From: an uncultured Desulfobacteraceae bacterium | Lineage (GTDB): Bacteria > Desulfobacterota > Desulfobacteria > Desulfobacterales > UBA5852 | Direction: 5' to 3' | DNA: 64,000 nt | NCBI GenBank assembly: GCA_913060875.1 | Contig: CAJXSL010000001.1 | Coordinates: 372,001-436,000 of the forward strand | In this document: positions 1-64,000 of the stretch, one piece after another | Layout of the letters: every line of letters begins with the position of its first letter | How positions within the stretch are numbered: the stretch's first letter is position 1 | Made by a program: the position numbers and the translations under genes | The notes under the pieces: generated by a model | What the model saw: the letters and a program-made list of their open reading frames with translations, nothing else | What the model was told of the DNA's origin: nothing | The model's database searches: none

Positions 1-41
1 TGTTGGGTAATGTTCCTGCCCGCCACGGGCATTGCCGGTCT

Positions 42-932
42 TTAGTTCCGGGTCACCATCAGGCGCATGGACAATTCTTTGTTGCCTGATGCATGGCCGC
101 CCCCCAGGATTTCGCGGTTGATTTCCCGCTGGCTGTCGGTTGTACCCGCTATTTCCACCCATTGGCCCAGTGGGACGACCAACTGCGTGGCCGCTTCCGC
201 AAACCGAATGGGCTGTCGCAAGCCGCGCGGGTTGAGATAGCTGATATGCGGCATGATTTCAATTTGAACGTTATTGCCCATAAGAACGGGGCGGATGTCA
301 TAGCCGGTATCCACCTTTTTAAAGGTAACCGGCCGATGAATATGACCGTGTTTGTGCGACAGCCGTGACCAGCGTTCCGGATAGGGCACGTCGTAACCGG
401 AGCTGATATAGGCGGTGCTGCCGGAACGCACCATGACGGTGTATTCACTGTCCCGCAGGCGTTGGCGTTTTTCCGAGGACAACGCCACGTCCACGCCTTC
501 CTCTCTTTTTTGGCCGACCCCGATGGTGGCGTCGCCGATCTCGATTTTTCCCCGGGTCGACACCGCCTGCTCCTTTTCCGCTTCCCGGTAGCCATATTGG
601 ACGCGGATTTTGAGTTGGGGCACCGGCTGATCGATGCGGGAAACAAACTCCAGGATACGCTTGATGTAAGCCGGGTTGTCAATGACGATCAGGGAATTGC
701 TGGGGACATCGGCGGAAATGAATCCGTACGGGCTCACCAGGGGTTTGACCATGGTCAGCATATCGCTGACATCGCGGTGAACGATACGGATTTGGGTGAT
801 TTCCTCGCTGGACTGGGCTGTGGTTGGTCCTCCATGCAGCAGCAGGCCAAAAATCAGCATGGCGGCGCCGAATATCGGCAGAAAAAAGCCCAGCCGAAAA
901 GCGGGGTTCGATTTTGGCAGAAAAAAGAGCAT
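42..932 (-). CDS. Secretin-domain envelope protein
   Basis: A 296-residue protein with an N-terminal hydrophobic signal or anchor (about residues 13-35, ending near TTAQSS). A secretin N-type domain follows (about 45-105, with the SNSLIVID and ILEFVSRID segments typical of the NolW/secretin_N fold). The C-terminal part resembles a short secretin beta-domain (YDIRPVL, EIMPHISYLNP, WVEIAGT). Full-length GspD/PilQ secretins are more than 500 residues, so this is a short relative that probably does not form a complete outer-membrane gate on its own. No type II or type III secretion genes are adjacent. The chosen ATG gives an intact signal segment, but no strong ribosome-binding site is visible. 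Family assignment is moderately sure; function is unknown. Confidence 0.7.
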   Translation of the reverse strand: MLFFLPKSNPAFRLGFFLPIFGAAMLIFGLLLHGGPTTAQSSEEITQIRIVHRDVSDMLTMVKPLVSPYGFISADVPSNSLIVIDNPAYIKRILEFVSRIDQPVPQLKIRVQYGYREAEKEQAVSTRGKIEIGDATIGVGQKREEGVDVALSSEKRQRLRDSEYTVMVRSGSTAYISSGYDVPYPERWSRLSHKHGHIHRPVTFKKVDTGYDIRPVLMGNNVQIEIMPHISYLNPRGLRQPIRFAEAATQLVVPLGQWVEIAGTTDSQREINREILGGGHASGNKELSMRLMVTRN

Positions 933-1337
933 GGTTTTTGTCTGTAATGCGGTGTTGCAAGTTTTGATTTGAACTCTCCACCTTTATTGGAGGACTCGGA
1001 GAGATTTAACCGGACCGGTTGGTTTTTTACCTACTATGGAGACAAGACCTGCGGCAAGCTAAAAAAGATGCCGGTAAGGCCACAGAGATGGTCGCCCAGC
1101 ACCAAATTGCGATCCGGTTTATGTGCTTTGGGCCAGATTATTGGGAAGGAGGGCGTCTTGCAACGGGCGATTGCGCTGAAGTAAGCGCAATCGCCCGCGT
1201 CGATTTTAGCGGGCTGCCGATTTAGGTGATGCGGCCTCTTAGGCATTGATTGGCCATGTAATAAGGATTGCCTCGTGGCGCGACTGCCGCAACGAAACCC
1301 GAGGCCTTCTCGTCGGGCTCCTCATGCCTGGGGATTG
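933..1337. other. Gene-free interval with one perfect hairpin
   Basis: About 400 bases between the secretin-like gene and dapL. All open frames here are short and lack family features. The only clear structure is the inverted repeat at 1164-1197. The part next to the secretin-like gene presumably holds its promoter, but I could not assign boxes. Confidence 0.5.
1164..1197. terminator. Perfect 14-bp hairpin, terminator-like
   Basis: CGGGCGATTGCGCT pairs perfectly with AGCGCAATCGCCCG across a six-base loop (GAAGTA). It lies downstream of dapL on the minus strand. No run of T follows on either strand, so it would be a factor-dependent terminator or an mRNA 3'-end structure rather than a classical intrinsic terminator. 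Confidence 0.45.
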
Positions 1338-2564
1338 TCAACCAATCGCCTTGCCGATGCGGTCCATCGCCGCTTCCACTTTGTCATGGTCATTGAACGC
1401 ACTGATGCGGACGTAGCCTTCGCCGCAGCGACCGAACCCCGGACCCGGGGTGCAGACGACCCCTGCCTGGTGCAGGAGCAGGTCGAAAAAGTCCCAAGCG
1501 TTTCGGCCGCCTGTATTGACCCAGATATAGGGCGAGTTCTCGCCGCCGATGTGGTCATAGCCCAGGTTGGTGATACGTTCCCGAATCAAGGCCGCGTTTT
1601 TGAGGTAATAGTCCACCAGGGCCTTGGTTTGGGCTTGCCCTTCCGGAGAATAGACCGCCGCGGCTGCCTTTTGGACCGGATAGGAAACCCCATTGAACTT
1701 GGTGGTATGGCGCCGGTTCCAGAGGGCGTTGAGGTCGTGGGCCGCGCCATCGCTGTCGTAGGCGCGGCACACCTTGGGGACCACCGTATAGGCGCAGCGC
1801 GTGCCGGTAAAACCGGCTGTTTTTGAAAAACTGCGGAATTCGACGGCCACTTCTTTGGCCCCTTCGATTTCATAAATCGAATGGGGCAGGGCGTCATCCC
1901 TGATAAAGGATTCGTAGGCGGCGTCAAAAAGAATGAGCGCTTTGTTGTCCCGGGCAAAAGCGACCCACTGGGACAAAGCGTCCCGACCGATGGTGGCGCC
2001 GGTGGGATTGTTGGGAAAGCAGAGATAAATAAGATCCACCGGCTCTTCCGGAAAAGCCGGCAGAAAGCCATTGTCGGCCATGCTGGGCATATAGACGACA
2101 CCGCCGTAGCGGCCGTCTTTGTAGACCCCGGTGCGTCCCGCCATGACGTTGGTATCCAGGTAGACCGGGTAAACCGGGTCCGGAATGGCGACCTTGATGT
2201 CCGTGGCGAAAAGCTCCTGGATATTTGCTGTGTCGCATTTGGATCCGTCGCTCACGAAGATTTCACCGGGATCGATATCCGCATTGCGGGCCTGGAAATC
2301 ATGCGCAGCGATGGTCTCGCGCAGGAACGGGTAGCCCTGTTCAGGGCCGTAGCCTTTGAAAGACGGACCTGCCGCCAGTTCATCGACGCCCGCGTGGAAC
2401 GCCTGGATGCATGCCTCCGGCAGGGGACGGGTCACATCCCCGATCCCCAGTTTGATGATATCCATGTCAGGGTTGGCTTCCTGGAAAGCTGCGACGCGTT
2501 TGGCAATTTCGCTGAACAAATAGGAGGATTGAAGTTTGCGGTAGTTTTCGTTGATTCTAATCAT
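1338..2564 (-). CDS. dapL: LL-diaminopimelate aminotransferase
   Basis: A 408-residue, full-length PLP-dependent fold-type I aminotransferase. DapL converts tetrahydrodipicolinate plus glutamate directly to LL-diaminopimelate, a short cut to lysine and peptidoglycan precursors. The diagnostic N-terminus ([11 protein letters not shown] then YLFSEIAKR), the [12 protein letters not shown] segment, the FPNNPTGA motif and the PLP-lysine motif [10 protein letters not shown] (Lys about 248) all match the family. A GAAAGGTG ribosome-binding site precedes the ATG at 2564. The gene stands alone, with no other lysine-pathway genes nearby. The enzyme is common in Desulfobacterota, Chlamydiae, cyanobacteria and plants. 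Confidence 0.96.
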
Positions 2565-2904
2565 TTGGCAACACCTTTCTCACTCAAAGCCGGAAGGTTT
2601 CTGCACAGGTATGCGTTAACAGATTCAATATATTTCGGTTAAAAATTTATTTATTAACATGTTCCGCTATCGATTCTCAAGAATCAAAGTACACCTTTAA
2701 AAAATTTGAACACAGCAACCACATTATCTTAAATGACCAATTGCGATGGCAAAATTTATATTAAATGTATGACAATTAAGCATAATTACCAATAGGTGAT
2801 ACCCGGGGGGATGCAATCAACAAAAAGTGTAGTACCCGTCGAACACCAGGGGGTGTTTGAAAATGGACATATAAAGGTCTGGGGTATTGCGGCACTCTTA
2901 AGGT

Positions 2905-2942
2905 GGGGGTAATGGGGAGGGGGGCAAGTATACAAGGGGGGG
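2905..2942 (+). other. Potential G-quadruplex motif
   Basis: Four G runs of five, four, six and seven bases (2905-2909, 2914-2917, 2919-2924, 2936-2942) are separated by loops of four, one and eleven bases. This fits a loose quadruplex pattern on the plus strand. It sits in non-coding DNA with further G tracts nearby. Confidence 0.5.
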
Positions 2943-3492
2943 AGCATCCACCCTATATGGGAACGAGATGCCTTTGAAAATAAATACTTTGAAGGCAAAA
3001 AATGTGAATATGATATAAATACAGTAAGATATAATTATCTTGCTGTGTTGGTGTGCATTGAGCATCGGTAAAGGGCCGTCCCCCCCGAGGTCTTCTCAAG
3101 ACCCTGGGTGTAAAATCAGCAAAAAGAGGGGGTGAAATTCTCATTTTTAGCCTGGTTTTGCCACAGAATTTACTTGGCTGATGTTTTAAAATTCCATATC
3201 ATAATAATATCAGGCGTTTTTATAGGGTAAAGAAGAGAGCGACAAATAATGGTGAGTGGAATTTTACCGTGCACACCCCGTTTCGAAATGATTTTGAAGT
3301 ATCATCATTTTTTTGACAGGTGGGGGCAGGGGGGCACGGCAATACCGGTTTGAAGAAGGGTGATGCAAAAATAGGGGGGGGGAGAAATACAAGTCGTTGG
3401 GGGATGCCCCCGGGGGGACACCAAAAACGCGGATGTGTGCGGTTAGGATTCATCCTTAACGGTACCCCTTTTGGGGGCGGTGGTTGTTGGGC

Positions 3493-3518
3493 ATGCCCTC
3501 CACCGCAATGGAGGGCAT
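3493..3518. terminator. Hairpin just after the TrmO gene
   Basis: ATGCCCTCCA pairs with TGGAGGGCAT across a six-base loop, seven bases beyond the stop codon of the minus-strand TrmO-type gene. It is GC-rich and well placed for a terminator. However, no T tract follows, so factor-independent termination is uncertain. Confidence 0.45.
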
Positions 3519-3524
3519 CGATCC

Positions 3525-4076
3525 TTACTCACCGTCCATATCGAGTTCCCTTTCGATCCGGTGCACCCACTCGGGTACCGTAGCCTTGGCGACGTCATGA
3601 TAGGCGCGCATATAAGGCTTGATATCGATCAGGGGGCTGCCGTCCACGGCCTCCAGCCCCTTGACGGTAAGGACGTTGCCCTCCCTTTTCAGCAGCCGCA
3701 CTGTGGAGACCAGGACAGGGTTAGGTCTGGCCGGACTGCGGGTGGCGAAGATGCCCTGCATGGGAAGGTCTTTGCGGCCCATGGGGTGAACTTTGCGAAG
3801 CTTGCGCCGTTCCGGGTCGATCAAGTGCGGCCAGTAGAGCACCACAATATGTGAGAATCCTTCGATGCCATCGAGCAGTTCGGTCCAGGGTTCGAAAATG
3901 AACAGACTGCTGACCGTATCGTTGATCTCCTGATGATGGGCGCGCATTTGGTCCATCCGCTTTTGGAGTTCAATATCCGACTCACCAGCCTTCAGAATGG
4001 GATTTTTGATGGGGCTTTGCACTTTTCCCACAGGATTGAAGTGCAGCGCTAATGGTTTGGTATCCGTGTTGCTCAT
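3525..4076 (-). CDS. TrmO/TsaA-family SAM-dependent methyltransferase
   Basis: A 183-residue protein of the UPF0066/TsaA family. The signature GIFATRSPARPNP, followed by VSTVRLL and the GLEAVDGSPLIDIKPY strand, is clear. Characterised TrmO N6-methylates the t6A37 base of some threonine tRNAs with S-adenosylmethionine. Related proteins in anaerobes often sit beside metal or cofactor genes, and their substrate is less certain. It is the last gene of a minus-strand run after the FmdE-domain gene (about 100 bases apart). A start at MSNTDTK with AGGAG upstream is well supported. Family membership is sure; the exact substrate is not. Confidence 0.88.
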   Translation of the reverse strand: MSNTDTKPLALHFNPVGKVQSPIKNPILKAGESDIELQKRMDQMRAHHQEINDTVSSLFIFEPWTELLDGIEGFSHIVVLYWPHLIDPERRKLRKVHPMGRKDLPMQGIFATRSPARPNPVLVSTVRLLKREGNVLTVKGLEAVDGSPLIDIKPYMRAYHDVAKATVPEWVHRIERELDMDGE

Positions 4077-4177
4077 TGTGACTCCTCCTAAAATGGTTAG
4101 CCCGGATTCGTGTTCTCAGAATTGTTTCGATGACCTTGCGGCGACCGACCGGACTCCTGTAATAATCATTTCCGTTC

Positions 4178-5176
4178 CTAATCCCTGACCAGGCCGGCCA
4201 ATTCATAGGGGTTGCTGCCGGCCTGGGTCATGCGTTGATAAAGGGGTTCGTCCAGATCGAAAGTTGCCACCGCGGAGACGAAGCGGTCCGGATCGTCCAG
4301 ATAGTCCAGGGCGGACAGCACCTGGGCCGCCTTGGGGGTTCCTTGGGGGGCGAACGCCCGCAAACGATCAAAATTGAAACTCAGGGCAACACCCCGGCCG
4401 GTTTTCTGCTCCCGGTTCCAGATCAACAGGATGGCCGCCGGATTCGGCACGGAAACAGCTTTCAGCTGTTTCGGCGAAAGGGGTTTGACGACCAGGCCCC
4501 TTTTGCCCGGTGTGCAGTCCAGCACCACCTGAAAGGCGTCTTCCTTGCACCATACCGGACAGGCCAGCACGGTGTAACGCTCCCCTTTGGCAAGGGGGTA
4601 ATGGCTCTGGATGTAGTGGGCCATCAGGTAGCCCGAGGTCAGGCCGGGGCAGATATGATTGTGCAACTCGGCCGACTTCAGAAAATCGTAGGGGCCGTCC
4701 TTGGCCCACACATTGGCAATCGCGGCCAGGGTGAAAAGATCGCGTCCGGCCTGGTAGTCGCCGGTCCGCTCCCAGAAGGCGGGTTGCACGATGGCCTCCG
4801 GCCCCATGTCAAGGGACTGGGCCGACCAGGTTCCGTCCATCCGGCTGATGATGACGGCCTGGCCGGAGGTTTTGTGAAAGAGCATGAAGCGCAGGGGGTG
4901 GGACTGGGGGCGCTGGAAGAAGAGCAGGTTGCCGCGGCCCACGGTGCAGCCGGTCAGGACCTGGGTCTTCCCCAGGTATGGCAGGGCACTTGCGCCGTCA
5001 ATCACGACATAGGGGGCATCGGTCATCAGCAGCAGTCGGGGGTCATCTTTTACGACCGACAAGGTATGCATGGCGTTGGAAACGACCTTGTCGAAGGAGG
5101 AAGCGGATGCGTTAGCAGCACCGAGCAAAGACATGCCGACGGCTATGGTCAGGAGAAAGCGGATTTGTTTCTTCAT
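4178..5176 (-). CDS. Periplasmic FmdE-domain protein
   Basis: A 332-residue protein starting at MKKQIRF, chosen because AAGGAG lies nine bases upstream and a clean signal peptide (cut near ANASA) follows. The central HNHICPG motif is the metal-binding signature of the FmdE family, named after a subunit associated with molybdenum/tungsten formylmethanofuran dehydrogenase. CPVWC follows further on, with cysteines that could add ligands. Here the domain is exported, so it is not a methanogenic subunit. It follows a TonB-dependent receptor by about 100 bases and precedes TrmO. This suggests a periplasmic metal, cofactor or chelate-binding role for the uptake locus. The role is inference; the domain call is firm. 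Confidence 0.82.
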   Translation of the reverse strand: MKKQIRFLLTIAVGMSLLGAANASASSFDKVVSNAMHTLSVVKDDPRLLLMTDAPYVVIDGASALPYLGKTQVLTGCTVGRGNLLFFQRPQSHPLRFMLFHKTSGQAVIISRMDGTWSAQSLDMGPEAIVQPAFWERTGDYQAGRDLFTLAAIANVWAKDGPYDFLKSAELHNHICPGLTSGYLMAHYIQSHYPLAKGERYTVLACPVWCKEDAFQVVLDCTPGKRGLVVKPLSPKQLKAVSVPNPAAILLIWNREQKTGRGVALSFNFDRLRAFAPQGTPKAAQVLSALDYLDDPDRFVSAVATFDLDEPLYQRMTQAGSNPYELAGLVRD

Positions 5177-5273
5177 TTTGAGAGGCTCCTTTTTTGTCTG
5201 TAAAGGTTCAGTGTTTGTTGTAAGCCACGACGATGTCGAGTGAAGGCATGGATTCATCGCGTGATTCTTTCGG

Positions 5274-7388
5274 TTAAAACGAGAGGCTCAGCGACGCCCC
5301 GAAGAATCGGTCCGTGGCCGGATAGCCCGAGGTGTCGTAGTATTCTTCGTCAAAAAGGTTTTTCACGTAGACGTTGAGCACCGCCTTCTGAAGCGGTCCC
5401 TGGTTTTCGCAAAGGATCTGCTCGATGCCGAAATCCACGGTATGGTAAGCGTCGATCTCGACTTCCCGGAAGTTCCAGACATCCGGGGCGATCTCTTCGG
5501 AAATTTCCGTGACTTCGTCGCTCTGGTAATAGTAGTCCAGCATCAGGGCGGTCTTCTCGAAGAGTTGGTAGCGCAGGCCGGCGCTCACGCGGTGCTCAGA
5601 GCGCTGATCCAGTTCGGTCTCGCCGGCCGGCTCGTCGCCCCGGTTGTCAAAGTCCTGCCAGGAATAGCCGAGCGTGAAGGAGAGGTCGTCCATCAGGTGG
5701 CCACCCACCTCCACATCGATGCCGTGGCGATAGACTTCATCGAGATTGATCTTGTAGTCGCTGTAGCGCAGGGCCCCCGCGCCGGCACCCGAGAAGTTGG
5801 CATAGGTGCTGTTGGTGGCGATGTAGTCCTTGATGTCGTAAAAGGAGAAATTAAACTTGAACGTGATGTCCCGCCACAGGCGGCGGCTCAGAATGAAATC
5901 GTAGCCCACGCCGTGCTCGGGGTTCAGAAAAAGGCCGGCCGGGCGTCCCTGGGGGTTGTAGTCCCCGTGGTAGTCCGGGGCGCGCCATATCTTGCTGACT
6001 CCCACCGAAAACGATGTGTCCCGCAGCCAGGGGGCCAGTTCGTCCATCTTCCAGGTGAGAAAGGATTTGGGCACGAACTGGTTCCAGTTACGGCTTTCCA
6101 TAGGTCCGTAGGCCGGGTTCCACACTGCGCCGCTCCCGGAAAGATTGCTCACGTGGATCTTGACGTATTCGTAGCGCAGCCCCAAAGTCAGCTCCAGGGA
6201 TGGCAAAATATTCCAGCGGTGCTGCATAAAGCCGGCTTTTTTGTAGATCCGTTCGTTCTTCTCGGAATCGTCCAGAACGTTGCCGTTGTCGTAGAGGCGG
6301 GCCAGGTCGAACCCCACGGTGGTGGTGTGGTTCGGCAGCCATTGGATATCGTCCTTGAACTTGACGCCTTGAGACCACCAGGTCGTGTCCAGCTCCGAGC
6401 GTTCCGTGTCTCCGAGGTTGACAAAGTAGCTTCGGTTGCGTTGTTCCTTGCTATAGTAGGCCCCCAGGTGGATCAGGCCGACCGGCGAGGGCTGCTCCCA
6501 GTTCATGCGCCAGGCATGGGACTCACCGTCCCAGGTGGGTTCCTGGAAGGCGTCGAAGGGGCCATCCTCGCTGCGGGGGTAGTCCGAATCATAGTCCCCA
6601 TAGGTGGCTCCAGGGTTGTTGACCGGCGCGTCGCGGTCCGTGTCGGTGCCTGACAAGCTCAAGGTCGCGAAACCGTCCGCCGGCAGCAGATAGCCGATGC
6701 GCCCGTAGAGGGTTTCGATGTCGGTTTCGTTGTGGCGCAGGTAGCCGTCGGTGAGATAGCGCCGGTAGGCCATATCGTAAGTGAAATCCTCGACCGCGCC
6801 CTGAACGGTGGCGAGGTTGTCCCAGGTTTCATAAGAACCGTAGCTCGAGGTCAGGGTCACGTCCGGCTTCAGGCTGTCGTGGTGATGGGGTTTTTCCGAA
6901 ACCATGTTGATGACGCCGCCGATGCTTTTACTGTCATAAAGGGCCGAGTGCGGCCCCGGCAGGATTTCCACTTCTTGGATCAGAAAGGTGGGCAGCAGGG
7001 CGTAGTCCACGATGTTGCTGGACTTGCGGCCGCCGGTTTTCTGGACCGTGAGATCGTCGATGGCGGTGACAAAGCGCTTGGAACTGAACCCTCTCAGGAA
7101 AATGGAGTCGATGCCGGGGTCCAGGTTGCTGGCGCCGCGAAAATCCACGATGGCCCGGGTTTTCAGCGTATCCAGGATGCTGGTTGGGGGCCCGATGGTC
7201 TTGAATTCCTCCAAGTCGATCACAGTGCCGGTGGGGGGTTGCTCAATCCCGGGGGCACCGCCTTTGTCCTCCACGACGATATCCTCGAGTTGCTGCAGTT
7301 CTCCCGGAGGGGGCTCCTCCGCCACCGCGGGCGTTCCCGCCCACAGAATAAAAAACGCTGTTAGCCAAATTATTACGGACCTAAGCAT
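5274..7388 (-). CDS. TonB-dependent outer-membrane receptor
   Basis: A 704-residue protein with a signal peptide (MLRSVIIWLTAFF to AVAEE), then a TonB-box-like stretch (LEDIVVED). A plug domain follows (SIFLRGFSSKRF, then VEILPGPHSALYDSKSIGGVINMV). A large 22-strand-type barrel ends in FGASLSLSF, with the aromatic C-terminus expected for BAM insertion. The start at 7388 has AAGGAGGG nine bases upstream; a longer open frame lacks this support. Substrate is not evident: no siderophore synthesis genes are nearby. The downstream FmdE-domain gene and the upstream TonB machinery suggest a metal chelate or cofactor. A roughly 200-base leader separates it from the 65-residue gene. Confidence 0.93.
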   Translation of the reverse strand: MLRSVIIWLTAFFILWAGTPAVAEEPPPGELQQLEDIVVEDKGGAPGIEQPPTGTVIDLEEFKTIGPPTSILDTLKTRAIVDFRGASNLDPGIDSIFLRGFSSKRFVTAIDDLTVQKTGGRKSSNIVDYALLPTFLIQEVEILPGPHSALYDSKSIGGVINMVSEKPHHHDSLKPDVTLTSSYGSYETWDNLATVQGAVEDFTYDMAYRRYLTDGYLRHNETDIETLYGRIGYLLPADGFATLSLSGTDTDRDAPVNNPGATYGDYDSDYPRSEDGPFDAFQEPTWDGESHAWRMNWEQPSPVGLIHLGAYYSKEQRNRSYFVNLGDTERSELDTTWWSQGVKFKDDIQWLPNHTTTVGFDLARLYDNGNVLDDSEKNERIYKKAGFMQHRWNILPSLELTLGLRYEYVKIHVSNLSGSGAVWNPAYGPMESRNWNQFVPKSFLTWKMDELAPWLRDTSFSVGVSKIWRAPDYHGDYNPQGRPAGLFLNPEHGVGYDFILSRRLWRDITFKFNFSFYDIKDYIATNSTYANFSGAGAGALRYSDYKINLDEVYRHGIDVEVGGHLMDDLSFTLGYSWQDFDNRGDEPAGETELDQRSEHRVSAGLRYQLFEKTALMLDYYYQSDEVTEISEEIAPDVWNFREVEIDAYHTVDFGIEQILCENQGPLQKAVLNVYVKNLFDEEYYDTSGYPATDRFFGASLSLSF

Positions 7389-7596
7389 ACTATGTGTCCC
7401 TCCTTTGTTCCCGTTGGTCTTAAAGAGCACCCTTCGGCGTTCGGCCTGGGGGTGCCGACCCGGCAATTGACGCGGGAGGGTCTTCGGTGTAGGGTTTCCA
7501 CCGAGGCTCCCCTTAGCCGGGGGCTTCATTCGCGAAGGCAGCCGTGGTCTCCTGGTCGGGATGCGGCTGCCTTTTTAGATCGTAACCGTTTATCCT
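7389..7596 (-). promoter_or_regulatory. Structured leader upstream of the TonB receptor
   Basis: About 200 bases precede the receptor start and are rich in pairable segments. An eight-base stem GGCAGCCG/CGGCTGCC (about 7537-7572) and a CGGTG/CACCG stem lie within GC-rich DNA. On the plus strand the first stem is followed by five T, so it also looks like an intrinsic terminator pointing the other way. I could not match it to a riboswitch class. The FmdE context makes the Mo/W-cofactor class worth testing. Confidence 0.35.
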
Positions 7597-7794
7597 TCAG
7601 AGCAGATCCAAAGCCCGGCGAAAGGCGGCGTTGCCCTGTCCCGTGAGATCGATGGCTACTCCCAGTGCTTGGCGGCTGGCGGTCAGGCCGGCGGCCTCCA
7701 GTTCGTCGGCGAAACGGCGGTAGTCGCCAACATAACTCTCGTTGTGGCTGAGCCCGAGCTGAAGGCGAATTTTCGCTCTTTCCTTGATGTCCAT
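7597..7794 (-). CDS. Small conserved-looking protein, unknown
   Basis: 65 residues, charged, no signal peptide or membrane segment, predicted mostly helical (ERAKIRLQLGL, RRFADELEAAGL). The ATG has GAGGAG seven bases upstream, and the gene lies 26 bases after the TPR gene in the same direction, so it is probably translated as part of the TonB operon. I do not recognise a family. The tight spacing on one side and the long leader on the other suggest it ends one transcription unit. Confidence 0.6.
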   Translation of the reverse strand: MDIKERAKIRLQLGLSHNESYVGDYRRFADELEAAGLTASRQALGVAIDLTGQGNAAFRRALDLL

Positions 7795-7820
7795 GCGATA
7801 TCTCCTCGTGTTGATCGATA

Positions 7821-9188
7821 TTATCGGGTTTGCGTACCGGCAGCGGGCAGGCGGCGCATGGCCATCAGCGCGGCCTGGCGCTGGCCCTGGAAATTGACCG
7901 CCTTGGCCAGAGCCACGCGGCCGGCGGCCGCATCCTGAAGCTGAAGGGCGGCATAGCCGGCCATCAACCAGGCCCTACCGGCCCGGCGCCGGTCGGCCTG
8001 GGCCACGCGCCGGTAGGCCTGGCCGGCCTCCTCGAAGCGATCAAGGGCGTAAAGCAGGTCAGCCTCTGTCATCAGGAGATCACCGTCGCAGGTTTCCGGC
8101 TTAAAACGTCGGCAGACGTCCAGGGCCTCCTGGAGGCGATCCAACTGCTGCAAAGCCCGTACGAGGCTTTTCAGAAGGCGCAGCTCACAGTCTTTTTCTA
8201 GGGCGGCTGTATACAAAGGCACGGCTTTGACCGGAATACCCACCTGCAAGTGAAGGTCAGCCACCAGCCTGGTTTCCTGGCGGGAAAGGGGCCTCAGATA
8301 GCCGACCACCGTCATGGCCATGAGGGCCTGTTCATAGCGGTTGTCCTGCAGCGCCACGTGGGCCATGGCGTGCCACCACTTGGCCTGCAGGGGGGCCTCG
8401 CGGGTCAAGTGCCGAATCAAATCCCGGGCGGCTTGGTCCATTTCCAACTGGAGATATTGATGCAACAGGATTTCCTGCCACTGGATCTGCTTCTCTCCAA
8501 CGGTGGTGGCCGCCAATCGGCGAATGTGCGGTAGCGCACGGCGCACTCGGTTTTCGGCCAGCAGGGCATGGACGTAGTTTTCCCGCCAGGCGGGTTGGAT
8601 TGCTTCCGCGTGTTGGGCGAAGAGTTTATCAAAGGCGGCTATGGCGGGACCGTATTGCTCGGCCATGAGCAGGGCCGCCGCGCTGCTGTATAGGTATTCA
8701 GGATCCGGCGAAGGCACACGGGTATAGGCCTCGGCAAACCCCCGGGCAGCAGTGGCGTAATCTTTCAGAGCGTAGCCGGCCTGGGCCAGGTTCAGCCAGG
8801 AGGATATGTGGTCGGGATCCCGTTGCAGGGCCATTTCATAGGCAGCCCGGGCCGGGTGGAAGTCTTCCTGCAAGAGATGGCAGGTGCCCAGAGCGAAATA
8901 GATCTCGGGATGGTGAGCGCCCCGGGGATCGTCGCCGGACGGCCCCGGAAAGGGGTCGCCGTGGGCCTGGAACTCCCGGAGCAGGGCCGTCGCCTGCGCG
9001 TAGGCATTGTCCTGGATCAGGCGGGCGGCACGGGACAGCACGACCCGGGCCGGTCCGGGCAGATCGGGGCTGTCCGCACTGGCCGGCAACGCCGCCGAGC
9101 CGATAAAAACGACCCATAAAACACCTGTCAGCAGGGCCGTTCGCATGGGCTGACGGGCGCATAAGGCATGACCAATAAAGCGTTGCAT
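7821..9188 (-). CDS. TPR-repeat protein of the TonB locus
   Basis: 455 residues starting at MQRFIGH (GGAGGG upstream); MRTALLT a few residues later is an alternative start that directly begins the signal peptide (cut after PASADS). Repeated TPR-type helices run through the protein (for example YFALGTCHLLQEDF, SSWLNLAQAGYALKDY, LLMTEADLLYALDRF). TPR proteins at the end of DUF3450-TtpC-ExbB-ExbD-TonB operons are a known arrangement in Vibrio, Shewanella and relatives. They are thought to work with that TonB system in the periplasm. Its exact partner here is inferred. Confidence 0.85.
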   Translation of the reverse strand: MQRFIGHALCARQPMRTALLTGVLWVVFIGSAALPASADSPDLPGPARVVLSRAARLIQDNAYAQATALLREFQAHGDPFPGPSGDDPRGAHHPEIYFALGTCHLLQEDFHPARAAYEMALQRDPDHISSWLNLAQAGYALKDYATAARGFAEAYTRVPSPDPEYLYSSAAALLMAEQYGPAIAAFDKLFAQHAEAIQPAWRENYVHALLAENRVRRALPHIRRLAATTVGEKQIQWQEILLHQYLQLEMDQAARDLIRHLTREAPLQAKWWHAMAHVALQDNRYEQALMAMTVVGYLRPLSRQETRLVADLHLQVGIPVKAVPLYTAALEKDCELRLLKSLVRALQQLDRLQEALDVCRRFKPETCDGDLLMTEADLLYALDRFEEAGQAYRRVAQADRRRAGRAWLMAGYAALQLQDAAAGRVALAKAVNFQGQRQAALMAMRRLPAAGTQTR

Positions 9189-9215
9189 GAGTAAACCCTC
9201 CAATACGGTTTGCGG

Positions 9216-9908
9216 CTATTCCAACTGGAACCGAATCTTGGTCTCGGCCCAGGCTCTGACCGGCATGCCCGCCACGGTTCCGGGCTTGAATCGCCAGGCG
9301 GCCACGCAGCGCATCACACTGGCGTCGAAAACGCCGACGGGTTGGCTTTCCTGAATGGTGATGCTGGTGACCCGACCATCTTCCTGGACGACAAAACGCA
9401 CCCGCACCCAGCCTTCGATACCGCGGTGTTTGGCATGGATGGGATAGACCGGCGGGATACGGGAGACCACCGTCAAGGGGGCATCCAGGTCGCCGGCGGC
9501 AAAAAGGCCGCCCGTTGCCGCCGTGTCCAGCGCTACAGGTGCCATGGCTGGCAGGGCAACGGCCACCGGGCCTGCCGGCAGGCGGGGATTGAGGTCGAAG
9601 GACAATGCCAGACGCGGCTGGACCCGCGGCGCGAACTGCGGCTGGGGAAGGGCCTCCACCGGCGGGGCCGGCGGTTTCTCGGATTCACGACGGACCGGAC
9701 TTTCCGCGTGCTTGAGACGAATCACATTGATGTTGGCGACCGGCTGCTCGAAGACCGGTACTTCGGTCGGCCGCTGCAGCAGGTGCGGCATGAGGGCGAA
9801 GAGCAAGAGGTTGAGCACAAGGGCTCCGGTTCCTGCTCCAACCCAGATGGCCGCTTGCTGACGCCACCTCCCGGTTGTGGTTTGATGGGCTAAGACGACA
9901 GTCGTCAT
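9216..9908 (-). CDS. tonB: TonB energy-transducing protein
   Basis: 230 residues with one N-terminal membrane segment (WVGAGTGALVLNLLLFALM), a proline-containing periplasmic linker (PPAPPVEALPQPQF), and a TonB_C domain with PPVYPIHAKHRGIEGWV and ASVMRCVAAWRFKPG. It transmits proton-motive force from ExbBD to outer-membrane receptors. The start at MTTVV is two bases after the exbD stop, and a GAGGG ribosome-binding site lies inside exbD. The upstream extension of the frame lies in exbD and is rejected. The partner receptor is probably the one at 5274-7388. Confidence 0.93.
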   Translation of the reverse strand: MTTVVLAHQTTTGRWRQQAAIWVGAGTGALVLNLLLFALMPHLLQRPTEVPVFEQPVANINVIRLKHAESPVRRESEKPPAPPVEALPQPQFAPRVQPRLALSFDLNPRLPAGPVAVALPAMAPVALDTAATGGLFAAGDLDAPLTVVSRIPPVYPIHAKHRGIEGWVRVRFVVQEDGRVTSITIQESQPVGVFDASVMRCVAAWRFKPGTVAGMPVRAWAETKIRFQLE

Positions 9909-9910
9909 GG

Positions 9911-10330
9911 TCAGGTGCCCTCCGGCAGCCGGGCCGCCAGGGATACATTGACAGCTCCGGCCAGGCGGCAACCGTCCATGACCTGGATGGCCGTTCCGGT
10001 GGAGCTGGCCCGGTCGGCGACCACCACCACGACCCCTTCGGGATTTTCCGCCAAGGCCCGCTCCACGTTGGCCCGCACCGCCCTTACGTCCACCTCGCGG
10101 TGATCGAAATAGATTCGGTCGGCGGCATCGACACCGATAAGAATGGTGGCCTTGGTCTGACTCACGGCCGTGGCTGCCGTGGGGCGGTTGACCTCGACAC
10201 CGGTTTCCTTGACGAAACTCGTGGTGACCAGGAAGAAGATCAGCAGGATGAACACCATGTCGATCAGGGGGGCGATGTTCAGCTCCACGGAGGAACGGTT
10301 GTTGCGGCGGGCGCTGCTGATGGTGAACAT
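9911..10330 (-). CDS. exbD: ExbD/TolR-family biopolymer transport protein
   Basis: 139 residues with a single membrane helix carrying the proton-path aspartate (IAPLIDMVFILLIFFLVT) and a periplasmic domain (VVVVVADRASSTGTAIQVMD). It is full length for the family. AAGGA precedes the ATG. It works with ExbB to energise TonB. A 237-base gap without a gene separates it from the upstream exbB, unusual inside an operon that otherwise overlaps. Confidence 0.94.
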   Translation of the reverse strand: MFTISSARRNNRSSVELNIAPLIDMVFILLIFFLVTTSFVKETGVEVNRPTAATAVSQTKATILIGVDAADRIYFDHREVDVRAVRANVERALAENPEGVVVVVADRASSTGTAIQVMDGCRLAGAVNVSLAARLPEGT

Positions 10331-10567
10331 GTCGGGTCCTTATGGTTTGGGATCACGCCTTTAAAGCCAGGACGTTTGAAATTTAATTAAATGGTACGGC
10401 TAAACTCGTATTATGAAGTGCGACAAATATCTCTATTTTCATTTTTTTGTTTGCGTATTGGCCTTCCGTCATTTCCTTTTTCTGTAAGGCGGCCAAAATA
10501 TTCTTACGCTCTGCCCGCATCATCTTCATGCTCTTCATGCCCTTCATGGTAAATCTTCACAGAAACT
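10331..10567. other. AT-rich gap between exbB and exbD
   Basis: 237 bases with no plausible gene, rich in short A/T runs and containing a CTTCATG-type repeat (ATCTTCATG, CTCTTCATG, CCCTTCATG in a row near 10520-10555). It could hold a secondary promoter or an RNA processing site that sets the ExbD/TonB ratio. I can identify no specific motif. Confidence 0.4.
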
Positions 10568-11179
10568 TCACAGATGCCGGCGCAGAAAGAGCCCTGCGGC
10601 CGTGATGCGCTGTTGCAGGTTGCGGGCCCGGCGGTCCAGAAAGCCTTTCATGTACAGACCGGGGATGGCCACCAAAAGTCCGGTCTGGGTGGTAATGAGG
10701 GCCTCCGAGATGCCCCCGGCCATGGCCTTGGCATTGCCCGTACCGAAGACGGCCATGATGTCGAAGGTGGCGATCATCCCGGTCACCGTGCCCAACAGGC
10801 CCAGCAGGGGCGCCACGGCCGCCAGGACACCGATGATCTGAAGATGGTCGCTGAGCGAGCGGTTGAGGCGCTGCACGGTTTCCTCCAGGATGAAGCGATC
10901 CAGTAGCCGCTCGCCGCTGCGGGCCTGCAAAAAGTGTGTTACCAGCAGGGCTATGGCGCCGCTGTACTCCCGGCGGTCGGGCAGACGACCCGCCTGCAAG
11001 TGGTCCCGCGCTGTCCGGAAGGGCATGCTGCGGCGGTGCAGACGCCGGAAAAACAGGGCCCGATTGATGATCAGCAACCACATGGCCAGGCTGATGCCCG
11101 CCAGGGGGGGCATCACCGGCCCGCCGGCCTGCAGGTAGTCCAGGGTCTGGTGGTAAAAGACCTGTAAAATCTCAGCCAT
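10568..11179 (-). CDS. exbB: ExbB-type MotA/TolQ/ExbB proton-channel protein
   Basis: 203 residues with three membrane segments: one near residues 25-45 (ISLAMWLLIINRALFF), then the paired helices of the MotA_ExbB domain (IIGVLAAVAPLLGLLGTVTGMI and ALITTQTGLLVAIPGLYM). The GLLGTVTGMI signature is intact. It overlaps the end of the TtpC-like gene by eight bases, so the two are translationally coupled. This is the second ExbB-type subunit of the locus, as in TtpC-containing TonB2 systems. Confidence 0.92.
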   Translation of the reverse strand: MAEILQVFYHQTLDYLQAGGPVMPPLAGISLAMWLLIINRALFFRRLHRRSMPFRTARDHLQAGRLPDRREYSGAIALLVTHFLQARSGERLLDRFILEETVQRLNRSLSDHLQIIGVLAAVAPLLGLLGTVTGMIATFDIMAVFGTGNAKAMAGGISEALITTQTGLLVAIPGLYMKGFLDRRARNLQQRITAAGLFLRRHL

Positions 11180-12611
11180 GGTCAGCGCGACTCTTGTGAA
11201 CGGTGTTGACCAGGGCCAGGGCTTTTTCTTCCATCTGGCCGATGCGCCGGTCCACAGACCGGTTTAAAAGGGTGTGGGCCAGCATGATGGGAATGGCTAC
11301 GGACAATCCCAGCATGGTCGTCACCAGAGCTTCCGAGATGCCGCCGGACATCATGCGTGGATCGCCGGTACCGAAGCGCGTGATCACATCAAAGGTATCG
11401 ATCATACCGGTGACGGTGCCCAGCAGCCCCAGCAGGGGGGCGATGGCGGCCAGCATGCCAAGCGTCGACAGGAACCGCTCCATACGCGGCACTTCACGCA
11501 GGATCGCTTCCTGCAAGGCATTTTCCATATCCTCCCGGGGCAGGTGGCAGCATTCCAGGCCGGCCGCCAGCACGCGGGCCACAGGTTTGCCGCGCAGCTC
11601 CAAACAGGCTTTCCGGCCGGCCGGCCAGCGCCGTTCGTCGATCAGGGCCGCGATCCGCTGCATCAATTTTTCAGCATTGCAATTTTTGCGCAGGAGAAAA
11701 ACCACCCGCTCGAGAACGATAAGCGCCCCGATAGCCAGGATGGCCAAAATCGGCCAGACGATGGGGCCGCCTTTGGGTACCTGCTCCCAGAGGCTCAGTT
11801 CGTGGGTCAGCTGCCGCAGGGCCGCGCCGCGGGAGATATCCATGGGTACGGCCTCGGCCTGGCCGGTCATGTAGTGCGCGATTTGTTTCTGCATGCGTCG
11901 CGATGGAAGCCGGGAAAGGGCATAAAGTTTTTGGCTGGCTTCGGCGTAGGTCAGAAACCCGATTTCGTCCTTCAGACGGTAAACAGCCGTAAAACAACCC
12001 AGGGTCAGAATGTCGGCCTCGGTTTCCAGACCGGCCGGGTCGACGATTGTCCCCTGACCCAGGGCGACTTCCCCCGAATGCTGGATATACAGTTCCAAGG
12101 CCGCCACGAGCCGGCGGACGTCTGCCATCCCGGGGAACCGGGCCTGTTCGGCGAAGGACTGAAGAAAGGCCGGATCAGGACCGCCCCGGGCGCTTTGCAG
12201 GTTTTCGCGCCAGAGGGTCGCCGTATCCTTGGCGGCCACCCGGATCAGCCCCACCAATTCGCGAATGACACTGTCGGTTTCGGCCAATTGGGCGGAAAGG
12301 GCCGCCTCTTGCTCGGCCAAAGACCGGACTTCGGCCGTGAGACCCTCAACGGAAGACCGCAGCCGTGCATTCTGTTTTTCGAGGGCGGCGATAGCTTGGT
12401 CCAGGGCGGCCTGGTCATCGGCGATGCGCGCCTGCACAGTCGCGGCCTCGGCTTCGGCCGCGCGCTGTTCTGCATCGGCTTTTTGCATCAGGACTTCCCG
12501 TGCCTGGCGGGCTTCGGATTGTCGAACGCGCATGTCCTGGCCATATGCCGGACCGGCACCGGCCCAAGCCGCCAGACCGACCATCAGCAACATCCATCGT
12601 CGTGGTTTCAT
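11172..12611 (-). CDS. TtpC-like ExbB protein with periplasmic coiled coil
   Basis: 479 residues: a signal peptide (cut after AYGQ), a long periplasmic region with a coiled coil (about 30-125, alternating A/E/Q/R), then a C-terminal MotA/TolQ/ExbB domain with three membrane segments (WPILAILAIGALIVLERVVF, MLAAIAPLLGLLGTVTGMID, LVTTMLGLSVAIPIM). This is the domain order of TtpC, the extra component essential to the TonB2 system of Vibrio. Its start overlaps the stop of the DUF3450 gene (ATGA), and its end overlaps exbB. Inference: it extends reach across the periplasm toward the receptor. Confidence 0.9.
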   Translation of the reverse strand: MKPRRWMLLMVGLAAWAGAGPAYGQDMRVRQSEARQAREVLMQKADAEQRAAEAEAATVQARIADDQAALDQAIAALEKQNARLRSSVEGLTAEVRSLAEQEAALSAQLAETDSVIRELVGLIRVAAKDTATLWRENLQSARGGPDPAFLQSFAEQARFPGMADVRRLVAALELYIQHSGEVALGQGTIVDPAGLETEADILTLGCFTAVYRLKDEIGFLTYAEASQKLYALSRLPSRRMQKQIAHYMTGQAEAVPMDISRGAALRQLTHELSLWEQVPKGGPIVWPILAILAIGALIVLERVVFLLRKNCNAEKLMQRIAALIDERRWPAGRKACLELRGKPVARVLAAGLECCHLPREDMENALQEAILREVPRMERFLSTLGMLAAIAPLLGLLGTVTGMIDTFDVITRFGTGDPRMMSGGISEALVTTMLGLSVAIPIMLAHTLLNRSVDRRIGQMEEKALALVNTVHKSRADHG

Positions 12612-13384
12612 GGGGTCGCCATCCTTCCTATGGGCAGGCGCAGAAGCTCCACCGGCTGCCGTTTGGCCCCGATGTCGATGGCCTTTCGCAGAGCGCCGTC
12701 GAAAGACGAAGGCAGCGGGGTCCAGGCGCCGGTGGCGACATCGAACAGGCCGCTTTGGCTCTGATCCAGGGTCTGGTAGAAGAGGGCGATCCGTCCCAGC
12801 CGAAAAATCGTCGCCAGCAATGACTGGCCCTCGACCGTGATGGTGTCCTGATAGACTTCGATGGTTCGCCCGTACTCGGCTTCCACCATGAGGGCCTCCA
12901 CGGTTTTGCGGAATTTTTCGCTGATCGTCACCCCAGGATCGGCCAACAGGTTTTTAAGGTGGGCGACCCGCCGTCGCCGTTCGTCGGTCAGAAACGGTTG
13001 GTCGGCGTCAATACGGTCACGAATCTCTACCAGCACCTCTTCGAGGTAAGGGGCGATCTGGTTGGCGATTTCCTCGCCGGCCGCCAGCTGGCGCGATTTG
13101 GCGGCGATCCGCTCCCGGTGTGCGGCCTGCTCCTCCCGCAGGCGCGCTTTTTCTTCCCCCAGCCGTGTCTGCTCCTGTTGCAACGATGCCAGCAGGGCCA
13201 TACGTTCATTGTGCTTTTTTTGCCAGGTTTCCTCGGCCTTCTGAGTGGCCTGGCGGGTAGCGATGGCCTGCTGGACCGGTCGCTCGATTTTGTCACGGAC
13301 GGCGTCCCCCGCTGCCCACAGCAGGACCGGCGCCATGAGGCAGCCTACCGTGACGGCCTGTAAAATGCGATTCCACGATATCAA
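12608..13384 (-). CDS. DUF3450 periplasmic coiled-coil protein
   Basis: 258 residues if started at the TTG at 13384, which has GGAGGAGGTG seven bases upstream and directly begins a signal peptide (ISWNRILQAV to LLWAAG). Longer ATG starts at 13438 or 13420 run through this ribosome-binding site and look wrong. A coiled coil (about 25-100, QKAEETWQKKHNERM onward) is followed by a globular region ending in a YQTLDQSQ-type motif and FDGALRKAIDIGAK. DUF3450 genes are the usual first gene of TtpC/TonB operons. Molecular function is unknown. Confidence 0.85.
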   Translation of the reverse strand: MISWNRILQAVTVGCLMAPVLLWAAGDAVRDKIERPVQQAIATRQATQKAEETWQKKHNERMALLASLQQEQTRLGEEKARLREEQAAHRERIAAKSRQLAAGEEIANQIAPYLEEVLVEIRDRIDADQPFLTDERRRRVAHLKNLLADPGVTISEKFRKTVEALMVEAEYGRTIEVYQDTITVEGQSLLATIFRLGRIALFYQTLDQSQSGLFDVATGAWTPLPSSFDGALRKAIDIGAKRQPVELLRLPIGRMATP

Positions 13385-13805
13385 TGGGCACCTCCTCCAA
13401 TCGGATGTTTCCCCCCGCATCACCTGCCGTCGGCACAAAACAAAAAGGCCGAGGGGTCTGCGACGGGGATTATTCCCGTACGAAGACCTTCTCGGCCTTG
13501 CTTTGCGGATATTCAGGCGGCGTGTCGGGCCAAGCGTTCAGAGCGTTGGCTTAACACCGGAATTTAGATGGGGCACCTTTTGTGGTGCATCCCAAAAGCA
13601 CCATGTAAACGTAATTCGTTTTATACCTTCGCGGTATCTCTCAGTGTGAAGAACAGAGAACTAACTCATAATGCAAGAATTCGTCAAGCGTATTTTTGGG
13701 GGAGGCCCCTCCGGATGGCCAAAAGAGGGCCTCACGGCGATGATTGCGGTGGTGATAAGGGGGCTATCACTGGAGAAATAGGGCACCCGTGGGATCCACG
13801 ACATA
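13385..13805. other. 420-bp leader region upstream of the TonB operon
   Basis: No gene is apparent between the small membrane peptide gene and the DUF3450 gene. It contains the strong terminator hairpin at 13436-13500. Further upstream (about 13560-13620) lies a second pairable segment (GGTGC and GCACC stretches), and a GAGGCCC/GGGCCTC stem is near 13700-13735. The arrangement looks like a transcribed leader with an attenuator. No Fur box or named riboswitch could be recognised. Confidence 0.45.
13436..13500 (-). terminator. Intrinsic terminator / attenuator before the TonB operon
   Basis: On the minus strand AAGGCCGAG and CTCGGCCTT form the base of a long hairpin with further pairing inside (GGTCT/AGACC, ACGGG/CCCGT). 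TTTTTGTTTTG follows at once. It lies only about 50 bases upstream of the DUF3450 start codon. It either stops read-through from the upstream transport genes or conditionally stops the TonB operon transcript. Confidence 0.75.
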
Positions 13806-13934
13806 TCATTCCGGCTGATCGTTGTTCTCCGGAAAATCATCGTGGCCCGGCTCTTCCCTGGTATAGAGCCAGATAAGCAGGCCAATAAAAGCAAAAATGA
13901 GGATATTCATGAGGGTATCGACCAGATTTTCCAT
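13806..13934 (-). CDS. 42-residue single-span membrane peptide
   Basis: A short frame whose ATG lies two bases from the stop codon of the BCCT transporter, with AAGGG upstream inside that gene. It encodes MENLVDTLMN, then one hydrophobic helix (ILIFAFIGLLIWLY), then an acidic hydrophilic tail ending NNDQPE. Size, membrane segment and tight coupling resemble small accessory peptides of transporters such as KdpF. I know no named family for it. Function as a transporter partner is inference from position. Confidence 0.65.
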   Translation of the reverse strand: MENLVDTLMNILIFAFIGLLIWLYTREEPGHDDFPENNDQPE

Positions 13935-13935
13935 T

Positions 13936-15426
13936 TTATACACCCTTTTCTTTTTTCAGCGCTTTGAGAAGACACATCACCAGAAAAAGAACGATGAACA
14001 CGAACGGGTTGGCACTCAACGCGATGATCTGGCGGACGGCGTCGGCGCTGCCGGATAGAATCATTACCAAACCTAAGGCTCCCAGGATGATGCCCCACGT
14101 CAGCTTCACCTTTACCGGCGGGTCCTGGTTGCCGCCGGTAGAGAACATGGATAGGACGTAGGCGGCGCTGACGACACTGGTGACGATGAACAGAAAAGCG
14201 GCCATGACGGTGGCGGCAATGGTCAGTTTTGAGAATGGCATGGTCTCCAGCAGCAGAAAAGTGGTCCGGTTGATGTCGGTCTGGACTACGGTCGGATCGA
14301 GTTGGTTGGCAGCCCCCTGGTAAAACCCCATGCCGCCGAATATGCCGAACCAGAAGATGGAAAAGACAGTCGGCGCCAGCAGGACGCCCAGGATAAATTC
14401 GCGGATGGTGCGCCCCTTGGATATCCGGGCGATGAAAACGCCTACGAAGGGTGCCCAGGCCAGCCACCAGAGCATGTAGTTGAGCGTCCAGGCGCTGAAC
14501 CACTGTCCTACCGTTTCTTCATAGAAAGTGTACGTGCGAAATCCATGGGGCAGCACGTTGGTGATATATTCTCCGAAGCCCTCCACGATGTTCTGCATAA
14601 AAAGATGGGTCGGTCCCACCAGGAGAACGAACACCATCAGGCTGATGGCAATGAGAATGGCGGTGTTCGAGAGGGTCGCCATACCTTTGCTCAGGTCCAC
14701 CAGCAGCGGAAGGATGTAGGCCAGACACAAAACGGCAAAAATGGCCAGACCCAGCCCAAGTCCGGCCCGTTGAATACCAAATAGTGTGGCGACGCCATCC
14801 TCGACCTGGAAGACACCCAGGGCAATGGATCCGGCCAGCCCGATGGCAATGGCATAGATGGCCAGCAGATCCATGAGCCAGCCGACGGTACGGGCCCAGG
14901 GTTTGTCACCAAAAACGATGTTGACGGGGGCGCTGACCAGAGGAGGGGCCTGCCGTCGAAAGGTAAAGTAGGCGATCACCAGGGCGGTCAGACCATAAAT
15001 CGCCCAGGCATGCAGACCCCAGTGGAAGTAGGTAAGAAACAGCGCTGTCGGTCCCGCCTGGTACGCGGGCATGTCGCTTTGATCCTGAATAAAAAGGAAA
15101 TGGGAAATGGGTTCGGCCGCGCCATAGAACAGCAGCCCGACGCCCATGCCAGCGGCAAACATCATGGCCAGCCAGCTGAAGGTTGAAAACTCGGGCTCAT
15201 CCTCGGAGCGCCCCAGTTTGATTTTCCCGAAACGAGACAGCGCCAGCCAGAGGCTGATGATGAGCAGCGCACTTGCCGTCAGCATGATAAACCAGCCCCG
15301 ACTTCTAAGAATGACACTCACCGTCCGGGCTGCAAATGCGGCCAACGCCTGGGCATCCATCAGCCCCCAGATCGAGACGGCGGCGGTTAGTGACAGGGCC
15401 GTAACCATCAGTGGGTTGCGAAACAT
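13936..15426 (-). CDS. BCCT-family betaine/choline/carnitine transporter
   Basis: 496 residues with about 12 membrane helices. The family signatures are clear: MGVGLLFYGAAEP with the glycine-rich substrate/Na+ helix, HWGLHAWAIYG, and YMLWWLAWAPFVGVFIARISKGRTIREF with the tryptophan box. BCCT proteins import quaternary amines with Na+ or H+, for osmoprotection or as methylamine substrates. The short C-terminal tail (KKEKGV) lacks the long regulatory extension of BetP. AAGGGGGG precedes the ATG. The specific substrate cannot be told from the sequence. Confidence 0.93.
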   Translation of the reverse strand: MFRNPLMVTALSLTAAVSIWGLMDAQALAAFAARTVSVILRSRGWFIMLTASALLIISLWLALSRFGKIKLGRSEDEPEFSTFSWLAMMFAAGMGVGLLFYGAAEPISHFLFIQDQSDMPAYQAGPTALFLTYFHWGLHAWAIYGLTALVIAYFTFRRQAPPLVSAPVNIVFGDKPWARTVGWLMDLLAIYAIAIGLAGSIALGVFQVEDGVATLFGIQRAGLGLGLAIFAVLCLAYILPLLVDLSKGMATLSNTAILIAISLMVFVLLVGPTHLFMQNIVEGFGEYITNVLPHGFRTYTFYEETVGQWFSAWTLNYMLWWLAWAPFVGVFIARISKGRTIREFILGVLLAPTVFSIFWFGIFGGMGFYQGAANQLDPTVVQTDINRTTFLLLETMPFSKLTIAATVMAAFLFIVTSVVSAAYVLSMFSTGGNQDPPVKVKLTWGIILGALGLVMILSGSADAVRQIIALSANPFVFIVLFLVMCLLKALKKEKGV

Positions 15427-15815
15427 TTTCCCCCCTTGAGTGGTGAGTCGATAGTTGAAGCCGCTTGAGTGGAATCGGTTGGTCTAACTTGAGGCGTGAT
15501 AATTTAATTAGAGCATATCTGACCGATGCAGGTCAAATCGTAATTCTGTTTTACAACCGTTTGGTTTCGGTGGCCAGTTGGTGTAGAGTGTTTTTCATAA
15601 TCAACCAGCTGGGCAGCCCCTTCAGCCGCCCCACCCTGAATAGCCCGGGAGGTTTGTCCTTGATTCCCATTGATCGACAACGCGCCGCCTCCTATGCCGT
15701 CCCCTCCTTGGCGTTGTACCCGCCTGATCCAGCGGTGAACCGGCGCTGCTTCGGTAACGACCGCAAGCCGATGATATTGGCATACGCCTTTTTATCTGAA
15801 GGAAAAGGTTGACCC
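15427..15815. other. 390-bp intergenic region
   Basis: Between divergent BCCT and radical SAM genes. It must hold both promoters, and the first 120 bases are AT-rich. A frame at 15465-15812 stays open up to three bases before the radical SAM start, but its protein shows no family feature and I do not call it. No strong hairpin is present. Confidence 0.4.
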
Positions 15816-16652
15816 ATGCCGGTGACCAGGATTCATCGCAATATCACCTTACGGCGCCTGGCTTTGGATCTCTATCAGTTTATCCGCTGCCAGCGGCCGA
15901 TGGTACAATGGCTGGGGCGCCCATTTGACATCAGCCGGCGTTATGTCGAGATCGACCTGACGTACCGCTGCAACCTGCACTGCTTCAATTGCAACCGATC
16001 CTGCACACAGGCTCCCAGCCGACTGGATCTGTCCGTGGCACGGGTAGCGGGGTTTATCCATGACAGCGTTGCGCAAGGCCGGTCCTGGGAGCGGATCCGG
16101 CTGCTGGGCGGAGAGCCGACGCTGCATCCGGATTTTGACGTGATCGTGGACATGTTGCGGGATTATCAGGCCCGCCATAACCCCCGTCTGCGACTCGTGG
16201 TCTGCACCAACGGCAACGGGGCCCGGGTGCGCCGGACCCTGGCGAACCTGCCGGACGGCATTGTTGTCAAGAACACCTGGAAAGGGACCCGGCAGCGCCT
16301 TTTCCGCCCCTTCAACATGGCGCCCCTGGATCGCCCGCTGTACCGATGGGCGAAATACAGCTGCGGCTGCCGCATATTGGAGGATTGCGGCCTGGGCCTG
16401 ACACCGCTGGGGTACTACCCGTGTGCCATCGCCGGCGGCATCGACAGGGTCTTTGGCTTTGGACGGGGGAGACCGGAACTTCCGGCTCGGCTGGCCGACT
16501 TTCAGGAAGATCTATACCTTTTTTGCCGTCTCTGCGGTCATTTCGGGTTTGCCTGGCCCACCAAGAATTCCCGCATGTCTCCCTTGTGGGCGCGAGCTTA
16601 TACACGTTATCGAAAACGGTGCGCAACATCAAACCGCAGTGTCAACCGTTGA
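15816..16652 (+). CDS. Radical SAM protein
   Basis: 278 residues. The YRCNLHCFNC segment gives the CX3CX2C ligand set for the [4Fe-4S] cluster that cleaves S-adenosylmethionine, followed by LLGGEPTLHPDF (the GGE motif) and VVCTNGNG. The C-terminal third contains further cysteines (SCGC, EDCG, YYPCA, FCRLCG) that could bind an auxiliary cluster or be a SPASM-like remnant. AAAGG precedes the ATG. It is followed by a methyltransferase and an SDR in the same direction. No precursor peptide or known cofactor pathway is visible, so the substrate is unknown. Confidence 0.85.
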   Translation: MPVTRIHRNITLRRLALDLYQFIRCQRPMVQWLGRPFDISRRYVEIDLTYRCNLHCFNCNRSCTQAPSRLDLSVARVAGFIHDSVAQGRSWERIRLLGGEPTLHPDFDVIVDMLRDYQARHNPRLRLVVCTNGNGARVRRTLANLPDGIVVKNTWKGTRQRLFRPFNMAPLDRPLYRWAKYSCGCRILEDCGLGLTPLGYYPCAIAGGIDRVFGFGRGRPELPARLADFQEDLYLFCRLCGHFGFAWPTKNSRMSPLWARAYTRYRKRCATSNRSVNR

Positions 16653-16885
16653 TGCACGGGGTGACAGTATAGGGCTTTCCTGCCGGTGGACGGGATCCTT
16701 TGTCGTCAGGGCCGGGGTTTGTAAAATCAGAAAATCGCTTTATCCTAATTGGCATGCCGAAAAACATCCCATCCGTCTGCTTGATCGGGAGGCAAGGATT
16801 TCAAAAGACGCGGGCATGGGGTTGCCTTCCCAACGCGGTCGGGTGAACCATAAGTGCCACGCCATCGCATTGACCGGACAGGATA

Positions 16886-17482
16886 ATGAAACTCAGTCTT
16901 CTTGAGCGGCTTTTCATTCTCAATCCGATTCGCCCTCTGATCCAACGCCATCTGGAAGCCCGGCAGTTGCATACGCTGGGCGGATTGCTGCAGGGCGGTA
17001 AAGTCCTGGAAATCGGCTGCGGCCCGGGATCGGGCATCGACCTTATTTTTGATGTGTTTGGAGCGACCACAGTCCATGCCTTCGACCTGGATCATAAGAT
17101 GGTCGCCCGCGCCCGACGACGGCAGGGACGCCGGAATGCGGCGGTTCAGTTTTGGACCGGCAACGCGCGCCGTATCCCAATACCGGATGCCACCTACGAT
17201 GCCGTTTTCAATTTCGGCGCCCTTCATCATGTTGTCGACTGGCGTGCGGCGCTTGCAGAGGTTCGGCGTGTTTTGAAGCCTGGGGGCCGGTTCTACTGCG
17301 AAGAGATCCTCGCGCATTATATCACCCATCCTTTCTGGGGGCGACTGATGACGCATCCCCAGATGGATCGTTTTGATGGCGTCGGGTTCGTTGCGGCCCT
17401 GAAGCATAAGGGATTCAAGGTCCGGGAGGTTCGCGAGATGGGAGATCTCTATATCTGGGTAATTGCCGACAAACGCCGATGA
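16886..17482 (+). CDS. Class I SAM-dependent methyltransferase
   Basis: 198 residues with the Rossmann motif I VLEIGCGPGSG (about 39-49), motif II acidic residue (HAFDLDHKMV), motif III region (PDATYDAVFNFGALHHV) and motif IV VLKPGGRFYCEE: a Methyltransf_11-type enzyme. ATG follows GACAGGATA. The end overlaps the region before the SDR start by spacing of 43 bases, so the two are probably co-transcribed. The substrate is not evident. Confidence 0.85.
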   Translation: MKLSLLERLFILNPIRPLIQRHLEARQLHTLGGLLQGGKVLEIGCGPGSGIDLIFDVFGATTVHAFDLDHKMVARARRRQGRRNAAVQFWTGNARRIPIPDATYDAVFNFGALHHVVDWRAALAEVRRVLKPGGRFYCEEILAHYITHPFWGRLMTHPQMDRFDGVGFVAALKHKGFKVREVREMGDLYIWVIADKRR

Positions 17483-17525
17483 ATCATCAGTGGGGCGTCA
17501 CGGCGGCAATCGGAAAGGGGGGCAC

Positions 17526-18242
17526 ATGAAGGGTTCGCATACCTATGTTGTTATCGGTGGCAGTGCCGGTATCGGTATGGAGATTACGCGCCGGCTATCG
17601 GCCGAAGGCCATGAGGTGATCGTCGGATCCCGGACGGCGGGTGAACTGGAGGGGATGACCGGCGTGACCCACATTCCCGTGGACGTCACCGAAAGCGCTC
17701 TGCCGGCCGATAGCATTCCCAAGAAACTCGACGGTATGGTCTACTGCCCGGGCAGCATCAACCTGCGTCCGTTTCGCGGCCTCAAACCGGAAGCTTTTCT
17801 GGCGGACTACCAGGTCAATTTTCTCGGCGCGGTCCGTTCGATTCATGCTTGTTTGACAGCGCTTAAAAAGGCGGATGGGCGGGCAGGTATCGTCCTTTTC
17901 AGTACCGTTGCGGTGCAGACCGGCATGCCCTTCCACACCAGTATTGCCAGTGCCAAGGGTGCGGTGGAAGGCTTGACGCGTTCCCTGGCCGCCGAACTGG
18001 CGCCCAAGATCCGGGTCAATGCCATCGCGCCCTCCCTGACCGACACACCCCTGGCGGCATCGCTTCTCACCGGTGAAGACAAGCGCAAGGCCGCGGCCAA
18101 TCGGCACCCGCTCCAGCGCATCGGCCACCCACGGGACATCGCCGCGACCGCCTGCCATTTACTGAGCAGTGATGGTGCCTGGATCACGGGCCAGATTCTG
18201 CATGTCGACGGCGGCATGGGGGCCTTGCGCACGTTCAAGTAG
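17526..18242 (+). CDS. Atypical short-chain dehydrogenase/reductase
   Basis: 238 residues from MKGSHTY (AAAGGGGGG upstream; the longer frame overlaps the methyltransferase). NAD(P)-binding GGSAGIG replaces the TGxxxGxG motif. The C-terminal IRVNAIAPSLTDTP and GQILHVDGGMG are typical SDR. The active site is unusual: after the catalytic-type serine (FSTVA) the YxxxK motif reads IASAK, so the catalytic tyrosine is isoleucine. It may be a non-catalytic or differently working SDR, as found in genes near photolyases in some Proteobacteria (this last point is from memory and not checked). Confidence 0.85.
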   Translation: MKGSHTYVVIGGSAGIGMEITRRLSAEGHEVIVGSRTAGELEGMTGVTHIPVDVTESALPADSIPKKLDGMVYCPGSINLRPFRGLKPEAFLADYQVNFLGAVRSIHACLTALKKADGRAGIVLFSTVAVQTGMPFHTSIASAKGAVEGLTRSLAAELAPKIRVNAIAPSLTDTPLAASLLTGEDKRKAAANRHPLQRIGHPRDIAATACHLLSSDGAWITGQILHVDGGMGALRTFK

Positions 18243-18769
18243 CCTCCCTCAACGATGCGCCCGCGGCAGGCGGACGGTTGCTCCTCCAGTTTCTAACCAG
18301 TCCCGGCGCCGTGCTGATATTGCTGCGGATCGGAATAGGAGCGATGCCGCGTTTTCGTTCGCAGCCTATCGTTTGGAGGGCGCGAACGCCCTTCTTGAGA
18401 TAGCTTTTTAAATCATCGGCCCTTAACCCGGATATTCCACGCGTTCGAGATGTCCATTGGCAAGGCATCAGGGGCGCCGCTGTACTTCTGCTACCGCAAG
18501 CGCCTGATAACGCCGCCAAGGAGCATCTCGGGCGCGCCGTAAGGTGAAATTTTATCTGTCTTTTTGGAAATCGACGCAGGTTACAAACTGTCACCGGAAA
18601 ACCACACCTCGAACAGCGCTTATGTCACCGATATGTTATCATAAAATTTATTGTGAAAAAATTTCATGAAATATTCGGGTTAACAAGCCGGCATAAGTGC
18701 TTATGATCTCCTGTATAGTTCAAGACACTCAAGCAACCTCAATCTTCCACTAACAATGGAGCCTCTGCA
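18243..18769. other. 526-bp intergenic region holding a long palindromic repeat
   Basis: Between the SDR and flavin-oxidase genes. Positions 18425-18682 are the compound form of the seven-copy repeat described separately. The first 180 bases show no gene. The last 85 bases would hold the promoter of the next gene. Confidence 0.6.
18425..18682. repeat. Dispersed palindromic element A, copy 1 (long form)
   Basis: Starts AACCCGGATATT and runs through the shared core (GGCATCAGGGGCGCCGCTGTAC ... CTGATAACGC, interrupted here) to GGTGAAATTTT at about 18553. It then continues about 130 bases to a second end TTCATGAAATATTCGGGTT. The outer ends are inverted copies of each other. Similar long copies occur near 44971 and 54971. 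Confidence 0.8.
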
Positions 18770-19147
18770 ATGGATCTTGCTGACTACTTCAAGAACACCA
18801 AAGGCATGGGTGTTCTGGCCACGGCTGACGGCGAAGGGGTGGTGGACACGGCCATCTATTCCCGTCCCCACTTCATGGAAGACGGCACCGTCGCTTTTAT
18901 CATGCGTGATCGCCTGTCCCACGCCAATCTGCAATCCAATCCCCACGCCAGTTATCTCTTTGTGGAGGCCGGCCAGGGGTACCGCGGAAAACGTGTGTAC
19001 CTGCGAAAAGTTGGCGAAGAAAAAGAAACCGAACGTCTTTATGCGCTGCGGCGTCGGACCGCACCCGTGGACGACGACCCCGCCGACGATCCCAAATTCC
19101 TAGTGTTTTTCGAAATCGAGCGGGTGCGTCCGCTTGTGGGGGACTGA
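18770..19147 (+). CDS. Pyridoxamine 5'-phosphate oxidase-like flavin-binding protein
   Basis: 125 residues of the split-barrel PNPOx-like fold: GVLATADGEGVVDTAIYSRP at the N-terminus, then VAFIMRDRLSHANLQSNPHASYLF and YRGKRVYLRKVGEE. Members bind FMN or F420 and act as small reductases or heme/flavin-binding stress proteins. The true PNPOx vitamin B6 catalytic set is not obvious. It stands ahead of a small coiled-coil gene, 85 bases downstream. Confidence 0.8.
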   Translation: MDLADYFKNTKGMGVLATADGEGVVDTAIYSRPHFMEDGTVAFIMRDRLSHANLQSNPHASYLFVEAGQGYRGKRVYLRKVGEEKETERLYALRRRTAPVDDDPADDPKFLVFFEIERVRPLVGD

Positions 19148-19232
19148 GAAATGATCACTCGCGATGGGTCCTCTACGACAAGACACGCCCGGGTATTATA
19201 TCTAAAACCCGCAACAGAGAAAGGAGACACCC

Positions 19233-19544
19233 ATGGACGTTAAAGACTTTTGCTCCGGAATGGAGATGGAACTGACCGCTTGGAAAGCCAAATTGTACGA
19301 TACCTGGCGGAAGTTCGACAAATTGGGAACCGCTGAAAGAGAAAAAATTCAGCCCAAGATCGAAGACCTTCACATGGTGCTCGAAGAATTGAGCGGGCGC
19401 GTCGAACAACTCAAGGTGGAGTGCCCTGCGGATTGGAGCCCCATGAAAAAGGAGATCAACGAAGGGCACGTGGACATGCGCAGCAAGCATGAAGAGACCA
19501 TGAAGCTGATCGGTGAAGCTTCCCCGGTGTCCGTTCCCGGCTAA
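19233..19544 (+). CDS. Small coiled-coil protein, unknown
   Basis: 103 residues, strongly helical and charged (LTAWKAKLYDTWRKFDKL, KIQPKIEDLHMVLEELSGRVEQL). It contains two cysteines, no signal peptide and no membrane segment. AAAGGAG lies eight bases upstream of the ATG, so expression is credible. The pattern resembles small stress-associated coiled-coil proteins of Desulfobacterota, but I recognise no named family. Confidence 0.7.
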   Translation: MDVKDFCSGMEMELTAWKAKLYDTWRKFDKLGTAEREKIQPKIEDLHMVLEELSGRVEQLKVECPADWSPMKKEINEGHVDMRSKHEETMKLIGEASPVSVPG

Positions 19545-19672
19545 AGATCGATCCTACGGTTCTTCTCGACCTCCTCCGCGATTAGCCTTCCCATTGACGA
19601 TTGCTGCCCTGCTCTTGCCGTTTCATATTCGAAAGCCTCTCCTTATTCTAAAAAATGCTATTGCCCCATAGG

Positions 19673-19699
19673 CGGGTTTGCCGATGATAGGTAAACCCG
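19673..19699. terminator. Hairpin between the coiled-coil and photolyase genes
   Basis: CGGGTTTGCC and GGTAAACCCG pair (one G:T) across a seven-base loop, and TCTTTGTT follows on the plus strand. It is placed between two plus-strand genes and is a moderate intrinsic-terminator candidate. Confidence 0.5.
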
Positions 19700-19782
19700 T
19701 CTTTGTTAGACTCCATTACCTCCTTAAATGATATATTCTCGCATCATTGATCATTTCTCGGCGCAGATAAGGATCGTCACCG

Positions 19783-21327
19783 ATGGCAAACGACAAGATT
19801 CTGCGACTGATTCTGGGGGACCAGCTCAATGCCCGGCACAGCTGGTTTGATCGATCCCGGAAGGATGTCGTCTACACGCTGATGGAGGTCCGCCAGGAGA
19901 CCGACTACGTCCGCCACCACGTCCAGAAGGTGGCTGGTTTTTTTGCCGCCATGCGCCATTTTGCCGACGAACTCTCCCGTAGGGGCCACCGGGTGATTTA
20001 TCTCCGCCTGGACGATCCTGAAAATGAGCAGGCTATTGAAAAGAACCTGCGTCGATTGATCCTCCATGAAAAATGCACCCGCTTTGAATACCTGCTGCCG
20101 GACGAATACCGCCTGGATTGCCAATTGGGGAACATGGCAGCCAAACTGCCGGTGCCTGCCGCGGCCGTGGATACCGAGCACTTCCTAACGGCCAGGGGGG
20201 ATCTCCAGGATTTTTTCAGGGGTAAAAAGCGTTACCTGATGGAGAGCTTCTACCGCCACATGCGCCGCCAGCATGCCATTCTCATGGAGGGCCAACAGCC
20301 CCTGGGCGGCAAATGGAATTACGATCACAGTAACCGCAACCGTTACGACGGGGCCGTGCCCCTGCCGGCCGCCAAGGTATTTCGCAACGACGTTCGCGAT
20401 ATCGCCGCCATGATCGCACGCTCCGGGGTGAAAACCATCGGCCAAATTGTTCCACGGCAGTTCATCTGGCCGGTTAACCGCCGGCAGGCCCTGGCACTGC
20501 TGAAAGAATTCGTTCGCAAGCGGCTGCCCCACTTCGGCACCTACCAGGATGCCATGACGTCGGAGAGCTGGTCTCTTTTTCATTCGCGTCTGTCCTTTGC
20601 CCTCAATACCAAAATGCTGCATCCTATGGAGGTGATCGAGGCCGCGGTCAATTCCCTGACCAGCGAGAACGAAGAGGTAATCGGCATCGAACAGGTGGAG
20701 GGCTTTGTGCGCCAGATCCTGGGCTGGCGGGAGTACATGCGTGGTATCTACTGGGCTCACATGCCGGCCTATGCCGCAATGAACCACCTGGACCACCAGG
20801 CGGCCCTGCCGGACTACTACTGGACCGGGGAAACCCGCATGAACTGTATGCGGGCCGCCATCGCCCAGTCGCTCGCCCATGCCTATGCCCATCATATTCA
20901 GCGGCTTATGGTCACGGGTAATTTTGCGCTGTTGGCCGGCGTGCATCCGGATGCGGTGGATGCCTGGTATCTGGGGATCTACATCGATGCCGTCCAGTGG
21001 GTGGAGATCGTGAACACCCGCGGCATGAGCCAGTTTGCCGATGGCGGCATCGTGGCGACCAAGCCCTACGTGGCCTCGGCCAACTACATCGCTAAAATGA
21101 GCGATTATTGCAGGCCGTGCGCTTACGATCCCAAAAAGCGTACCGGTGAGGGGGCCTGCCCCTTCAACAGCCTCTATTGGGATTTCCTGCACCGGCATCG
21201 CGCCGTGCTGGCGGCAAACCCCAGGATTGGCGTGATGTACCGCACCTGGGACCGGATGACGGACGAGACCCGCCGCGACCTGCTGCGCCAAGCCGCTGCC
21301 TATCGGAAAAACCTCAACAGCCTTTGA
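19783..21327 (+). CDS. Iron-sulfur photolyase/cryptochrome (PhrB type)
   Basis: 514 residues, full length for the FeS-BCP group of (6-4) photolyases. LRLILGDQLN opens the N-terminal antenna domain. The FAD-binding domain carries WREYMRGIYW, and MNCM, HAYAHHIQRLMVTGNF and YIDAVQWVEIVNTRGMSQF follow. Four cysteines fit the [4Fe-4S] site: one in NCMRAAI, then CRPC and, 13 residues after its second Cys, ACPFN. This is the spacing known for Agrobacterium PhrB. It repairs UV (6-4) photoproducts or senses blue light. Its presence implies exposure to light. Confidence 0.92.
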   Translation: MANDKILRLILGDQLNARHSWFDRSRKDVVYTLMEVRQETDYVRHHVQKVAGFFAAMRHFADELSRRGHRVIYLRLDDPENEQAIEKNLRRLILHEKCTRFEYLLPDEYRLDCQLGNMAAKLPVPAAAVDTEHFLTARGDLQDFFRGKKRYLMESFYRHMRRQHAILMEGQQPLGGKWNYDHSNRNRYDGAVPLPAAKVFRNDVRDIAAMIARSGVKTIGQIVPRQFIWPVNRRQALALLKEFVRKRLPHFGTYQDAMTSESWSLFHSRLSFALNTKMLHPMEVIEAAVNSLTSENEEVIGIEQVEGFVRQILGWREYMRGIYWAHMPAYAAMNHLDHQAALPDYYWTGETRMNCMRAAIAQSLAHAYAHHIQRLMVTGNFALLAGVHPDAVDAWYLGIYIDAVQWVEIVNTRGMSQFADGGIVATKPYVASANYIAKMSDYCRPCAYDPKKRTGEGACPFNSLYWDFLHRHRAVLAANPRIGVMYRTWDRMTDETRRDLLRQAAAYRKNLNSL

Positions 21328-21490
21328 CCCAGAAGCCCACACGTCCTGATTCACGACCTTAAAAAAGCCCCTTTGTTTCGAGCGCAAAAGTATTAGGTTT
21401 GAATTAATTCCTCCTGCTTTGCGGGATGAACCTTATTTGTTGATGCCACTTGCCTCGGCGTGTGCGCCGAATCGAAGGGAGAAACCAACC

Positions 21491-22012
21491 ATGAAACGGT
21501 TTGCGATAATTGTTATTGGTATTGTGTTGGCCTCGGGCACGGCCTGGGGCGAAACGACCACGGTCACGATGGCTACGGCCACGGCTTCCGGCGCAGGGCC
21601 GGTCATTGGGACCATTGTGGTGAAAGACACCCCTTACGGAGCCCTGTTTTCCCCCGATCTGTCCGGTTTGACGCCCGGGCTCCATGGGTTCCATGTCCAC
21701 GAAAACCCGGACTGCGGACCAAAGGAAAAGAACGGTGCCATGGTGCCTGGGCTGGCCGCCGGCGGGCACTATGATCCCGCCGGTACCGGGCGCCACGAAG
21801 GGCCTTATGGCGACGGCCACTTGGGTGATCTGCCGCCGCTTTATGTGGATAGTGACGGCAGGGCCACACTCCCGGTCCTGGCGCCTCGATTAAAGACGGC
21901 CGACCTCAAAGGCCGCAGCCTGATGATCCATGCCGGCGGGGACAATTACGCCGATCATCCCGCGAAATTAGGCGGTGGAGGGGCGCGCATGGCCTGCGGG
22001 GTGGTGCCGTGA
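21491..22012 (+). CDS. sodC: Periplasmic Cu/Zn superoxide dismutase
   Basis: 173 residues from MKRFAII, with a signal peptide cut after TAWG and GGGAG upstream; a longer frame begins without support. [10 protein letters not shown] holds two copper ligands and a disulfide cysteine, GGHYDP and GDGHLGDLP supply bridging and zinc ligands, and [10 protein letters not shown] plus ARMACGVV complete the fold. It converts periplasmic superoxide to peroxide. It stands alone after the photolyase. In an anaerobe this would protect against transient oxygen. Confidence 0.94.
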
Positions 22013-22125
22013 ATTTTCAATTTTCCCGTCATGGAAGCGGCTGATGTCCGGTGGGCGGAAAGAGGAGAAATTCAAAAGATATTGAGGCGTTGGAATAAGT
22101 CACAGCTCGAAATGGTTGGCCGTAA

Positions 22126-23133
22126 TTAGTTTTGGCTCAACAAGGCATTTAATCGGTCGGGCCGGTTGGTGATGATGCCGTCCACCCCCAGGCCGATACT
22201 GCGGCGCAGTTCTTTTTCATCATCGGGGGTCCAGACCATGACGTTGATACCCAGGCGATGCGCCGCTTCGATATCCGCGCGGGTGACCTGGTTGTAGCGC
22301 GGCGCCCAGAAACGTCCACCGGCAGCGGCAACAAGCGCCGGGATGGAGCCGTCGAAGCGGTCGATATCGAGGCCGTCGGTCCATGGTGACGGGCCGGCGG
22401 TCCCCTTTTGAATCGTATCCATTCGTGCGCTGGTATTGGTGAGATAAACGGTGGTCATTGCCGGCGCCAGTTCCCGAACTGTGTGAAGCGCACGCCAGTC
22501 GAAGGCAAGGATCTTCACAGCATGCGCGAGCCGGTTGCGGCGCACGATTTGGACGACAGCCGTGGCGACATCCTCAGGTCGGCTGCTGACGTGTGGCGTC
22601 AGGGGGGAGGTTTTGATTTCGATCCACAGTTCTGTGAGACGGTCCTGGGATTGTATCAGGTTGATGACCGCTTGCAGCGTCGGGATGGCTTCACCGTCGG
22701 CAGGGACCTGATCGGGATATCGGCTGGCATAATATGAGTATGGATCAAGCCGTCCCACATCATACAGGTTAAGTTCGGCCAGAGAGCAATCTTTGATGGC
22801 CACACTTTTCCAGGCATCCAGCCACATGTTTTCGGAAGTTCGGGTGATTTCTGGTTTCAAGGTAAGATCGTGGTAGACAACGACTTCCCCATCCCGCGTC
22901 AATTGAACGTCCATTTCCACGGCGTCCACTCCCAGATGGAGGGCGGCTGCGAATGCCGCAATGGTGTTTTCCGGAGCAAGTCCGGCTGCGCCGCGGTGCC
23001 CGATGACCATGATTTTTTTCCCCCAGACCGAAGCGGCCGGTTGGGCATTACGATCCAGGCCGGCTGAGCAGCCCACAAGGGTTATGACTGTGAAACTGAC
23101 CAGCATTGCCTTAAAAAGATGCCGATTGTCCAT
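22126..23133 (-). CDS. Glycerophosphodiester phosphodiesterase lipoprotein
   Basis: 335 residues from MDNRHLF (GGAAGG upstream). The signal peptide ends in the lipobox LVGCSAG, so the enzyme is probably a periplasm-facing lipoprotein. The catalytic core is intact: GHRGAAGLAPENT, VDAVEMDVQLTRDG and VVYHD (HR, E/D and H residues of the GDPD TIM barrel), then IEIKT and late MVWTPDD. It releases glycerol-3-phosphate from deacylated phospholipids. The divergent ugpBAEC genes next door would import the product. Confidence 0.93.
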   Translation of the reverse strand: MDNRHLFKAMLVSFTVITLVGCSAGLDRNAQPAASVWGKKIMVIGHRGAAGLAPENTIAAFAAALHLGVDAVEMDVQLTRDGEVVVYHDLTLKPEITRTSENMWLDAWKSVAIKDCSLAELNLYDVGRLDPYSYYASRYPDQVPADGEAIPTLQAVINLIQSQDRLTELWIEIKTSPLTPHVSSRPEDVATAVVQIVRRNRLAHAVKILAFDWRALHTVRELAPAMTTVYLTNTSARMDTIQKGTAGPSPWTDGLDIDRFDGSIPALVAAAGGRFWAPRYNQVTRADIEAAHRLGINVMVWTPDDEKELRRSIGLGVDGIITNRPDRLNALLSQN

Positions 23134-23477
23134 TCCATTGACCTTCCTGCGCCGGCGGCGTGGCTCTTTACATGGCCGCCGAATTGCTGTTGCCATTATT
23201 TTGCCGTACTGAAAACATGGATAGTGCTTGACTCCGGCTGCCAGAACCGTTAGAGAAAATTATCCACCCAAACAAGAATATGCCCAAAAAGCATATTGCC
23301 GTTATAATCCTAAAGCTTGGTTAGCACCACTGATCACACTGGCTGATGAAACGGTAATCCCCTGCAGTATCTCATCTCTTTTTAACATAATGCTCCTAAC
23401 CTCGCTTGCGGGACGGCTGATCCATCGACACATTACGCTTGTCGTTATTCAAACCAACCGGAAAGGAGGAGCACCTT
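23134..23477. promoter_or_regulatory. Divergent promoter region of the GDPD and ugp genes
   Basis: 344 bases between two divergently transcribed, functionally linked operons. I looked for a Pho box (CTGTCAT-type direct repeats) and did not find a convincing one. A TATAAT hexamer is present near 23306 on the plus strand without a good -35 partner. Confidence 0.4.
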
Positions 23478-24797
23478 ATGAAAAAACAATTGTTGGTGTT
23501 GACCATTGTATGTTTCATGTTTGCCGGTTTTCCGCTCGGTGCCTTTGGCGAACCGATTACGATTGACTGGTGGTTTGCCCACGGGGGCCGCCTGGGTGAA
23601 AAGGTGCAGTCCATCGTGTCCGATTTTAACGCCTCCCAAAACCAATACAAGGTGGTTGCGACCTACAAAGGCAATTACCACGACACCATGACGGCCGGCA
23701 TCGCCGCCTTCCGCTCCAAAAATCCCCCGCATATCCTGCAGGTTTTCGAGGTCGGAACAGCCAGTATGATGGCGGCTAAAGGGGCTATCAAACCGGTCTA
23801 TGAGGTCATGGCCGAATCGGGCCAGACCTGGTCACCGGACGCCTATCTGCCTACCGTGACCAGCTACTACACCACTCCCGAAGGTAAAATGCTCTCTATG
23901 CCCTTCAATAGTTCGACGCCCGTTTTGTACTACAATGTCGAGGCGTTCGAAAAGGCCGGCCTGGACCCGGACAAACCGCCCAAGACCTGGCCGGAAGTGG
24001 CCGAGTATGCGCGCAAGCTGGTGAAAGCAGGCTATTCCGGCGGGTTTTCAACCGCCTGGATTTCCTGGATTCATCTGGAAAATTTCAGTGCCTGGCACAA
24101 CGTGCCCTTTGGCTCGAAGGCCAACGGCTTTGAGGGTATAGACACCGAATTCGTGTTCAACAGTCCCCTGCATGTCAAGCACATCCAGTCGCTGGCGGAT
24201 TGGCAGAAGGAAAATATATTTGTCTATGGCGGCCGGCGGAACACCGGGAATGCCAAATTCGGGTCGGGGGAAGTGGCCATGTATACGGAATCGTCGGCCG
24301 GTTATGCCGGGTTCAAGAAGACCGCCAAATTCCCGTTCCGTACCAGCATGCTGCCCTACTGGCCGGAAGCAAAAGGGGCTCCCCAGAATACGATCATCGG
24401 AGGGGCGAGCCTGTGGGTCATGCAGGGCCATTCGGCGGAAGAATACAAAGGCGTGGCGGCATTTTTCAGCTATTTGTCCAAACCGGAAGTGCAAGCCGAC
24501 TGGCACCAGTTCACGGGTTATCTGCCGATTACCATGGCGGCCTATGAATATACCCAAAAACAGGGTTTCTACAAAGAGAACCCCGACATGGAAACGGCCC
24601 TGAAACAGATGACCTTGAACAAGCCCACCCCCAATTCAAAGGGGTTGCGCTTTGGTAATTTCGTGCAGATGCGAGCCATTATGTATGACACCCTGGAGGC
24701 TATTTTTGCGGGCGATATGACGGCCCAGGCCGGCCTGGATGATGCGGCGGCTAAAGGCAACCGCCTGCTTCGCAAATTCGAAAAAGCCCATAAATGA
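23478..24797 (+). CDS. ugpB: sn-Glycerol-3-phosphate ABC transporter, binding protein
   Basis: 439 residues from MKKQLLV, with AAGGAGGAG upstream and a signal peptide cut after AFGE. It is a full-length extracellular solute-binding protein of the UgpB type (ITIDWWFAHGGRLGEKV, LPVTSYYT-like substrate segments, MPFNSSTPVLYYNVEAFEKAG, GGASLWVMQGH). It captures glycerol-3-phosphate or glycerophosphodiesters in the periplasm. It is the first gene of ugpB-A-E-C and faces the GDPD gene. Confidence 0.93.
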   Translation: MKKQLLVLTIVCFMFAGFPLGAFGEPITIDWWFAHGGRLGEKVQSIVSDFNASQNQYKVVATYKGNYHDTMTAGIAAFRSKNPPHILQVFEVGTASMMAAKGAIKPVYEVMAESGQTWSPDAYLPTVTSYYTTPEGKMLSMPFNSSTPVLYYNVEAFEKAGLDPDKPPKTWPEVAEYARKLVKAGYSGGFSTAWISWIHLENFSAWHNVPFGSKANGFEGIDTEFVFNSPLHVKHIQSLADWQKENIFVYGGRRNTGNAKFGSGEVAMYTESSAGYAGFKKTAKFPFRTSMLPYWPEAKGAPQNTIIGGASLWVMQGHSAEEYKGVAAFFSYLSKPEVQADWHQFTGYLPITMAAYEYTQKQGFYKENPDMETALKQMTLNKPTPNSKGLRFGNFVQMRAIMYDTLEAIFAGDMTAQAGLDDAAAKGNRLLRKFEKAHK

Positions 24798-24895
24798 AAC
24801 ACTGAAACAGGGCGTCGCTTCCAAGGTGGAGCGGCGCTGCAACAGCATGCCGGTTGAGGAGCGCCGGCAGCCCGGATGCAGCCAAGGCTGGTCTT

Positions 24896-25777
24896 ATGGA
24901 AAAGCGCGTCGTTTTTCAGAACAAGGTGCTGCCCTATATTTTGGTGGCACCCCAGATTGTCATAACCATCGTTTTTTTCATATGGCCAGCCTCCCAGGCG
25001 CTCTACCAGTCCGTGCTTCAGGAGGATCCTTTCGGGTTGTCCACCGTCTTCGTCGGACTGGATAATTTCCACTATATTTTCACCGATCCAATCTATCTCA
25101 ATTCGATCAAGGTGACCATTGTCTTCAGTCTTTCCGTGGCCGCTGTCGCCATGTCCGCGGCCCTGCTGCTGGCGGTCATGGCAAATCGTGCCATTCATGG
25201 TGCGACGACCTATAAGACCTTTATCATCTGGCCCTATGCCGTGGCCCCGGTAGCGGCGGCAGTGGTCTGGTATTTCCTGTTTAACCCGACAGTCGGGATG
25301 GTTTCCTTTTTTCTCGAGGAAATCGGGATTGATTGGAACCATACGCTTAACGGGGGGCAGGCCCTGTTGCTGGTCATCATTGCCGCTGCCTGGCGGCAAA
25401 TCGCTTATAACTTTCTGTTTTTTCTGGCCGGTCTCCAGGCCATTCCAAAGTCCTTTATCGAAGCCGCCGCCATTGACGGGGCGTCGCCCTCGCGACGTTT
25501 TTGGACCATTACATTCCCCCTCCTGTCGCCGACGGTTTTTTTTCTGGTCGTCATGAACATTGTTTACGCCTTTTTCGACACCTTCGGCGTGATCCATGCC
25601 ATCACCGAGGGCGGCCCCAGTGAGGCCACCAATATCATGGTTTTCAAGATCTACCACGACAGTTTCGAAAGCCTCGATTTAGGGAGCTCCGCCGCGCAAT
25701 CCGTTATCCTGATGGCGCTGGTTATCGCGTTGACCGTTATTCAATTCCGTTACATCGAACGCAAGGTTCATTATTAG
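24896..25777 (+). CDS. ugpA: Glycerol-3-phosphate ABC transporter permease UgpA
   Basis: 293 residues starting at MEKRVVF; the in-frame extension into the gap after ugpB lacks a ribosome-binding site. It has six membrane helices, with [21 protein letters not shown] at the start and the EAA loop [22 protein letters not shown] that docks on the ATPase. It ends ten bases before ugpE. Confidence 0.93.
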
Positions 25778-25786
25778 GAGAAAACG

Positions 25787-26629
25787 ATGGTCGAAAGCCG
25801 GCCTTGGCTCACCGTTCTTACCCATGTGGTCCTCGTTCTGGGTATGCTGATCATCGCCTTCCCCATTTACGTCACATTCGTGGCCTCCACACACAGCCTC
25901 GATGCCATTACATCGTCCTTCCCCTATCTGCCCGGGGGGCAACTGGTCGAAAATTACACCCGGGCTTTGTCCGTGGGGCCCCGGGATGTGGGCGCTACTG
26001 TGGGAACGATGATGCTCAACAGTCTCATCATGGCTCTCGGCATTACCCTGGGTAAAATTTCGATTTCGCTTTTGGCGGCCTTTGCCATCGTTTATTTCAG
26101 GTTTCGTTTCCGAATGTTATTTTTCTGGATGATCTTCATTACGCTGATGCTGCCGGTCGAAGTGCGTATTCTGCCGACTTATAAAGTGGCGGCCGATCTT
26201 CGATTATTGAATTCATATCCCGGCTTGATTCTGCCGCTGATCGCGTCAGCCACGGCCACCTTCCTGTTTCGACAGTTTTTCATGATCGTTCCGGATGAAC
26301 TGTGCGAGTCCGTTCGCATTGACGGCGGCGGCCCATTGCGGTTTTTCTGGGACATTCTTTTGCCCATGTCCCGTACTTCGATTGCGGCACTTTTTGTCAT
26401 CCTGTTCATCTATGGATGGAACCAATACCTCTGGCCGTTGCTGATTACGGGAGACGAATCCTATTATACGCTATTGATCGGCATCAAGCGGATGCTGGAT
26501 GTCGGCGAGGGGCAGGCCGAGTGGCAGATCATCATGGCCGCCACCATGCTGGCCATGATCCCCCCTGTTCTCATCGTGATCTTCATGCAGAAACAGTTCG
26601 TTCGCGGGATGACCGAAACCGAAAAATAG
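25787..26629 (+). CDS. ugpE: Glycerol-3-phosphate ABC transporter permease UgpE
   Basis: 280 residues, six helices, with the EAA loop present as [22 protein letters not shown]. The N-terminal helix is [26 protein letters not shown] lies seven bases before the ATG. It pairs with UgpA to form the membrane channel. The next gene starts ten bases after its stop. Confidence 0.93.
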
Positions 26630-26639
26630 GAGTGAGCCC

Positions 26640-27722
26640 ATGGCGGGTGTTACCCTCACCGATATCCATAAATCGTTTGGAAAAAACGAAGTCATCCATG
26701 GCATCGACTGTGATATCAAAGACGGCGAATTCATAGTCATTCTGGGCCCGTCGGGCTGTGGCAAATCAACCCTGTTGCGCATGATTGCAGGCCTTGAGAA
26801 GATCTCCGCCGGGCAGGTGGCTATTGACGGCCGCGTGGTCAACAATATGGAACCGGCTGACCGTGATGTTGCCATGGTGTTTCAAAACTACGCCCTCTAT
26901 CCCCACATGACCGTTTTCAACAACATGGCCTACGGGCTGAAAATACGTCGCATGCCCAAGGCGGAAATCGAGGAAAGGGTACATAATGCCGCCCGGATTT
27001 TAGAGCTGACGGATCTGCTCGAGCGCAAACCCCGGCAGCTCTCCGGCGGCCAGCGCCAGCGTGTGGCCATGGGGCGCTGCATCGTTCGGGAGCCGAAGGT
27101 GTTTTTGTTTGACGAACCCCTGAGCAATCTCGATGCCAAGCTGAGGGTGCAGATGCGGCTGGAAATCCGCAAACTGCATGAAGATCTTAATATTACGAGC
27201 ATCTATGTCACCCACGACCAGGTGGAAGCCATGACCCTGGGCGATCGGCTCATTGTGATGGATGAGGGTTCCGCCGCTCAGATCGGATCCCCCCTTGAAG
27301 TTTATGAACGGCCTGCCACCCGTTTTGTGGCCGGTTTCATTGGATCACCTGCCATGAACTTCCTTGAAGCTCGTATCAGTGACGATGCCCGCTGCCTTGC
27401 CCTTGGCAGCGACGATTCTCTGCCCCTGCCCGATGACGCCCCCGCCGGCAGGGCCGGCCGTGACGTCATTCTGGGCATCAGGCCGGAGCATTTTGAAGTG
27501 ACCCAACAGGATAAGGGGCTGATTCAATTCACCGTCAATCATGTTGAAATCCTGGGCGCCGATACACTGGTTTATGGTCACTTTGGTCGCCGCAAGATCG
27601 ATCTCACCCTTCGTCTTCCGGACATCCACAACTTTGTTAAAGACACCTCGCTGTCACTTTCTGTGGCACCGGATAAGCTTCATCTTTTCGATCCGCAAAC
27701 CCGCCAGCGCATCACATGCTGA
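26640..27722 (+). CDS. ugpC: Glycerol-3-phosphate ABC transporter ATPase UgpC
   Basis: 360 residues of the MalK/UgpC type: Walker [11 protein letters not shown]-loop [11 protein letters not shown], signature [13 protein letters not shown], Walker [15 protein letters not shown]-switch VTHDQ. A C-terminal OB-like regulatory domain follows ([11 protein letters not shown] ... [14 protein letters not shown]). It energises the UgpAE channel. The operon shape (B-A-E-C, tight spacing) is the classical one. Confidence 0.95.
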
Positions 27723-28006
27723 GGGGGTGCAAGCTCACCACTAAACAGCCGCCGGCCACGGTCTTCAAATTGTCGATCAGATGCGCTGAAATCGGTTATT
27801 AAAGAACACAGCCCCTAACTAAGGCTATGGAAGAAAACAAACCGCCGACATTCCCTTGGACGCGGTGTGACTGTGCCGGCTGCTCCTTATGGGGATAGCG
27901 CTGCCGGGATAGTTCCTTGTTTTAAGGTTTGAGGCGGAAACGGGCTTGCGGTATATTGGGCCGGGGATAACCGTCAGCACGAACAGCAATTCAAAAGGAA
28001 TTCTTC

Positions 28007-28882
28007 TTGCATTACGAAGGCCCGATCTATCGACCACCCAGCGAAGCCGACAGCCTGCTGATTCAGGCCACGGTGGGCTGCCCGCACAACAAGTGCACCT
28101 TTTGCATGATCTACAAAAAGGGACCGCCTTATCGGGTCCGGACGGTCAAAGCCATTTGTGCGGATATCGATGCGGCCCGGGATGCCTATGGGGAAACCGT
28201 ACGGACCCTGTTTTTCCCGTCCGGCAACACCATCGCCATGCCCACCCCGGACCTGGCCGCCATTTGCCGCCACGCCCGGGCGGCCTTTCCGAGGCTCGAA
28301 CGGATAACGGTCTACGGCTCATCCCCGTATATTGCCCGGAAGGGATTGGACGATCTGCGGGTCCTGCGGGAGGCCGGACTGAAACGGATTCATGTCGGAC
28401 TCGAGAGTGGCGACGACGCGGTTTTGCAAAGGGTCAAGAAGGGCACCACCGCCGCCGAGCAGATCGCCGCCGGTCAAATGGTCAAGGCTGCGGGGATCGA
28501 ACTGAGCGAATATGTCCTCCTCGGTCTCGGGGGGACGGATCGATCGGTCGCCCACGCCCGGCAGACGGCAGATGCATTAAATGCCATCGCACCGGATTTC
28601 ATACGGCTGCGCACCCTGGTGCCCAAGATCAACACCCTCCTGCTGCACCAGATCAAAAAAGGGCGTTTCCAGCTGCTCACACCCCATGAGATTTTGATGG
28701 AGACCCGGCAGTTGCTGGAACGCCTCCAATGCCCCTCCCGGCTGGCCAGCGACCACTACAGCAACTACCTCGATTTAAACGGCCGCCTGCCGGATGACAG
28801 AGACCGCCTTCTGGGTGAGATCGATCGCGCCCTGGCGCGGGATGAAAGTGATTTCCGCCCGATGTTCATCGGGACGCAATAA
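28007..28882 (+). CDS. Radical SAM protein with CX4CX2C cluster motif
   Basis: 291 residues from a TTG start with AAAGGAA seven bases upstream. The cluster motif is GCPHNKCTFC, that is CX4CX2C, not the usual CX3CX2C, followed by KKGPPYRVR. FFPSGNTIAMPT, VGLESGDDAVLQRVKKGTT and GIELSEYVLLGLGG are HemN/Elp3-like radical SAM segments. Proteins with this CSHNKC-type motif are frequent in anaerobes and annotated only as radical SAM. It is a lone gene whose substrate is unknown. Confidence 0.85.
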   Translation: MHYEGPIYRPPSEADSLLIQATVGCPHNKCTFCMIYKKGPPYRVRTVKAICADIDAARDAYGETVRTLFFPSGNTIAMPTPDLAAICRHARAAFPRLERITVYGSSPYIARKGLDDLRVLREAGLKRIHVGLESGDDAVLQRVKKGTTAAEQIAAGQMVKAAGIELSEYVLLGLGGTDRSVAHARQTADALNAIAPDFIRLRTLVPKINTLLLHQIKKGRFQLLTPHEILMETRQLLERLQCPSRLASDHYSNYLDLNGRLPDDRDRLLGEIDRALARDESDFRPMFIGTQ

Positions 28883-28931
28883 TCCTGGTTTGGAAAGCAA
28901 AATGGATTCATACGGAGGGAATAAGACATTA

Positions 28932-29073
28932 GAAGCCATTTCAAAAAATGGATTTTCGTTCGAGATCAAGGCGTGACCGAGGCTCAACCCGCAGGCATAC
29001 TCACGTATGCCGAGGACTTGAGACGAGGGCACAACGCCGATATCGGGCGAAAAGACTTTTTTGAGATGGCTTC
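28932..29073. repeat. Palindromic element B, copy 1
   Basis: Ends GAAGCCATTTCAAAAAA and TTTTTTGAGATGGCTTC form a near-perfect terminal inverted repeat around about 110 bases. An inner hairpin (GGCATAC TCAC GTATGCC) lies in the middle, and segments such as GATCAAGGCG and CAACGCCGATAT are shared with copy 2. The right end touches the stop codon (29073-29075) of the permease gene on the minus strand. Confidence 0.75.
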
Positions 29074-29999
29074 TATCCTTCGCGGCTGAAGGGTATCCCC
29101 AACGCGGCCGGGCCGCCGAAACGTCGTCCCGGTCCGGCGTGGACGACGACCATGACGAGAATGGTCAGGACGTAAGGCAACATCTTGAGGATGTAGGCCG
29201 GAATCAGTTCCATGCCCACCGCCTGGAAGTAGAACTGGAGGGCGGTTAAAAACCCGAAAAGGAAGGCGCCGATGACGGCTCGCAGCGGATTCCAGGTGGC
29301 GAAGATGACCATGGCAATGGCCACCCAGCCCTGGCCGCCGGTCATGGATTCTTTCCACCCGGGGGTGTAGGAAAGGGAGAGATAAGCCCCGGCCAGTCCG
29401 GCGCCGATCCCGCCGATAAACGTGCAGAGGTAGCGGATGCGGAAGACATCGATGCCCGCCGCATCAACGGCCGCCGCGTCTTCGCCGGCCGCCCTGATCT
29501 TCAAACCCGCGCCCGTCCGGTAGAGCAGGTACCAGCACAGCGGTACCAACAGGTAGGCCAGGTAGGCCAGCAGGGACTGTTGAAAGAAAATATCGCCGAT
29601 AAGCGGGATATCGGAAAGCCCGGGAATCGGAACCGCCCGCAGGCGCACACCGGGGCGGACGCCGATCAGGGGTCGTCCCAGAAAGCTGGTGAGCCCCATC
29701 CCCAAAATGGTGAGGGCCAGGCCGGACAGCACCTGATTGACTTTAAGGGTAACGGCAAAGAAGGCGTGTACCAGCGCCAGCAGGCCGCCTGCCAGGGCAC
29801 CGGCGGCCGCAGCCGCAAAAGGGTTGCCCGTGACCACGCCGGCCGCCATCCCGCACAGGGCGCCGGCCAGCATCATGCCCTCCACGCCAAGATTCAATAC
29901 CCCGCTGCGTTCGGTGATGATCTCGCCCAGAGTGGCCAGGAGAACGGCGATGGAGGACTTGACCGCAATTTGTCCGATAAAAGCCAAATCTTCGATCAT
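29073..29999 (-). CDS. Nucleoside-type ABC transporter permease (second)
   Basis: 308 residues with about ten hydrophobic helices, of the BPD_transp_2 family used by BMP/nucleoside importers (NupQ-like). SGVLNLGVEGMMLAGAL is the family signature, followed by LTILGMGLTSFLGRPLIG and GWVAIAMVIFATWNPLRA. It overlaps the preceding permease gene by four bases (ATGA). Its stop codon lies at the edge of palindromic element B. Substrate is inferred to be purine nucleosides from the neighbouring BMP protein and phosphoribosyltransferase. Confidence 0.9.
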   Translation of the reverse strand: MIEDLAFIGQIAVKSSIAVLLATLGEIITERSGVLNLGVEGMMLAGALCGMAAGVVTGNPFAAAAAGALAGGLLALVHAFFAVTLKVNQVLSGLALTILGMGLTSFLGRPLIGVRPGVRLRAVPIPGLSDIPLIGDIFFQQSLLAYLAYLLVPLCWYLLYRTGAGLKIRAAGEDAAAVDAAGIDVFRIRYLCTFIGGIGAGLAGAYLSLSYTPGWKESMTGGQGWVAIAMVIFATWNPLRAVIGAFLFGFLTALQFYFQAVGMELIPAYILKMLPYVLTILVMVVVHAGPGRRFGGPAALGIPFSREG

Positions 30000-31096
30000 G
30001 GTGCGGTCTCCTTCTTGGCCGCCGACCGGTCCGGGGCATCCGGCCGGCGGACCAGGCGGTAGCGGGCCAGGGTTTCGCTGAGAAGCAGGCCGAACAGCAG
30101 CACCGCTTCCAGCACCATGCTGATGGAGGCCGGCAGGTGAAGCAGGGACTGGAGCTGTTCCCCCCCGACGATCAGGGCGCCCAGCAGCAGGGCCGCCAGT
30201 GGCACGGCCAGGGGGTTGAGGCGGGCCAGCCAGGCCACGATGATGCCGTCATAGCCATAGCCCACGGCCAGGCCCTGTTGAAGACGGAAGTGGATACCGC
30301 TCACTTCGGCCATGCCGGCGATACCGGCCAGTGCTCCGCTGAGCAGCATGACCCCGACGATCTGGCGCCGGATGCTGAAGCCGGCATAGCCGGCTGCGCG
30401 CGGGTTAAGGCCGATGGCCCGTACCCGGTAGCCCCAGCGGGTATACCGCAGGCCGCCGTAGATCAGGGCGGCCAGCACAAGGGCCAGCACGAGCCCTAAA
30501 TGAATGCGGGTGCCTAAAAAATGCGGGATGCGGGCCAGGTCGCTGATCTGGGCCGTACCGGGAAAGCCAAAGCCTTCGGGGTTGCGCCAGGGGCCGAAGT
30601 AGAGATGCTCCATAAAGATGATGGCGATATAGTTGAGCAGCAGGGATGTCAGGATTTCGTTGACGTTCAGAAAGGCTTTCAGGAGGCCGGGAATCAGGGC
30701 CCACAGGGCGCCGCCGCCGGCACCGGCCACGATGGTGACCGGGATCACCAGGAAGGGCGGCAGGTGGGGCGCCAGAAACAACCCGGTGCCGGCCGCGCAA
30801 ATGCCGCCCCATACGAGTTGTCCTTCGCAGCCGATATTCCACAACAGCATGGTGGCCGCCATGGCGACGGCCAGCCCGGTCAGTATGAGGGGAATGGCCC
30901 GCACGACCACTTCGGAAAAATGGAAAAAGGAGCCCACGCTGCCTTTCAGCATGGCCGCATAGGCCTCCAGCGGATTGACGCCCAGGCCGATGAAAATGAG
31001 CGCACCCACAAAGACGGCAAAAAACAGCGCCGCCGGGAACACCCACCAGGGGGCGCGCTCTCCGGACAGGGTGCGTTTTTCAATGCGCCAGGCCAT
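29996..31096 (-). CDS. Nucleoside-type ABC transporter permease (first)
   Basis: 366 residues, NupP-like BPD_transp_2 permease with about nine to ten helices. Signature segments are NIGCEGQLVWGGICAAG, LNVNEILTSLLLNYIAI and WGYRVRAIGLNPRAAGYAG. Its start overlaps the stop of the ATPase gene, and its stop overlaps the next permease, so the three proteins are made in a fixed ratio. Confidence 0.9.
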   Translation of the reverse strand: MAWRIEKRTLSGERAPWWVFPAALFFAVFVGALIFIGLGVNPLEAYAAMLKGSVGSFFHFSEVVVRAIPLILTGLAVAMAATMLLWNIGCEGQLVWGGICAAGTGLFLAPHLPPFLVIPVTIVAGAGGGALWALIPGLLKAFLNVNEILTSLLLNYIAIIFMEHLYFGPWRNPEGFGFPGTAQISDLARIPHFLGTRIHLGLVLALVLAALIYGGLRYTRWGYRVRAIGLNPRAAGYAGFSIRRQIVGVMLLSGALAGIAGMAEVSGIHFRLQQGLAVGYGYDGIIVAWLARLNPLAVPLAALLLGALIVGGEQLQSLLHLPASISMVLEAVLLFGLLLSETLARYRLVRRPDAPDRSAAKKETAP

Positions 31097-32607
31097 TAGC
31101 GTGCCCCCAGTCCGGCCATGAGCAGCTTGATCCGGTCGATATCGGCGGTATCCCGCGCCGAGACGATATCGAGAATTTCGCCCCTGAACATTACCCCGAT
31201 GCGATCGGAAAGGGACAGGGCTTCCTTGAGGTCTCCGGTGACCAGCAGGATGGCCGATGTTTCCCGCTGGCGCAGCAGGGCCTGCCAGACGTCTTCGGTG
31301 GCCTGGACATCGAGTCCCTGGGTGGGCTGTTCGGCAATCAGCAAATCCGGCTTGCGGGAAAACTCCCGGGCCAGGATAAGCTTCTGCAGATTGCCGCCGG
31401 ACAGGTGTCCGGCCAGCCCCTGTATGCCGCTGCCACGGATGGCGAATCGTTTCACGGCATTTGCGGTTTCGTCAGCGACCTGCGGCCAGTTCAAAAGGGG
31501 CGATTGTTTGCCCTCGGCCAGCCGGGTCAGCAGGAAATTTTCCACCAGGGTAAATGCGGCGATGGACCCCACCCGGTCCCGGTCCTCGGGTATATAGGCC
31601 ATCCCCGCAGCCGGCCGGTTGCGCCACCCGGCCGCGCTGTACCGTCGTGCTTTGAATGTGACGCTCCCTTCGGCCAGGGACGTGATGCCGGCCAGCGCCG
31701 CCACCAGGTCTTCCTGGCCGTTGCCGGCAACGCCGGTAAGGGTGAAAACTTCGCCCTGCCGGACGTCGAAATTGATGTTGCGAAATGACGGGCGGGCGGT
31801 TCCGCCGGGGCCGGTCAGGCCGCGGACGGTCAACACCGGGGCGCCGATGGTCACGGGCGGTTTGTCGACGTTGAGAATGACTTCCCGTCCCACCATCAGC
31901 CGGGCCAGGTCGTGCTGGCTGCGCACCTTGTCGGCGGCCAGCTGACTGACCATTCGGCCCCGCCGCATGACGGCGATGTCATCGGCCACCGCCATGACTT
32001 CTTCGAGTTTATGGGTGATGAAGATGACGGTCTTGCCCTCGGTTTTCAACCGCCGGAGGATGGCAAAGAGGCTTTCGCTTTCGGTCTGGGTCAGGACGGC
32101 CGTGGGCTCGTCGAAGATCAGGATGTCAGCCTGACGGTGAAGGAGCTTGAGGATTTCCACCCGCTGACGTTCGCCCATGGAAAGGTCGCGCACCGTGGCG
32201 TCGGGGTTCACCGCCAGGCCATAGCGTTCGGCCAGCTCCCGGAGGGCGCGGGATTCCCTGGAACGCGCCAGGGAAACAGGGCCTCGGCGCAGCAGGATGT
32301 TTTCGGTAACGGTCAGGGGTTCCACCAGCATGAAGCGCTGGTAGACCATGCCGACGCCCTGTTCGAGGGCCTGGGCCGGCGACTGGAAGCGCACCGGCCG
32401 TCCGTTGAGCCGGATCGTACCCTCGTCCGGTTGATAGCGGCCTGACAAAATCGACATCAGGGTGCTTTTGCCGGCCCCGTTTTCCCCCAGCAGGGCATAG
32501 ATCCGACCGGCCTGCAGCGACCAGCTGATCGCCTGGTTGGCGACAACGTCGCCGAAGCGTTTGCTGATATTGTCCAGGGCGAGAGCGGGTGGCGGGGAAG
32601 CGGTCAT
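31096..32607 (-). CDS. Nucleoside-type ABC transporter, double ATPase
   Basis: 503 residues with two ABC domains in one chain, as in NupO and sugar RbsA-type proteins. Domain 1 has Walker A GENGAGKST, signature LSMGERQR and Walker B IFDEPTAVLT. Domain 2 has the degenerate P-loop GVAGNGQED, signature LSGGNLQK and AEQPTQGLD. Domain 2 has lost the Walker A lysine, normal for this family. It lies 11 bases after the phosphoribosyltransferase gene. Confidence 0.93.
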   Translation of the reverse strand: MTASPPPALALDNISKRFGDVVANQAISWSLQAGRIYALLGENGAGKSTLMSILSGRYQPDEGTIRLNGRPVRFQSPAQALEQGVGMVYQRFMLVEPLTVTENILLRRGPVSLARSRESRALRELAERYGLAVNPDATVRDLSMGERQRVEILKLLHRQADILIFDEPTAVLTQTESESLFAILRRLKTEGKTVIFITHKLEEVMAVADDIAVMRRGRMVSQLAADKVRSQHDLARLMVGREVILNVDKPPVTIGAPVLTVRGLTGPGGTARPSFRNINFDVRQGEVFTLTGVAGNGQEDLVAALAGITSLAEGSVTFKARRYSAAGWRNRPAAGMAYIPEDRDRVGSIAAFTLVENFLLTRLAEGKQSPLLNWPQVADETANAVKRFAIRGSGIQGLAGHLSGGNLQKLILAREFSRKPDLLIAEQPTQGLDVQATEDVWQALLRQRETSAILLVTGDLKEALSLSDRIGVMFRGEILDIVSARDTADIDRIKLLMAGLGAR

Positions 32608-32618
32608 GGCGGTCGGGA

Positions 32619-33263
32619 TCAGACGAATTCAGGGGCCGGAAGGTGTGTCAGGCTGTGGATCGGGTAGGACGGCAGCGTTTGCAGTTCGCCTTCCTGGGCC
32701 ACGCAGAAGACCCCCTGGATGTCCGGAAGCGGATGGCCGAGGTGGGCGGCAATTTCTTCCAGGAGGTCTTCCAGCGCCAACAGCGTACCCCCCGTGCTGA
32801 CCACATCGTCGATCACGATGATGCCCCGGGTGGCGCCGGCCATCAGGTTGATGTCCCGCTCATAAATGGCCATGAATTTGCTGCCGCTGGTGACCGAGGA
32901 TGAGCCCACCTGAATGAGGGGGCGCCGGCTTGCTTCCATGTGGGGTTTGACGCGGTTGTAGGCCACGGCCACGGCGTCCACATCCAGTTCCTGGGCCACG
33001 GTCTGAACCAGCATGAGCGCTTTTTCCACAGCGGTTAAAAACACCAGACCCTTCAAATCCGGAAATGCCTCGCGAATCCGATCCGCCAGCAGCCGCCCCA
33101 GGTCGCGATTGAGCCGGGTCTGCCCCACCAGGTTAAGGGAGGCGATGCGGATGCGGCGGTCGCCGGAAGGCAGGACGGTGAAAGGGATTTCGACCCCGAA
33201 GCCCAGCCCCGGCACCTCCAGGCGATATTTTTCACCGGATTCCAATCCTCCCAAAACGTCCAT
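32619..33263 (-). CDS. Purine-type phosphoribosyltransferase
   Basis: 214 residues of the type I PRTase fold. The PRPP loop IIVIDDVVSTGGTLLAL (about 145-161) has the two acidic residues and the TGGT turn, and VFLTAVEKALML resembles adenine PRTase segments. An N-terminal extension of about 60 residues precedes the fold. It converts a free base plus PRPP to a nucleotide. Placed at the head of a BMP-type nucleoside importer, it probably salvages the imported base. Adenine or xanthine specificity cannot be decided. Confidence 0.85.
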   Translation of the reverse strand: MDVLGGLESGEKYRLEVPGLGFGVEIPFTVLPSGDRRIRIASLNLVGQTRLNRDLGRLLADRIREAFPDLKGLVFLTAVEKALMLVQTVAQELDVDAVAVAYNRVKPHMEASRRPLIQVGSSSVTSGSKFMAIYERDINLMAGATRGIIVIDDVVSTGGTLLALEDLLEEIAAHLGHPLPDIQGVFCVAQEGELQTLPSYPIHSLTHLPAPEFV

Positions 33264-33813
33264 GGTAAATTCTCCTGCTAATTATACGATGACAGCCAAA
33301 GGCCTATTGGTGTGTTGTTATATAAGTTGGGGAACTTTAATTGTCCCAGCCTCTCTTGATTTTATCGTTCATTTTCTTGCCCGCGCAAGAAAACGAACCA
33401 AAAGAACGCGCCCTGTCACGAGCCCTTCGGGTTCGCCTGCGCGTCGGGGCTGCGGCCGGCCGCGCCGAAACTCGCCCCGCTGGTCAGCGGGGCTCAAACA
33501 GTCGCCGCGTCTTTATCGTCCGCATCCCCGATGCTCGGCCTCGTGACAATGGGAAAATCAGTAACGCTCATACCCACAGAAGTTGCTTCCAATATTGTTT
33601 TCTATACTTTTTATATCGCACGACAGCCGTCAGCTCAAAATTAGGATTTTGGCTTCAGATCAAGGCGGCCGCGAGTTTCCCAGCTTTGCTGGACTTCCCG
33701 ACCGATGTATTCCTGCCGGTGGGTGCAATCCGCAGGAATACATCGGTATTTCGAGGAATTGAAACGAGCGACCAACGCCGATATGGAGCCAAAAGACAAT
33801 TTTGAGCAGACGG
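33264..33813. other. 550-bp intergenic region made of two repeats
   Basis: No gene between the PRTase and BMP genes. About 33361-33551 is a GC-rich repeat of family D, and 33625-33815 is palindromic element B copy 2. The remaining 100 bases beside the PRTase start presumably hold its promoter, which means the importer genes are separated from their own binding-protein gene by repeats. Confidence 0.6.
33361..33551. repeat. GC-rich dispersed repeat D, copy 1
   Basis: Begins with an inverted pair around CCCGCGCAAG (TTTTCTTG/CAAGAAAA), then AAAAGAACGCGCC. It runs through GCGCGTCGGGGCTGCGG and CGCCGAAACTCGCCCCGC to GATGCTCGGCC and GACAATGGG. The same order of motifs occurs at 43741-43940, and the first part also near 37870. 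This is a known kind of intergenic repeat in Proteobacteria, but I cannot name it securely. Confidence 0.6.
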
Positions 33814-33815
33814 CT
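33625..33815. repeat. Palindromic element B, copy 2
   Basis: Outer ends AGCCGTCAGCTCAAAATT and AATTTTGAGCAGACGGCT are inverted copies. Inside is a perfect 15-base inverted repeat (ACCGATGTATTCCTG / CAGGAATACATCGGT). Shared inner words with copy 1 are GATCAAGGCG and CAACGCCGATAT. The right end overlaps the stop codon (33814-33816) of the BMP gene. Confidence 0.75.
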
Positions 33816-34932
33816 ACTGGGGGATGCTGCCGCTCACCCCCTGCACCAGCCAGCGCATGGTGAGCAGGTCCTTGTCCGTGGCTTTCTGACCCTCGGGGAT
33901 CACCAGCTTGCCCGCCTGGTCATAGATCGGCCCGGCGAAGATGTCGTCCTGGCCGGCCGCGAGTTTTTTCTTTGCGGCCATCACTTTTTGCCGCACGGCT
34001 TCAGGCACCGAGGAGTGGAAATCGCTCAGGACGATGTTGTTCTTGTCGAAGCCGGCCCAGTATTCGCTTTTTTCCCATTTGCCGTCCATAACCTGCTGGA
34101 CCTTGTCCACGTAGATGGGGCCCCAGTTCCAGACCGAGGAGACCAGGGCGCAGTCGGCACCGTAGCGGGCGGCATTTTCCCCGTAGCCGATGGCCGGAAC
34201 GCCGGCGGCACAGGCGGCCACGGAACTGTCGGGGGTGTCGGCCATCTGGCGGATCAGGTCGTGCTTGCGGGCCACCAGCGTTTCCGCCAGGGTGGTCTCG
34301 TTGATGGCGTCGCGCCAGGCCTTGAGCCAGACCACGGTGTTGACCTTGTCGGCCTTGAACGCGTGCCCGCCTTCTTTCAGCCCCTTGAGCATGCCGATGG
34401 TAAAGGCGTTGATGCCCCGGATGGGCTCGGGAATCGGGTTGGTGGCCACGGTGCCGACGTTTTTAAACCCCATCAGGCCGGCCATGTAGCCCGCCAGGTA
34501 TTCGCCCTGGTACATGCGGGCGAAGTAGTTGCCCATGTTGGGGCCGGTCTTGAAGCCGGAGCAGTGCTCGAAAGCGATGTCCGGATAATCCTTGGCCACG
34601 TTGAGCAGGGGGTCCATGTGCTCGAAGGTGGTGCCGAAGATGATGTCGTAGCCCTGCTGGGCATAGTTGCGGAAAACGCGCTCAGCGTCGGCCGCCAGAA
34701 CTTTTTCGGTGTAGCTCACCTCGATTTGATCGCCCATCTTTTCCTGGAGATATTCGATGCCGTGGTAGTGGGCCGTGGTCCACCCCTGGTCGTCGATGGT
34801 CCACAGAAGGGCAAACGCCACCTTGAGTTTCTTGGATGCGGCCTCGGCGGTGGGAACACCGCTCGTCAAAACCAGGCCGACAACGGCAATGAGGAGGATA
34901 ACGCCTATACGGACGGACTTTTTGCAGTTCAT
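33814..34932 (-). CDS. BMP-family substrate-binding protein
   Basis: 372 residues from MNCKKSV, with AAGGAG six bases upstream; the much longer open frame has no support. It has a signal peptide cut near PTAEA and no lipobox cysteine at the cut site. The BMP/PnrA fold shows as VAFALLWTIDDQGWT, YDIIFGTTFEHMDP, MYQGEYLAGYMAGLM and IPEPIRGINAFTIGM. Such proteins bind purine nucleosides for NupOPQ-type importers. It is separated from the ATPase/permease genes by the PRTase and 550 bases of repeats, but direction and content fit one system. Confidence 0.92.
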   Translation of the reverse strand: MNCKKSVRIGVILLIAVVGLVLTSGVPTAEAASKKLKVAFALLWTIDDQGWTTAHYHGIEYLQEKMGDQIEVSYTEKVLAADAERVFRNYAQQGYDIIFGTTFEHMDPLLNVAKDYPDIAFEHCSGFKTGPNMGNYFARMYQGEYLAGYMAGLMGFKNVGTVATNPIPEPIRGINAFTIGMLKGLKEGGHAFKADKVNTVVWLKAWRDAINETTLAETLVARKHDLIRQMADTPDSSVAACAAGVPAIGYGENAARYGADCALVSSVWNWGPIYVDKVQQVMDGKWEKSEYWAGFDKNNIVLSDFHSSVPEAVRQKVMAAKKKLAAGQDDIFAGPIYDQAGKLVIPEGQKATDKDLLTMRWLVQGVSGSIPQ

Positions 34933-35143
34933 GGAAAGCTCCTTGGCTTGGGTAAAGAAGGTCAAAGCACAGGATCGGTCCGGCGGCCCGTCCTGAAAAA
35001 TGCTCTCTAACTTAAACAAGCTCTTAAACGGCGTCAAGGCAGGATTGCGATTCGAAAGAAACCGGCGCGTTAGCCATCGGCATCGCCGGGCAGCCCGTAT
35101 TCGGCGGTGCTTTGGCAGGCAATTCATGGCCTGGTCAGCGGCG

Positions 35144-36145
35144 TCATTCCCGTGCGGGTTCAGCGTAGAAGCCCAACGGGGCCAGTTCGTGAAAACGCTT
35201 GCGGTCCACCCGCACCAGAAACCGGCGGATGTCGGTGCACAGGTCGCAGTGGTTGAGGTAGCCGTCGCGCTGGGGCGTGTATCCGAATTCGCGGGCGACC
35301 CATTCGTATAGACCGCGAATACCGGCGGTTGCCAATCGGTCGAGCAGTGGGTATTTTCCGTCCGGCAAGATTTGCCCCAGGTCCTGCATGTCAAAGGCCA
35401 GTCCGGCGCACAACCCCGGAACGTAGTTGCCGTAAAGGTCGATGTGGAAGTGGGAGGTGTCGCTCAGGGCGCGTGCGCAGCTCAACGGCGCTTGTTCCAG
35501 GACATGCACGGCCGTGTGCCCGCGATAAACGTCGCGGAAGGTTTCCAGAGCCCGCCCGCCCAGGTGAATCCAGTAACGGTCCGGGATGCGCGCCAGATAG
35601 TCCGGGCCGAAGCCGGCTTCGAATTCGGCCATGCTGTGGGAGCAGTCATCTCCCAGGCGGTCCAAATCGCGTACAAAGGCGTTGACCCAGGGAAAGACCT
35701 GCATCCCGGTCCGCCGGCAGGCGGCGATGACCCCGCGCACACGGGCAAAGGGGATGGTGGCGTTGTGAAACGGGCTGATGGAGACCAGCAGGGTTGAAGC
35801 ACCGGCTTCCATTAGGCGGTTCAGAACCCTGTCGGCCTGATCAGGGTCCGCGAACCAGGCGGAATTGGTTTCGACGTATTCGATGCCCACACCGACCCTG
35901 CGGGCCGCGGCCAGTACTCCTGTCAGCTTCTTCAGGTCAAGGAGCGGCTCTCCGCCCCCGATGTGGACGGAATGACATCCCAGGCCGGCGATGCGCCGGA
36001 AGATGGCTTCGGCCTGTTTCCCGTCCATATAATCCCTGGCACGGTGGGGGCCGCAGTTGTACAGACAGTGGCCGCAGCGGGATACACAGGCATAGGTGGT
36101 GATGACGCCGCCGCTTTGCAGACGTTTAATCTTCAGTCGGCTCAT
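35144..36145 (-). CDS. Radical SAM protein
   Basis: 333 residues from the ATG at 36145; a GTG eight codons upstream (36169) is possible. CVSRCGHCLYNC gives CX3CX2C plus a further cysteine. IHIGGGEPLLD-like (VHIGGGEPLL) is the GGE motif, then SISPFHNATIPF. Late CARAL, GLCAGL and HCDLCTDIRRFL provide cysteines for possible auxiliary clusters. It is divergent from the MBL gene 60 bases away. The substrate is unknown. Related proteins are common in Desulfobacterota. Confidence 0.85.
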   Translation of the reverse strand: MSRLKIKRLQSGGVITTYACVSRCGHCLYNCGPHRARDYMDGKQAEAIFRRIAGLGCHSVHIGGGEPLLDLKKLTGVLAAARRVGVGIEYVETNSAWFADPDQADRVLNRLMEAGASTLLVSISPFHNATIPFARVRGVIAACRRTGMQVFPWVNAFVRDLDRLGDDCSHSMAEFEAGFGPDYLARIPDRYWIHLGGRALETFRDVYRGHTAVHVLEQAPLSCARALSDTSHFHIDLYGNYVPGLCAGLAFDMQDLGQILPDGKYPLLDRLATAGIRGLYEWVAREFGYTPQRDGYLNHCDLCTDIRRFLVRVDRKRFHELAPLGFYAEPARE

Positions 36146-36204
36146 GGTATGAAGCTTTACCGTTGACACCGTTTCCGGTCAATCGAAAACAAGGAGTATA
36201 GGGA

Positions 36205-36873
36205 ATGGAACTGACCCCGAACCTGCATGCTTTTTTGTGGACATCGCCAAGTGCCAACAACTGCAATACCTATCTGATCCGATCGCCGGAGAAGCACATC
36301 CTGATCGACCCGGGCCACGCCGCCTATTTCGATCACGTCCGCCAGGGGTTGGACCGCCTGGGCCTGACCCTGGACGATATCGACCTGGTGGTCTGCACCC
36401 ATGCCCACCCGGACCACATCGAGGCCGTCCAGCTGTTTGAAAGGACGCCGGCCCGCTTTGCGCTGCACCAGGCCGAGTGGCAGTTGGTGGAGGCCATGGG
36501 GCCCTACCTGAAGGCCTCCATGAATGTCGATCCGGAGGCGCTGGCGCCGGATTTCTTCCTCCGGGAGGGGGGCTTGTCCGTGGGGGACGTCGACCTGGAG
36601 ATTTACCATACGCCCGGGCATGCCCCCGGCGCCGTGACACTCCATTGGCCGACGGAAAAGGCCCTTTTCACGGGCGATTTGATTTTCAAGGGCGGGCTGG
36701 GGCGTACCGACCTGCCCGGCGGCGACGGGCGGCAGCTCAAAGAGAGCATTCGCCGCATGGCGTCCCTGGAAGCGGAATGGATGCTCTCCGGCCATGGGGA
36801 CGTGGTGTCCGGCGGTGAGGCCGTCAGGGAGAATTTTACCCAGGTGGAACGGACCTGGTTCGGCTATATCTAA
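36205..36873 (+). CDS. MBL-fold metallohydrolase
   Basis: 222 residues of the metallo-beta-lactamase fold. THAHPDH holds the HxHxDH metal site, PGHAPG supplies the next histidine, LFTGDLIF the bridging aspartate, and SGHGDV the last histidine. Glyoxalase II-like small hydrolases have this length. LIDPGHAAYFDHV precedes the site. The direct neighbours are a radical SAM gene (divergent) and panE-like gene (53 bases downstream), which do not define a substrate. Confidence 0.9.
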   Translation: MELTPNLHAFLWTSPSANNCNTYLIRSPEKHILIDPGHAAYFDHVRQGLDRLGLTLDDIDLVVCTHAHPDHIEAVQLFERTPARFALHQAEWQLVEAMGPYLKASMNVDPEALAPDFFLREGGLSVGDVDLEIYHTPGHAPGAVTLHWPTEKALFTGDLIFKGGLGRTDLPGGDGRQLKESIRRMASLEAEWMLSGHGDVVSGGEAVRENFTQVERTWFGYI

Positions 36874-36926
36874 CCTGAATCTTTCATGAGATTTCCGGAC
36901 AAAGGATGTGACGAGAGGAGGCTTCC

Positions 36927-37865
36927 GTGAAAATCGCCGTCGTGGGATCGGGCGCCGTGGGCGGCTATTTCGGCGGCAGGCTGGCCCAGGCCGGGCATGA
37001 CGTTGCCTTCATCGCACGGGGTAGACATCTGGAGGCCATCCTGAAAGACGGGCTCCACGTGGAGAGCCTCCAGGGAGATTTTACGGTTCGCCCGACCAGG
37101 GCAACCGATGACCCCAGGGCGATCGGGCCGGTGGACGTGGTCCTTTGTTGCGTCAAGTCGTGGCAGGTGGCGGCCGCCGCCGAGATGATGCGCCTCCTGG
37201 TGGCATCGGAAACAGTCGTTATCCCGCTTCAAAATGGCGTCGAAGCCCACACGACCCTGGCCGAAGCGCTGGGGGGCGACCATGTACTGCCGGGCACATG
37301 TCGCTTGATCAGCATGATCAAAGCCCCCGGCCGGATTGTCCATGTGGGCGCCGATCCGTTTGTATCCTTCGGCGAACGGGATCATCGATCGAGCGAACGG
37401 GCCGAGGCAATTGCCGGTGCGTTTGCCGAGGCCCAAGGGCTTTCCGTCGCGGTGTCGGAAAACATCCTGGCGGATCTGTGGAAGAAATTTATGTTGATCG
37501 CCCCCTGGGGCGGCGTCGGCGCACTCACACGCGCTCCCATCGGCGTGATGCGCAGTGTCCCGGAAACCCGTGCCATCCTGGAAAAGTCGATCCGCGAGGT
37601 GTTTGCGGTCGCCACGGCCCACGATGTGATCCTGGATGAAGCGGCTGCGGATACGATCATCCGCTTTATCGATAAGCTGCCCCATGACGGCACGGCCTCC
37701 ATGCAACGGGACATTATGGCCGGACGTCCTTCGGAACTGCACGAACAAACCGGTGCGGTGGTCAGATTCGGTGAGGCCGTTGGGGTGGCGATACCGGCCA
37801 ACCGCTTTATCTATCACAGCCTGCTGCCGCTGGAACAGAAGGCCCGGGGCGAGATTGAATTTTAA
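36927..37865 (+). CDS. 2-Dehydropantoate 2-reductase family protein
   Basis: 312 residues from a GTG start with GAGAGGAGG upstream. NADP-binding GSGAVGGYFGGRLAQAGHDV, the VDVVLCCVKSWQ strand, the catalytic-lysine region LWKKFMLIAPWGGVGALTRAP and the C-terminal DGTASMQRDIMAGRPSELHEQTG are ApbA/PanE features. PanE reduces ketopantoate to pantoate for coenzyme A. Many paralogues act on other 2-ketoacids, so the pathway is not certain; no other pantothenate genes are near. Confidence 0.88.
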   Translation: MKIAVVGSGAVGGYFGGRLAQAGHDVAFIARGRHLEAILKDGLHVESLQGDFTVRPTRATDDPRAIGPVDVVLCCVKSWQVAAAAEMMRLLVASETVVIPLQNGVEAHTTLAEALGGDHVLPGTCRLISMIKAPGRIVHVGADPFVSFGERDHRSSERAEAIAGAFAEAQGLSVAVSENILADLWKKFMLIAPWGGVGALTRAPIGVMRSVPETRAILEKSIREVFAVATAHDVILDEAAADTIIRFIDKLPHDGTASMQRDIMAGRPSELHEQTGAVVRFGEAVGVAIPANRFIYHSLLPLEQKARGEIEF

Positions 37866-37926
37866 TTTGGATGTTACTTTTCTTACCCGCGTAAGAAAAG
37901 ATGGTCCCGTAAAAAGTATTTTACTT

Positions 37927-37996
37927 GTCATTCCGGACTTGATCCGGAATCTCTAACCTATACATATCAATAGATTCCGGCTTCCGCCGGAATGAC
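37927..37996. repeat. Palindromic repeat C, copy 1
   Basis: GTCATTCCGGACTTGATCC opens and CTTCCGCCGGAATGAC closes an inverted repeat, with GGAATCT and AGATTCC pairing further in. A second copy is at 54169-54263. This is the widespread type of intergenic palindrome with CATTCCGG ends. A family D-like fragment (TTTTCTTACCCGCGTAAGAAAAG) stands just before it. Confidence 0.75.
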
Positions 37997-38135
37997 CAAT
38001 GATGCCAAACCCCTAACGCGTCAATTGCAGCACAGTTTCTTCCGCTGGAATGACGTTTAAACGGGAAGTGCTGTGTTGGCTTTAGGCCGCCCGTTTTGCT
38101 GGAGGAGCCTCTCATTTTGCTTAAGGTGACAGACG

Positions 38136-38675
38136 CTATTTCGTATCACTTTGATGCTTTTCAGATACTGCATTGATCTGATCCAGCGTTGCCTGCCGGA
38201 GGGTGGCCAGATCCTGTCGGCAAGTGGGATTTTTCAGCGGATTGGGCACCACGGCCGAGCCTTCGATGCGGTCGCGATCGGATAGTTCTTTGGCAAATGC
38301 TTCCTGGCCGTTCTGCAGCAGGTCGGCCTGTTGGCGGCGGTGGTTCTCCAAAATGCCCTTCAGGGGGGCGCACGCCTCCGGCGCCAGGTTTTCCAGAAGC
38401 GCCAGCCAGCGGTCGTTGCCCCGGTCCGGGTCGAACCGGCGGATAACGGCGTGCGTCAGGAGATGATGGTCTTCGATTTTCATCTCCGCCTGCAATGTGC
38501 GTGCTTTGTCGACAAGCCCATCGACGGTCAAGGCGCCGTCCGCATATTGCTGCAGCAGGCCCTGGAGGCGCTTTTCATAATCCTCCCGCTGCTGCTTGTT
38601 TTTTTCTTCGTCGGAGAGGGACAGGTGGCGTGTCCGCTCCATGACAAGGTCCAGTGTGCTTTTTATCTCGCTCAT
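38136..38675 (-). CDS. Conserved-looking helical protein, unknown
   Basis: 179 residues from MSEIKST, chosen because it starts a strongly helical, charged protein with AGGA upstream; the longer frame reaches into repeat and non-coding DNA. It contains SDEEKNKQQREDYEKRLQG, a DGLVDKARTLQAEM segment and a C-terminal half with NHRRQQADLLQNGQE. No signal peptide and no metal site. I do not recognise the family. Its neighbours (PanE-like, acyl-CoA enzyme divergent) give no clue. Confidence 0.7.
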   Translation of the reverse strand: MSEIKSTLDLVMERTRHLSLSDEEKNKQQREDYEKRLQGLLQQYADGALTVDGLVDKARTLQAEMKIEDHHLLTHAVIRRFDPDRGNDRWLALLENLAPEACAPLKGILENHRRQQADLLQNGQEAFAKELSDRDRIEGSAVVPNPLKNPTCRQDLATLRQATLDQINAVSEKHQSDTK

Positions 38676-39145
38676 GATGTTTGGTCCTATATAGTGTCCA
38701 TCCATAAATGGCATCTTTTGGCCCCGATCGGCGTCAAGCGTATGCATTCGGATTCGACCCGAATGGTCGGGTTGAAACCCACCACATGACAGTTTCAATC
38801 TGGATGTAAAACAACCGCCGTTGCGGGTCAAGCACGTACGTAATTCACGATCGGATGGCTCGACAGGTTCTGCCGCCGTGGTTAAGATAAGGCTATAAGA
38901 TTCCCTGCGGACCAACCTGTCATCCGGCAACGCGAATTTTTCTCCCTGTGTTTCCGATTCCGGACAACCCCTGGCGTTGTAAAGCGGATCTCTTCTTTTC
39001 CGAATCACTGAATCGGATTTTTCGGTCTCCCTTTTTTGTCTGAACTTCAAGCGATGCGTTGTGATCTTCAATGCTGACAGCATTTCTATCGGATCATTGC
39101 CCGGACAGGGAATCCCCATCCGACCGTCAGCGGAGCAACCGATCC
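38676..39145. other. 470-bp divergent intergenic region
   Basis: Between the unknown helical protein and the acyl-CoA enzyme. At 38708-38734 it holds a half copy of palindromic element B3 (GGCATCTTTTGGCCCC ... CGGCG, matching 41587 onward), without a clear matching right arm. The last 150 bases are T-rich on the plus strand and would carry the promoter of the next gene. Confidence 0.45.
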
Positions 39146-41050
39146 ATGCCAGCCAAACGCAACCCAAAGGATCCGTGGCGAAAACTGGTGTCCCCGCCGG
39201 AGAAGATCCTCAACCGCATCCGCCCGGGCATGCGCATTTTTCTCAGCACCGGTCTGGCGGAGCCCCGAAGCTTCGTCAAGGCTCTTATGACGACGTCCAC
39301 GGCCAACCTGACGGATCTGGAACTGATCCAGCTGGTCAGCCTCAGCGACGTGATGGCGCCACAGGCCCTGCGGGGGCAGAAATACCGTCTGAAAACCTTC
39401 TTCCCGGGCAAATCGGCGCACGGGCGCATCACCGAAGGCTCGGTGGACCTGATCCCCAGCCGTTTCGGCCGCATCGCCTCCCTGTTCCAATCCGGCCGCA
39501 TCGCCGTCGACGTGGCGGTATTGCAGGTCACGCCGCCGGATGATTCCGGATACTGCAGTTTGGGGGTGTCCGTGGACGTGGGGCGCATTGCCATGTCCCA
39601 GGCCGCCCTCAAGATCGGCGAGATCAATCCGCGGGTGCCCTGCACCCTGGGCGACACGCTGGTTCCGGTAGACGAGTTCGATGCCCTGATGGCCGGCGAG
39701 GCGCTGCCGCCCTACCTCCGGCGGCCGACGGTCGACCGGGTGCATGCCATGCTCGCCGCCAACGTTGCCGATCTGGTGGAGGATGGCAGTTGTATGGCCT
39801 TTTCTTTCGGCCCGCTCTACGAGGCACTGGCAGTCCATCTGGCCACGCGGCGTCATCTGGGCGTGCATTCGCCTTTTATGACGGACGCCCTGATGGACCT
39901 GATCGCCTCCGGGGCGGTCAGCAATCGCCGCAAGGAGGTTTTCCAGGGACGCTCGGTGGCGGCTTATGCCATCGGCACCAAAGCCCTCATGACCTGGCTC
40001 GACCGCAACCCCCTGGTGGAGTTCCAGACCATCGAGCGCGTTTTCAATCCGGCCACCATTGGCCGCAATCCGCATTTCGTGGCGGTCTACCCGGTCAAAG
40101 CGGTGGATATTTCCGGTCAGGTGCTGTTGCGGGCCGGCGAGCGTTATGCCGGCACCGGTTCGGCCGAAGTACTCGATTTCTGCAGCGGGGCCGAAATAGC
40201 CCCCTTCGGGCGCAGTATTTTTGCCCTGCCCAGCCGCAGTCCCGCCGGCCGGTCGAACATCCGGGTGAGCGTGGCCCGGGGCCGCCACCCCTTCGGGCTC
40301 AAAGGCTCGGTCGATCTCGTGGTCACGGAGTTCGGCGTGGCCGACCTGGGCGGGCGCACCGTAAGGGAACGGGCCCAGGCCATGATCGATATCGCCCATC
40401 CGGATGACCGCAATGCCTTGATCGAAGCTGCCAAAGCGCGCGGGGTTCTCTATCACGACCAGATTTTTCTGCCCGGCAGCGCCCGGCTGTATCCTTCCGA
40501 AATCAGTTTCAGCACCACCTTCAAGAACGGTCAGGACATGCGGTTTCGCCCCATTCGGCCCTCCGACGAGGAGGGCATGCGGCGGCTTTTCTACCGGTTC
40601 TCCGACGAAGGCGTCTATTCGCGCTATTTCACCCCCCTGCGGAGCATGCCCCATGGACGCATGCAGCAATATGTCAATGTGGACTGGACCACCACCATGG
40701 CCATCGTGGGGTTGGTGGGCCCTCCCGGGCAGGGGCGGATTGTGGCCGAAGGGCGCTATATTCGTGATCCGCATCACCCCATGGCCGACCTGGTTTTCGT
40801 CGTGGACCCGGACCACCAGGGGCTCGGGGTCGCCTCCTACATCTATCGTCTGCTGATCGACCTGGCCCGTCAACGCGGTATCAAGGGGTTTACGGCGGAA
40901 GTTCTTTTCTCCAACCAGGCCATGATGAAAGTTTTCCGCAAAGGCCCCTTCCCGGTGCAGGCGGTTCTGGACAGCGGCATCTATTTTCTGACCATTCCCT
41001 TCGAAGCCGATCTGCCGTCCCTGGGGCCGCCTTATGCAGCGTCGACGTAA
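39146..41050 (+). CDS. Acetyl-CoA hydrolase/transferase fused to a GNAT domain
   Basis: 634 residues from MPAKRNP (GGAG upstream; a longer start at 39071 is possible). Residues about 1-440 are a CoA-transferase family I acetyl-CoA hydrolase/transferase (IRPGMRIFLSTGLAEPRSFVKAL, QVTPPDDSGYCSLG, the glutamate-bearing ERVFNPATIGRNP region, VVTEFGVADLGG). Residues about 450-610 are a GCN5-type acetyltransferase (FRPIRPSDEEGMRRLF, VDPDHQGLGVASYIY). This fusion is known in several Proteobacteria. It would interconvert acyl-CoA and acids, with an acetyl-transfer module of unknown target. Repeat A copy 2 starts inside its stop codon. Confidence 0.9.
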   Translation: MPAKRNPKDPWRKLVSPPEKILNRIRPGMRIFLSTGLAEPRSFVKALMTTSTANLTDLELIQLVSLSDVMAPQALRGQKYRLKTFFPGKSAHGRITEGSVDLIPSRFGRIASLFQSGRIAVDVAVLQVTPPDDSGYCSLGVSVDVGRIAMSQAALKIGEINPRVPCTLGDTLVPVDEFDALMAGEALPPYLRRPTVDRVHAMLAANVADLVEDGSCMAFSFGPLYEALAVHLATRRHLGVHSPFMTDALMDLIASGAVSNRRKEVFQGRSVAAYAIGTKALMTWLDRNPLVEFQTIERVFNPATIGRNPHFVAVYPVKAVDISGQVLLRAGERYAGTGSAEVLDFCSGAEIAPFGRSIFALPSRSPAGRSNIRVSVARGRHPFGLKGSVDLVVTEFGVADLGGRTVRERAQAMIDIAHPDDRNALIEAAKARGVLYHDQIFLPGSARLYPSEISFSTTFKNGQDMRFRPIRPSDEEGMRRLFYRFSDEGVYSRYFTPLRSMPHGRMQQYVNVDWTTTMAIVGLVGPPGQGRIVAEGRYIRDPHHPMADLVFVVDPDHQGLGVASYIYRLLIDLARQRGIKGFTAEVLFSNQAMMKVFRKGPFPVQAVLDSGIYFLTIPFEADLPSLGPPYAAST

Positions 41051-41187
41051 CCCGAGCATTTCTTCACCCTTCGGGCGCGCCCGAGATGCCCATTGACCGC
41101 GTTATTAGGGGCTTGCGGTAGCATGTGTACAGCAGCGCCCCTGATGCCTTATCAATGAACATCTCGAACACGTGAAATATCCGGGTT
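41049..41187. repeat. Palindromic element A, copy 2
   Basis: Starts AACCCGAGCATTTC (its first bases form the TAA stop of the preceding gene), contains the core TTATTAGGGGCTTGCGGTAG and GCGCCCCTGATGCC, and ends ACGTGAAATATCCGGGTT. It is bounded by inverted ends of about 17 bases. Confidence 0.85.
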
Positions 41188-41234
41188 GTGGTGTCAGCGT
41201 TTATTCCAAGCCTGGGTGCTGTTCTGCCGGTCGG

Positions 41235-41263
41235 TTGACATGGGGCCCGGCCTATGCTAGAGC
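41235..41263 (+). promoter_or_regulatory. Sigma-70-type promoter of the riboswitch transcript
   Basis: TTGACA at 41235-41240, a 17-base spacer ending TATGC, and TAGAGC at 41258-41263, with the TG of an extended -10 in front. The start of transcription would fall about 20-30 bases before the conserved riboswitch sequence. The match and position are good, but the promoter is only predicted. Confidence 0.6.
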
Positions 41264-41289
41264 GTGGCGAAAATTAGATACAGGTATAC

Positions 41290-41505
41290 GGTTCCTTTCG
41301 CAGGAACGAGGCCTCCTTCGAACGCCGCAAACGTTTCGATGGGGCCCGAAGAGGGAAGCCGGCGCAATTCCGGCACGGACCCGCCGCTGTGAGTGCGGAC
41401 GAAAACCCGAACATGCCACTGGGAGGCAGGGCTGTTGACGCAGCCTTCCGGGAAGGCCGGGTGACTAGGACGATGCACGAGTCAGAAGACCTGCCGCATA
41501 CCCCA
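41290..41505 (+). promoter_or_regulatory. Cobalamin (B12) riboswitch
   Basis: All conserved blocks are present in order: GAGGGAAGCCGG, AATTCCGGCACGGACCCG, CCGCTGTGAG, the B12-box core GCCACTGGG, GGGAAGGCC, and the end GAGTCAGAAGACCTGCC. This is the classical aptamer that binds adenosylcobalamin and lowers expression of the downstream gene when B12 is ample. An intrinsic terminator follows at 41534-41571. The next gene is the SSS symporter at 41759. Confidence 0.95.
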
Positions 41506-41533
41506 ACATAAAACCTGGACGGAGAAGGTAAAT

Positions 41534-41571
41534 CCCCGGGCTGACGATCTTGTCGGTCCGGGGTTTTTTTT
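41534..41571 (+). terminator. Riboswitch expression-platform terminator
   Basis: CCCCGG pairs with CCGGGG around an 18-base loop region, followed by eight T. It stands 30 bases after the riboswitch end, the right place for B12-dependent transcription termination. Confidence 0.88.
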
Positions 41572-41714
41572 ATGGCCGATCAGGAACGGCATCTTTTGGC
41601 CCCGGCCGGCGTTCTCACTCTTCTGAAATCCTCGACGTAGCGCAGCTGCGCCTGCGGCTTCAGAATCGCTGCGGCCTTGGCCGGAACCAAAATCTACCGT
41701 TTCTGGTCGGCCAT
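41572..41714. repeat. Palindromic element B3 between riboswitch and gene
   Basis: Ends ATGGCCGATCAGGAACGGCA and (inverted) ATGGCCGACCAGAAACGGTA pair with few mismatches over about 36 bases; TTTTGG words and an inner TTCTGAA pair follow. It occupies nearly the whole space between the terminator and the symporter start (45 bases remain). Part of it recurs at 38708-38734. Confidence 0.75.
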
Positions 41715-41758
41715 AATGAGCTTTTTGCATGGACATAACACGATTTTTATAAGGAGCA

Positions 41759-43654
41759 ATGATGGGTGGATTGCAGATGTTTCTGTTGATGTTGGCCGTT
41801 TATCTTGGCGTGCTGGTGGGGATTGGTTTGTATTTCAACCGGCGGCAACGCTCTGTCACGGATTTCTGGCTGGCCGGGCGCAGGGTGGGGGCGGTGAACA
41901 CCGGTTTTTCGGCTGCGGCATCCTGGCTGACAGCCGGCGCCATCCTGGCGGTGATCGGGTTTTTCATGCTCAACGGCATGGGGTCGGTCTGGGGGTTCGT
42001 GGCCCCCAACATCCTGGCCCTGCTGATCATCGCCCTGTTGGCCAAACGCCTGAAACGCCTGCCGGCCATCACCCAGCCGGAACTTCTGGAACTGCGCTAC
42101 TCATCTGCGGTCCGGGCACCGGTGGCCGTGATCATCACCATCGTCATGATCCTGTTCGCGGTGGCCGACATCAAGGGATTCGCCTTTCTATTGCAGGTCT
42201 ACTACGGATTGAGTCCGGTCTGGGCGGCGGTCATCGTGGCCCTGGCCGTGTCAGTTTACGTGACCCTGGGGGGCTTTTCCGCCGTCGTATGGACGGACAC
42301 CCTGCAGTACCTGCTGCTGGCCGTTTTTGCCGTCGCCCTGGCCTTTGTGGCCGCCGATGCGGCCACCATGGCTCCTGGTTCCGGGGATGGCATCGGCGCT
42401 TTCCAGACGTTGATGGGAACGGCGCCCGACGGTTGGTGGAATCCGCTGTCCGTCGGGGTTCCTGCGGCCCTGATCTTTTCCCTGGCCATTATTCCGGGTT
42501 GGGTCACCGAGCAGGATCCCTGGCAGCGGGTGTGGGCCGCCCGGAACGCTGCTTCGGCCCGCATCGGGATGACGGTGGGCGCCCTGCTGATCATGGTGGT
42601 GTTTTCCGCCTGTGCGATCATTGCCCTCAGCCTCAATCGCATCTACCCGGAGATTGCCGCCCTGGGGTTCCCGGCCGGCATGGCCAAGGCCGAGCCCGCT
42701 CTTCTGAATTTTATCACCAGCGGCCGGTTTTCAGCCTTTGTGGTGGCGCTGACCGCCATCGGCCTTGCGGCGGCGGCCATGTCCTGCGCCGACACCTTTG
42801 CCACTTCGGGTGCGTCCTGCCTGTCGCGTGACATCTACCAGCGGTTTATCAAACCGGAGGCCACCATGGCCGAGATGCTCATGGTAAACCGGATCAGTGT
42901 CCTGGTGATCATCCTGTCCGCCACGGCGGTTTCCTTTCTTATCGACAGCATCATCGATGCCATTCACATCGCCACCTTCATCGCCAGCGCGGCCTGTTTT
43001 TTTCCCCTCATGGGCGGGATTTTCTGGAAACGGGCCACCCGGGAAGGGGCCATGGCCGGCCTGATGACCGGGGCCACCGTTCAGATTCTGCTGGTGGGGG
43101 CGGATTTGGCCCGCACCGCACCCATGGCGCCGCCCTATCTTGAGACCATCAGTCCTCTTCTGATGGGGCACGGCATCCTGGTGGGCATGGGGTTGAGTGC
43201 GGCCGCCTACGTCGGCACCAGTCTCCTGACGCCAGCGCCGGAACCGATCCGCCTGGCCCCCTTTTTCGGGGATGAAGCCCAGAGCCTGGCGGCGGCCAAT
43301 GCCGCGGCGACCGAGGCGCCTGCGTCGGCTCCCGAGGCCTTTGCCGGGGAACTGACCTTCAAGCCCAACGGGGAACGCACCCTGATCCAGGCCAGCCTGC
43401 GCAACGGCCGGCCGATCCAGTGGCAATCACTGGTGGCGCGGCTGAAAAAGGCCCATCCGGCCTGGGTCAACCCGGGCGGGTTCGATGCGGTCTATCGATT
43501 GACCGATCCGGATCTGTTGGGGTGCGTCATGATCACCCGCGGCCGGACCGCGCACGAAATCTGGCTCCAGGCCGAGCCCAGAAACCCGATGGCGTCCGTT
43601 CGCCGGGTGGAGTTTGTGAGGGCCTACCGGGAATTGGAGGCGCTGCTGGTATAG
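41759..43654 (+). CDS. SSS-family Na+/solute symporter under B12 control
   Basis: 631 residues with about 13 membrane helices, AAGGAG five bases before the ATG. Family signatures include SVTDFWLAGRRVGAVNTGFSAAASWLTAG-type core segments, LGGFSAVVWTDTLQYLLL, the GWVTEQDPWQRVWAAR segment, and AMSCADTFATSGASCLSRDIYQRF. The C-terminal 120 residues are soluble and unlike plain SSS transporters (ELTFKPNGERTLIQASLRNGRP, FDAVYRLTDPDLLG), a likely regulatory domain. The B12 riboswitch upstream suggests uptake of cobalamin, a precursor, or a solute needed when B12 is scarce. The substrate is inference. Confidence 0.9.
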   Translation: MMGGLQMFLLMLAVYLGVLVGIGLYFNRRQRSVTDFWLAGRRVGAVNTGFSAAASWLTAGAILAVIGFFMLNGMGSVWGFVAPNILALLIIALLAKRLKRLPAITQPELLELRYSSAVRAPVAVIITIVMILFAVADIKGFAFLLQVYYGLSPVWAAVIVALAVSVYVTLGGFSAVVWTDTLQYLLLAVFAVALAFVAADAATMAPGSGDGIGAFQTLMGTAPDGWWNPLSVGVPAALIFSLAIIPGWVTEQDPWQRVWAARNAASARIGMTVGALLIMVVFSACAIIALSLNRIYPEIAALGFPAGMAKAEPALLNFITSGRFSAFVVALTAIGLAAAAMSCADTFATSGASCLSRDIYQRFIKPEATMAEMLMVNRISVLVIILSATAVSFLIDSIIDAIHIATFIASAACFFPLMGGIFWKRATREGAMAGLMTGATVQILLVGADLARTAPMAPPYLETISPLLMGHGILVGMGLSAAAYVGTSLLTPAPEPIRLAPFFGDEAQSLAAANAAATEAPASAPEAFAGELTFKPNGERTLIQASLRNGRPIQWQSLVARLKKAHPAWVNPGGFDAVYRLTDPDLLGCVMITRGRTAHEIWLQAEPRNPMASVRRVEFVRAYRELEALLV

Positions 43655-44035
43655 GGCGCGTTGATTCGCCGGAGAATCTGATCTTAAATAATGTCGCGCG
43701 CATGGATGGCGGGGAACCTGGGTGATGAATCGGAGTATTTGATTTTATTATTCCTTTTCTTTTCCGGAAAAGAAAAGGAATCAAAAGAAACCGCCCGCGC
43801 CCCGCTTGATCCTGCGCGTCGTCGGAGCGGCCGGAGCACGCGGAAACTCGCCCGCCTTCGCTTGGGCTACGGCGGGCTCAGCCAGTCCGCGCGCTTTTTT
43901 CCGTCCGCCCCGCCGATGCTCGGCGCGGGACAATGGGAACACCAAAACCAGAAGCTAAAATCCCTTTTATTTGCCCTCTTCGAGGACACTGCATTGGATC
44001 TTTCGCGCTGAGGGAAGCGTTTTAATTCAACACCC
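43655..44035. other. 380-bp intergenic region with repeat D copy 2
   Basis: Between convergent genes (symporter and MsrA). No gene is seen. Most of it is the GC-rich repeat D at 43741-43940, which opens with the palindrome CCTTTTCTTTTCCGGAAAAG. It could act as a two-way terminator for both genes. Confidence 0.55.
43741..43940. repeat. GC-rich dispersed repeat D, copy 2
   Basis: Opens with a perfect palindrome around TTTTCCGGAAAA, then ATCAAAAGAAACCGCCCGCG, CGCGGAAACTCGCC, CGGCGGGCTCAG and GATGCTCGGCGCGGGACAAT. The motif order matches 33361-33551, with considerable divergence between the copies. Confidence 0.65.
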
Positions 44036-44842
44036 CTAGTCCTGAAACAGCCGTTCGATTTTTCGGCGGCCGGCCGGGCTCAGTCCCAGCGAATCGATTT
44101 CGCGGGATAGCTGCTCCAGGGTGCCGTAGCCGCCGACATAGCCGTTCAGACGGGCTGCGGCGGTGGAATCCACAATGTCCTGGTGCCGGGGATACATCCG
44201 CGACAGCTCCCGCATCAGGTCCGCCTCCCGTTTCAAGATGTATTTCTGGTGGTAATCCTCGGCCGGGGTGAAGGACCGCAGGGGAAGCACCTCGGTGCGC
44301 ACGGGTTGGCCGAGCCTGCTCTCGACCACGGCTTGGGATGCCAGGGCATGCTGCTGCTGTTGGTCGTCATGATAGAAGACGGCATGCAGGTACTGCCGTT
44401 TCCAGGACGGGCTCGTGGGTTGGTGACTCGCCCAGAAAAATGCCAATAAATCCTCGTAGCTGATGCGTTGGGGGTCGAAGTCCACCTGCACCGTTTCGGT
44501 GTGGTCGCCCATCTGGCGATAGGTGGGGTTGTCCATGCGCCCGCCGGCGTATCCCACGCGGGTTCGTATGACCCCTTCGATAGACCCGAACCGGGCCTCG
44601 ATGCCCCAGAATCAGCCCAGGCCGAAGGTGGCCGCGTCCAGGGTTTGCGGTGCCGACGCATCGATAGGGGGAATCTTGCCCGGTGAAAGGGGGGCAGGGG
44701 AATCAGATCTCATGACGGTCTCCTGTTGTTCGGCAGGGCCAAGGGTTCCGGTTTCCGGGGTCGGGGAACAGCCTGCCACGGCCCAAAACACGGCCAGGAC
44801 GAAAACGCGCCATATGGCTGTTCGGATAGCCTTGCGTCTCAT
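44036..44842 (-). CDS. msrA: Selenocysteine-containing MsrA lipoprotein
   Basis: Read as one 268-residue gene through an in-frame TGA at 44612-44614. Before it lie a signal peptide with lipobox AVAGCSPT, a linker, and AATFGLG; after it FWGIEARFGSIEGVIRTRVG and GYAGG, then the full MsrA fold (YRQMGDHTETVQVDFDP, FWASHQP, EDYHQKY). The TGA sits exactly at the catalytic cysteine of the GCFWG motif, so it most likely encodes selenocysteine. A bacterial SECIS-like stem (AGGCCCG-GTT-CGGGTCT) starts 14 bases after the TGA. It reduces methionine sulfoxide in envelope proteins. AAAGGAT precedes the ATG at 44842. A simple nonsense mutation is the alternative. Confidence 0.88.
44582..44598 (-). promoter_or_regulatory. 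Candidate bacterial SECIS hairpin
   Basis: Seven-base stem AGGCCCG/CGGGTCT (one G:T) with triloop GTT. The loop lies about 20 bases 3' of the UGA, within the 16-37 base window known for bacterial SECIS elements. The loop begins with G, as the SelB-binding consensus asks. Confidence 0.65.
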
Positions 44843-44970
44843 TGTCTTATCCTTTGCAGAAGCTTGGCAAGGGCGGTCCATCTGCGGGTGTGCCAATTTT
44901 TCGATACAACCGAAACCATAACCACGAATTCCGTCACGTCAGCAAACCCTCACTGTTATCGCCCGGATTC

Positions 44971-45426
44971 AGCCCGGATATTTCACGCGTTCGCGATGTT
45001 CATTGGACGGCATCAGGGGCGCCGCTGTACTTTTGCTACCGCAAGCCCCTGATAACGCCGCCAAGGGGCATCTCGGGATCATAAGGGTTCCAGGCGTCAA
45101 GGGGGCAAGGATCCAAGTGAAATACTAAAAAATTACAAAGAATGGCAAGGGTGGCAAAAAGCATATGCGCTTTGTTTGCATCTATATAGTGTATCGAAAC
45201 GTTTTCCAAAATTAGCAGTGGAAATTGGGTCAATCGAGCGAATGCTGAAAGCCCTGATTAAATCTCCAGAGAACAAACACTTGGCCACTTGAATCCTAGA
45301 CCCCTTGGACCCTTTCTCCCAACTAATTGGGAGAAGAACCGAAAATTATTACCCGAATAGATTTTATACCCCTGAATATGGGCTTAAAATTAATTGTGTA
45401 GAAAAAATTTCATGAAATGTTCGAGA
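44971..45426. repeat. Palindromic element A, copy 3 (expanded long form)
   Basis: Core from AGCCCGGATATTTCACG to GGCATCTCGGGAT (about 45087), then about 270 unrelated bases, then the tail found in copies 1 and 6 (TACCCCTGAATAT ... AAATTTCATGAAATGTTCG) ending near 45425. The GGTGAAAT junction seen in the other long copies is missing, as if rearranged. Confidence 0.65.
45314..45335. terminator. Perfect 9-bp hairpin within repeat A3
   Basis: TTCTCCCAA and TTGGGAGAA pair perfectly around CTAA. No T tract follows directly. It may be a remnant of an inserted palindrome rather than a functional terminator. Confidence 0.4.
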
Positions 45427-45623
45427 TAGGCGGTCTCGCCGGGTACTTTCCATTAAAGTTGTCCCCCCATTTGCCGATAAATGGTTAACCCTTTGCCAGG
45501 ACGCCCTAACCGATGTGCCCTGTTTTGCCTGGGGAAGGTGCACCTGAGTAGCTGGCTTGTCCTGCGGTTGGCATGCCGGAGGGCTACATCCGAGTCGAAA
45601 CGATATCCGTCGAAGGAATGCGA

Positions 45624-47603
45624 ATGGCTTTTGATCCCCAGAATATCCGGATTTTATTGGTTGAAGATACGGCGGTCATGCGGAAAATCGAAATCAAGAC
45701 CCTGAGGGCGCTGGGGTTTGACGGCGTCCTGGAGGCGGTGGACGGCGATGAAGCCATCGGCATCCTCCAGGGGGGGCTTAAGGTCGACCTGATTATCAGC
45801 GACTGGAACATGCCCAACAAGGACGGCTACGCGCTGCTGTGCTGGGTCAGGGACAATGTGGCCACCGCCTCCATCCCGTTTTTGATGGCCACCGGCCAGG
45901 GGGATAAAGCCCAGGAGAAAAAGGCCGTGGATGCCGGGGTCAACGCATTTGTGGCCAAGCCTTTCAACGAAGCGGAACTCCAGGCCAAGATCGACGAAGC
46001 CCTCGGCCTGACGACCTCTGAGGATGAAACTGCGGGCCAATCCCGGGGACCGCGTGAGATTGTCAACGGCCGCGTCAAGCTAAAGGTCGCCCATATCCAG
46101 ATTACCGATCACATTATCCTGGGGGTGCTCAAACACCTCATCAAAAAGGGCGAACTGCAGCCCCGGCATTTCGAGCTGGAGACCGTCTGCATGCCCGGGT
46201 GGAATCCGGTCCAGAACGCCCTGGAAAAAGGCGAGGTGGACGCCGCCTTCATCCTGGCACCCATCGCCATGGACCTGTACAGTTTCGGCACGCCCATCAA
46301 GCTGACCCTCCTGGCCCACAAGAATGGCAGCATTTTTGTGCGCAACAAACGCGAGGGATATGTCGAACCTTTTGCAGACCACTTTCGCAACCAGTCTTTC
46401 TACATTCCGCACAAGATGTCCGTCCATCACATGCTGGCCCATTTGTTTTTCAGCAGCATCGGGTTGACGCCCGGCATGGTGGGGGAGGGGCAAAGCGATG
46501 TGAACTTCGAAGTGGTGGCCCCCATCAAGATGCAGGAATTTATGCAGGGCAACCCGGCGACCGCGGGATTCATGGTGGCCGAGCCCTTGGGTACCAGGGC
46601 CATTGCCGGCGGGGCGGCCGATTTGCAGTTTTTGAGCAGCGAACTGTGGGAAAACCATCCCTGCTGTGTCGTGACCATGCGGGATGATTTTATCGAACCT
46701 CATACGGATGCGGTTTACGAGTTTACCGAGATGCTGGTGGAAGCCGGCAAGCTCGTGGACCAGAAGCCCGAGATGGCCGCCGAAATCGGTGTGGCCTTCC
46801 TGGATCCCGATAGAACGTTGGGACTGAAAGTCCCGGTGCTGAAAAACGTGTTGAGCGAGGCCAAAGGCATCAAAACCGGTGATCTCTACCCCGCCGCCGA
46901 AGACCTCAAAACCATGAACGATTACATGGTGAAACGGATGCGCATCGGCGGCCAGGTGGACATGGACCAATTCGTCGATACCCGTTTTGCCGATGCGGCC
47001 TGCAAGGACAGGGTGTCCAGTAACCTTCCGGCATATTTGCATATTGCTGACAATACTGCGGTGGATTTGCTTTCACGCCACGCCTGCCTGGCCAAAGGCG
47101 AGGACAAATCCATGCTGAACCTGGAGGGAAAATACCTGACCTTCAGCCTGGACGGCCAGCAATACGGTCTCGATATTCTGCGTATCCGGGAAATCATCGG
47201 CATGCTGCCCATCCGCAGCATTCCCCAGACCCCGCCCCACGTCCGCGGCGTGATCAGCCTGCGGGGGCGCACCATTCCGGTCGTCGACCTGCGGACCCAA
47301 TTCGGTCTGGGGGCCGTGGCCGACGACGGCCGCAGCTGCATCGTGGTGCTGGAATCCGGACATGGCGACACGGACTTGTCGGTGGGTGTGGCCGTCGATT
47401 CGGTCTCCGAGGTGCTGACGATTCAGTCCACCCATATCGATCCCACCCCCGGCTTCGGTGCCCGCGTCGATACCCGCCACATCCTGGCCATGGCCAAGAC
47501 GGAAGACGGCATCCGCCTGTTGCTGGATATCGACCATATTTTTCAGGAGGGGGAACAACTCACCCAACTGGCCTTGCCGACCGAGACCGCCGATGCGGCT
47601 TGA
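45624..47603 (+). CDS. CheY / substrate-binding-like / CheW triple fusion
   Basis: 659 residues from the ATG at 45624 (AAGGA seven bases upstream). Residues about 6-128 form a complete receiver domain: acidic pair E14-D15, phospho-acceptor D60 in IISDWNMP, T90 and K112 in VAKPF. Residues about 150-465 resemble NMT1/SsuA/NrtA-type solute-binding proteins (VKLKVAHIQITDHIILGVL, GEVDAAFILAPIAMDLYSFG, AEPLGTRAIAGG) but have no signal peptide, so the domain is cytoplasmic. Residues about 515-645 are a CheW domain (YLTFSLDGQQYGLDILRIREII, VRGVISLRGRTIPVVDLR). No chemotaxis gene is adjacent. Inference: a soluble sensor that links a small ligand and a phospho-signal to CheA arrays. Confidence 0.87.
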   Translation: MAFDPQNIRILLVEDTAVMRKIEIKTLRALGFDGVLEAVDGDEAIGILQGGLKVDLIISDWNMPNKDGYALLCWVRDNVATASIPFLMATGQGDKAQEKKAVDAGVNAFVAKPFNEAELQAKIDEALGLTTSEDETAGQSRGPREIVNGRVKLKVAHIQITDHIILGVLKHLIKKGELQPRHFELETVCMPGWNPVQNALEKGEVDAAFILAPIAMDLYSFGTPIKLTLLAHKNGSIFVRNKREGYVEPFADHFRNQSFYIPHKMSVHHMLAHLFFSSIGLTPGMVGEGQSDVNFEVVAPIKMQEFMQGNPATAGFMVAEPLGTRAIAGGAADLQFLSSELWENHPCCVVTMRDDFIEPHTDAVYEFTEMLVEAGKLVDQKPEMAAEIGVAFLDPDRTLGLKVPVLKNVLSEAKGIKTGDLYPAAEDLKTMNDYMVKRMRIGGQVDMDQFVDTRFADAACKDRVSSNLPAYLHIADNTAVDLLSRHACLAKGEDKSMLNLEGKYLTFSLDGQQYGLDILRIREIIGMLPIRSIPQTPPHVRGVISLRGRTIPVVDLRTQFGLGAVADDGRSCIVVLESGHGDTDLSVGVAVDSVSEVLTIQSTHIDPTPGFGARVDTRHILAMAKTEDGIRLLLDIDHIFQEGEQLTQLALPTETADAA

Positions 47604-47688
47604 TGCCAGGCCGGGTAGTTGCTATTCCTGAAGCAGGTCAATTGGGAGATACGATCCTATCCTGTATTATCGCCAACAGGGGACAATC

Positions 47689-48480
47689 TTGCCGGCAGAA
47701 AACAACACAGGCATCGATGATCGACAACGCAGGCGTAATTTCCTGACTTTTTCAGGTTCTCTGGGGTTTATCACCCTTTTGGTTTTCATGGTTTTTGATT
47801 ATCAGGAGGGCAACCTTTCTGAAATCTTTCTCGATGTCTTTATGTGCACCGTCATTGTTTCGGGTGGTGTTGCTGTTTTTAAATACAATTTGGACCGGCT
47901 GGCCTATTGTGTCGGTATCAACCTGGTGAGCCTGACCCTGCTTTATGATGTCGCCATCGGTGCCGGAGGAACAGGCGGCCTTTTCTGGCTGCCGACAATG
48001 CCCTTGTTCATTTTCTTCTTTTTGGAGAGAACCGAGTCCGTCATTTCAGCCATCCTCTTTTATGGCTGTGCCACGATCCTGCTGATGTTCCCAGCGTGGT
48101 TGAATACGTTTCCCTACGACGTCTCGGTGGGCAGCCGCTATCTTAATGCTTTGTTTTTTATTGTCATTATCGCCTATGGCCTGGAATCCTCACGGCATCG
48201 CTCAGCCCGCCTGCTGAAACAGTCCTATGATGAGTTGAAATCGCACAAGGAAAAACTCGAGCAAGCACTCTCCGAAGTGAAAACCCTCAGCGGTTTGCTG
48301 CCCATCTGCGCCAACTGTAAAAAAGTTCGTGACGATAAAGGATATTGGAATCAAATCGAATCCTACGTTCGCGAGCATTCGGAAGCCGAATTCAGCCATG
48401 GCATCTGTCCAAGCTGTGCCAGGGAATTATACCCGGATGTGGATTTCAGTGATTTGAATCCGTCAAAAAATGTAAAATAG
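47689..48480 (+). CDS. Membrane protein with C-terminal cysteine module
   Basis: 263 residues from a TTG start (AGGGG upstream). About five to six hydrophobic helices (residues 18-165) are followed by a short coiled coil (SYDELKSHKEKLEQALSEVK). The C-terminal module LLPICANCKKVRDDKGYWNQ ... EAEFSHGICPSCARELYP has two CxxC pairs and is probably zinc binding. This module ends many PAS, receiver and membrane sensor proteins in Desulfobacterota. The layout fits a seven-helix-like sensor without an output kinase. Function is not known. Confidence 0.75.
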   Translation: MPAENNTGIDDRQRRRNFLTFSGSLGFITLLVFMVFDYQEGNLSEIFLDVFMCTVIVSGGVAVFKYNLDRLAYCVGINLVSLTLLYDVAIGAGGTGGLFWLPTMPLFIFFFLERTESVISAILFYGCATILLMFPAWLNTFPYDVSVGSRYLNALFFIVIIAYGLESSRHRSARLLKQSYDELKSHKEKLEQALSEVKTLSGLLPICANCKKVRDDKGYWNQIESYVREHSEAEFSHGICPSCARELYPDVDFSDLNPSKNVK

Positions 48481-48570
48481 GTTTCGTTGCAAGGTGTGCG
48501 ACGGCGAGCAAACGGCGCATACAGGCCATATGGGAGCATTTTTAACCGGCTTACAACTCACCTAAATATT

Positions 48571-49659
48571 TCATTGTGACGGGACCTGCAGCGACTGGTT
48601 CAAGTCTTCGACGATCATGGGTACGGCCGGGGGGATGCGGTTACTGCTGGTCGTGATGTTGCGGATCATGGAAAGATGGGTGCCGGGCACGATTTTAAGG
48701 GGCACCCCGGGAAGACGGGCCGAGTCCACCGCAACCAGGCCATCGCCGATTTGCCGGGTCATGGATGTCAGCATCCGGTCCATAACCGTTATGGCGCTGT
48801 TGGCCTCGCCGTGGCGTTTTTTATCCAATTCGCGGCCCAACGTTTCAATATGATTGACCTGCCAGTCGCTCATAACACCGGCAATCACCATCATAGGGAC
48901 GTCTTCGGGATGCGGCCGGCTGTTCAGGGCGGTCAGGAATTCGCTCCCCGGAAGCAGTTCGATACCCGCTTCACCGGTACCGTCGACAATCCCCTGAAGC
49001 CAGTGATATTCGCCCTTGAGCATGAGGCTGAAGAGATCGCGCACTTCAGCGAAACCGCGAAATCGTGCCAGCTCCGATCCATGGTTCGGCGTGCCCACCA
49101 TGATCAGTCGCTCTACACGCGGCAGTTCACCACGTTTCACCTTGTCGGCGTAGGCAAGCTCCGGATGGGTCAACATTTCACGGCTGACCAGCCCCCCCAT
49201 GCTGTGGGCCACGATCGTGATGCTTTCCGGAAGTTTCCGGGACGCCAGGCTTTGCTGGAAAAACACGGCGGATTCAGTGACGGGCTGGTCGTTGGGATAG
49301 GTAAAAACCAAAACGGAAAACCCATCCTTGACAAGGGCAGGCGCCAGATTCATCCAGACTTTGCCGGGGTCGTCCAGGCCGTGAATCAATACCACCGTGG
49401 CTTTTGGCGCCGCATGCGGCACAGAGGGGTCGGCGGATTCAAACGGCTCGAGGCCATAAGCTGCTTTGAGCCGTTTGACTTCCTCAGGGTAGGCGTCTTT
49501 GATCGCGTTGCGAACATCGGATCGAACCCGGCGCTCCTCTTCCCTGAAGATATCCCGGACCACCTGCAGGCCCACAAAAAGAACGGCCAGGATCAGGATG
49601 GTTGTGAGCCACAAATTTCGTTTTTTGGTCTTCAATTGCGAAGCGCTTTCTCCCCCCAC
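48571..49659 (-). CDS. Membrane-anchored alpha/beta hydrolase
   Basis: 362 residues from a GTG start, with an N-terminal anchor (LWLTTILILAVLFVGLQVV). The lipase-type fold has the oxyanion segment VVLIHGLDDPG, the nucleophile elbow AHSMGG, and later DWQVNH and VPGTHLSMI where the acid and histidine would fall. GTPNHGSELARF is typical of triacylglycerol-lipase-like enzymes. It probably cleaves esters at the outer face of the membrane. It is divergent from the next hydrolase gene. Confidence 0.85.
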   Translation of the reverse strand: MGGESASQLKTKKRNLWLTTILILAVLFVGLQVVRDIFREEERRVRSDVRNAIKDAYPEEVKRLKAAYGLEPFESADPSVPHAAPKATVVLIHGLDDPGKVWMNLAPALVKDGFSVLVFTYPNDQPVTESAVFFQQSLASRKLPESITIVAHSMGGLVSREMLTHPELAYADKVKRGELPRVERLIMVGTPNHGSELARFRGFAEVRDLFSLMLKGEYHWLQGIVDGTGEAGIELLPGSEFLTALNSRPHPEDVPMMVIAGVMSDWQVNHIETLGRELDKKRHGEANSAITVMDRMLTSMTRQIGDGLVAVDSARLPGVPLKIVPGTHLSMIRNITTSSNRIPPAVPMIVEDLNQSLQVPSQ

Positions 49660-49951
49660 ACGTCATGGAAAATGCCGGCGCCTGAAAGCACCGTCGGTAA
49701 GAGATTTCAGATAACACCAGCGCCGCGATGCATCGGGTCACGAAATATTTGACATGCCGGTGCCTCAACCGGGATTCGATAAGAACCATCGGTATGGCCC
49801 ATCCGGCCGTCATATGGAGCTGTGAGAACGGCACGATAGTGTTTGAAGTTGAAAACAGTACCAGAACTATCTTAAAATGGTTTTCACCGCAACAACGCGA
49901 ATGGCTGTGCCGGAAGACTACCCCGACGATAGCCAATGGTAAAGGAGCCCT

Positions 49952-51148
49952 ATGACCCGCACGAAACGACGCATTCTGATCGGCCTGGGCGTGATCCTGT
50001 TGCTCTTGGCCGGATTGGGGATCTGGTTTTATTATGCCTTTTTCGTATCCACGGGCGCCATTACCCAGCACGCCGAAAATTTTCTCTTCCGGCGAATGAC
50101 GGTGGCCCAAATAGCGGAACGCGGTGAATACCGGTTCTTCTTTATCACCAATCGCCGATCCGGCACGCCTGACGGTCCACTCGAAGCGCGGTTCAGCCAT
50201 GAACGGGAAGAGACCCTTAAATTCGGGATCTTTGATGCCCGGATCGAGCCTTCGCTGGGTCTTGGCATGATCATCAACCCGACCGAGTGGTTCCAGAATG
50301 AAGAAATCCAGCTTAAGAACGTCGGGACGTTCGAGAGGGCTGAATTCGTAAAAAAAGTAAGGGCCATCGTTGAAAAATCCCCGCACCGCTCCCTGCTCGT
50401 TGTCGTGCACGGATTCCGCGAGCGATACGAGTCGGCGCTGCGCAAAACCGCCTTCCTCGGCCACGTCCTGGATATCAACTCTCCCGTACTGGTGTTCGAC
50501 TGGCCCGGCAATCAGGGCAGTTCCCTGGGCGGCTACCGACGGGCGCGCCAGGTGGCCGAAGCCTCCGGGGCCGAATTGGCGCGTACGCTGGAGTTGATCA
50601 TTCGCGATATCCAACCCGACCGGCTGTGGCTGATCGCCAACAGCATGGGCGCCCAGGTGGTGGTCGACGCCTTCAGGCTGTTGCACCGGCAGCCGGATAT
50701 GGCCGATACGCAAACGGAAATCGAGGATGTGGTGCTGACGGCGCCGGATATTGACCATGAAGATTTCGACAACCGGTTCAAGGCGGAAATCGAGGCTCTG
50801 GCTAAACACCTGACCGTCTATGTTTCCTCCAACGACCGGGCCCTGTTGTTGAGCCGCCTCGTCAACCGAAAGGCGCGGCGGGGTGAAAGCAGTCTTTCGC
50901 CCGATCAGCTGGAAGAAGCCGCACGCGTGTCGGAACTGATCGAACCGGACAGCGACCAACTGACCCTGGTGGATGTCACCCCGGTCAATCGTACGCGCAA
51001 TTTTCATAATTTCAGCCTGGAGACCCCGGAATTTTTCGATGATCTCTACTTGCGTCTGACCAACGAAACCATGCCCCGCAGCCGCCTGATCTATAAAATA
51101 AAATCCCCGGAAGGCCGGGTGTACTGGGTTTTGACGCGAGGGCGTTAA
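49952..51148 (+). CDS. Membrane-anchored DUF900-type alpha/beta hydrolase
   Basis: 398 residues with an N-terminal helix (ILIGLGVILLLLAGLGIWFYY) and a DUF900 domain: RFFFITNRRSGTPDG, LLVVVHGFRERYESALRKTAFL, VFDWPGNQG and the nucleophile elbow ANSMGAQ. VVLTAPDIDHEDF contains a candidate acid. Substrates of this family are unknown. AAGGAG precedes the ATG. Its TAA stop is formed by element A copy 4. Confidence 0.85.
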   Translation: MTRTKRRILIGLGVILLLLAGLGIWFYYAFFVSTGAITQHAENFLFRRMTVAQIAERGEYRFFFITNRRSGTPDGPLEARFSHEREETLKFGIFDARIEPSLGLGMIINPTEWFQNEEIQLKNVGTFERAEFVKKVRAIVEKSPHRSLLVVVHGFRERYESALRKTAFLGHVLDINSPVLVFDWPGNQGSSLGGYRRARQVAEASGAELARTLELIIRDIQPDRLWLIANSMGAQVVVDAFRLLHRQPDMADTQTEIEDVVLTAPDIDHEDFDNRFKAEIEALAKHLTVYVSSNDRALLLSRLVNRKARRGESSLSPDQLEEAARVSELIEPDSDQLTLVDVTPVNRTRNFHNFSLETPEFFDDLYLRLTNETMPRSRLIYKIKSPEGRVYWVLTRGR

Positions 51149-51283
51149 CCCGAATATTTCACCCTGCGGGCGCGCCCGAGCTGCCCATTGGCCGCGTTAT
51201 CAGTGGCTTGCGGTAGCAGGCGTACCGCGGCGCCCCTGATGCCGTCCAATGAACATCGCGAACGCGTGAAATATCCGGGTTAA
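51145..51283. repeat. Palindromic element A, copy 4
   Basis: TTAACCCGAATATTTCACC to GGTGAAATATCCGGGTTAA-type end (here GCGTGAAATATCCGGGTTAA). It is complete and symmetric, with TTAA at each end. The first TTAA provides the stop codon of the DUF900 gene; the last lies 11 bases before the next gene's start. Core words GCGCGCCCGAG, CGGTAGCAGGCGTACCGCGG. Confidence 0.88.
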
Positions 51284-51294
51284 GGAGGAGAGCA

Positions 51295-52758
51295 TTGGGA
51301 AACATTACGGTAAAGAACAGACGCATGGGACTGCTTCGCCAGCTGGGTTGCGTCATTACCGCGGTCGGTATCCTCTGGCTTGCGACCCAGGGCTGCAGCC
51401 GCCAGGCGGTCAAACACTGGCATACCGAAAAGCTGACCGAAGAATTCACCGCCGACCGCATCCCGGAAATCGAAACTTTTGAAAAGTACCTGCAGCTGGA
51501 AGATCGTCTATTCGAACAGTTGGCGCAGGCGGTCTATGCGCATACCGGTTCCGGCCCGGAATTCGCCCTGGTGCGCTACAGCCGAGGCAGTGCCGCCGAT
51601 CCGCAGGTTCGCACCCCCAATTGGAACCGCACCTTTGCGTTCCCCGTCGATGCCCCGGCCGGGGGTGTCCTGCTTCTCCACGGCATGTCGGATTCTCCCT
51701 ACAGCCTGCGGGCCCTGGGAGAGGCCCTGCATCAACGGAACTACTGGGTGATCGGTCTGCGCTTGCCGGGCCACGGCACGGCGCCTTCCGGACTGACCCG
51801 TGTCAAATGGGAAGACATGGCGGCCGCTGTCGCGCTGAGCGTCGCGCACCTGACTTCGAAGGTGGGCCGCAAGCCAATTCATATCATCGGGTATTCCACC
51901 GGCGCTGCGCTGGCGGTAAACTTCGCGCTGGACAGCCTGGAAAGGGATGAAGTCCGGGTCCCTGCCAGCCTGGTGCTCCTCTCTCCGGCGATCGGCATCC
52001 ATCCGGCGGCGGGCCTGGCCCAATGGAAACGGAGATTTTCGATCCTCCCGGGCCTGGGCGGCCTGGCCTGGATGCAAATCGAGCCGGAGTTCGACCCCTA
52101 TAAATACAACTCCTTTGCGACCAATGCGGCCGAACAGGTTCATCGCCTGACAACCACGGTTGCCCGCCGTGTCAGCAGCCGTGCCCGGGCACATCCGGAC
52201 AATGTGCTGCCGCCCACGCTGGTATTCAAATCCACGGTCGACGCTACCGTTTCGACCGACGCCGTGATCGATCGACTGCTCGGCAAACTGGCGCCCCACC
52301 GGCACGAACTGGTTTTGTTCGATATCAATCGTTCCGCCGCCTATTCTTCCCTGCTGGTTTCCGATCCCGGCCCTCTGACCACCCGGCTGATGGACAGCAA
52401 GGACCTTCCCTTTACCGTCACATTCATCACCAACGAAAATTCGAAGAGCACCGCGGTTGCCGCCCGCCGGCAAGGCCCCTTTGCATCCCATGTGTCCGCG
52501 ATGCAGCCGCTGGGACTGCAATGGCCGGTGGGGGTGCTGTCCCTGTCGCATGTGGCACTGCCCTTCCCGCCGGATGATCCCCTCTATGGCAGCAACCCTC
52601 CGGGCGAAAAAGATCGCCTGTTTCTCGGGCGCATGGCTGTCCAGGGTGAGCGGGGCCTGCTCAAACTTCCGGAAAGTTGGTTCCTGCGGCTGCGCCACAA
52701 TCCCTTTTACGACTATTTGGAAAAACGTGTGCATGCCTGGGTGGACGCGGCCCGTTAG
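51295..52758 (+). CDS. Alpha/beta hydrolase lipoprotein
   Basis: 487 residues from a TTG start with GGAGGAG upstream (the ribosome-binding site abuts repeat A4). The N-terminal signal ends in LATQGCSRQ, a plausible lipobox. The hydrolase domain begins near residue 118 (GGVLLLHGMSDSPYSLRALGEAL) with the elbow GYSTGAA and LPGHGTAPSG. A late SHVALPFPPDDPLYG carries the likely histidine. It is the third hydrolase in a row, flanked by copies of repeat A on both sides. Its TAG stop overlaps copy 5. Confidence 0.85.
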   Translation: MGNITVKNRRMGLLRQLGCVITAVGILWLATQGCSRQAVKHWHTEKLTEEFTADRIPEIETFEKYLQLEDRLFEQLAQAVYAHTGSGPEFALVRYSRGSAADPQVRTPNWNRTFAFPVDAPAGGVLLLHGMSDSPYSLRALGEALHQRNYWVIGLRLPGHGTAPSGLTRVKWEDMAAAVALSVAHLTSKVGRKPIHIIGYSTGAALAVNFALDSLERDEVRVPASLVLLSPAIGIHPAAGLAQWKRRFSILPGLGGLAWMQIEPEFDPYKYNSFATNAAEQVHRLTTTVARRVSSRARAHPDNVLPPTLVFKSTVDATVSTDAVIDRLLGKLAPHRHELVLFDINRSAAYSSLLVSDPGPLTTRLMDSKDLPFTVTFITNENSKSTAVAARRQGPFASHVSAMQPLGLQWPVGVLSLSHVALPFPPDDPLYGSNPPGEKDRLFLGRMAVQGERGLLKLPESWFLRLRHNPFYDYLEKRVHAWVDAAR

Positions 52759-52895
52759 CCCGAACATTTCACCCTGCGGGCGCGCCCGAGATGTGCCCAT
52801 TGGCCGCGTTATCAGGGGCTTGCGGTAGCAGGCGTACAGCGGCGCCCCTGATGCCTTTCCAATGAACATTGCGAACGCGTGAAATATCCGGGTTA
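52755..52895. repeat. Palindromic element A, copy 5
   Basis: TTAGCCCGAACATTTCACC to GCGTGAAATATCCGGGTTA. It is nearly identical to copy 4 in the core (GGCTTGCGGTAGCAGGCGTA). The first bases overlap the stop codon of the hydrolase lipoprotein gene. Confidence 0.88.
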
Positions 52896-52957
52896 GCGGT
52901 GATAAGTTTTGACAACCAGCTAACCAGGTTACCATCAGGCCATCAACCTCTGATCGC

Positions 52958-53824
52958 CTAAGCGGTTTTCTTTCTATAGGAAATGCCTATGCCGACGCCG
53001 TGGGACACCGGGCCTTCTGTTTTCTCACTGAAAAGAATGAATCGTCTGCCGGCCTGCAAAGAGAAATTGAAAAGCGCATCCGAATAAGGCGAATGATGGC
53101 TCAGCAAAACGGCATTTTCGGAAAACCGGTTGGCAACCGGCGTATACATGGCCTCTTCCTGTTCATGAGGAAAATCGCTGTTAATGATGAGCAGATCGAT
53201 GGGATTGCTGATGGTTGGAATTAATGTCGCGGAAGATCCGTGCAGAATTTCACCATAATCGGTATAAGTGCCGGAAAACAGGTGTCCTGCACCAGGAACA
53301 GAGTCGACGCCGTGGTAACAGCCGGGAAAACCCTCCGCGGCATTCCGCTTGAGGGCGGCCGTTACGAGGCACGCCCCCAAGCCATTGCCCGTTCGGATTT
53401 CGACGACGGTTTCCGGCTTCAATGCTCGTGCAAACGCATACCAACCCATTCGCTGGCCAAGTCGGGCCTCCCAGTCTATGGAAAAATCCAGCTGTCGCGT
53501 CACCCTATCGGCAATATGGCTCTTCAGATCCAAATCATTCCCAAGTTCGTTGAAGTGCTTCATGATTTGGTTGAATTCCATTGCGGTAATATCGGCAATT
53601 AGCGAAGCCAGATAGCGGGTATTCGTGCTGGCCAGACGTTGACTCAAATCGTAAGTCTCGTTGGGATTGAAAAGCCATCTGGTCAAATTGGATACCTTCC
53701 CGAGCAATCCAGCGCCGGTATGATTGGTTCCTCTGGTCATCGGAGAGGAAACTACCGGTTTAAATCGTTCGAGTAAGCCATTCAATTGGTAAACCTCCGG
53801 AAGTCTAAAATGGATTTGGTGCAA
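52958..53824 (-). CDS. Methyltransferase-like protein (class I SAM fold)
   Basis: 288 residues from a TTG start; MTRGTNH, 28 residues in, is an alternative. The C-terminal half resembles Methyltransf_24-type proteins: VVEIRTGNGLGACLVTAAL (motif I with EIRTGNG for the usual ExGxG), CYHGVDSVPGAG, IDLLIINSDFPHEQ and a final GVGIGISYR. The substitution in motif I makes cofactor binding uncertain. Base composition is more AT-rich than its neighbours, which may mean recent transfer. The gene is probably real, with function unknown. Confidence 0.6.
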   Translation of the reverse strand: MHQIHFRLPEVYQLNGLLERFKPVVSSPMTRGTNHTGAGLLGKVSNLTRWLFNPNETYDLSQRLASTNTRYLASLIADITAMEFNQIMKHFNELGNDLDLKSHIADRVTRQLDFSIDWEARLGQRMGWYAFARALKPETVVEIRTGNGLGACLVTAALKRNAAEGFPGCYHGVDSVPGAGHLFSGTYTDYGEILHGSSATLIPTISNPIDLLIINSDFPHEQEEAMYTPVANRFSENAVLLSHHSPYSDALFNFSLQAGRRFILFSEKTEGPVSHGVGIGISYRKKTA

Positions 53825-53924
53825 ACCCTACGATTGATAAGTCGATCTGAAACAGGGATAAGTTACGGGTAATCAGGAATTAAAACTTTCCTGTCTATCC
53901 TTGCACGGGCTTTCGGCCATCGTT

Positions 53925-54040
53925 TCAGCCTGCCGCGGCGTGGTCATAGGCGGAGGTGTACTTCAGCATGACCCACCCGAAGGTGCCGTCGGCCATTTCG
54001 ACATAGAGCCATTCCGGCGCATAGCCATGGATGGACACTA
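53925..54040 (-). pseudogene. Remnant of an SH3-domain envelope protein
   Basis: One minus-strand frame reads APEWLYVEMADGTFGWVMLKYT before a TGA at 53925-53927. This matches the end of bacterial SH3 domains and the intact protein at 56170-56820 (SNWYYVKLPDASRGWVMVKF). No start codon, signal peptide or N-terminal part of such a gene precedes it, so it is a 3' fragment. Confidence 0.55.
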
Positions 54041-54168
54041 AATAATGTCGTCTCGGGTGGCCAATCGGTTACAAGAAGGAACAGCACGACCATGGACGAA
54101 TGCCGGTGAATCCTGGCGGGAGTTCTTTGGCGTGTTTGTTTGATGGAATCGTAAAAAGTGACCGATCT

Positions 54169-54263
54169 GTCATTCCGGATCCCGGATCGGCGTTCGGGAC
54201 AGGCTTTGATCCGGAATCTTTGATGCCATGATATCAATAGATTCAGGCTTTCGCCGGAATGAC
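54169..54263. repeat. Palindromic repeat C, copy 2
   Basis: GTCATTCCGGATCCC to TTTCGCCGGAATGAC, with GATCCGGAATCTT and ATAGATTCAGGC in the middle as in copy 1 (37927-37996). It is slightly longer because of an inner CCCGGATCGGCGTTCGGGA insertion. Confidence 0.75.
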
Positions 54264-54344
54264 GTCAAAGCGGGAAATTCGACTTTTAAACCCCCTCAAA
54301 GGAACTATCTGAGGATTCCGCTTTACGGGGCAAGCCTCAATTAG

Positions 54345-54371
54345 GATGACCGCCCGTTGCGGGCGGCCATC
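54345..54371. terminator. Strong hairpin after the EF-hand gene
   Basis: GATGACCGCCCG and CGGGCGGCCATC pair (one mismatch) around TTG, 26 bases beyond the stop of the minus-strand EF-hand gene. No T tract follows on that strand. It is a likely transcript-end structure. Confidence 0.5.
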
Positions 54372-54396
54372 ATCCCCCATGTGCGGCTATTGGTAT

Positions 54397-54897
54397 CTAT
54401 GTGAAGATATCAACCGGGCTGTAGGATGGGTTGTTGCCCTGGAGGGTTTGCAGCCATTCCTGGACGATGCCGCTTTTTTCAGACGCGTCATCCGTTTCGG
54501 ACAGCGATTCCAGCAGCTGATCGATCGTTGACTGATCTTCATCGTTTTGGCTGTAGGCCTCGGAAACGGCCTGGTTCGACATTGACCCCGCCCCCGGCCC
54601 TTCCATGCCCCCCATGGGCGGCGGGGGCGGCGGGCCCAGCTGTTCATGCAAACTCTCCATGGCGGATTGGCTTTCCTCCTGGCTGAGCAGCCCATCCTGG
54701 TCGCTGTCAAACGCTTCCATTACGCCGGCAACGTCGATTTCCGTGCCACTTCGCTCGGCCATTTCTGAGGTGATGGCGCTGAGTTCATTCTGGTCGATAC
54801 CCCCATTGCCGTCCCCATCCATGCGGTTAAACATCTGCTGCGGGTTGGGACGCATCCCTCCCATCATGCCGCCCACTCCGGAAACTCCTGACATCAT
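54397..54897 (-). CDS. EF-hand calcium-binding protein
   Basis: 166 residues, no signal peptide visible. Two EF-hand loops: DGDGNGGIDQNE (about 27-38) and DSDQDGLLSQEE (about 64-75), both with the acidic positions needed for calcium. Then follows a proline/glycine linker (GPPPPPPMGGMEGPG) and an acidic tail. The N-terminus (MMSGVSGVGGMMGG) is low complexity. It resembles XopA/CREC-like bacterial EF-hand proteins that carry several loops. AAAGGAG precedes the ATG. Role unknown, perhaps calcium sensing or buffering. Confidence 0.8.
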   Translation of the reverse strand: MMSGVSGVGGMMGGMRPNPQQMFNRMDGDGNGGIDQNELSAITSEMAERSGTEIDVAGVMEAFDSDQDGLLSQEESQSAMESLHEQLGPPPPPPMGGMEGPGAGSMSNQAVSEAYSQNDEDQSTIDQLLESLSETDDASEKSGIVQEWLQTLQGNNPSYSPVDIFT

Positions 54898-55345
54898 GAC
54901 GTCTCCTTTCAGTTATTTGGTGGTAGGAAAGGGAGGAATCTTTAATTCCTCCATCCGTTGGCGATTCGCCTATCCCGGATATTTCACGTGTTCGCGATGT
55001 TCATTGGCAAGGCATCAGGGGCGCCGCTGTACGCCTGTACCGCAAGCTCCTGATAACGCGGCCAATGGGCATCTCGGACGCGCCCGCAGGGTGAAATTTT
55101 TTCTGCCTTTTTGGAAATCGACCAAGGGTACAAAGTGTCACCTGAAAATTAGATTCCGAATAGCTTTGATACCCCTGAATATTTGCATAAAATTTAATGC
55201 GTAGAAAAAATTTCATGAAATGTTCGGGCTATTTGAGTCTTCGTCCCGTAGCGGCAGATCTTTATGGTAAAAGTGTAACAGGCACGTAACAGTATGTAAC
55301 CGTCAATGGGGGGCAATAGGGGGGAGTGAAGAATTTTAAGGGCAG
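54898..55345. other. 450-bp intergenic region with repeat A6
   Basis: Contains the long form of repeat A (54971-55231). The remaining 110 bases before 55346 lie 3' of the response-regulator gene and show only a short G-rich patch (GGGGGGCAATAGGGGGGAG-like, around 55308-55328). Confidence 0.5.
54971..55231. repeat. Palindromic element A, copy 6 (long form)
   Basis: TATCCCGGATATTTCACG core to GGGTGAAATTTT (about 55101), then a 130-base tail ending TTTCATGAAATGTTCGGGCTA. The tail shares CTTTTTGGAAATCGAC, GTACAAAGTGTCACC and ATAAAATTTA words with copy 1. Confidence 0.8.
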
Positions 55346-56038
55346 TCAAGAGCCCGTAAACAGATAGCCGACACCGCGCACCGTCTTCAGATAAACCGGG
55401 TGGGAAGGGTCCTTTTCGATTTTATGGCGAATTCGGGAAACGTAGACATCGATGGAACGGTCGATACCGTTGTGGGGGGCGTTGTACAGCGTTCGATGAA
55501 GATCGTCCCGGCTGACGACTTGGCCTGAATGCGTGATTAAATACCATAGGATGTCAAACTGGACCGTGGTCAGATTAAGGGGGCGGTCGTCAATATAGGC
55601 ATCGCGTTTGGCAGGGTTCACCAGAAGGCTGCGCACTTTAATGGCTTGGCTTGCCGGTGGTGCTTGGGGGTGCGTTCTTTTGAGCACGGCTTTGATGCGG
55701 GCTGCCAGAAGGCATAGATGAACGGATTTGCAGACAACATCATCGGCTCCCATCTGGAAAGCGCGCAGTTCATCAAGATCGTCCGTTTTTTCCGTAAGCA
55801 TGATAATGGGGCCGTCATAATTCTGCCTGACTTGCTGACAGATAAGAAATCCATTAACACCGGGCATTTCTTTTTCGATCATGACCATTGCCGGTGGTGT
55901 CTCCCTGATGTCGTTCAGGGCATCCTTGTTGGTATTCCGGTGAAGGATGTCAAAGCCTTCCGCCTGCAAGTGTTCTTTAACGTGTTTGACAAACAGCAAG
56001 TCATCCGTCGCCACCAGAATCTTATCATTACAAAACAC
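55346..56038 (-). CDS. OmpR-type response regulator with Glu at the phospho-site
   Basis: 230 residues from a GTG start (AGGAG seven bases upstream; the ATG at 56113 gives an unusual 25-residue extension). The N-terminal receiver aligns over its whole length, but the phospho-acceptor aspartate of the IxxDxxMPG motif is glutamate (MVMIEKEMPGVNG). K is kept as CKS instead of KPF. The C-terminal winged helix is intact (LNLTTVQFDILWYLITHSGQVVSR, IDVYVSRIRHKIEKDP, VRGVGYLF). A Glu often mimics phosphorylation, so it may bind DNA without a kinase. No kinase gene is adjacent. Confidence 0.88.
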   Translation of the reverse strand: MFCNDKILVATDDLLFVKHVKEHLQAEGFDILHRNTNKDALNDIRETPPAMVMIEKEMPGVNGFLICQQVRQNYDGPIIMLTEKTDDLDELRAFQMGADDVVCKSVHLCLLAARIKAVLKRTHPQAPPASQAIKVRSLLVNPAKRDAYIDDRPLNLTTVQFDILWYLITHSGQVVSRDDLHRTLYNAPHNGIDRSIDVYVSRIRHKIEKDPSHPVYLKTVRGVGYLFTGS

Positions 56039-56169
56039 AACCCGACTCCTGTCCGTTTCCGCCCTCGTTAGGATTGACGTGATGATGCAGGGCCTTTTAT
56101 TTAGACGCTGCAATTCCGAAGACGGTTACACAATATTGGGAAGATTGTCGGTCATCCTGAATTAAACCA

Positions 56170-56820
56170 TCAACCCCGCGCCTTGGGTTCCAACAGGGTT
56201 GTGAATTTTACCATCACCCAGCCCCGCGAGGCATCCGGCAATTTGACGTAATACCAGTTTGAACTTGATGACCGAACCATTAAGATATCGCCCAGTTGAA
56301 CTTTATTAATGACTGGGTGCCCGGTGCCGGGTCCTGAGCGGACATTCAGAATCGGAACGGCCACACGAACTTGATCACCTTCCCAGGCCACAGCTTTGTC
56401 CGGTTGGGTTGGTTTGACCGGTGGGGGCACCACCACATATCCGTCGGGTGCTTTCTGGTAATAAACATCGGCGTAAGTGTAGTACGTCATGGCTCCGATG
56501 GTGATCAATACCGCAGGAGCGGGCAATACGGGAACGACAGCACCAACAGGTGCCGCCGCCACGGCATACCCTTGGGAAGACTGTCGGTAGAAAATCCCAT
56601 CAAGAAAAAAATAGATCAGCGGGCCGACTCGGATCGGCCGGTGACCAGCGGGCAGTGCTTTAACACGCACACCCGCCGAAGGATAAAGCGGTCTGGGGTG
56701 TCCCTTCGGCCTGAAGTCCTGGGCCCAATTCAGTGGCGGCCACACCGTGGACATGAAAAGGCACAGCGCAGCTATCACCAGCGCTGGCATTTGGCATTTT
56801 TTTAAAAGCCCGGTTTTCAT
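56170..56820 (-). CDS. Secreted DUF6515/SH3-domain protein
   Basis: 216 residues with a signal peptide (MKTGLLKKCQMPALVIAALC to NWAQ). The middle has two aromatic repeats (LIYFFLDGIFYRQSSQGYAV and MTYYTYADVYYQKAPDGYVVV) of the type annotated DUF6515. The C-terminus is a bacterial SH3 domain (VPILNVRSGPGTGHPVI, GDILMVRSSSSNWYYVKLPD, GWVMVKFT), which usually binds peptidoglycan. It is probably a periplasmic or cell-wall protein. A 3' remnant of a relative is at 53925-54040. Confidence 0.85.
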   Translation of the reverse strand: MKTGLLKKCQMPALVIAALCLFMSTVWPPLNWAQDFRPKGHPRPLYPSAGVRVKALPAGHRPIRVGPLIYFFLDGIFYRQSSQGYAVAAAPVGAVVPVLPAPAVLITIGAMTYYTYADVYYQKAPDGYVVVPPPVKPTQPDKAVAWEGDQVRVAVPILNVRSGPGTGHPVINKVQLGDILMVRSSSSNWYYVKLPDASRGWVMVKFTTLLEPKARG

Positions 56821-57068
56821 ATTGCGTACTCCTATGATTTTTTTCGTCCAACGGAAAAATCAAGCATCCGAAATTGGCGGACGATTTTTTCAGCTTGCTG
56901 CCCAACCAAGGCGGTCTCGTTGCCGGTCTTGGTGGGCCTTTCTAACGTGAACATCCGGAAGAAAAAGTATCAATGGTGCCCTGCAGGGCCGAGATCCCAC
57001 GCCGGGCCTTACGCCTGCCCCCCCGCATTAGAAAGGCAGTACATTTTTTTGGACTTCCATACGGTTGC

Positions 57069-57584
57069 TTAACAACAGGGCAGGGGGGGGCCCTCTCCCG
57101 CTGTTAGGGTCTCGGCCCAAACAATGCGATGTCCCGTTTCCGTCTCCGTTTTTATCGTGCCAGAATATTTGTTTTGCATCGCATTCAGGTAAAGATCCAA
57201 TTCGTACCGGCCCGTAAAAATCGGCTGTCTCGGTAGGGTGTTGATGATATCAAATACTTTTTTAATTTGGGGCTGCATATTCATCAAACCGACCCTGGCA
57301 CCCTGCTGTTTCACCACCCTACAGGCGTTGAGGATGACGATCAGCCCGCAGGTGTTGATGTAATGAACATATTGCATGTCGAAAACGATAAGTTGAGGGG
57401 CTTTCGCTGCGATCTGATCGAATTCTTTCTGCAAAAAAGGGGATGTGTCCGCATCGATTCCACCGATGGGATGAATAACGAAACGGCCTTCTTTTTCTTC
57501 ATCACAGTAAATTCTCAGACTTGATTTGTGATCGGCGATAATATCGATCATGTTCCCAGGATATGATTCCATATCATGCTCCAT
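57069..57584 (-). CDS. STAS-domain protein with altered phospho-site
   Basis: 171 residues. The STAS fold (residues about 35-130) shows GRFVIHPIGGIDADTSPFLQKEF, LIVFDMQYVHYINTCGLIVIL and GARVGLMNMQPQIKKVFDII. In anti-anti-sigma factors the loop reads DSSG, with the second serine phosphorylated; here it is NTCG, so that residue is cysteine. The C-terminal 40 residues (ETETGHRIVWAET) are additional. It follows the flavoprotein gene by 16 bases on the minus strand. Function as a classical partner-switching antagonist is doubtful. Confidence 0.82.
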   Translation of the reverse strand: MEHDMESYPGNMIDIIADHKSSLRIYCDEEKEGRFVIHPIGGIDADTSPFLQKEFDQIAAKAPQLIVFDMQYVHYINTCGLIVILNACRVVKQQGARVGLMNMQPQIKKVFDIINTLPRQPIFTGRYELDLYLNAMQNKYSGTIKTETETGHRIVWAETLTAGEGPPLPCC

Positions 57585-57600
57585 TGCGATAACGATGTAT

Positions 57601-59337
57601 CTATAGCGGCCAGCTTCCGAAAGCCTGCTTTTCCAGCTTCATGCTACCGTCCTTGCCTTTGTAGATGTTGATCCAGGCATTCCAGTTTTTGGTGTCCATC
57701 TCGGGATAATCCAGCCGGAAATGACTGCAGCGGCTCTCTTTGCGCATGAGCGACGCCCGCAGCTTCATCTCGGCGTTGAGGATCATGTTGGCGGTTTCAT
57801 GGGCCAGGCGGAGTTCATGCAGGTCCGCGGCCCGGAGCATGGGCATGTGATGATCCCTCAATTCCTCGACATACGCCAGGGCCGCTGTCAAAAGCGGCTC
57901 TTTTTTGATGTAGAGAACGAAGTTGGGAATCATGATGCCCTGGACGGTTTGGGTGACCCAGGCCGGGCCATAGCCGCGTTCTCTTTTCAAGGGCGCCAGG
58001 ATTTCCTCCTGAACTTGTAAGCGTTTGCGGGTTGGAATCTCAGGCGCAGCCTGGCCCTTGGCATAAGCGGCGGCCGCCTCGGCGGCGATGCCGCCCTGCA
58101 CGGCCGAGCCGGCCAGGGACGATCCGATCTGGGTATAGATGGCACCGGCCATATAGGAGCCCAGGGCGTCCCCCGCCGCGTACAGCCCGGGAATCGTGGA
58201 GGCGCCGTCAGCGTTGATCGGGACCAGGCCCTCGGATTTGTGGATGGCCATGCCGGCGGAAGAGCCGCCGACCGGGTTGCCCCCCATTCCGGGAGGAGCG
58301 CCCCCCTCTTTGGGTCCGCCGCCGGGCGGAGGCCCGCCCGGACCGCCACGGTCGTCAAATCCTTCCGGTCGATAAGGGCCGCCGCTGACTTGCCCTCCGC
58401 GGTTTTGCCCAAGGGGACCACCGGCAAGCGGGTTGCCCGCCATATAGGCCTGGTAGTTCATCTCCACGCCCAGGTCATGGTGGACTTCAACCCCTGTCCG
58501 GCCGGGTTTTCTGCCGAACATGCCATGCCATCCGTCATAACAGGCGGCCGCGTTGGTCGTCTGCCCCGGATGCCCGTCGTTCCACTCTTTGCCGGTTACC
58601 TTGGCGCCAATGTTATAGGCCATGACGGTTCCGTCGTGGGTCAGGTCGCAGATGGGAAAGCCATTGGGCTTGAACCCGCCGGCGCCGGAGCACAGGACCA
58701 CGCTCTTGGCCTTGAAGATGTGCACGGTGGCCTCATCGATGCTGAAACCGGCGGCACCGGCAATCCTTCCCTTTTCTTTAATCAAATGGGTGATCATGAT
58801 GCGTTCCATGACCGGAATGCCGCGCTCTGTGATGGGCCGGCTGAAGGCATCGAAATAGAGGGGCGAATCGAAAAAACCCCAGGCTTCCAGTTCCCTGACC
58901 CTGGCCAGGGAGTGCGCGGCCATCTGCCGGGTGAAGACCGGGTTGTTGGTGCCCATGGCCGAACGGGAGACTTTGTCGACAAATTCATCCAGGCTCAATT
59001 TCTCCCTGGCAGGATCGTAGGCAAAAATGCCTTTGGCAAACGGGGTTTGCCCCGATGCGCCCAGCCGCCCCTTGGACACCATCAGGACCCGGGCCCCGGC
59101 ATCATGGCCCTTGACCGCGGCGAAGAGGCCTGCAATGCCGCTGCCCACCACCAGCACGTCGGTTTCGCTTTCGGCCGTTGCTACCTTTTCCGGATCTATT
59201 TCCGGGATATTGACGCTGCACGCGGCATCCCTGGCCGATATCCCCATGGCGGCCATGGCGGCAAATCCGGCCGCTCCGCCGGCCAGCGCCATGAACTTTC
59301 GTCGGGACACACCCGTTGATGGGTTGTTTTCCGTCAT
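57601..59337 (-). CDS. Tat-exported FAD oxidoreductase (fumarate reductase-like)
   Basis: 578 residues from MTENNPS (AAGGA upstream; the longer frame lies in the previous gene). A Tat signal SRRKFMALAGG (11-21) exports it folded. The FAD site is VLVVGSGIAGLFAAV (62-76), followed by GRLGASGQTPFA, VVLCSGAGGF and, near the end, GLYAAGDALGSYMAGAIYTQIG: the succinate dehydrogenase/fumarate reductase flavoprotein family, with an AprA-like C-terminus (SRCSHFRLDYPEMD). A Gly/Pro-rich stretch of about 50 residues (GGPGGPPPGGGPKEGG) is inserted in the middle. It overlaps the cytochrome-like gene by ATGA. Substrate unknown. Confidence 0.85.
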   Translation of the reverse strand: MTENNPSTGVSRRKFMALAGGAAGFAAMAAMGISARDAACSVNIPEIDPEKVATAESETDVLVVGSGIAGLFAAVKGHDAGARVLMVSKGRLGASGQTPFAKGIFAYDPAREKLSLDEFVDKVSRSAMGTNNPVFTRQMAAHSLARVRELEAWGFFDSPLYFDAFSRPITERGIPVMERIMITHLIKEKGRIAGAAGFSIDEATVHIFKAKSVVLCSGAGGFKPNGFPICDLTHDGTVMAYNIGAKVTGKEWNDGHPGQTTNAAACYDGWHGMFGRKPGRTGVEVHHDLGVEMNYQAYMAGNPLAGGPLGQNRGGQVSGGPYRPEGFDDRGGPGGPPPGGGPKEGGAPPGMGGNPVGGSSAGMAIHKSEGLVPINADGASTIPGLYAAGDALGSYMAGAIYTQIGSSLAGSAVQGGIAAEAAAAYAKGQAAPEIPTRKRLQVQEEILAPLKRERGYGPAWVTQTVQGIMIPNFVLYIKKEPLLTAALAYVEELRDHHMPMLRAADLHELRLAHETANMILNAEMKLRASLMRKESRCSHFRLDYPEMDTKNWNAWINIYKGKDGSMKLEKQAFGSWPL

Positions 59338-59975
59338 CGATCGGTCCTTGGTCGTTGTGATTTTTTTGAAAGGGTATGCTTCAGAAACAGCCGGAGGCCG
59401 GCTGCCGTGAGCAGAATGATGAGGCTGGCCATGGCCAGGCTCGAATGGCGCCCGAGATCGATGGCATGCCAGGCCGCGGCTATTAGGAACACTGCTGCCA
59501 GAATGCCGTGGAGCCGGCGCCAGGTTCGGTAGGTCATCGGCAGCCGGTTGCGCATCAATGCGGTTAGGCCGAGCGTCAGCAAAAGACACCAGGCAAGCAT
59601 GCCGAGCACCACGCCCGTATGGACGGTGGTGATGATGGTGACAAACGCGCTATCGGGCGAAACACCGGCTTCGAAGAATCTTGGCAACACCAGGAACAGC
59701 GGGTGCAAGAGCATGATGGAAACGCAGGTGTAGCCGATCGCTTTATGGATTTTTATCGTTCGGCGCATCTTGAGGTCTTTGACGACCACGGCGTTGGACC
59801 GAGACCAGAAAAACATTCCGATCAGGAAGAAAAAACTCAGCACCGTAATGACGGAAAGCGCTTCTTTCAGGAATGAACGCTCCGGAAAACCACCCAGGAT
59901 CCACAGCAGCAGGGGCAGACCGCCAAAAACCAATACCGATGTTTTGACAAAAGGGCTTTTACGACAGGTGTCCAT
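59334..59975 (-). CDS. Ferric reductase-like membrane cytochrome
   Basis: 213 residues from MDTCRKS, five bases from the ferredoxin stop. It has about six membrane helices with paired histidines suited to b-heme: KIHKAIGYTCVSIMLLHPLF, TTVHTGVVLGMLAWC, WRRLHGILAAVFLIAAAWHAIDLG. This is the ferric reductase-like transmembrane domain. It would carry electrons across the membrane between the ferredoxin and the Tat flavoprotein genes that flank it. The four-base overlap on one side and near-contact on the other indicate a three-protein complex. Confidence 0.8.
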   Translation of the reverse strand: MDTCRKSPFVKTSVLVFGGLPLLLWILGGFPERSFLKEALSVITVLSFFFLIGMFFWSRSNAVVVKDLKMRRTIKIHKAIGYTCVSIMLLHPLFLVLPRFFEAGVSPDSAFVTIITTVHTGVVLGMLAWCLLLTLGLTALMRNRLPMTYRTWRRLHGILAAVFLIAAAWHAIDLGRHSSLAMASLIILLTAAGLRLFLKHTLSKKSQRPRTDR

Positions 59976-59977
59976 TA

Positions 59978-60193
59978 CTACCCCCACGAAACCACGACCG
60001 GGATGGACTTTTCCGGTGATATGGTGATGGCATCCACAGGACAATACAGTCGGCACAGGTGGCAGATCTGGCAATCGGCCGGATACATGATGACGGCTTT
60101 GCCCGTCTTCGGGTCCTGGCGGATCACATCCGTGGGACAGGTCTTGACGCAGGTCCCGCAGCCGATGCAGCCGTCAATACGCTCAATGGTCAT
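59978..60193 (-). CDS. 2[4Fe-4S] ferredoxin
   Basis: 71 residues with two complete cluster motifs: CIGCGTCVKTCP and CQICHLCRLYCP. It is a cytoplasmic, bacterial-type ferredoxin with a short C-terminal tail (EKSIPVVVSWG). GGAGG lies 13 bases upstream, slightly far. It is the first gene of the ferredoxin-cytochrome-flavoprotein operon and presumably brings electrons to, or takes them from, the membrane cytochrome. Confidence 0.93.
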   Translation of the reverse strand: MTIERIDGCIGCGTCVKTCPTDVIRQDPKTGKAVIMYPADCQICHLCRLYCPVDAITISPEKSIPVVVSWG

Positions 60194-60228
60194 GATCTTC
60201 TATTTACCTCCACCGCAACCATCTGAAT

Positions 60229-60879
60229 TTAGGCCTGCGGCCACTCCGTCATCACCTGCGGGCCGCGAGATCTTTGTTCTTCTACCGGGAATGCCTCGAC
60301 TTTGGCCATTTCAGATCTTAGGCACTTCGGGCACAGGCCATGCGAAAATTCCACGCCCCCATATTCTTGGGCATAGGCTTTAATCCGTGTCAGTGTATCC
60401 TGCTCATCGATAATTTCATGACAAACCGAGCAGATACAGATCAGCCCTTTCCTCTCGTTTCCTGGACGCAGGTTTTCGAATATCAGCAACGCGTGCCGGC
60501 GTGCGCCGATTTCGAAAGGAGAACATGTGACCATTGTCTCCGAACCGGTCCGCGATTCTTCCGGGAAGATGTCCAGCTGGGCGGTACGCCTTACGGTACA
60601 ACATTCATGAATGGCACTCTCGACAGACATCACAACAAGGGCGTCTTTTTGCAAGATTGCGCGCCAACGGTCCCCTTTCCCTTCGGTAAGCAGTCCATCG
60701 TTCCACAGCACATGAGGAATCTCTCCATTGAGAGGGGGCTCATGGCGAAACAAAAACGCGATCGCCGCTACGTTGCAATAGTGAACCCATACCCGCTCAT
60801 CCACCATAAAAACCGGAAAAGGCAATGCGTCGAACATTGAACTGAAGGTACTTAAGGTTAAAAAACGATGGATCGTCAT
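60229..60879 (-). CDS. PAS-like sensor with C-terminal cysteine module
   Basis: 216 residues. The N-terminus looks PAS-like (FDALPFPVFMVDERVWVHYCNVAA), with CC and C residues in the middle (HECCTVRR). The end carries the cysteine module CICSVCHEIIDEQDT ... GGVEFSHGLCPKCL, the same type as in the membrane protein at 47689-48480. AAGGG precedes the ATG. It lies 35 bases before the ferredoxin gene and may sense redox state or ligand for that operon. No output domain other than the cysteine module is seen. Confidence 0.65.
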   Translation of the reverse strand: MTIHRFLTLSTFSSMFDALPFPVFMVDERVWVHYCNVAAIAFLFRHEPPLNGEIPHVLWNDGLLTEGKGDRWRAILQKDALVVMSVESAIHECCTVRRTAQLDIFPEESRTGSETMVTCSPFEIGARRHALLIFENLRPGNERKGLICICSVCHEIIDEQDTLTRIKAYAQEYGGVEFSHGLCPKCLRSEMAKVEAFPVEEQRSRGPQVMTEWPQA

Positions 60880-60911
60880 ATCGTTTTCCCTTTGTTTCGG
60901 TGGTGCACGCT

Positions 60912-61298
60912 TTATGCGTTCTGGAAACGGCCGACACCATTTTTCCCGGTATTTTTAATGGCGAACAGGGCCTGATCGGCCGCAGCAATCAGACCCTCCA
61001 GGTCCGTCGCATGTTGGGGAAATGTCGCAATCCCAAAACTGGCCTGAAGGCGGACCGCAATGCCTTGGTCTAAAACGTATCGTGTATTTTTCATCCTGGA
61101 ATGAATCTCGAAAGCTTTTTGCATTGCCTTGTGCTGATCCAGGCCCGGCAAAACCACTACGAACTCGTCCCCGGCGTAGGCCACGGCATAGGCTGGTTTT
61201 TCCAGGCAATTATCGATGGTGCGGGCCACCTTTTGAATAGCCCGGCTGCCATTGAGGTGACCGTGCGCGTCAACGACATTTTTCTTCCTGCTCGTCAT
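60912..61298 (-). pseudogene. Truncated GGDEF domain
   Basis: 128 residues that begin in the middle of a diguanylate cyclase domain: VDAHGHLNGSRAI corresponds to the ND-GH-GD segment, AYAGDEF to the GGDEF site (first Gly is Ala), and GIATFPQHATDLEGLIAAADQALFAIKNTGKNGVG to the end. About 40 N-terminal residues of the fold and any sensor part are missing. Repeat A copy 7 starts 38 bases upstream, so the element may have replaced the 5' part. A cyclase without this part would not work. Confidence 0.7.
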
Positions 61299-61335
61299 TG
61301 GCCTGTGTCGCCTGGCCCATTTCCAGGATCATCGA

Positions 61336-61466
61336 TAAAATTTCACCCTGCGGGCGCGTCCGGGATGCTCACTGACCGCGTTATCAGGCGCTCGCGGTAC
61401 AGGCGTACAGCGGCGCCCCTGATGCCGTCCAATGAACATCGCGAACGCGTGAAATATTCGGGTTAA
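61336..61466. repeat. Palindromic element A, copy 7
   Basis: AAAATTTCACCCTGCGGGCG to GTGAAATATTCGGGTTAA. The right end forms the TAA stop of the minus-strand gene at 61463-61759. The left end begins with the inner AAAATTTCACC boundary seen in copies 1 and 6 rather than with TTAACCCG. Confidence 0.85.
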
Positions 61467-61759
61467 TTTTCAGATTGGCTTCGCCGCCCCCCGCCTCCGC
61501 GTTCCGGGGGATTATCGGGTCTAAGGACCAGGCGGCCGTCTCGTTCCTCACAGGTCCCGGTGACCGTATCCCCGTGCGGGCTGACGAACTCGGCCGTGTC
61601 CCCGGCGCTCTTGCCTTCGCAGGCGGTATAGGCTTCCGGGGGCGGGCCTTGATGTCGACCCCCCTGTCGTCCTGAGGAGGAGTCATCGCCAAATGCGTTG
61701 GCGGCGGTCAGCATGCCTGCGAACGTGATAATGATGATTGCTTTTTTGGTAGCACCCAT
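61463..61759 (-). CDS. Small secreted protein
   Basis: 98 residues with a signal peptide (AIIIITFAGMLTAANAFG) and a short mature part: PPPEAYTACEGKSAGDTAEF then GDTVTGTCEERDGRLVLRP, with two cysteines that could form a disulfide. Similar small proteins often accompany Spy-like proteins in Desulfobacterota and Gammaproteobacteria; I know no function. It lies 66 bases downstream of the Spy-like gene. The TAA stop comes from repeat A. Confidence 0.75.
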   Translation of the reverse strand: MGATKKAIIIITFAGMLTAANAFGDDSSSGRQGGRHQGPPPEAYTACEGKSAGDTAEFVSPHGDTVTGTCEERDGRLVLRPDNPPERGGGGRRSQSEN

Positions 61760-61825
61760 TGAAAGATCTCCTTGATTCGGTTTTTTGTTCTGTTCGAGTT
61801 GCTGGAACTGTTGCTATTATTCGGT

Positions 61826-62383
61826 TTAATCCATCGGGATTTCCTGCTCACGGGGCTTGCCCGCGGATGGATTTGCCACCCCCTGCTTCTCTTCCGGCCC
61901 CCGGTGGCCTCGTTGACGAGACTTTGCATGTTTTTTGAGTTTGTCGATCTGGTCGGCATTCAATAATTCGCCAAGCATCAAACGGGCTTCCACATCCTGG
62001 ACAAACATCTGGCCCTTGATCTCGGCTGTTTTTGCGGCCAGTTGACGAACTGCCGTATTGTCGACGGTATCCGCGGAAAAGGCCTTGTCCATTTGCAGAC
62101 GCAAGCCGTCCAACTGAAATTGCAGGGCCAACTGTTTTTCACGATAACTAAAATCCGCCTCGCGCACCTGTTTGACCTGCTCGTCCGTAAGGCCCAAATC
62201 CTGGACCAGTTGCAGGTTCCTCCAGAACCCGAAGGCCGGGCGATGATGGCCTTGGCGGCCATCTGCCTTGTCCCTCATGGGGCCGTCCGGTGGGAATGCG
62301 CCTGCCATGGCAGGCGCCAAACAGGACATGATCAACAGAATCGCCATGCCGGCAACGATCGTTATTTTGACATTGGTGTTCAT
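61826..62383 (-). CDS. Spy/CpxP-like periplasmic protein
   Basis: 185 residues from MNTNVKI (AAGGAGG upstream), signal peptide cut after PAMA. The body is helical with an LTDEQVKQV segment, the LTxxQ-type motif of Spy/CpxP, then REKQLALQFQLDGLRLQMDKAF and LNADQIDKLKKH. CpxP-type proteins act as periplasmic chaperones and sensors for the CpxAR system. The divergent response regulator / kinase genes at 62576 support this. A longer open frame runs across the promoter and is rejected. Confidence 0.85.
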   Translation of the reverse strand: MNTNVKITIVAGMAILLIMSCLAPAMAGAFPPDGPMRDKADGRQGHHRPAFGFWRNLQLVQDLGLTDEQVKQVREADFSYREKQLALQFQLDGLRLQMDKAFSADTVDNTAVRQLAAKTAEIKGQMFVQDVEARLMLGELLNADQIDKLKKHAKSRQRGHRGPEEKQGVANPSAGKPREQEIPMD

Positions 62384-62575
62384 GGTGTGCCTCCTTTTCA
62401 GGTTGCTTTTCCCGGTGACGTCCTCGCCGGTGTTGAAGGCAAGATAGCGGCCCAATGTAAAGATTGTTTGATGTTCGGGGGCAAAGTTGTAAAGATTGTG
62501 TAAAGGTGTTTGCCCTCGGGCGTGGGAGGGGTTAAAAGACGGGACACCAGAATTGATTGCAGGATGGAGTTTCCA

Positions 62576-63313
62576 GTGGAACATCAGGCGGATGAGCGCT
62601 CCGACATTAAAATTTTGATTGTTGACGACGACCGAAAACTGTGCCGCCTCGTGGCGGACTATCTGGATCCCATGGGCTACGACGTGGATGCGGCCCACAA
62701 CGGCATTCAGGGGTTGGACATGATCCTGAGCGGCGACTACCAGGCGGTTATTCTCGATGTAATGATGCCGGGTATGGATGGATTGGAAGTGTTGAAGCGG
62801 GTTCGACAGGCATCCGACGTACCGATTCTGATGCTTACGGCGCGGGGAGAGGAAACCGACCGAATCGTGGGGCTCGAAATGGGCGCCGACGACTATCTTC
62901 CCAAGACCTTTTCCTCGCGCGAGCTTTTGGCGCGGCTGCGTGCCGTTACCAGACGGCATGCCCGCGCCGGCCATCGGGTGGCATCCCAAACCGCTGATCG
63001 GCGTCTGGCGTTCGGTGATCTGGGAATCAACCCGGATGCCCGATTGGCCACATTGGAGGGGGTGGATCTGGACCTGACTCCGATCGAATACGACCTGCTG
63101 GTCTGCCTGGCCGGAGCCCCCGGACGGGTTTTATCGCGGGACCAGCTCCTGGATGCCGTCGCCGGAAGAAATTACGAAGTCTTTGACCGCTCCGTGGATG
63201 TCCACATCTCCTCGTTACGGCGCAAACTCAACGACAATCCCCGCGCACCGCGTTTCATCAAAACCATCCGCACCGCCGGATACATGTTCATCGCGGGCGA
63301 GGATGAGCCATGA
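62576..63313 (+). CDS. OmpR-family response regulator (CpxR-like)
   Basis: 245 residues from the GTG at 62576 (GGAG upstream); the ATG at 62564 has its ribosome-binding site too close. The receiver is complete: IVDDD, phospho-acceptor aspartate in VILDVMMPGMDG, LMLTARG, and lysine in LPKTF (KT in place of KP). The winged helix is intact (LDLTPIEYDLLVCLAGAPGRVLSR, VDVHISSLRRKLNDNP, IRTAGYMF). It overlaps the histidine kinase start by four bases. It probably controls the divergent Spy-like gene in an envelope-stress circuit. Confidence 0.92.
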   Translation: MEHQADERSDIKILIVDDDRKLCRLVADYLDPMGYDVDAAHNGIQGLDMILSGDYQAVILDVMMPGMDGLEVLKRVRQASDVPILMLTARGEETDRIVGLEMGADDYLPKTFSSRELLARLRAVTRRHARAGHRVASQTADRRLAFGDLGINPDARLATLEGVDLDLTPIEYDLLVCLAGAPGRVLSRDQLLDAVAGRNYEVFDRSVDVHISSLRRKLNDNPRAPRFIKTIRTAGYMFIAGEDEP

Positions 63314-64000
63314 TGCGGCCGACCTCGTCTCTATTGGCAAAGATCCTCGGATGGTTCTTCCTGAACATGGTGTTGGTGGCCGTGGTTCTGGCGCTGTTCT
63401 TCACCGTCCAGCCGCAGATCAACCTGCATGCCCTCCTGGGTCGCCAGGGCGCCGATCGCCTGCGGACCGCCAGCCAGTTGATCGCCCACGATCTGGCCCG
63501 CGCCGACCGATCCAGTTGGTCCGATGTGCTCACCCGGCATGCCGCCATCCACAACGTCGATTTTACGCTCGTATTGGACAATGGCAGCCACTTTTCATCG
63601 TCCGACGGTCAGCTTCCCCTTGCCATCACCATGAAAGTCGATGATGTTTTGCGGCCTGCGCCGCAGGGAAACCGGTTCCGCCCGCCCGGCCATCCTGGTC
63701 GCCCCCCCGGATTAGGCGAGCGCCCCCCTGTAGGAGGACCGGAAAGCCGGTTGACGGATCAGCTTACCGGAAAACGGCCGCTTCCGGATGAAGCGTGGGA
63801 TCAGCTGCGGCATCTGATGCTACGCACCGAGAACCCGGTCCGCTATTGGGCCGGGATTCGAATTCCATTGCCGTCGAAAGCGTCGCTTCCCCCACGACCG
63901 GCCATACTGTTTGCCGTGTCCGCATCCATCACCGGAAAAGGCTTTTTTTTCGACCCGCTTCCCTGGATTGTCGTAGCGGTGGCCGTGGTTTTGATATCAC
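63310..64000 (+). CDS. Sensor histidine kinase, N-terminal part (cut by window end)
   Basis: About 230 residues are visible. An N-terminal membrane helix (LGWFFLNMVLVAVVLALFF) is followed by a periplasmic domain with a proline-rich insert (FRPPGHPGRPPGLGERPPVGG), and a second membrane helix begins at the end of the window (DPLPWIVVAVAVVLI). The kinase core lies outside. Overlap with the OmpR-type gene and the periplasmic sensor layout fit CpxA-like kinases. The start is MM at 63310/63313. Confidence 0.85.
   Translation, partial: MMRPTSSLLAKILGWFFLNMVLVAVVLALFFTVQPQINLHALLGRQGADRLRTASQLIAHDLARADRSSWSDVLTRHAAIHNVDFTLVLDNGSHFSSSDGQLPLAITMKVDDVLRPAPQGNRFRPPGHPGRPPGLGERPPVGGPESRLTDQLTGKRPLPDEAWDQLRHLMLRTENPVRYWAGIRIPLPSKASLPPRPAILFAVSASITGKGFFFDPLPWIVVAVAVVLIS

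Follow-up and report, generated by a model that had tools for sequence, protein, structure and literature searches.

An msrA frame interrupted by a single TGA codon

The window, which is the whole stretch of 64,000 nucleotides analyzed here and comes from a bacterium related to the sulfate reducers, carries on its minus strand an msrA gene whose frame runs from an ATG at 44842-44840 to a stop at 44038-44036 and is interrupted solely by a TGA at 44612-44614. The read-through product comprises 268 residues and shows the TGA at the position of the catalytic cysteine of MsrA proteins (G-TGA-FWG), which agrees with an earlier sequence-only reading of this DNA that had described one frame split by a single TGA, with the strand left unstated. 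The features of the locus are the following:

44036..44842, minus: msrA selenoprotein gene, 268 codons with ATG start and TGA codon 77 as Sec, based on the read-through translation
44768..44842, minus: predicted lipoprotein signal, residues 1-25 (MRRKAIRTAIWRVFVLAVFWAVAG/C with Ser at +2), based on the hydrophobic stretch and lipobox; low-confidence in the model
44639..44767, minus: linker from the lipobox Cys to the catalytic domain, ~43 residues, mostly disordered (pLDDT 40-57 for residues 21-50)
44216..44638, minus: catalytic MsrA domain, approximately residues 69-209 (Pfam PF01625), no Cys after Sec
44612..44614, minus: in-frame TGA at the catalytic nucleophile (GUFWG), residue 77, based on sequence and orthologue comparison
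44577..44601, minus: bacterial SECIS hairpin, based on an RNAalifold consensus, covariation in 37 genes and a synonymous-codon control
minus: parts of the SECIS, namely a core stem of 44592-44597 with 44583-44588, the loop GUU at 44589-44591 and a UCGA/UCGA lower stem outside the core
44036..44215, minus: C-terminal helical domain of the Sec-MsrA subfamily (PF20939), helices in the AlphaFold model

The ATG at 44842, which has an AAAGGA upstream, is the likelier start. The longest frames on either side of the TGA are 94 residues from a TTG, as given before, and 173 residues from a GTG rather than 174. The MsrA likeness claimed for both halves holds for the downstream half, which alone matches PMSR (5.4e-39) and MsrA_helical (1.9e-8), whereas the upstream 76 residues gave no match to Pfam and contain the lipobox FWAVAGC/SPTP. 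Because of these downstream matches, standard annotation would probably report a truncated MsrA and not, as had been expected, two hypothetical fragments. Gene callers cut Sec-MsrA proteins at the TGA, whereby the export signal is lost.

The read-through protein matches PMSR (Pfam PF01625) with an E-value of 1.9e-43 and 148.8 bits against a curated cut-off of 23.7, includes the GUFWG motif, and matches MsrA_helical (PF20939, 3.4e-8), a family described as covering the helical domain found in selenoprotein MsrA and seen at E 0.001 in the window protein and 28 of 41 aligned rows. Its AlphaFold model has a pLDDT of 87 overall and above 90 across both domains, and the top PDB match of this model is 4lwj (TM 0.90 by target, rmsd 2.3). 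The nearest solved relatives by sequence are likewise all MsrA of Clostridium oremlandii (CoMsrA; E ~1e-52 over residues 66-256). The active-site residues of CoMsrA are Tyr47, Glu55, Gln89, Tyr90, His137 and Tyr140 (PMC4333827). An alignment with 7c13 reveals that the active-site and substrate-binding residues (Tyr, Glu, Gln-Tyr, His, Tyr) are all kept in the window protein, and the substrate-binding residues are invariant across the 41 rows. No resolving Cys follows the Sec in the window protein or in 46 of 58 Desulfobacterota Sec rows. We filed the window protein as a member of the CoMsrA-type Sec-MsrA subfamily.

Several other elements were noticed around the gene. The window holds seven copies of an 82-bp interspersed repeat (at 44978-45059 and near 18491, 41100, 51195, 52807, 55037 and 61379) that has at least 40 copies in the genome; the distance from msrA to the copy upstream of it is about 135 bp. 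A cobalamin riboswitch (41272-41512, plus strand, 105.5 bits) is located upstream of a Na+:solute symporter gene (41759-43654). The plus-strand gene at 45573-47603, upstream of msrA, encodes response-regulator receiver, NMT1-like solute-binding and CheW domains in one protein of unusual architecture, which is kept at 82% identity in the nearest relative (L023), the only one of 11 relatives to share it within about 5 kb. At 39071-41050 (plus strand), an acetyl-CoA hydrolase/transferase is fused to a GNAT acetyltransferase domain.

Probable decoding of the TGA as selenocysteine

The genome (5.88 Mb, 99.7% complete) contains selA (616 bits), selB (355.6 bits), selC (75.6 bits) and two selD genes, both above cut-off, so that all four components whose search had been proposed are present. 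Each selD gene itself has an in-frame TGA near the N-terminus (L141 and L142 on contigs C7 and C15, with the contexts GUASK and GUAAK). When 389 genomes of the order were searched and matches were taken down to E 1e-66, exactly one TGA was found at each of 52 full orthologous places in 51 genomes. All 28 matches among 395 genomes searched across the phylum carry TGA, one of them two, and the further 26 full orthologous places beyond the order have one TGA in 25 cases and two in the remaining one. In those orthologues whose sequence was fetched, the TGA is the GUFWG codon. Close relatives thus have TGA and not Cys, their downstream frames are intact, and pN/pS between relatives is about 0.2-0.45, which indicates purifying selection on the msrA sequence. 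One copy (G025) is without the active-site part, its open frame beginning after it, and is seemingly a decayed gene. Sec-MsrA was also seen in one Verrucomicrobia and one Planctomycetota MAG (L068 and L039), with S in place of G directly before Sec in L068.

The putative SECIS lies just after the TGA, with its GUU loop 20 nt from the TGA on the 3′ side and a G at the loop start. Folded as a single sequence, this hairpin does not exceed shuffles in stability (z -0.1 to -0.7), hence its support comes from comparison. Given 37 Sec genes from Desulfobacterota and Bacilli, RNAalifold returned unaided one hairpin of 6 bp with the loop GUU, in which 94% of the cells are paired and both bases vary in the pairs 18:32, 19:31 and 23:27. 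The covariation score of 0.470 compares with 0.185 for shuffled alignments, none of 500 reaching it, and with at most 0.14 for slid controls. Since the hairpin stretch is coding, we used synonymous-codon recoding as a further control: of the 29 Desulfobacterota Sec genes, 25 have all six core pairs (simulated mean 2.3, maximum 8), as do 9/9 Bacilli Sec genes (simulated 0.02), but none of 28 Cys homologues does, which is at the recoding expectation. The hairpin hence goes together with the TGA in these alignments, and the stem with a G-first loop suggested from the sequence is consistent with a bacterial SECIS. No Rfam model detects it; the only match, Mu-gpT-DE at E 0.42, was discarded as a chance match. 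Sec-MsrA with the covarying SECIS occurs among Bacillaceae, including Halalkalibacter, Evansella, Litchfieldia and Sediminibacillus (L035, L048, L049, L051, L052, L057, L058, L061 and L064), and Cys forms are found alongside in Planococcus, Terribacillus, Domibacillus and Paenibacillus.

An ordinary Cys-MsrA gene turned into a pseudogene by a nonsense mutation or a sequencing error might look similar at first sight, as TGA is one base off TGC and TGT and a second MsrA, an MsrAB fusion, is present in the genome and could make a loss tolerable. Such an origin is nevertheless hardly credible in view of the same-codon TGA in dozens of independent genomes, which already refutes it, together with the purifying selection, the covarying hairpin and the complete Sec machinery. 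A reassigned UGA, or its decoding by a near-cognate tRNA for Trp or Cys, has nothing to recommend it beyond the in-frame TGA, and the confinement of a single TGA to the nucleophile as well as the presence of selC and the SECIS leave it a negligible chance. Since the sel genes are present, the full orthologous places all carry TGA and the hairpin both covaries and is Sec-specific, msrA is very probably a functional selenoprotein gene and not a decaying one, with selenium predicted in its product; the assignment as Sec-MsrA made from the letters is thereby supported.

Export signal and history of the subfamily

The N-terminus MRRKAIRTAIWRVFVLAVFWAVAGC satisfies the rule with a basic n-region, a hydrophobic stretch and a lipobox with Cys (VAGC/S, Ser at +2), and lipidation is predicted, in line with the lipoprotein signal previously seen in the upstream part. 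From this signal we infer membrane anchoring and a periplasmic location of the window protein. Applying the same hydrophobicity and lipobox rule to the N-termini of 55 distinct Desulfobacterota Sec-MsrA genes gave a hydrophobic signal in 50, 21 of those with a lipobox. Three of the five rule-negative orthologues (L131, L147 and L157) possess twin-arginine-like stretches just below threshold, L024 has a lipobox and no good in-frame start codon, and L030 shows no clear signal. Counting Tat-like or cut-off signals, some export signal is apparent in about 54 of the 55. Outside the phylum no signal was found in 36 of 37 homologues, the one exception resting on a doubtful start, and the Bacilli relatives and the solved CoMsrA are likewise without one. 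Predicted export is thus conserved in the phylum, and the lipid anchor is not universal. The gene of L028, from the culturable relative Desulfosarcina alkanivorans PL12, carries the lipobox LWSC. The other MsrA of the genome, the Cys MsrAB fusion, begins with the signal-like stretch MRNLIIAIVAAGAVLLGIQSV, so that both MsrA proteins look exported.

It is conceivable that the Sec codon is real and translation starts internally after the signal region, which would leave the hydrophobic stretch untranslated and the product cytoplasmic. An internal ATG at residue 44, the orthologue L030 and the just 15 residues ahead of Sec in the solved relative fit such a start. We consider it improbable, however, as lipobox, plain and twin-arginine-like signals recur at one place despite sequence divergence, about 54 of 55 orthologues having one, and recurring signals of differing make are the pattern expected of selection for export. 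An exported window protein remains our preferred reading.

A tree built from 129 MsrA rows groups the CoMsrA-type proteins in a single clade (100/99) with 70 Sec and 27 Cys members, in which Sec is basal. Each of these Cys rows falls inside one Bacilli clade (100/100) that also holds nine Sec rows, and CoMsrA, which has a long branch, is placed within the Desulfobacterota rows. Because the Cys rows are nested in a clade containing Sec rows, Sec looks ancestral and Cys derived in this subfamily, a direction that is likely and not proven, as the bootstrap is unsettled and some rows are long. The subfamily hence looks like a Sec-ancestral case against the usual Cys-to-Sec trend as given in PMC1794560. 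We lean slightly towards a broader scenario in which the exported Desulfobacterota Sec-MsrA would be basal and would have carried Sec from the start, with a periplasmic reductant reducing the selenenic acid without a resolving Cys, while the cytoplasmic Firmicutes forms, Sec and Cys alike, would be derived by signal loss and the Bacilli Cys forms also by Sec-to-Cys reversion.

Proposed function and relation to known Msr systems

The window protein is very probably an exported and lipid-anchored Met-S-sulfoxide reductase with a Sec nucleophile that is recycled by an outside thiol. SelB and Sec-tRNA would read the TGA as Sec, and the chain would be exported and lipidated at Cys25; a Ser at +2 and no Asp would direct it to the periplasmic face of the outer membrane. 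There, Sec may attack the Met-S-sulfoxide of exported proteins, yielding a selenenic acid that an outside thiol would reduce. With no Cys after Sec (1-Sec type), an outside periplasmic reductant would be needed, and our guess is that exported thioredoxin-fold proteins beside CcdA/DsbD-type carriers are the likeliest donors. At two loci, an exported thioredoxin-fold protein (WCSYC on C13, CVPC on C1) is encoded beside a DsbD_TM gene; they are candidates only, without a tie to msrA, and the failure of thioredoxin to reduce CoMsrA counts against a simple thioredoxin route here. No Sec-glutaredoxin of the kind known from C. oremlandii was found as a partner, the genome's three glutaredoxin matches all being without TGA, and the two short ones examined have no evident export signal. 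Across 11 relatives, no neighbour of msrA up to about 5 kb away proved conserved, and none indicates a reductant. The family NF041383 (Trx_VPGUxxT_two, NCBIfam) was rejected, as it matches in this genome only at the two MsrA genes and stays below cut-off there.

That bacteria have Sec-MsrA with GUFWG is established (PMC13188914, PMC9312934), and the enzyme type as such is already known, while the phylum-wide exported branch appears undescribed before. We found no description of an exported or lipoprotein Sec-MsrA in the part of the literature that was searched, and on this ground regard the branch as probably new by location. The subfamily's biochemistry derives from one cytoplasmic enzyme with glutaredoxin. 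If the Desulfobacterota kin do act outside the cytoplasm, anaerobes would spend selenium on the repair of exported proteins and a periplasmic route reducing a 1-Sec enzyme must exist.

A Sec-MsrA of a deltaproteobacterium, Syntrophobacter fumaroxidans, was listed in 2006 as a table entry that itself makes no mention of export (PMC1794560). SpMsrAB2 of Streptococcus pneumoniae resembles the window protein only in how it works, as an extracytoplasmic Msr whose redox partners Etrx1 and Etrx2 are described as surface lipoproteins of the thioredoxin family (PMC3914529). It differs in being a Gram-positive fused MsrAB outside the CoMsrA-type subfamily. To our knowledge, SpMsrAB2 is not known as a selenoprotein.

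The only characterized relative, and the one characterized bacterial Sec-MsrA, is CoMsrA (Clostridium/Alkaliphilus oremlandii, PDB 4LWJ), which is reduced by glutaredoxin and not by thioredoxin, outpaces its Cys version 20-fold, requires the helical domain and can dimerize via its nucleophile (PMC4333827, PMC4479559). Both proteins share GUFWG, a Sec nucleophile with no other Cys (1-Cys type) and a C-terminal helical domain, with 41% identity and a TM-score of 0.90 by target. They differ in that CoMsrA relies on glutaredoxin for its recycling, has 15 residues before Sec and lacks a signal, whereas the window protein begins with a predicted lipoprotein signal followed by a linker of about 43 residues.
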